Source of the DNA: a virus
Virus record (IMG/VR): IMGVR_UViG_3300006352_000020
Span: 1 to 20,344 of that record
Length of the DNA: 20,344 bases
Direction: 5' to 3' (one strand)
How positions within the stretch are numbered: the stretch's first letter is position 1; each line of letters opens with the position of its first letter. This document shows, piece after piece, positions 1 to 20,344 of the stretch. The notes below the pieces were generated by a model that ran no database searches, was not told the origin of the DNA, and saw only the letters and a list, made by a program, of their open reading frames with translations. The position numbers and the translations under genes are program-made.

Positions 1-252
1 TATTGATCCAGAAACATTCGACATCGCCGTGACATTGGCAGAGGTTCCCAAGACATTCATGTCATTTACAATATCAGAGGTAGCTAAGATATTCATGTCT
101 GCCACAACATCGTTCGTAGCCAGGATAGCCATGTCTGCAACGATGGCGTCCGTAGCCAAGATAGCCATGTCGGCTACAATAGCATCAGTGCCTAAAATCG
201 CCATATCAGCGACAATTGCATCTGTTGCAAGAATCGCCATGTCGGCAAGAAC
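1..252 (-). repeat. Seven tandem 36-nt (12-aa) repeats in the tail fibre
   Basis: Seven in-frame 36-nt units encode a 12-residue motif of the type VADMAILATDAI. The central Met codons fall exactly 36 nt apart (cat at 22, 58, 94, 130, 166, 202 and 238). The copies differ at third codon positions and degenerate toward the window edge (for example NDMNVLGTSANV, TAMSNVSGSI). This implies selection on the protein repeat rather than a recent DNA duplication. The array may continue beyond base 1. Confidence 0.9.
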
Positions 253-1284
253 GGCGGAAGCCGCAAGTGCGTCAATGTTTGCTTGGGCAGAACTGCTAGG
301 CGTAAGGGCGATCCAAGCAGATCCGGTGTAAACTTTCATCAAGTTTGTTGACGAATTAAAAAACAAATCACCAGTGTTTAAGGCGCTGCTAGGATCGGAA
401 GATCCTGTGGAGTATTGGCCGGTAAAACTAGCAAGTGCGGTTTCTGAAGAGTTCTTTGCAGTAACGCTTGCATCCTTTGCAACAACGCTTGCATTTTTGG
501 CAACGACACTTGCATCTTTTGCGGCAATGCTTGCGTCCCGTGCGGTCTCTGCGTTTGTCTCTGCTGTCTCTGCCGCTGTCTCGCTTGCGGCTGCTGCTGT
601 GGCGCTGGTGGTTGCTGCGGATGCATTAACAATTAAATCATACTTTGCAGAGTTAGCATTTGTCGTAAGTGGCTGCGAGCCGCTAGAAGTGTGCGCAGTT
701 TTTACCATAAAGATATTATTAGTGCTTGTGTCCTTAACCAAGTCGCGCACTTCATAAGCGGTAGACGCGGCCCAATTTCCCCGAAACGTACCGATCTCTT
801 GGGTGATGCTAACATTGCCGGAGCTATCAAAAGCAAAGATTTTATTCGCACGATCTGTCGCAGAGATTGTAAATTCAGAGCCAGTAATGACGTTTGTTCG
901 TGAAGCCTTGATTGTTCGACCAAGCTCTTCTTTGTGCTGCTGCACCATGAAGGTCAACTTGTCCAAGCTGTTTTCAAGAGACTGCGCAGGGAATGGATCG
1001 TTAGGAACTAAGTCTAATCCTTGATCCAGGTCCAATTCGCGCAAGATAACAATGGTAACTCCTGACGCCGGTGCAGCCCCAAAAACTACGTTACCGCCGC
1101 TAGCGGCCCCTACACCTGTGACAGTGTAGTTCGTTGTAATCGATTGGACTGTTTCTGTTCCAGCGCTTGATCGAAGGATAACCGTCAGCTCATCTTGGTC
1201 AAAAACCTTAAAGCCGTAAGCGAAAGTCGTAAGCGCGCCGTTGCCGCTGTAACTTGCTCGATTAGTGCTGCTTGATACTGTCAT
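1..1284 (-). CDS. Tail fibre protein, T7 gp17-type N-terminus (3' end beyond window)
   Basis: This gene is open from its ATG (1282-1284) to the window edge, giving 428 codons without a stop; the C-terminal receptor-binding part is missing. AAGGA lies 6 nt before the start. Residues 1 to about 150 have the look of the T7 tail-fibre N-terminal domain that docks on the tail: an N-terminus of the type NRASYSGNGALTTFAYGFKV, then a LTVILRSSAG-type strand and LDLDQGLDLVPNDPF. An Ala-rich segment (about residues 200-283) with seven-residue units such as AKNASVV looks like a trimeric coiled coil. It is followed by a GDLFFNSSTNLMKVYTGSAW motif common in phage fibres, and then by seven 12-residue repeats that run off the window. 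The gene follows the ejection-protein block, as gene 17 does in T7. Family assignment is confident; the receptor is unknown. Confidence 0.9.
   Translation of the reverse strand, partial: MTVSSSTNRASYSGNGALTTFAYGFKVFDQDELTVILRSSAGTETVQSITTNYTVTGVGAASGGNVVFGAAPASGVTIVILRELDLDQGLDLVPNDPFPAQSLENSLDKLTFMVQQHKEELGRTIKASRTNVITGSEFTISATDRANKIFAFDSSGNVSITQEIGTFRGNWAASTAYEVRDLVKDTSTNNIFMVKTAHTSSGSQPLTTNANSAKYDLIVNASAATTSATAAAASETAAETAETNAETARDASIAAKDASVVAKNASVVAKDASVTAKNSSETALASFTGQYSTGSSDPSSALNTGDLFFNSSTNLMKVYTGSAWIALTPSSSAQANIDALAASAVLADMAILATDAIVADMAILGTDAIVADMAILATDAIVADMAILATNDVVADMNILATSDIVNDMNVLGTSANVTAMSNVSGSI
434..632 (-). repeat. Ala-rich heptad-like repeat segment in the tail fibre
   Basis: The fibre frame encodes consecutive seven-residue units AKDASVV, AKNASVV, AKDASVT and AKNSSET. 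They are preceded by an Ala/Thr/Glu-rich stretch (SETAAETAETNAETARDA). The regular Ala spacing and the absence of Pro and Gly fit a long trimeric coiled-coil shaft of the kind found in phage fibres. Confidence 0.75.
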
Positions 1285-1340
1285 GTCAAATCCTTATCTC
1301 AGCCGAAAAATACCACATATTGTTTCCATTTGATAGACAA

Positions 1341-3824
1341 CTATTCAAATGCTTTCGATATTTCTGGCGCACGGCTAGGTGTAGTATCTCCCGGCCCCCA
1401 CCAATATTTTTGTCCTGTCTGTTTTTTTGTTCTATTTTCCAGCCTGCGAAACTTAGATTTCGCTTTCGGATCAGTCATTAACTGCATTTGATCCCATAAA
1501 CCGCGCTCCAATGCTAGGCGTCCATACCAAAGAGAAGAACCTGGCGTGTGACGTTGTGTGAACTTAACCATTTCACTGGCAGCGTTTGTATCCTGGCCTG
1601 TGGCCGCTTGGTACAGATTGCCAACTGTTAGTTCAAGAAGGTCTTGACCCGCACCGGCAACCGGACCAGCTATTGTTTCGGATAGCCCTGACCCATAGCG
1701 GCTTGTACCAGAAGTTAGAAAATCACCAAAGATACCTAATCCGCCGCCCTGCATAAAGGCTGCAAACCAAAACTTTGCTGTTTCTTCGCTATCGCCAAAC
1801 ATTTCACGCGGATCTCTACCCTTGGAAACCTCTTTCATTTGCATCGCTAGAGCGCCCATGAGAGTTGTAGAAATTAACAGATTTGAATAGTACGCACCTT
1901 TAGAAGATGATTGCGGCAGCTGCATCCCGCGCATCAAGTGCGTATTAACCAGGGTAACGCCAAAGTTTTTATACATTGCAAACGATCGGGCCATTTCGCC
2001 AGTTAGCGTTCCAGGCTGCGTTCCGCCAGTTAGGAATGTAGCGCCACGAACAGATGTTGAGGGAACCGCAAAATTGGTTTCCGTGTTTATCATTTCCAGC
2101 AACCTGGTAGATATGTTTTCGCGCAGATCCTCATCAATATCAGTGCGCGCAGCAATGTCTGTAGGACGTATAAACTTTGCGCCCTTATCGTCATATGGAT
2201 CTGTGCGCCGTATTATGTCCCACTGCGTAGCCTGGATATTGTACCGCTCCATTGTAGAACGAAAGTTAGGGTCGAGCTCGTCAAAGGCTTTGCCAGCATT
2301 GCGGGCTACAGTACCCATAAACTCCATGCCAAATGCCCACCGTCCGGCCGAAGTCATAGGCGACAAGAATGACGCCCTCATAACAAAGTCAGATATTCTG
2401 CGCGTAACCTCTGGTCCCGACATATCCCCGACAAAACGCATTTGACCAGCAGCAAGGCTAGTCCAACCCTCAGCAATCAAGCCGGAGCTAATAGCAAGCT
2501 CGCCTTTTTCCTTGGCCCCTAGCGGGCTTATATATTTTAAATAATCTTTAAGTATGCCAGTTTGGGGCAGTCCAGAGAATTGACGGGCAAGGCGCTGAAA
2601 ATTAACATCTGTTATTGCTGAGATTGCAGCCGCGCCAAGTTGCGCAGACTGCAAGATTTGGCGCGTTCCTGCCATTGTCGATGAAAATTTGCTGTTAATA
2701 GGAGAGTTGTTTCTGCCAGATACAGCCATATACATATCGTCAAGTCGCTTGCCGGTAGAGCGCGCCTTGTCCTTTAGGGCTTCATCCTTTGCCATGTTGG
2801 CTTGCTTGGTCAGACTGTCTTTCATAAAAGTTATAGTTGACGTTGGGTTAGGGCCAAGCACTTCCATCATTGCAATATCGCGGGACATATTAGAAATGTG
2901 AGAAACCATAACATCAAACACGTTATCGTCGCCAAATTCCCTTTGATACTCAAGCCAGCTATCAGCATCCTTAAAAACCAAAAAGCGGTGATCCTGGCGT
3001 TGGTTGGCAAGGCTTTTGCCACGCTGGCCGGAACCAGGCCGCATTTTGTTTGCGCCCTCTGTAGTTATAGTTTCGTAAACATCTCTTAAAGCTAACTCTA
3101 AGCGCTGAGGTGTGAAGGCAAGACCCGTCATTTGGTCTATCATATCATTAGGAGAAAGCTTAGGAAGAATGCTGCTTCTCCAACCCTCATAGTCAGCTTT
3201 GCTTATTTTTAAGCTTTGATGATTTTGAGGCAAGAACCACTTTTCATTTTTAGGAATAGATCCACCGGCACGATTAAACTTTTTGCGAAGTGTCTCTGCG
3301 GTCTTAGTCCATGCAGCCGCCATCTCTTTCGCGCTGACATCTCCCGTATTTTCGCCAAAGATCTCGCGCGTCATGTTTTTAAGCTGCGCTTTTTGCCGAA
3401 CCTCCCCAACTAGGTTGCGCCGAAACGTACCAAGAACCTTGTTCATCTCAGCAAAAGCCATGCCTTTTACGGCGTCTTCCCTTTGAGTAACGCTAGAAAA
3501 ACGAGACATCCCATCTTGTTCAAGATGCGCAATTGCTGCGGCAAAAGGATTGCTGCGTCCCAGAGGGTCTTTGTATTGGTTCATATTAAAGCTAACTTGC
3601 TGCCAAGCCTTAGCTGTTAAAAGCTTTTTCCGTTTGCGCTCAAAGGCTTGCCGCTCAAGAGCGTCAAAGGTATCACGCGCAGCTTGGCTAGAAGCCGGTC
3701 CAGATCCCATCTTTCCCTGGTACTGCTCTTCAAGCTCATCAAGAAGATCCCGCGCTTCCTTCGCCTGGGCTTCTGTGATGGTTCCCTCGGCCTGGGCGTT
3801 AATAATACATTCCCTAAAGCTCAT
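1341..3824 (-). CDS. Large internal virion / DNA-ejection protein (827 aa)
   Basis: The best start is the ATG at 3822-3824. It overlaps the upstream stop as ATGA and has AGAGGG about 8 nt upstream. A GTG three codons earlier (3833) would lengthen the overlap to 13 nt and is less likely. The N-terminus (MSFRECIINAQAEGTITEAQ) and the C-terminus (SLWYGRLALERGLWDQMQ, later WWGPGDTTPSRAPE) match patterns I recall from large virion proteins next to tail-fibre genes in podoviruses. The mid and C-terminal parts hold several Gly/Ala/Phe-rich hydrophobic stretches, such as AKFWFAAFMQGGGLGIFG, that could contact membrane. No enzymatic motif was seen. By position, between the 1093-aa protein and the fibre, it is a member of the ejected core. 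Its role in membrane passage is inferred. Confidence 0.75.
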   Translation of the reverse strand: MSFRECIINAQAEGTITEAQAKEARDLLDELEEQYQGKMGSGPASSQAARDTFDALERQAFERKRKKLLTAKAWQQVSFNMNQYKDPLGRSNPFAAAIAHLEQDGMSRFSSVTQREDAVKGMAFAEMNKVLGTFRRNLVGEVRQKAQLKNMTREIFGENTGDVSAKEMAAAWTKTAETLRKKFNRAGGSIPKNEKWFLPQNHQSLKISKADYEGWRSSILPKLSPNDMIDQMTGLAFTPQRLELALRDVYETITTEGANKMRPGSGQRGKSLANQRQDHRFLVFKDADSWLEYQREFGDDNVFDVMVSHISNMSRDIAMMEVLGPNPTSTITFMKDSLTKQANMAKDEALKDKARSTGKRLDDMYMAVSGRNNSPINSKFSSTMAGTRQILQSAQLGAAAISAITDVNFQRLARQFSGLPQTGILKDYLKYISPLGAKEKGELAISSGLIAEGWTSLAAGQMRFVGDMSGPEVTRRISDFVMRASFLSPMTSAGRWAFGMEFMGTVARNAGKAFDELDPNFRSTMERYNIQATQWDIIRRTDPYDDKGAKFIRPTDIAARTDIDEDLRENISTRLLEMINTETNFAVPSTSVRGATFLTGGTQPGTLTGEMARSFAMYKNFGVTLVNTHLMRGMQLPQSSSKGAYYSNLLISTTLMGALAMQMKEVSKGRDPREMFGDSEETAKFWFAAFMQGGGLGIFGDFLTSGTSRYGSGLSETIAGPVAGAGQDLLELTVGNLYQAATGQDTNAASEMVKFTQRHTPGSSLWYGRLALERGLWDQMQLMTDPKAKSKFRRLENRTKKQTGQKYWWGPGDTTPSRAPEISKAFE

Positions 3825-6800
3825 TTTGCGCACCCTCTTAAACGATCCAGCATTTTAACATCCTGGTCAAATTCATCCTTCATGTCTCGCAATGTTTGGA
3901 ATTGCGGCACGATTTCGTTTGTCTTCTCATCCAGGCGGCTACCGATCGGGATCTCCGTATCTTCTCGGAAGTTGACTTGTAGCTCTTCTAGCAGTATATC
4001 GGTGTCGGAGGTATCAACATTGAGATTTTTTCTAGTAGATGGGTCTATACCCACAGTCGAAACAGAGCCAGGCGCAATGGTGTCTCTTGCAAGTGACGGG
4101 TCTTGGAAGCCTATTTCCTCTGCCGCAATACTTTCGGATACCCGCTCACCAGAGGTTACGCGAGAAATGGTAGCGTCACTGACAACCAGGCTCGGCTGGT
4201 CTATGCCCGATGGCAGCTGACGGTTTATAAGTGCTGACCAACTTTCAGAAAGATTGCCTGCAACCTCCCCATACAGATTTTTCATATCCTCAACCGCTTT
4301 GGCTCTAGCTGCATCGGGTTGATTTAAATCACGCGATATTTTGTAAAGCTCAGTGCCGCCGCTTTGCTTTGCTTCCAACATACCAGGAGGCCAGATCTGG
4401 ACCTCTCCAATTTGTCCATCATCGAATACAACGGAAAGCTTGCGGTCAAAATAGCCTTCACTTGTAAAAGCATATCCTTCATCAATAACCTTGTATCGCT
4501 TGGATAAAGCAGCAATGAATTGCTCCGTAGCTTCGTTTGTTTCAGCACTAATCCCACCACGCGCGACATCTGTAATTCGGTTCAGATCACCAGAGTATTT
4601 ATCTCGCAGTTTTTCCTCGACACGTTCACGCTTTTTGAGTTTTGCTGGTTTCTGTTTTGCCCCAGCCAACTCAGCAGCCCTGGAAATCTCAGAAGTTAAT
4701 TCCGCGTGGTTGCGCTCTGCGCGTACCATAATTTCATCAACATCAATAAAATTTTGCTCTGTTTTAACTTGGCTTTCAAGAACCTTGCTTTCGATAGGGT
4801 CCATATCTTGAAGCCGAACAATGCGATCTTCTGGCATAACAGCGGGTTTGCCGATCTTTGCCTTAGCTGCATCATTGGCAATCACGCTGCCCAGGACATC
4901 GCCCTCTAACTGGCTGGCCTGGTCCAGAGAACCTTGACCAAACGCATCATCAAATGCGTCTAGCTGGCCTTCCTCTGCGCTAGTTCGTATTGACGCGATT
5001 TCATCTGGAGCATTGAAAGTGCGTCCAGCATCGCCAATTTCTGCGCGGTCGAACTCGCCTGCTGAAATTGCTCGTCGGACATCTTCGATAAAGCTAGTTG
5101 TAGCGGCGTTGTAGCTTCCGGTTTCTTTTGCGTTTCTTGCTGCTTCGGTAAGGGCGTCTGAGAGAGCGCCTTTCCTGTTCGCTTGACTTTGGAGGAGCGC
5201 GACCGCTTTGCCATCTTCTTGAGCCCTTTTCTGATTTGCATCTCTAGCTAATAAGTTACCTTCATCTTCAAGCCTAGTAGCGTTCTTGATGAGGTTTTGA
5301 AATGAAGATTTATCTTTGCGCAGCTGTTTTTGAGCTCGGTCTAAAACCTTTGCTCGCTCCATAAAAAGGCTAGTCGTAAGCACTTCTTCGCCAAACAGGT
5401 TTTCTTGCGTTTCAGACACCATGCTAGTTTCTCTTACCTGACGCACAATCGATTCTGCCTGGAATGCGTTAGCCGGTTCTGTTTTCGCCAAAACATTTAA
5501 GGCTGCTTTCTGCAAGTTTTCATCACCAGGGATTAACCGACCAACAATAGCCGCAAAGTTTGGAGCAACAACCTCGTTTTTAACCATTCCCCAAGCTTCA
5601 CCGACCAGGTTTGCAAGATCAGTTGCCTGGCGAACAAATGCCGATCGTGGCGGTAACTCGCCAATGCGCTGTGGGCTAGTTCGCAAGACCTTTGCAGCGT
5701 CAATCGCGCTACCCGTCCCCTCAGATATATTCTTTAGAGCGGCTGTGACCATAGCATCTTCTGGCGTAATCCCGTCAACTTCGCGCAAACGATAGCCAAT
5801 CATTTTGACGTTCTGTGACGGATCTTGCTGAGAGATCCGCTTGGCAAGGCCTAGCCTCTGGTGGCCGTCAGCAATGAATAAGCGACTATCCGCATACTCA
5901 TAGATAGTAACCATGCCACCCTTAATAGGATCCCACTGGGTTACACCCTGGAGCCGGTCAGTCACCCCAAACTGGTCGCCACCTTCTTTAAACTGAAACG
6001 TCTTAGCATCCACGCCAATATCGTTAGGATCAAACTCGTCAACAATACCTCTAATGTTTGTTGCTCGGTTTACGTTATCCGGCAACTCTACCGGAGAGGC
6101 AGGGATCTCAGAAACCTTGGGAAGCTTACCATTGGTAAACGCAATATCCGCTTCGGTAAGACGCGCGTTGTGCTCTATATCAGCGTCCTGGGTTCTGACC
6201 AGGGGGGTACTTTCTGCGGCTGAGGTGTAAACTTCCTCTAATACTTCGGCGTTTGCCTGCATTGGGGATTTTCGTCCCGCTGCCTGACTGAGAACTTTAG
6301 CGCCTTGCCTTGCCTGGCTTGCTGTAAGCTTAACTGTATCCGCGCCAATTTTAATGGCTATTGGAAATGCGCCACCAATTAACGCCGCCTGTCCAACATT
6401 ATTGCGAAAATCTTCCCAGCCATATTTTAGGCCTAGACTTTTGTACCATGCAGCTACACCAGGTTGCTGTATTGCTTCGGTGGTAGCATTTACAGCCGCT
6501 TCGTAAAAAACCATACCAAGCAAACTTTTTCCAGTTTTTACCCAACCAGCAGGCAGGGCCATAGCAGACTGATTTATTGGGTCAGTTGCACCAAATCCCA
6601 TACCGCCAACAAACCTGGCAGTTACATTCCCCAAGCCTGGAGATCTAGCAGTAAGCTCCGCTAATTCACTTTGTTCAACAAAGTATTTGTCTCTCGCGGC
6701 TGCAACCCAAACTTTATCCCGCTCTGGATCAAGAACAGACACAACAAGCTCTGGCGGTAATGCCTCACGGTTTTCCCGAACATAGCTTTCAACCTGCTGT

Positions 6801-7102
6801 GCTTCATAATCGTATCGTTTTTTACCGTAACTACGCATAGCCTCGCCAGAAAGAATGGAAAGAACATTCGGGTTTAGATACGAGCCTGGATTTTTAAAAG
6901 ACTTGCCAGTGATAATTTCAATTTCATCAACGATAGGCTCCCAGGTGTCTTCTACATACAATTCAGCAGCAGATCCGCTTTGCATCCTGGCAGCATCAAA
7001 CGATTTCTTTACGTTTTCGATAAACCCACCTTCGGGTTTATTGCGTCGAGGAACCGTTGCAAAAGAAGTTGGGTTTATTTCATCTCTGAGGTAACTACTC
7101 AT
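3821..7102 (-). CDS. Multidomain internal virion / polyvalent ejection protein with ParB-like and RelA/SpoT-like domains (1093 aa)
   Basis: The ATG at 7100-7102 shares its A with the upstream TAA. The N-terminal 300 residues look structural, with hydrophobic Gly/Ala stretches near residues 160-205 and 236-257. Residues about 363-455 resemble a ParB/sulfiredoxin-fold domain, with the signature ADGHQRLGLAKRI at 411-423. A charged, helical linker spans about 570-830. Residues about 832-925 resemble a RelA/SpoT nucleotidyltransferase: ITDVARGGI (D845), EGYFDRK (G883, Y884), GEVQI (E900) and GMLEAKQSGGTELYK. The C-terminus (QTLRDMKDEFDQDVKMLDRL, then RGCAK) is of a type I recall from phage polyvalent proteins. 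It holds the place of T7 gene 16, but no lysozyme/transglycosylase motif was found. The virion location is inferred from context and the enzyme activity from motifs only. Confidence 0.8.
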   Translation of the reverse strand: MSSYLRDEINPTSFATVPRRNKPEGGFIENVKKSFDAARMQSGSAAELYVEDTWEPIVDEIEIITGKSFKNPGSYLNPNVLSILSGEAMRSYGKKRYDYEAQQVESYVRENREALPPELVVSVLDPERDKVWVAAARDKYFVEQSELAELTARSPGLGNVTARFVGGMGFGATDPINQSAMALPAGWVKTGKSLLGMVFYEAAVNATTEAIQQPGVAAWYKSLGLKYGWEDFRNNVGQAALIGGAFPIAIKIGADTVKLTASQARQGAKVLSQAAGRKSPMQANAEVLEEVYTSAAESTPLVRTQDADIEHNARLTEADIAFTNGKLPKVSEIPASPVELPDNVNRATNIRGIVDEFDPNDIGVDAKTFQFKEGGDQFGVTDRLQGVTQWDPIKGGMVTIYEYADSRLFIADGHQRLGLAKRISQQDPSQNVKMIGYRLREVDGITPEDAMVTAALKNISEGTGSAIDAAKVLRTSPQRIGELPPRSAFVRQATDLANLVGEAWGMVKNEVVAPNFAAIVGRLIPGDENLQKAALNVLAKTEPANAFQAESIVRQVRETSMVSETQENLFGEEVLTTSLFMERAKVLDRAQKQLRKDKSSFQNLIKNATRLEDEGNLLARDANQKRAQEDGKAVALLQSQANRKGALSDALTEAARNAKETGSYNAATTSFIEDVRRAISAGEFDRAEIGDAGRTFNAPDEIASIRTSAEEGQLDAFDDAFGQGSLDQASQLEGDVLGSVIANDAAKAKIGKPAVMPEDRIVRLQDMDPIESKVLESQVKTEQNFIDVDEIMVRAERNHAELTSEISRAAELAGAKQKPAKLKKRERVEEKLRDKYSGDLNRITDVARGGISAETNEATEQFIAALSKRYKVIDEGYAFTSEGYFDRKLSVVFDDGQIGEVQIWPPGMLEAKQSGGTELYKISRDLNQPDAARAKAVEDMKNLYGEVAGNLSESWSALINRQLPSGIDQPSLVVSDATISRVTSGERVSESIAAEEIGFQDPSLARDTIAPGSVSTVGIDPSTRKNLNVDTSDTDILLEELQVNFREDTEIPIGSRLDEKTNEIVPQFQTLRDMKDEFDQDVKMLDRLRGCAK

Positions 7103-9528
7103 TACTGGTCCCTCAACCTAACCGCTTCTCTCCTGACTAAAACTTTGCGGCCTGAAATTCTTTTATTTTGCGCGTTGCTTTCAATAAAATCATCCACAGC
7201 TTGCTTGTCATTCAGATCTATGCCGCTGTTATTTAAGTCGTTAGCTAGATCCCCTATCAAAACTTGATCCCCTTTAGTCGCTAGAAAACCGCTGTACTTT
7301 TTAGAGGATGCACTTTTACGCGAAGATCGCACTAAATCTTCCATAGTAAATGTTATATCAATGTCTGCATTGTCAGTTAGCATCCCATATTTACTATCGC
7401 CATACTCTCCGTCAAAAATCCCATAAACCATTTGCCCGTTTCTCTTGCCGAGCACTTGGATACTATATTTTTCGGCTTGAAAGAAGGCAAAAACCTTTTG
7501 ATTAATTACGCCATCCGCTGCTATGTCATTAAAGTCTTCATAAGATATAGAGTTTATAGCCTCATTGATTTCATCTGCTGTGCGGTTTGCTGGTAAAAGC
7601 GTGGGCTTGCCGGACACTTCTTGAACACCGCCAGTGCCTGTTTGAGAGTTGAAGCCAGAAGCTACTTGAACGGCCTGGGACCAGAGGCCTTCATCAAATT
7701 CTTTGTTAACTTTACGAGAAATAACTTCTGCATAATAGGCTTCGGCAGTATCGCTAATATTCTTTTTTAGCTCTGCATTAACACCACCAGGCAGGTTTTC
7801 AAACGCCGTTCCTATAATGCTAAACATTTCTTCTTTGATTTCAGCCTTATCTGCCCCTACAAAAGGGGAACCATTCTCCTCAATTTCAGAGATACCATTT
7901 AGAATAATCTCAGCCTGGTTTAGCAAACCATCCTGCATAAGCCCTGCAACATGCGCAGTAACTGGAGAGTTCGGCGCAATCTGGGCCATAACCGCATTAG
8001 AGTAATCTCCAAACAGCTGCGTAATGTCGTTGATTGCCTGCATCTTCTCTAAAGCCGTGCCGGTATTCAATCTTGGGGCATACGCCAAAGCTTCGGTCGG
8101 GCTTAGAATTGTAAGAGGACCAGATAAATTATAATGGCCTTGAACCTGTATTGCTGCCAAGATCCTTTGCTGGGCTCCAGTTTGATCCTCTCCTGTCTCC
8201 TGGGTTCTCTGAATTGCATCCGCTGTTAAGTTTACCGCCGCAACCTTTACAGCGCCTGTTTTAGAAGCAAAGCCAATAGGGTCGTTTTTCAGCTGCTTAT
8301 CCATGTTTGCACGGAAACCGCGCAGAAAGTCTAAGCCTAGAAGCTCCCTAGCTTGGAGCCCTGGGCCATCCATTGTGTCGCCCGTCTCAAGACCCATTAT
8401 CATACCATCAAGATCTTGAAGGTTTGAAACCTTTTTCACTGAGGAAGAAAGATCCTGTATGTACTGAAGATCTCCCAAGCCCTCTTGCAACTCGACTGCC
8501 TCTATATTGTCGATAAATTGAGAAACTCCAGTAACCAATACTTCTAGATCTGCAACTCCATTGCCAGGCAAAGTGCCGCCATCTTGAAGTATTTGTGTAT
8601 AAGATGTAATCTGTTCGCCGGTTTTTGTTGCAACCTGCTTATTAACACGGCGCTGTTTTTCCTCTTCCGCAGAAGCCGCGTCTATAAATCCAGCGCCAGT
8701 GCCAAGAGATCGCAGGATCTGGGCCTGATTTTGCAGGGGAAGCTTTTTTAGAAGAGCAAGTTGAAGTTGGTTCTTGCCTGCTAAGTTTGGATCATTGTCC
8801 CTAATAGCCAGGCGGATGTTTTCAAGATCCCGGCTTGGGGTGTCGCTGCTTTGTATCGCTTGCATTAGGTTGCTTGTTACAGCACCTGTAATAACCGCAA
8901 ACTCTTGCTTTTTTAATGCCTCTGGATTGCCCAGGCCAAGCTGACCCATACGAATACTATCAACGCCAAAGTTGGAAGCAATAAGATTAAACTCATCAAC
9001 CGATGTTACATTAGCAAGGTTTTGCATTGTTGTATTAGCCCTGACCGCGCGGGCGGCTGTGTTGGCACTTTCAATCTTTTGGTCAATCGTGTTGCGCAAG
9101 GAAAACCGTTGCGTTAATTCCATCTGATTGAAACGATCGGTCAGAATACGCCGAGACTCTAAGTCATTTACATCTTCAAGAAGCTTTTCGCGCGTGGCCT
9201 TGCTTGCCTGGGACCAGAGGCCTTCCTCTTCCTTACCGCCCTCATTGAAAATATTGCGAAGTTTGCCGGTTTGGATCTTTGATAGGTTTAAAGCCTCTTC
9301 TCTTAACGTCTCTTCGCCAGCAAGCAGTTTTTCATTAACCTGCGTTTCACGCGCAGCCTTGTAACGCATTGCCGTAAACTCAGCTGCCTGGCCTATTACA
9401 GCGCCAGATATGACGCTCTGGGCCTGCGCCTGCTGCACAAAGGGCTGCGCATTTGCCCTGGCTCGAAAGCTACGACCAGGAGCTTCGGATGTCATTTGCG
9501 ATCCGGCTGTGTATGTCGGTATTCTCAT
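7102..9528 (-). CDS. Internal virion protein, T7 gp15-like by position (808 aa)
   Basis: The ATG at 9526-9528 overlaps the previous stop as ATGA. The protein is long and mostly helical in appearance (rich in Ala, Gln, Glu, Leu and Asn), with no signal peptide, no clear membrane segment and no recognised catalytic motif. The N-terminal region (AQPFVQQAQAQSVISGAVIGQAAEF and onward, about residues 28-55) is Gln/Ala-rich, as in many core proteins. The peptide EGLWSQA occurs twice, near residues 101-107 and 612-618, and is encoded by the same 20 bases both times. Its size, and its place between the 180-aa and 1093-aa proteins, match T7 gp15, the tube-forming ejection protein (about 750 aa). The homology itself is inferred from order and composition, not from a clear motif. 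Confidence 0.75.
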   Translation of the reverse strand: MRIPTYTAGSQMTSEAPGRSFRARANAQPFVQQAQAQSVISGAVIGQAAEFTAMRYKAARETQVNEKLLAGEETLREEALNLSKIQTGKLRNIFNEGGKEEEGLWSQASKATREKLLEDVNDLESRRILTDRFNQMELTQRFSLRNTIDQKIESANTAARAVRANTTMQNLANVTSVDEFNLIASNFGVDSIRMGQLGLGNPEALKKQEFAVITGAVTSNLMQAIQSSDTPSRDLENIRLAIRDNDPNLAGKNQLQLALLKKLPLQNQAQILRSLGTGAGFIDAASAEEEKQRRVNKQVATKTGEQITSYTQILQDGGTLPGNGVADLEVLVTGVSQFIDNIEAVELQEGLGDLQYIQDLSSSVKKVSNLQDLDGMIMGLETGDTMDGPGLQARELLGLDFLRGFRANMDKQLKNDPIGFASKTGAVKVAAVNLTADAIQRTQETGEDQTGAQQRILAAIQVQGHYNLSGPLTILSPTEALAYAPRLNTGTALEKMQAINDITQLFGDYSNAVMAQIAPNSPVTAHVAGLMQDGLLNQAEIILNGISEIEENGSPFVGADKAEIKEEMFSIIGTAFENLPGGVNAELKKNISDTAEAYYAEVISRKVNKEFDEGLWSQAVQVASGFNSQTGTGGVQEVSGKPTLLPANRTADEINEAINSISYEDFNDIAADGVINQKVFAFFQAEKYSIQVLGKRNGQMVYGIFDGEYGDSKYGMLTDNADIDITFTMEDLVRSSRKSASSKKYSGFLATKGDQVLIGDLANDLNNSGIDLNDKQAVDDFIESNAQNKRISGRKVLVRREAVRLRDQ
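7673..7692. repeat. 20-bp direct repeat, copy 1 (within the 808-aa gene)
   Basis: The 20 bases gcctgggaccagaggccttc are identical to 9206-9225. They encode GLWSQ in the same frame and contain the near-palindromes ctgg-ga-ccag and ggcct...aggcc. Confidence 0.85.
9206..9225. repeat. 20-bp direct repeat, copy 2 (within the 808-aa gene)
   Basis: This is identical to 7673-7692, in the same gene and reading frame, about 1.5 kb away. Confidence 0.85.
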
Positions 9529-10067
9529 GTCGTTGTACCTCCAAACATACCGCTGTTGTAACCAAGTTGCGCCGCTTGCCCGAAGCTTGAGATTAAACTT
9601 GCTGTGCCTTGTGCGCGCGTTGCTGCTGCGCCAGCGCCAGCCTCCATGCGAGACATCTGAGCAGTAAGCTTGGCGTCTTCTTGAGCATCGTTAATCTGCA
9701 TGTTGGTGACGTAGTTGTTAAACTTATCAATCGTTATCTCATACTCAATCTCTCTGGCGTTCTCCCGCAAAACTGCCATTGGAGTACCTACGGCAATGTC
9801 GATCCCAGCGTAAGCATAGTTAGCAACAACCTCGCCCTGCACATCGCGGAATTGCTTCCTCTTGCGCGTGTTGGAGATAAGCGTGTTATTGTTTATAATA
9901 GTACGCTGGTTTTCCAGAAGGTTTACATCACGCTCAATGATCTGTGCGTTAAACTCACCTATGCGCTGTTGTGCGGCGGCAGCTCTAGCGGCGGCAGAGT
10001 CACGGTTGACCCCGCCGAGCAAGGATAGTCCAGCTTGGCCGATTGCCATTAATGTCATAGGCTCCAT
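9525..10067 (-). CDS. Internal virion protein, T7 gp14-like (180 aa)
   Basis: The ATG at 10065-10067 has AAAGG 8 nt upstream and lies 13 nt inside the end of the GNAT-like gene. The N-terminus (MTLMAIGQAGLSLLGG) is a short hydrophobic Gly/Ala segment, followed by an Ala-rich helix. A charged helical middle, about residues 40-130, includes RDVQGEVVANYAYAGIDIAV and GTPMAVLRENAREIEYE. The C-terminus is Gly/Ala-rich and ends GMFGGTTT. This layout, the size (T7 gp14 is about 196 aa) and the position directly before the gp15-like gene support the ejection protein that forms a pore in the outer membrane. The pore role is known for T7 and inferred here. Confidence 0.8.
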   Translation of the reverse strand: MEPMTLMAIGQAGLSLLGGVNRDSAAARAAAAQQRIGEFNAQIIERDVNLLENQRTIINNNTLISNTRKRKQFRDVQGEVVANYAYAGIDIAVGTPMAVLRENAREIEYEITIDKFNNYVTNMQINDAQEDAKLTAQMSRMEAGAGAAATRAQGTASLISSFGQAAQLGYNSGMFGGTTT

Positions 10068-10495
10068 TTGGCGTACCTTTCATAGTCAAGCCCGTCAGGC
10101 CCGTACTTTTTCATCAAGCCTTCGCTTTCAAAGCCCAAGAACTTTGCAAGCTTGTGCGCCCCCGCAAAGTCAGAGCGAACCGCAGCTTGAACCCTGCGTA
10201 ACTTTAAGCGCTGTATGGCCGCATCAAGCTCACGCCGAACTAAGCGTATTGTCTGGATCTTTTTTTTCTGCATGTCTTTTGTCGGAATAAACCAAGCTTC
10301 AGCCACACCGTCCCACATTGGCGCTAATCCTGTTACGGCGTAGACATTGCCCTCACCCAGAAAAGCCAGACCGCGACCAGGAGCCGCGAACATATGAAGG
10401 CTAGAAAGCACCAAGCCAATGTTGGTGTCATTCTCTTTGGGGGCGTTCTTAGCTACATGCAAAATATGGGCCCTGGTAAGTGTTGCTGCTATCAT
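10055..10495 (-). CDS. GNAT-like protein in the T7 gene 13 position (146 aa)
   Basis: The ATG at 10493-10495 overlaps the tubular protein B stop as ATGA. The fold resembles a GNAT N-acetyltransferase: a central strand pair (VYAVTGLAPMWDGVAEAWFI, residues 51-70), the helix KIQTIRLVRRELDAAIQRL (79-97), and a C-terminal block like GNAT motif B, with AGAHKLAKFLGF (111-122), EGLMKKYGPDG and a final YERYAKW. The acetyl-CoA pyrophosphate loop (Q/RxxGxG/A) is not evident, so it may be non-catalytic. T7 gp13 (138 aa), required for virion assembly, sits in the same place between gp12 and gp14, so this is probably its counterpart. An active acetyltransferase is possible but unsupported. Confidence 0.75.
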   Translation of the reverse strand: MIAATLTRAHILHVAKNAPKENDTNIGLVLSSLHMFAAPGRGLAFLGEGNVYAVTGLAPMWDGVAEAWFIPTKDMQKKKIQTIRLVRRELDAAIQRLKLRRVQAAVRSDFAGAHKLAKFLGFESEGLMKKYGPDGLDYERYAKWSL

Positions 10496-12495
10496 TTGTC
10501 AAACGTATTCATTCTTGGGTACAACGCTAAGATTGTAAGTGGTAACGGCTGTGTCTGTTGCAAGTATATCCTATCATCGTCATCAAACCCACCCTGAAAT
10601 TCAATATCCTTATCACCAGTGAACAAAGGCACAGCTTTATCCATAGCCATCGAGCTATCGCGGAAGAAAACGCGGTCTATTTCGCCAGCATCATTTCCGA
10701 TCTCAACGCCAACAGTCTCAAACAAACGCATCGTAATGCCGTGTATTCTTTTAGGTTTACCTTGAGAAATGCCATCTTGAGATCCGCTTTCTATGCGCAG
10801 CGTCTGCATACTTGAAGTGTAGCCATACCCAATCGCTGCGCTTGTAGCGGAAAAGTCCAAGGAGATTGCCCCGTTAGATACAGTTTTATCAGGGTGGCTT
10901 GCGCCGTTAGCCAGGATTGAAACATCATCGCCCTCTAAATGGTAGAGCGAACTAAAGCCGGATACAGCAGAACCCGCATAAGCGAGGCCACTGTCAACAA
11001 AAAATGCAGAAGTTGTGGTGCTTCCAAAGTCAAAGTCCTTCATCACCTCAACATAGCGCATTGTCTGCCCATTGATCGTGCGCTTAACAACCATGTAAAG
11101 CTCGTCATTGCCGCTGTCAGTCGGAAGCGCTGAAATGCTTTCAACAACCGCTTGGCCTCCGCTAAACGTCCCACCAATCACATGCTTATGCCATGCAACA
11201 ACAGCCTCTTCTCGTCGATACGTTAAGCCCAAAAGTGTGCCATCGGCACGAATACACCAAACAATGTTTTCTGGCTCTTGCTGATATGCAAACCCTTCGA
11301 CACCACCTTTAGTAATGTGCTCTGCTAAAACTGTTATATCTGGGGCTTGATAGCCAGCCGTATTAACTTCACCAACATATTTAAACTCACGGACCTTTCT
11401 ATTGCCGCGCTGTAGGAAAAGCGTGACATCCGCAACCTGGACGGGCTCAATATTTGCAGAGCCATAGTTAGAATACTTGCGGATTTGCGTGGTTGTTGGG
11501 GTAATGGGGCCATCGTTTGTTGTTGTCAGGACATACTCGCCGCCCGAAGTGCCTATTGTTAGCACTCGCGTAGGAGAAAGATAGCGAATACTGTTCACTT
11601 GGTTTGACGCAATGGTGTAAATCAGGGCGTTGTCAGCAGAGGTTCCCGTTGTAAAATTTAAATAATCAGCATTTTTGGAAAACCAAATGGTTTGAGGGTT
11701 ATTGTTCGTTGCCGCAAAAACTAAACGCTGTTCAAAGAAAGTAACAACGCTAGGGTAATTGTTAGAACTGGTTAAAGTCGGCGTATTATTTTCGTTAATA
11801 GTAGGAGTCGCAAACGTCCAAGCATTGTGATCAGTGCGGGAAAGCGTTCTAATTGCGTAGCTTGGATGAGCAAAATACATAACATCAGCAGATTGGGCAA
11901 ATCGTAAACTGAATACATCAGCAGAAGCGTATGGCGTTGCCGTTTCATATATCTCGTCAGTGGACCCACCAGATGTGTAAGTTGTATAATTAGTTGAGTT
12001 TATGTTGTTGCCAAACAAATCTTTTAGCGAGTAAGTATTTGTCGATGCGTTTGCTACAATGTAATTGCGAGCGTTTAGCTCAGTCATTCCACCCACGCTA
12101 GTTAGATAGATCTCATCGCCATTGCTGTATCCGTGGCTATTGCTGGTTATAACGGCGGGGTTTGCTTTGGTTGCAGCAGTAATGGTTTTTGCAGAGCCTA
12201 ATAAAACTTGCAACCCATTGCGAAAAACCCGCATGTATTGGTGGCCGAACTCCAAAATGTAGGTGTCAGATGTTTTAAACTGGAAAGGGATTAGCCGTGT
12301 TTTTACAGAACTATCTTTAACTGAGCCCAAGTATTCTGTGCCTGGCCTACGGGTCAAGCCTCCGTGCGGCTGCACAATCATGTTTGTCAAATCTGAAAGC
12401 CCAGAGCGATACTTTTCAATATCTATGCGACCCTCAAGTCGTGGAGAGATCTCGCCAGATGTAAAGGTGCTAAGGGCTAGTGAGGAACGAGCCAT
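10492..12495 (-). CDS. Tail tubular protein B (T7 gp12-like nozzle, 667 aa)
   Basis: The ATG at 12493-12495 directly follows the TAA of tubular protein A, with GAGG 8 nt upstream. The N-terminus is diagnostic of podovirus nozzle proteins: FTSGEISPRLEGRIDIEKY, then MIVQPHGGLTRRPGTEYLG, LIPFQF and YILEFGHQYMRVFRNG. Residues about 112-178 (PAVITSNSHGYSNGDEIYLT, SVGGMTELNARNY, TTYTSGG) resemble the FCCH-type beta module often inserted in phage nozzle proteins. Blade-like beta repeats follow, including QRLVFAATNNNPQTIWFSK and YEVMKDF-type segments. T7 gp12 is 794 aa; this one is shorter. It forms the distal tail tube below the gp11-like ring. Confidence 0.93.
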   Translation of the reverse strand: MARSSLALSTFTSGEISPRLEGRIDIEKYRSGLSDLTNMIVQPHGGLTRRPGTEYLGSVKDSSVKTRLIPFQFKTSDTYILEFGHQYMRVFRNGLQVLLGSAKTITAATKANPAVITSNSHGYSNGDEIYLTSVGGMTELNARNYIVANASTNTYSLKDLFGNNINSTNYTTYTSGGSTDEIYETATPYASADVFSLRFAQSADVMYFAHPSYAIRTLSRTDHNAWTFATPTINENNTPTLTSSNNYPSVVTFFEQRLVFAATNNNPQTIWFSKNADYLNFTTGTSADNALIYTIASNQVNSIRYLSPTRVLTIGTSGGEYVLTTTNDGPITPTTTQIRKYSNYGSANIEPVQVADVTLFLQRGNRKVREFKYVGEVNTAGYQAPDITVLAEHITKGGVEGFAYQQEPENIVWCIRADGTLLGLTYRREEAVVAWHKHVIGGTFSGGQAVVESISALPTDSGNDELYMVVKRTINGQTMRYVEVMKDFDFGSTTTSAFFVDSGLAYAGSAVSGFSSLYHLEGDDVSILANGASHPDKTVSNGAISLDFSATSAAIGYGYTSSMQTLRIESGSQDGISQGKPKRIHGITMRLFETVGVEIGNDAGEIDRVFFRDSSMAMDKAVPLFTGDKDIEFQGGFDDDDRIYLQQTQPLPLTILALYPRMNTFDK

Positions 12496-13101
12496 TTAGA
12501 ACCTCGCTTCTATAAAGTCGCTGGCCTCAATCCGCTCCGGCGCGCCTTCTGTAGCATCCTCGAAACGAGCATCCTTTAGTTTTCTGTCAAAATCTGCCGC
12601 AGCAATTTGTCGAACAGTTGTTGATCCCGTAATCGCATATGAAAGCTCATAAGCCAAACGTGAAGCCAGAACCTCTACTAACCCAGCATCATACTGTTGA
12701 GGGTCTGTAATCCTAGCAACGTACTTAATCTTTACCGTACCCTCATCTGTCAAAAGTTTGCGACCTTCAATGATAAACGCTGGGGTGTCACTGTTGCTGC
12801 GCATATTGTCATAAGGGTAGGTCATTGACCCGTTGCTAAACTGTAGCACACGAAGGCAGTATGGATCGGATGGCAGGGCGTAGTTATAAGCGTAGCCATA
12901 AACAGGAGCTTCAGTCTCTTGCGCAAGCTCCGCTCTTCGTATTAAGCAATTCCAGGGATGGGATCTAAACACGCTGTCACGCACAGCCTCGTAACGCTGA
13001 TTAACAATACGGGCCGGCTTACTGTTCTCGCCAAGGGACGTAATGTTAGAAGCACCTAAAGAGTTTAGGGCGTAATTGGCAATATCTACAACGCTGGTCA
13101 T
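12496..13101 (-). CDS. Tail tubular protein A (T7 gp11-like adaptor, 201 aa)
   Basis: The ATG at 13099-13101 has GGAG about 8 nt upstream. The N-terminal pattern is typical of the gp11/adaptor family: VVDIANYALNSLGASNITSL, then RIVNQRYEAVRDSVFRSHPW (residues 31-50) and NCLIRRAELA, followed by YNYALPSDPYCLRVLQ. Its length matches T7 gp11 (196 aa). It forms a ring under the portal and carries the nozzle protein. Its stop directly abuts the start of tubular protein B, so the two are probably translationally coupled. It is separated from the capsid genes by a strong hairpin. Confidence 0.92.
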   Translation of the reverse strand: MTSVVDIANYALNSLGASNITSLGENSKPARIVNQRYEAVRDSVFRSHPWNCLIRRAELAQETEAPVYGYAYNYALPSDPYCLRVLQFSNGSMTYPYDNMRSNSDTPAFIIEGRKLLTDEGTVKIKYVARITDPQQYDAGLVEVLASRLAYELSYAITGSTTVRQIAAADFDRKLKDARFEDATEGAPERIEASDFIEARF

Positions 13102-13118
13102 TTGCTATCTCCATAAGG

Positions 13119-13146
13119 GAGAGGGGGCGACAAGCCGCCCCCGCTC
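13119..13146 (-). terminator. GC-rich hairpin after the capsid genes, at the T7 Tphi position
   Basis: On the transcript strand, GGGGGCG (13142-13136) pairs perfectly with CGCCCCC (13129-13123) around the loop GCTTGT. A lower GAG/CTC stem lies across one mismatch. It starts a few bases after the stop of the accessory capsid gene. The bases after the stem (tctcccttat on the transcript) are pyrimidine-rich rather than a clean U-run. It could be a leaky terminator, a processing site or an mRNA-stabilising end. T7 places its late terminator Tphi between gene 10 and gene 11, the same position. Confidence 0.6.
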
Positions 13147-13149
13147 TTA

Positions 13150-13608
13150 TTAGTCTACCACATACATGATAGTTAGCTCAATAGAGCCTGTAGCAGTACC
13201 CGCATTAGTCACGGTAATTGCTACGCCGTTCTCGTTTGCATCTGTCTCTGTGCCGGAGCCTAGAGCGATAGTTGCAAGAACGTCTACCTTTTGGGCAGAT
13301 GTTGACGCAGCCGCTGCCTTGTAAGCTGCCGCTGCCGCAGACACAGCCGTACCGGCTGCGTTTGTGTGGGCCGCGTAGCCAACAGACAGTGTTGTGCCAC
13401 TACCAAGCGCGTCATATGCCAGGTTGCCTTGAACCAAGCGTGCGCCATCGGGTAAAATAAACATCTCAATTACACTAGCAGCCGCCAGTGAAGATGCTTC
13501 GTATGTGCCATAAGCTATGCGGACTCGTCCACTAAGCTCATTGGCTTGGTTCATCACTGCCGGTGTGGCGCGTGAGTTGGTGCGTTGTGCGGAATATACA
13601 GTAGCCAT
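13150..13608 (-). CDS. Accessory capsid / decoration-like protein (152 aa)
   Basis: The ATG at 13606-13608 has AAGGAG 8 nt upstream, and the gene follows the capsid gene after 12 nt. The N-terminus (MATVYSAQRTNSRATPAVMN) is followed by beta-rich sequence (VIEMFILPDGARLVQGNLAY, residues about 46-65). After this come an Ala-rich middle (TAVSAAAAAYKAAAASTSAQ) and a C-terminal beta pattern (GVAITVTNAGTATGSIELTI, then MYVVD). I do not recognise a named family. Similar small Ala/Thr-rich proteins directly after the capsid gene in other podoviruses are virion proteins, so a head decoration or stabilising role is inferred. The hairpin after its stop suggests it is made at high, capsid-like levels. 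Confidence 0.7.
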   Translation of the reverse strand: MATVYSAQRTNSRATPAVMNQANELSGRVRIAYGTYEASSLAAASVIEMFILPDGARLVQGNLAYDALGSGTTLSVGYAAHTNAAGTAVSAAAAAYKAAAASTSAQKVDVLATIALGSGTETDANENGVAITVTNAGTATGSIELTIMYVVD

Positions 13609-13620
13609 TTTTCAGTCTCC

Positions 13621-14481
13621 TTATTCGTTACAAGCGATTTCAACGACTTTGGACTCTTCCATCCGCGTCGCACCGACTGACTGACAATAGTACACCTGAG
13701 TCGCATAGGATTTGTCTGCACGTTCATCAATGCGTGCTGATGGCTCTTTGCCAATAGCGCACTTGATGCCGTCTGTTGCAAACGCAATCACTCGACGATC
13801 AGCGTTACCGTCCACAGCCAAGCGGTTTGAAACGATAAAGTTAAATCCAACAAATGTGTTGATTTCACCCATCGCCAGGGCTTTGACAGTGTTGTAGTCG
13901 CTTGAAGTTACAGTTGTGTTGTTCAACAGGTCGCTAACTTGCGCTGGAGAAACAACGATATGACGCGTAATCGAAGGATCGACGTTGCCGCTATCAAGTT
14001 TTTCTTTAGCTTCAATCAACTTAGCAAGGGTCAAACCAGCAGATGCGTGTCCAATCTTTTGGGCGTTTGGCAATGATGTTGTTGATGAACCGTCTTTACC
14101 TGTCTGGGATACGCCAAGAGCAGCAGAAAGGATAACATCATCCATTGCGCGGCCCATAGCTGCTGCCGCAGCACGACTGTATGTTGAAGTCGGATCAACG
14201 AGCAAACGCACTTTGTCTTGATCATCGATCAAGTCAGCGTACTCATAGTCAGACATTGTTACCATCCGGCGGCTATGTGGAGTGTCCACAATAGGCGTAT
14301 CGGCGTGGCGCGAAGTTCGTAGGACAGCCGCAGCCGCACCCACTTGGTCGAAGAAAGCTTTTTCGCCATTCACGCTTTCCACATCTACCGCGTTACGCAG
14401 CAGAGAACCCATTTGCTGTGACAGCATTTGGATGTTTGCGGAAAACTGATTGACAAAAGCTGTGGTAATTTGAGAAGACAT
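13621..14481 (-). CDS. Major capsid protein, HK97-fold type (286 aa)
   Basis: The ATG at 14479-14481 has AAGGAG 8 nt upstream, the strongest Shine-Dalgarno of the block. The pattern fits a short HK97-fold capsid: a helical N-terminus (FVNQFSANIQMLSQQMGSLL, residues 10-29); TPHSRRMVTMSDYEYADLID, resembling the E-loop and P-domain start (67-86); a spine-helix-like YSRAAAAAMGRAMDDVILSA (101-120); and an A-domain segment INTFVGFNFIVSNRL (207-221). There is no N-terminal delta domain or protease gene, which agrees with a separate scaffold just upstream. It is preceded by a 128-nt structured leader that likely boosts or controls expression. No slippery sequence for a T7 10B-like extension was seen at the 3' end. 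Confidence 0.92.
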   Translation of the reverse strand: MSSQITTAFVNQFSANIQMLSQQMGSLLRNAVDVESVNGEKAFFDQVGAAAAVLRTSRHADTPIVDTPHSRRMVTMSDYEYADLIDDQDKVRLLVDPTSTYSRAAAAAMGRAMDDVILSAALGVSQTGKDGSSTTSLPNAQKIGHASAGLTLAKLIEAKEKLDSGNVDPSITRHIVVSPAQVSDLLNNTTVTSSDYNTVKALAMGEINTFVGFNFIVSNRLAVDGNADRRVIAFATDGIKCAIGKEPSARIDERADKSYATQVYYCQSVGATRMEESKVVEIACNE

Positions 14482-14609
14482 TTGTCTCTCCTTGCTCTGT
14501 TACAGTTAAAGTTGCTGCGCATGGTTATCCCCGAAGGGGCCTTGCTGTTGCTTAGGGCAACTACTCCGCCTGACTGACAAGCTTACCGCGCGGGCCTTTC
14601 GGTTATCCA
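14482..14609 (-). promoter_or_regulatory. Structured 128-nt leader of the major capsid gene
   Basis: No ORF fills this gap. On the transcript strand it holds, in order, GGATAACCGAAAGG; the palindrome CCGCGCGG; a hairpin GTTGC-CCTAA-GCAAC (14561-14547); a C(UUCG)G tetraloop hairpin (14538-14529); a second GGATAACC (14530-14523); and AAGGAG before the ATG. CCGAA in the first block can also pair with UUCGG of the tetraloop hairpin, so two alternative folds are possible. T7 has its phi10 promoter and gene 10 leader at this position. Function is inferred. Confidence 0.5.
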
Positions 14610-14619
14610 CTATACATAG
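14609..14619 (-). promoter_or_regulatory. Candidate -10-like motif before the capsid gene
   Basis: The transcript strand reads CTATGTATAGT, overlapping the scaffold stop codon. It matches 10 of 11 bases of the motif at 19519-19529. No convincing -35 is present, and the promoter type is unknown. Confidence 0.25.
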
Positions 14620-15461
14620 CCACGCAGGCGCAAGACTTCGGCAACTGCCATGTCATGCTCTGGGTGTCCAGCAATTGTATACGGCGTATTAGGCCGCATG
14701 TGTTCTGAAATGAGTTGCCTTGCGTCTTGCGAACTCATAACAACATCAGTCGGTTCCCCGACCAAACCATCTTCTCCTAGCATTTCTGCCATGCTTGAAA
14801 ATGCTTTAATAATATCAGGGTGGTCGCCTAACTTACGTCCGTCTGCTAAAGTTACTTCAAATAGATCAGCATCGGGCATAACTGTACGGGCCGCAGCCTG
14901 TGCTTGGGTAAGGCGTTGCTCAAAGTTTTGCCCAAATTCTTTACGCAATTCTTGCTCGCCGCTAAACCTAGCTTCCTCTGCGCGCTGATTAAGAGCCTCG
15001 CGGCCGGTGGCTATCTGATCCTGATACAAGCCTGCAATTTCTTGCGCCTGCTTATTAGACAAACCAATCTCATACGCTTTGTTTCTAAAGGCAGTAAATG
15101 AAGCTTCGTCAAAAACATCCGTTTGCTCTACTTCGTACTGGTTCGGATCTTCGGGAGCACCTAGTCTTTGATAAAGGCTCTGCCATTCCTCGTCTGTAGC
15201 AGCCTTACCTGGTATAGCAACTTTGTCTGCGCCAATAAGTTTTTGCGCGTTAAGGTGCGTCTTTGCAAAATCATTTAACGATCCCCACTTGTTGATAAGT
15301 GGGTTTTGCCGGTAAGCCTCATCTAGCCCATCCAGCCAATTACCTTCACTAACAGGTTGTGCAACTTCTTGCTGTGCAACGGGTTCAGCCGCAGCTGCCG
15401 CAATTACAGCTGGTTCTAATACTTCTTGAGATCCTGTATCTAGGGTTGTCTCTTCGATCAT
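14610..15461 (-). CDS. Capsid assembly scaffolding protein (283 aa)
   Basis: The ATG at 15459-15461 overlaps the Bbp19-like stop as ATGA. The protein is acidic and helical, with an Ala/Glu/Gln-rich N-terminus (about residues 10-40) and WLDGLDEAYRQNPLINKWG (42-60), then SLNDFAKTHLNAQKLIG (61-77). This is the usual opening of scaffold-type proteins in short-tailed phages. A Gln/Ala/Glu-rich helix follows (about 140-195, including GREALNQRAEEARFSGEQEL and FEQRLTQAQAAA), with a short basic-tail-free C-terminus ending LRLRGYV. It lies directly before the capsid gene, like T7 gene 9, and would guide prohead assembly and then leave. Confidence 0.87.
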   Translation of the reverse strand: MIEETTLDTGSQEVLEPAVIAAAAAEPVAQQEVAQPVSEGNWLDGLDEAYRQNPLINKWGSLNDFAKTHLNAQKLIGADKVAIPGKAATDEEWQSLYQRLGAPEDPNQYEVEQTDVFDEASFTAFRNKAYEIGLSNKQAQEIAGLYQDQIATGREALNQRAEEARFSGEQELRKEFGQNFEQRLTQAQAAARTVMPDADLFEVTLADGRKLGDHPDIIKAFSSMAEMLGEDGLVGEPTDVVMSSQDARQLISEHMRPNTPYTIAGHPEHDMAVAEVLRLRGYV

Positions 15462-15682
15462 TGGTTTTCCTGTTCGGGATTGCGTTCTTCGGCCAACATT
15501 CTGACGATAGTAAGCACTGCTGCTCGTTGACCCTCTGCAAACGCTGATTGATGTGGATCGCCAGAAACAAAAGTGGTTGTCTCAAAGCTAAAGCGCTTCT
15601 TGAGATCACCTAAAACCTGTGAGCCATCATCCGTTCCAAAGGTCCGACGATAAGCTAATTTTAATTCTTTTACCTTATTCAT
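15458..15682 (-). CDS. Bbp19-like small phage protein (74 aa)
   Basis: The ATG at 15680-15682 overlaps the portal stop as ATGA, and its own stop overlaps the scaffold start. The sequence has the Bbp19-family signature (named for a Bordetella phage BPP-1 protein): YRRTFGTDDGSQVLGDL (residues 11-27), then a Phe-rich FSFETTTFVSGDPHQSAF and EGQRAAVLTIVRML (51-64). Members sit next to portal and capsid genes in many short-tailed phages, and their function is not established. Placement between portal and scaffold suggests a head-assembly or packaging role. Family assignment is confident; the role is inferred. Confidence 0.87.
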   Translation of the reverse strand: MNKVKELKLAYRRTFGTDDGSQVLGDLKKRFSFETTTFVSGDPHQSAFAEGQRAAVLTIVRMLAEERNPEQENQ

Positions 15683-17292
15683 AATTGACCGCGCTCCCTA
15701 GCTGTGGAAATCGCTTCTGCCATAGGTGCAGCCTTCTGAGCCTGCTCTGCAAGCATCATTTCTTGCTGTTGTTGAGCTTGTTGAGCCTCTGCTTCTGCCC
15801 GCCTACGACGAAGATCACTGACCTCTGTGTCACTACGGATAACGCGCGCAGGTATGCCCGTGGTTTCCACCAGGTACTGCACAAGCTTATCATCATCAAG
15901 GTAATCCATGACCGGCGCAATCTGCTGCATCTGCAACAACACCTCAAAGCCGCGCAGCATAGACTGCAAGTCAGTCATTCTTTGAGCTTTTGCAAGCGGA
16001 GAAACGTATTCAATATCAATGTCTTGTCCTTGTAGCTCCTCCGGTGCGGGTGGGAGAAGCCCAGACCGAAGGAGCAGTGCAAAGGATCGGGAGATAAGAG
16101 GTTGCAGCAACTCAGCCTGGAGTCTACCGAGCACTGGACCTAAAAGCCTCATTTTCTCCTCATTCCTCTGCAACACCTCTGTTGCGGTCATGGATGGTCC
16201 ATTAGACATCAACAGTTGATCAACAAAGAAAGCTTGTCGAATTGCGTTTCTCCGCTGTTCTTCCATGCTTAGACCGAGCGGATTGTTCGCGCCAATCTGT
16301 AAAGGTTCAAGACGGTCACGGGTTCCAGAGCGATAGAAGTTTAAAGCACCTGGAGTTGTTCGGACAGGCAACATAAACCCGTCATCTGGAACCATAAGGG
16401 GAGGATCAATCTGTTTTTGCGCAGCACGGATAGTTGTCTCAGACATTTTGTTGAGCATCTTCGTGTCGGGCAGGGCATTCATTGCGGGACTACGGCCATA
16501 CGTTGAAACGCTGTCTTTTACAAAACGCGTAACCATAAACGGAAATTCATCAAATCCGCTCTCTGAAAGAAGCTGGCGAGTGTCAGCTGTATAGTAAACA
16601 GAAGCAATCGGCTTATTCTTTTTGGACCTACCTTTAGTATCTGTGCGCGGGAAAACAGCATGGACGATCGAATGCTCCTTGTAAGGATCGTTTTCAATGT
16701 CTTTCTTTATCTCTTTAGGGCAGTTTTCTTCCCCGAACTGCATCCCAATAGCCCGCGCAGTCAGTTTAAACTTACGGTAAACAGTATCAACTCTGCCATC
16801 TGGACCTTCAGAAATGCAAATTTCAGCAATATGACGCGAAGAAAAGCGCAAACCATCGTCTGCACCCTCAACATAAAACGCCGCTGTACCAAAAACAACG
16901 AGATCATAGTATAGTTCGTGGATCTCCTGCTGAAAATTGGACCGATGAAACGCTTGGTACATCTGATCTATGCAGGTTTCTAACCATTCGTTCGCTTCAT
17001 CGCTTTGCTGTAGTTCCTGATTGCGAAAACGCATGGCAAACCAAGGGGTGCTGGGGCTGGTCAACATGCCATGAAGACTTGACGCAAGTAACTCAACGGC
17101 ATGAATGGCTGTACCATCATACAAAAACTCTGTTCTCTTATCGCCCTGGGTGCGCTTCTTAGTAATGTCGGCTTTGCGCGGCAACATGTAGTCTGCTAAC
17201 TCTTGCCAATGGCTTTCCCATTGGGACCGCTGCGTCTGCAATGTCTTATATCTGCGATCTAACTGCGAAATCATAGGCAATATTTCGGCCAT
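15679..17292 (-). CDS. Portal (head-to-tail connector) protein (537 aa)
   Basis: The ATG at 17290-17292 shares its A with the stop of the 63-aa gene (TAATG). The N-terminus carries the podovirus connector pattern: R22, W25 and W29 followed by ELADYMLPRK (31-40). A TAIHAVELLASSLHGMLTSP stretch follows, ending in TPWFAMRF (61-89). The middle holds KMLNKMSETTIRAAQKQIDP and, later, SNGPSMTATEVLQRNEEKMR, conserved in this family (Phage head-tail connector). The C-terminus (about 490-530) is Arg/Glu/Gln-rich and probably coiled coil. The length matches T7 gp8 (536 aa). Twelve copies would form the vertex ring through which TerL packages DNA. Confidence 0.94.
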   Translation of the reverse strand: MAEILPMISQLDRRYKTLQTQRSQWESHWQELADYMLPRKADITKKRTQGDKRTEFLYDGTAIHAVELLASSLHGMLTSPSTPWFAMRFRNQELQQSDEANEWLETCIDQMYQAFHRSNFQQEIHELYYDLVVFGTAAFYVEGADDGLRFSSRHIAEICISEGPDGRVDTVYRKFKLTARAIGMQFGEENCPKEIKKDIENDPYKEHSIVHAVFPRTDTKGRSKKNKPIASVYYTADTRQLLSESGFDEFPFMVTRFVKDSVSTYGRSPAMNALPDTKMLNKMSETTIRAAQKQIDPPLMVPDDGFMLPVRTTPGALNFYRSGTRDRLEPLQIGANNPLGLSMEEQRRNAIRQAFFVDQLLMSNGPSMTATEVLQRNEEKMRLLGPVLGRLQAELLQPLISRSFALLLRSGLLPPAPEELQGQDIDIEYVSPLAKAQRMTDLQSMLRGFEVLLQMQQIAPVMDYLDDDKLVQYLVETTGIPARVIRSDTEVSDLRRRRAEAEAQQAQQQQEMMLAEQAQKAAPMAEAISTARERGQL

Positions 17293-17483
17293 TATACTAC
17301 CATCCCGTAACTATTCATTAAGCTTTTACGTTTCTTAGACTTGTTGCCGCCTTCAGTGCGACCAGCCATGCGCTGATTTAGACGCTCTATGGGGTCAACA
17401 GAAGCGGCCTTATTCATTTTTGCAGGCTGAGAAGAACGCTTGCCCATTGTACCAGCAATGTTTTTTGGCTTACGTTTCATCAT
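17292..17483 (-). CDS. Small basic protein of unknown function (63 aa)
   Basis: The ATG at 17481-17483 overlaps the upstream stop as ATGA, and the stop overlaps the portal start, so it is tightly coupled on both sides. It is strongly basic (Lys/Arg-rich throughout, for example MMKRKPKNIAGTMGKRSSQP and GGNKSKKRKSL) and has no hydrophobic segment. I do not recognise a family. The charge suggests nucleic-acid or portal/terminase contact, but this is only inference. Its conserved-looking coupling argues that it is a real gene rather than a chance frame. Confidence 0.65.
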   Translation of the reverse strand: MMKRKPKNIAGTMGKRSSQPAKMNKAASVDPIERLNQRMAGRTEGGNKSKKRKSLMNSYGMVV

Positions 17484-18016
17484 GCAATCAACCCCGTTCC
17501 TACAAGGCCGCGCCTTTGACGCAACATAGACGTTGCTGCATTAGTATCTGACAAAAGACCTTGGGCGGTTGTTAGTATTGTGGAACGGCGACCCTTCTCA
17601 TAGAAACCAATAGCCTCGTCTTCCGCCGGTCCCTGGCTAACCAAACTGGCTGCTGCTGCTGTTTCAGCCCCACCAGCAGCTGTGCCAACAGAAGTCCCAG
17701 CAGTATAAACAGTGTTATCAACAGAAGTGTCGGCTGTATCAGCAGCCGTGGTCTGCACACTAAGCACATCATTTATCGATGTGTCTTTGCTACCCGTATC
17801 CGAGGAAGTATCAACGGTCGAGGTATCAGTTTCAGCCGTGGCAACATCTGCAACATCCGGCAAAGCCAGTGCTTGAGGCTGTGACTGGTTCATCATAGAG
17901 TTGACCACAACCCCCGTTGCAATACCGGCACCAACGGAAAGACCAACTGAAGCGCCAAGCGCAGCAGCAGCGGTGCCGGCGCCAAAGCCAGCCAAAAGTG
18001 GAATAGCAACTGCCAT
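17480..18016 (-). CDS. Probable small virion protein with hydrophobic N-terminus (178 aa)
   Basis: The ATG at 18014-18016 has AGGAG 7-8 nt upstream. Residues 1-40 are a Gly/Ala/Val-rich hydrophobic segment (AGFGAGTAAAALGASVGLSV) long enough to cross or insert into a membrane. Residues about 52-115 are low-complexity Thr/Asp/Ser/Ala. The C-terminus carries YEKGRRSTILTTAQGLL (139-155) and RQRRGLVGTGLIA (166-178). I recall such a GRRSTILT...RRGL pattern in small proteins between terminase and portal genes of podoviruses. Function is not known to me. A virion or DNA-entry role is inferred from position and the hydrophobic N-terminus. Confidence 0.7.
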   Translation of the reverse strand: MAVAIPLLAGFGAGTAAAALGASVGLSVGAGIATGVVVNSMMNQSQPQALALPDVADVATAETDTSTVDTSSDTGSKDTSINDVLSVQTTAADTADTSVDNTVYTAGTSVGTAAGGAETAAAASLVSQGPAEDEAIGFYEKGRRSTILTTAQGLLSDTNAATSMLRQRRGLVGTGLIA

Positions 18017-18026
18017 ATTCTATCTC

Positions 18027-19301
18027 CTATGCCGCAAATGGATCGTAATCCATCAACGCTTGCCTCTGAGGGGCTCTAGTGTCGCCCCTACTCTCTCTAA
18101 GACCAACAGCCAAATACCTAAAAGCATCTGCGCAGTGGCTCGACCAATCGTGAACAGGTGACGCCCTAAACGTCCTGGATCGTTCATTATAAGCTCTGTG
18201 GTATTGACGCAACGCTTCCAAAGCATGCTTGCATTTGTCACGGTCAAACCAAACTCTGGGGATAAGCATCCTAGCTGCATGCAGCCCATCCTCCACAGGA
18301 AGCTTGGGAACAACTCTGAAATTCAAACCAAGATCCCATGCGACCTCTCTTCTACTCTTACCAGACCCTAACTCCCTTACCTCTATGTCGTGAGGAGCGT
18401 TATGATCGCCGTATAGATACCGTTTCGAGCCAAGAACCTTGCAGTAATGCGGTAGCCCCTCGCCCCTTGCTTCATAGTAGTCTATCACATGTATAGCACG
18501 ACCAACAGTCTGTGTGAAGAAAATTGCTGTGGAATCACCAATACCAAGATCCCACCAGGTATCAACCTTCACAGAAGGGTCATACGGAACATTAGTAATC
18601 CTGCCCTCAGACTGAGAAGCCTCAAGCTCCTTGCCATAGATAGCGCCAGGCACATTCGCGTTCCAACTGCACTCAAATTCCTGGGCATACTGGTCCGCGC
18701 TCATCATATCGCGCGCAGCAACCAACTCTTCATCATCTAAGATACCCGTCTCGCTCGCACGGTACACAGCAGCTAACCAATCATCATTTGAAGCCGCTTG
18801 CTCATAGTAATCAAAGAAAGCATTGTGGCCCTTCGGAGTACCCACAAAAATACAAAAGCCCTTGTGATCCGAAAGAGCGGGACGCAAGATCTCTGGAAAC
18901 ACGCTCTCAGGCATGTCTGCAACCTCATCCATTACGCAACCCATAAGATAGATACCACGAAGACTGTCAGGGTTCTCAGCGCCCAGCAAGCTAATCCGTG
19001 CCCCGTTAGGCAGATCACACCTTAATTCAGTCTCATGGAACTTAACGCCAGGTATCTTGCCAGAGAACTGTTTTATATAATCCCAGGCTACATTCTTCGC
19101 CTGCCTATAGGTGGGTGCCATATAGGCATACCGGGGGTTCGGCTTATCAGACATTAACGCATGGCGCAGTATATGATTAATCGCCCAAACAGTTTTGCCA
19201 AACCTACGGTGACAAACAACAACGCCCCAACGCTTCTCTTGCATCTCATTGTGCAACGCAAGCTGCAAAGGCCTCGGCTGGTACGGGATCTCAATGTGCA
19301 T
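18027..19301 (-). CDS. terL: Terminase large subunit (packaging ATPase-nuclease, 424 aa)
   Basis: The ATG at 19299-19301 shares its A with the stop of the 58-aa gene. The ATPase domain has a Walker A-type CHRRFGKT (residues 30-37), a Walker B GCVMDEVADM with D125 and E126, and a coupling-motif-like FVGTPKG (152-158). The RNase H-fold nuclease has WWDLGIGDSTAI with D251, YGDHNAPHD with D299, and HDWSSHCADAFRYLAVG with D385 and D392. All expected acidic residues are present, so the enzyme looks intact. It cuts concatemeric DNA and pumps it through the portal. At 424 aa it is shorter than T7 gp19 (about 586 aa) and closer in size to the TerL of other phage groups. Confidence 0.95.
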   Translation of the reverse strand: MHIEIPYQPRPLQLALHNEMQEKRWGVVVCHRRFGKTVWAINHILRHALMSDKPNPRYAYMAPTYRQAKNVAWDYIKQFSGKIPGVKFHETELRCDLPNGARISLLGAENPDSLRGIYLMGCVMDEVADMPESVFPEILRPALSDHKGFCIFVGTPKGHNAFFDYYEQAASNDDWLAAVYRASETGILDDEELVAARDMMSADQYAQEFECSWNANVPGAIYGKELEASQSEGRITNVPYDPSVKVDTWWDLGIGDSTAIFFTQTVGRAIHVIDYYEARGEGLPHYCKVLGSKRYLYGDHNAPHDIEVRELGSGKSRREVAWDLGLNFRVVPKLPVEDGLHAARMLIPRVWFDRDKCKHALEALRQYHRAYNERSRTFRASPVHDWSSHCADAFRYLAVGLRESRGDTRAPQRQALMDYDPFAA

Positions 19302-19477
19302 TAATGCATAACCTCCGGCTCAGGAAAATCTACTAACTCAAGCTTCTCTAGGATCTGCTCGTAAATGTCTATAAGCAACACAGCGCTCTCAAAGCGTGAG
19401 GCCTGCGTAGAGCCGCCAACAACGCCCTCTCGTAGCACGTTGATGTGCTGCATTAGGGCTTCGCTCTGGTGTGTCAT
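19301..19477 (-). CDS. Small protein coupled to the large terminase (58 aa)
   Basis: The ATG at 19475-19477 opens a 58-codon frame ending in a TAA whose last A is the first base of the TerL ATG. The protein begins MTHQSEALMQHINVLREGVV and ends VDFPEPEVMH. The middle (SAVLLIDIYEQILEKLELV) looks like an amphipathic helix. The Shine-Dalgarno is weak (GTGAG about 8 nt upstream), and no earlier ATG is in frame before an upstream stop. The stop/start overlap, the same style used throughout this block, is the main support. I do not recognise a family. A packaging accessory role is suggested by position only. Confidence 0.6.
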   Translation of the reverse strand: MTHQSEALMQHINVLREGVVGGSTQASRFESAVLLIDIYEQILEKLELVDFPEPEVMH

Positions 19478-19748
19478 ACAAGGCTCACAGGATGTGTGTG
19501 TGAGTCCCTTGGGCAGGTATTATACATAGGTAGGAAGTGCGGGCGCTCTCGGGGGAGGGTGGGGCCGCAGGATTGCCAGAATTGGGACAAAACCGGCTGG
19601 ATTGATCTTCTGCGCAGCAATACCGCAAATAATTTAACATAATGCTCATTATGCGTCTTAGCTATTCCGCCTAGACTTCCGATTGGGCTGCTCGCGCGCG
19701 TAGCTGGGCCACGCAGGATGTAAGGTCGATCGATCTTCACCCCATTGA
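19478..19748. other. 271-nt stretch without a convincing gene between TerS and the 58-aa gene
   Basis: It holds a candidate -10 (19519-19524), a GATCGATC palindrome near 19731-19738, a GC-rich tract near 19540-19570 and an Ala/Gly-poor TTG-initiated frame that does not look like a protein. This is one of the two long gaps of the window and could carry a promoter or a packaging-initiation site. Neither is proven. Confidence 0.4.
19519..19529 (-). promoter_or_regulatory. Candidate promoter -10 region upstream of the terL unit
   Basis: The transcript strand reads CTATGTATAAT, containing a perfect TATAAT (19524-19519) about 42 nt before the 58-aa gene start. The spacing region holds no clear TTGACA-like -35. 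The related copy at 14609-14619 is the main support. Confidence 0.3.
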
Positions 19749-20207
19749 TCAATGCTTCACCACTTCCTTATCCACTACGCTCATCCCTTGATCCACTGCC
19801 GATACCTCTAGGTCATTACCTGCCCATGAGATTGTGAAGCCTGCATTCTGTGGCACATCTGCTTTCTTGTCTCGTATGCCGAATGGCTGGTTGCGTGCGC
19901 TTGTCCACTTAAGCGTGTCTATCTCTAGGCGTCTTCGTTGGACTTCTGCATTGAGTTGTCTGGGATCTACGTTCTCAGGTAGCGGCGACATTGCTAAACC
20001 GTTCAGCCTGTCTGCATAGTATTCAGCCTGGAGTATTCTTCCTTTGCGGTACATCTCCCACATTTCTTCGCTGTCCTGCACTGATCGCGTTATAGTGCGA
20101 TATGATGGCAAGCTCTCGTCCTTTGCTATCTCTACAAGCGTTTCACCTTCTGCCAAACGATCGCAGATCTTTTGCATTATTTGGTCCGTAACCTTTTTTG
20201 CTGGCAT
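19749..20207 (-). CDS. terS: Terminase small subunit (152 aa)
   Basis: I chose the ATG at 20205-20207 because AGGAA precedes it by about 8 nt and the following MPAKKVTDQIMQKICDRLAE is the usual start. The open frame extends upstream, but only through a hairpin region. Residues about 8-45 form a helix-turn-helix for binding the packaging site (CDRLAEGETLVEIAKDESLP, then SYRTITRSVQ). A helical oligomerisation region follows, with RLEIDTLKWTSARNQPFGIR near residues 97-116, a pattern typical of Sf6-like small terminases. The C-terminal tail is short and acidic before VVDKEVVKH. It recognises phage DNA and recruits TerL. Confidence 0.9.
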   Translation of the reverse strand: MPAKKVTDQIMQKICDRLAEGETLVEIAKDESLPSYRTITRSVQDSEEMWEMYRKGRILQAEYYADRLNGLAMSPLPENVDPRQLNAEVQRRRLEIDTLKWTSARNQPFGIRDKKADVPQNAGFTISWAGNDLEVSAVDQGMSVVDKEVVKH

Positions 20208-20230
20208 TTGCTTTCTTCCTGGTAAAGACA

Positions 20231-20248
20231 CCCCGCCCGGAGGCGGGG
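20231..20248 (-). terminator. Perfect 7-bp hairpin with UCCG tetraloop before terS
   Basis: On the transcript strand CCCCGCC (20248-20242) pairs with GGCGGGG (20237-20231) around the loop TCCG, a UNCG-class tetraloop closed by C-G. TGTCTTT follows, so this could be a weak intrinsic terminator or an mRNA 5'-end stabiliser. It ends 23 nt before the terS ATG. Confidence 0.55.
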
Positions 20249-20302
20249 CTAGTTGTTGAGGTAACACAAGCCACAAATGAACAGCGGCACGAGCAAGGCC
20301 AT
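20249..20302 (-). CDS. Possible 17-aa hydrophobic leader peptide
   Basis: ATG (20300-20302) to TAG (20251-20249) encodes MALLVPLFICGLCYLNN, a hydrophobic peptide with two Cys. Its stop directly touches the hairpin before terS, so a ribosome there would cover the stem. The Shine-Dalgarno is poor and a chance ORF of this size is common. It is listed as a possibility only. Confidence 0.2.
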   Translation of the reverse strand: MALLVPLFICGLCYLNN

Positions 20303-20344
20303 AGTAGCTTAGGTAGGTCACTGAATCAAGTGCAACGCTGCTTG

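What the first reader, a model, noticed from the sequence alone, without database searches (positions are those of the whole stretch)
4328..4609. RelA/SpoT-like nucleotidyltransferase domain inside a probable ejected virion protein
Residues about 832-925 of the 1093-aa protein match the RelA/SpoT synthetase pattern in order. They show a basic start (KKRERVEEKLRDKYSGD), ITDVARGGI with D845 (metal-ligand Asp position), GY at 883-884 (guanine-stacking Tyr position), GEVQI with E900 (catalytic Glu position) and GMLEAKQSGGTELYK at the end. In the known family these fit (p)ppGpp synthesis or, in ToxSAS toxins, tRNA pyrophosphorylation. The place in the T7 gene 16 slot suggests the enzyme is packaged and delivered at DNA entry. 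It could alter host translation or the stringent response before any phage gene is expressed. I know of no characterised phage that does this from an ejection protein.
Basis: partly seen in the sequence, partly recalled or inferred. Interest (0 to 1): 0.78.

Follow-up and report, generated by a model that had tools for sequence, protein, structure and literature searches.

The report
Alarmone-synthetase domain in phage ejection protein
A short-tailed bacterial virus carries, inside a protein that is probably packed in the virus head and pushed into the host ahead of the DNA, an intact-looking alarmone-synthetase enzyme most like a bacterial growth-arrest toxin, in a slot where relatives carry other toxin-like enzymes or none.

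Summary
Residues 786-948 of the 1093-aa protein (window 3821-7102, minus strand) form a RelA/SpoT-type synthetase (RSH) domain. A single-sequence search of PDB sequences finds Tas1/Apk1, a (p)ppApp-making secreted toxin, at E=1.4e-6; a 19-sequence profile gives 8.5e-20 and no other RSH chain. The AlphaFold model (pLDDT 91.6) matches Tas1 at Z 15.4. D845 and E900 are kept in 52 of 52 distinct relatives, Y884 in 51. dN/dS is about 0.03-0.07.

The gene module is epsilon15-like: gp13-, gp14- and gp15-slot genes, then this protein in the gp16 slot, then a homologue of epsilon15 core protein gp17. Orthologues carry peptidoglycan-cutting domains, which fits an ejected protein. The RSH domain sits in an exchangeable cassette (about residues 736-1046). 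In relatives the slot holds zeta-toxin kinase, other RSH subtypes, GNAT, PBECR nuclease, ART, or nothing. At least 13 changes are needed on the neighbour-gene tree. No immunity gene adjoins it.

RSH domains in injected phage "polyvalent" and MuF proteins were already predicted (Iyer 2017) or shown (Apk2). This is therefore a new variant of a known kind. Packaging, delivery and product, (p)ppApp most likely, are inferred, not shown.

The parts
3821..7102 (-). P0001, 1093-aa probable ejection protein carrying the RSH domain
   Evidence: ORF; overlaps the 808-aa gene upstream at 7102 and the P0002 gene downstream; N-terminal profile A3 matches shorter proteins of Vibrio phages K225 (404 aa, 7e-23) and ZCVPP1 (615 aa, 9e-32)
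4259..4747 (-). RelA/SpoT-type (Tas1/Apk1-like) synthetase domain, residues about 786-948
4328..4609 (-). Catalytic core as reported: D845, R848, Y884, E900, Q902 (K823 lies just outside)
   Evidence: conservation in 51-52 of 52 distinct domains; mapping to Apk1 R330/E382/Q384
3965..4897 (-). Exchangeable cassette (residues about 736-1046) between the middle domain and the C-terminal tail
   Evidence: boundaries from L022 (none) against L052 (RSH), L021 (zeta) and L048 (none)
5114..6016 (-). Conserved middle domain, residues about 363-663, with a ParB-like FIADGHQRLGLA motif; phrog_10691
   Evidence: PHROG E=1.7e-65; motif invariant in A5; no Pfam or PDB sequence match, so ParB is by motif only
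6065..7102 (-). N-terminal helical region, residues 1-346, shared by nearly all relatives whatever the cassette
   Evidence: A3; model helical but only pLDDT 63.7; matches minimal forms
3824..3964 (-). Conserved C-terminal tail, residues 1047-1093, ending ..MLDRLRGCAK, kept with or without a cassette
1341..3833 (-). P0002, homologue of epsilon15 gp17 / phiV10 p20 core protein (start GTG 3833 or, more likely, ATG 3824 with an ATGA overlap)
   Evidence: phrog_684 1.4e-187; profile A4 against epsilon15 gp17 2.6e-111 and phiV10 p20 4.5e-177; sequence at the junction
7102..9528 (-). 808-aa protein in the gp15 slot
   Evidence: position only; no family match of note
9525..10067 (-). gp14-like internal virion protein
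   Evidence: phrog_418 2e-7; Pfam T7_gp14 0.0036, below cut-off
10055..10495 (-). gp13-like internal virion protein
   Evidence: phrog_4177 8e-23, phrog_308 1.3e-9

Best explanation
The domain is a catalytically intact RSH-type pyrophosphokinase of the Tas1/Apk1 branch. It is carried as one of several exchangeable effector cassettes in an ejection protein of epsilon15-like podoviruses of Alphaproteobacteria. The protein is made late, packed in the head with the other core proteins, and expelled into the envelope and cytoplasm before or with the DNA. There the domain uses host ATP to pyrophosphorylate a nucleotide, most likely ATP/ADP to (p)ppApp. A few molecules per virion could drain or rewire the purine pool of a small cell and slow host growth, defence or rival elements before phage genes are expressed. 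Shown here: homology, predicted fold, conserved catalytic residues, purifying selection, gene context, cassette exchange. Inferred: packaging, delivery, activity, product, benefit.
For: Sequence and profile match to Tas1 only. Model pLDDT 91.6, Foldseek 1.8e-8, VIA Z 15.4 Tas1 and 15.2 SaEAS. D845/E900 52 of 52, Y884/R848/K823/Q902 51 of 52; these map to Apk1 R330, E382, Q384 (PMC12691689). dN/dS 0.03-0.07 against L003-L008. Module order identical to epsilon15/phiV10 and P0002 homologous to epsilon15 gp17, a core protein (PMC5850374). Orthologues with SLT (7.9e-20), tail lysozyme or GH108 in the same gene. Cassettes exchanged among close relatives: zeta toxin 8.5e-20, GNAT, PBECR3 6.6e-18, ART-PolyVal 5.6e-17. 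Prophage-type loci in Sphingomonas, Methylobacterium and Bradyrhizobium. Secreted synthetases of this group turn over about 1e5 per minute, so few copies could matter.
Against: No virion proteomics or enzymology. P0001 has no detectable sequence homology to epsilon15 gp16 or T7 gp16, only position. The middle domain is ParB-like by motif only. Acceptor specificity is not readable: SaEAS, structurally as close, makes both (p)ppApp and (p)ppGpp; Apk1 K353 and N370 positions are R869 and K888 here. No adjacent immunity gene, unlike Apk1/Apk2, leaves self-poisoning late in infection unexplained. ATP drain at entry could hurt the phage.
Confidence: 0.55

Rival explanations
1. Same delivered synthetase, but the product is (p)ppGpp (or both alarmones): the phage triggers a stringent-like state at entry rather than adenine-nucleotide poisoning.
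For: RelP and RelQ structures are nearly as close as Tas1 (Z 14.4 and 14.2), and SaEAS, Z 15.2, makes both products. The L074/L136 subtypes pass Pfam RelA_SpoT.
Against: The sequence profile finds Tas1 alone among solved RSH chains.
Confidence: 0.17
2. Delivered toxSAS-like enzyme that pyrophosphorylates the tRNA CCA end and stops translation, as FaRel2 or CapRel.
For: Same superfamily; CapRel Z 11.7, FaRel2 7.3.
Against: The most distant of the RSH matches by structure, and not found by sequence; no antitoxin partner.
Confidence: 0.08
3. The domain is active in the producing (infected or lysogenic) cell rather than the next host, for instance as a late shut-off or superinfection-exclusion factor.
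For: It is synthesised there; some relatives have integrases, and one RSH-bearing phage contig encodes an HD_4 alarmone-hydrolase-like gene that could protect.
Against: It is embedded in a structural gene tightly coupled to core-protein genes; relatives place muralytic, entry-type domains in the same protein.
Confidence: 0.1
4. The RSH fold is retained for a structural or nucleotide-binding role in the ejectosome, without catalysis.
For: L050 has lost the Tyr and Gln; some phages lack any cassette and evidently do without (L022, L048, SI2).
Against: 51 of 52 domains keep every catalytic residue across about 25% identity, under strong purifying selection; the slot is shared with unrelated enzymes.
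Confidence: 0.1

Closest known systems
Tas1/Apk1 (Pseudomonas type VI secretion (p)ppApp synthetase, PDB 6ox6)
   Same: closest by sequence, profile and fold; ATP-site Arg, Glu, Gln, metal Asp and acceptor Tyr aligned
   Different: delivered by T6SS with an adjacent immunity gene Tis1; here in a phage ejection protein with no adjacent immunity gene; about 25% identity
MuF-Apk2 polymorphic toxins of temperate phages (PMC12226406, PMC5576092)
   Same: phage structural protein fused to a (p)ppApp-type synthetase, proposed head loading and injection, exchangeable toxin ends
   Different: MuF head protein with adjacent IapK/Aph1 immunity genes; here epsilon15-gp16-slot protein, internal cassette, no immunity gene adjacent
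Phage polyvalent proteins (Iyer et al. 2017, PMC5512222)
   Same: predicted injected multidomain proteins mixing RelA/SpoT, DdrB-ParB, PBECR, ART, LPD, lysozyme and zeta-toxin kinases; the same domain set occurs in orthologues here
   Different: RelA/SpoT was reported there for spirochaete and epsilonproteobacterial (pro)phages and MuF fusions; here alphaproteobacterial and marine podoviruses, one defined slot, with with/without pairs
Exported alarmone synthetase SaEAS (PDB 8vx3, PMC12691689)
   Same: RSH fold, Z 15.2; secreted enzyme lacking an immunity gene; toxic when cytoplasmic
   Different: Sec-exported bacterial enzyme; 16% identity
Epsilon15/phiV10 internal core proteins gp13-gp17
   Same: gene order; P0002 homologous to gp17
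   Different: epsilon15 gp16 (634 aa) and phiV10 p19 (600 aa) have no RSH or ParB-like domain and no detectable homology to P0001

Membership tests
RelA/SpoT homologue (RSH) synthetase domain | significant sequence/profile similarity to a characterised RSH synthetase | tested here: met
   Tas1 1.4e-6 single sequence, 8.5e-20 profile
RelA/SpoT homologue (RSH) synthetase domain | synthetase fold | tested here: met
   pLDDT 91.6; Foldseek and VIA-align top matches all RSH
RelA/SpoT homologue (RSH) synthetase domain | catalytic Asp, Glu, acceptor-stacking Tyr and basic donor-site residues | tested here: met
   D845, E900, Y884, R848, K823, Q902 in 51-52 of 52.
RelA/SpoT homologue (RSH) synthetase domain | Pfam PF04607 detection | tested here: inconclusive
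   window sequence not detected; 6 of 26 members of A2 detected and L074, L136 over cut-off; a limit of detection rather than a defining trait
RelA/SpoT homologue (RSH) synthetase domain | pyrophosphokinase activity | not testable with these tools
   needs assay
Apk1/Apk2 (p)ppApp toxin systems | closest to Apk1 by sequence | tested here: met
   only RSH chain found by the profile in PDB
Apk1/Apk2 (p)ppApp toxin systems | adenine-nucleotide acceptor specificity | not testable with these tools
   Apk1 K353/N370 positions are R869/K888 here; not diagnostic
Apk1/Apk2 (p)ppApp toxin systems | adjacent immunity gene | tested here: not met
   neighbouring genes overlap on both sides; HD_4 hydrolase family over cut-off in only 1 of 16 RSH-bearing contigs. 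Hence not filed as an Apk1/Apk2 toxin-immunity system, only as working like one
Apk1/Apk2 (p)ppApp toxin systems | PAAR or MuF delivery domain | tested here: not met
   no such Pfam match in P0001
toxSAS toxin-antitoxin module | adjacent antitoxin | tested here: not met
   no gene between P0001 and its overlapping neighbours
Phage polyvalent protein | several disparate enzymatic domains in one late structural-context protein | tested here: met
   RSH plus phrog_10691 middle domain in the window; PBECR3, ART-PolyVal, LPD3, zeta, GNAT, SLT in orthologues
Phage polyvalent protein | DdrB-type ParB domain | tested here: inconclusive
   ParB-like motif only
Podoviral ejection protein (epsilon15 gp16 slot) | position between gp15-slot and gp17-type core genes | tested here: met
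Podoviral ejection protein (epsilon15 gp16 slot) | sequence homology to a known ejection protein | tested here: inconclusive
   N-terminus matches uncharacterised proteins of the same slot in Vibrio phages, not epsilon15 gp16 or any PDB chain
Podoviral ejection protein (epsilon15 gp16 slot) | packaged and ejected | not testable with these tools
   needs virion proteomics

The most novel reading that the evidence does not exclude
A virion-borne polymorphic effector system: epsilon15-like podoviruses of Alphaproteobacteria (including SAR11-like hosts) inject, from one exchangeable ejection-protein slot and without a linked immunity gene, alternative enzymes ((p)ppApp synthetase, zeta kinase, ART, PBECR nuclease, acetyltransferase) that reset host nucleotide or cell-wall metabolism before any phage gene is expressed.
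Probability: 0.4. Interest if true: 0.78.

Novelty: new variant of a known kind. Interest (0 to 1): 0.58.

Why it matters
If true, a phage alters host alarmone or ATP pools with enzyme molecules it carries, before transcription begins. That would make the prediction of injected alarmone enzymes in polyvalent proteins directly testable in a small, well-ordered podoviral module. The natural with/without pairs (L052 against L022) and swaps (RSH against zeta) show the slot tolerates deletion and exchange. This makes it a clean genetic system for asking what such virion cargo is for.

Tried and rejected
Pfam PF04607 on the window contig and protein gave nothing; resolved by profile and fold. PADLOC gave no RSH defence match. 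tblastn of the RSH domain against 50,697 isolate phages found none, so no isolate was found to study directly. N-terminus and P0002 profiles against PDB gave no T7 gp16. The N-terminal model was too weak (pLDDT 63.7) to search. ParB assignment of the middle domain not confirmed. A test for a T7-type RNA polymerase with PF00940 rang in no control, so says nothing. I considered and rejected a chance motif match (E-values), a frameshift or annotation artefact (orthologues of 80-99% identity with the same ORF), and a host gene in the contig (head, portal, terminase and tail genes all around).

Full report
OBSERVATION. The window is a 20,344-base virus record. Its convincing genes run on the minus strand in the order terminase, portal, scaffold/protease-like, major head protein, two tail tubular proteins, gp13-like, gp14-like, an 808-aa protein, P0001 (1093 aa), P0002 (830 aa), tail fibre. 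P0001 holds the reported motifs at the reported residues: D845, G883-Y884, E900. The domain as a whole spans about residues 786-948.

IT IS AN RSH SYNTHETASE DOMAIN. A single-sequence search of all PDB chain sequences finds Tas1 (6ox6) at 1.4e-6 with nothing else below 0.2. A profile of 19 phage relatives finds Tas1 at 8.5e-20 and no other RSH chain. AlphaFold2 on residues 781-976 with 26 phage sequences gives pLDDT 91.6 and pTM 0.85. Foldseek ranks Tas1 first (1.8e-8), and all matches listed with E<=1e-3 are RSH enzymes. VIA-align gives Z 15.4 to Tas1 (162 residues, 3.2 A, 25% identity), 15.2 to the exported synthetase SaEAS, 14.4 to RelP, 11.7 to CapRel and 7.3 to FaRel2. Pfam PF04607 misses the window sequence but accepts RSH cassettes in the same gene of other phages.

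CATALYTIC RESIDUES. Among 52 distinct phage domains, D845 and E900 are kept in 52, and K823, R848, Y884 and Q902 in 51. The one exception among the three named residues, L050, has W for Y884; the single Q902 departure (Y) also fits its sequence. Counting along the phmmer alignment to 6ox6, R848, E900 and Q902 fall on Apk1 R330, E382 and Q384, named as ATP-site residues in PMC12691689 (the paper prints Q382). The offset of 21 between chain index and paper numbering is mine. Against relatives of 82-90% identity the domain has dN/dS 0.03-0.07. Its dS (1.5-3.1) exceeds that of the flanks (0.3-1.0), which suggests that cassettes recombine between lineages.

THE CARRIER. P0002 is homologous to epsilon15 gp17 (2.6e-111) and phiV10 p20 (4.5e-177). 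Epsilon15 gp17 is described as forming the internal core of ejection proteins (PMC5850374). The upstream order gp13, gp14, gp15-slot, gp16-slot matches epsilon15 and phiV10. P0001 therefore sits in the epsilon15 gp16 slot. I could not detect sequence homology to epsilon15 gp16 or to T7 gp16. The N-terminal profile does match shorter proteins in Vibrio phages K225 (404 aa, in the same slot) and ZCVPP1 (615 aa). Orthologues of P0001 carry a lytic transglycosylase (L046, L139), a tail lysozyme (L065-L067) or a GH108 domain (L137). Such domains in a podoviral core gene point to an entry role, as the ejection-protein review describes for T7 gp16 and K1E gp35 (PMC8954989).

THE CASSETTE. In about 70 relatives found through P0002, the segment between the conserved middle domain and a conserved C-terminal tail is exchanged. 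It may be RSH (several subtypes), zeta-toxin kinase (8.5e-20 and 4.5e-23), GNAT, or absent. In bacterial contigs it includes PBECR3 (6.6e-18), ART-PolyVal (5.6e-17) and LPD3. L052 (RSH) and L022 (none) are sisters on the P0002 tree and differ by a clean in-frame absence. Zeta carriers L020, L021 and L028 are sisters of the window clade, and RSH carrier L079 lies among zeta carriers. The labels need 13 changes, RSH at least five on starred branches (a quick tree with some long branches). Some proteins have a further domain before the RSH (L042, L097, L102).

NO LINKED IMMUNITY. P0001 overlaps its neighbours on both sides; the downstream ATG overlaps its stop as ATGA. An alarmone-hydrolase family (HD_4) was found over its cut-off in one of 16 RSH-bearing contigs, many of them fragments. 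This differs from Apk1 and Apk2, whose immunity genes are adjacent.

HOSTS AND LIFESTYLE. Relatives of P0002 in bacterial assemblies are mostly in Alphaproteobacteria (Sphingomonas, Novosphingobium, Roseomonas, Methylobacterium, Bradyrhizobium, a Pelagibacter MAG). RSH cassettes occur in Methylobacterium, Bradyrhizobium and Pelagibacter contigs. No integrase was found in the contigs nearest the window (L005, L011, L012), while some relatives have one. The window's own host is not known.

MECHANISM. Best reading: late synthesis, packaging, ejection, then pyrophosphate transfer from host ATP, most likely to ATP/ADP. Reported turnover for this group is about 1e5 per minute (SaEAS, comparable to Apk1). 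With an ATP pool of about 3e5-9e5 molecules in a half-femtolitre cell (my estimate from general knowledge), a handful of enzymes could consume an equivalent amount within minutes. That makes low-copy delivery plausible but not shown. Why a phage would do this is open: host arrest, blocking of defence, or rival exclusion.

NOVELTY. Iyer 2017 predicted injected polyvalent proteins with RelA/SpoT domains and proposed alarmone-like shut-down of the host, reporting acquisition in spirochaete and epsilonproteobacterial (pro)phages and MuF fusions. It also reported zeta-like kinases in polyvalent and MuF proteins. MuF-Apk2 enzymes have been assayed. BFVD holds uncultured-phage proteins annotated RelA/SpoT, DdrB-like or ART-PolyVal that match the model. 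New here, as far as these searches show: the ejection-protein slot of epsilon15-like podoviruses, the Tas1-type assignment, and swapping and absence mapped at one locus. My library searches found no report of it, but most subscription papers are not held.

Noticed in passing
L042, L034 (ORF residues about 735-935), L097 (residues about 755-890), L102 (residues about 745-910): A further domain lies between the middle domain and the RSH domain; in L102 and L097 it looks ADP-ribosyltransferase-like by eye (VYRVGEV.., SRTEGYAD..), so some proteins may carry two effectors. No convincing Pfam match for that part.
   Followed up: partly
L152 1360-1881 (minus strand), same contig as L033: A 173-aa HD_4 hydrolase like small alarmone hydrolases lies in a phage contig that also encodes an RSH cassette, next to a resolvase-like gene; possible protection, not adjacent to the ejection gene.
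   Followed up: partly
L050 ORF residues 854-971: A divergent RSH-like cassette that lost the acceptor Tyr (W) and, by its sequence, the Gln of ExQ; possibly changed or lost activity.
   Followed up: no
L130 4624-12315 (Prochlorococcus phage P-SCSP1d): A 2563-aa protein in the gp16 position of a cultured Autographiviridae phage carries the same middle domain plus, by eye, zincin-like and ART-like regions; a culturable test case for polyvalent cargo.
   Followed up: partly
L109, L105, L110, L125, L126: Related RSH domains also occur in a 558-aa protein and in giant (1800-3100 aa) phage proteins of other architectures, some with MPTase-, ART- or ParB-like parts by eye.
   Followed up: no
window 3965-4897: Synonymous divergence in the RSH region (dS 1.5-3.1) is well above the flanking regions (0.3-1.0) against the same relatives, suggesting recombination of the cassette.
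   Followed up: partly
window 1-300 (minus strand tail fibre gene): The tail fibre protein ends in repeated VADMAILATDAI-type units at the contig edge.
   Followed up: no
L128 5802-16942 (Ruegeria phage 45A6): A roughly 3900-aa hypothetical protein of an isolated roseophage holds the same middle domain at 49% identity; its other domains were not examined.
   Followed up: no
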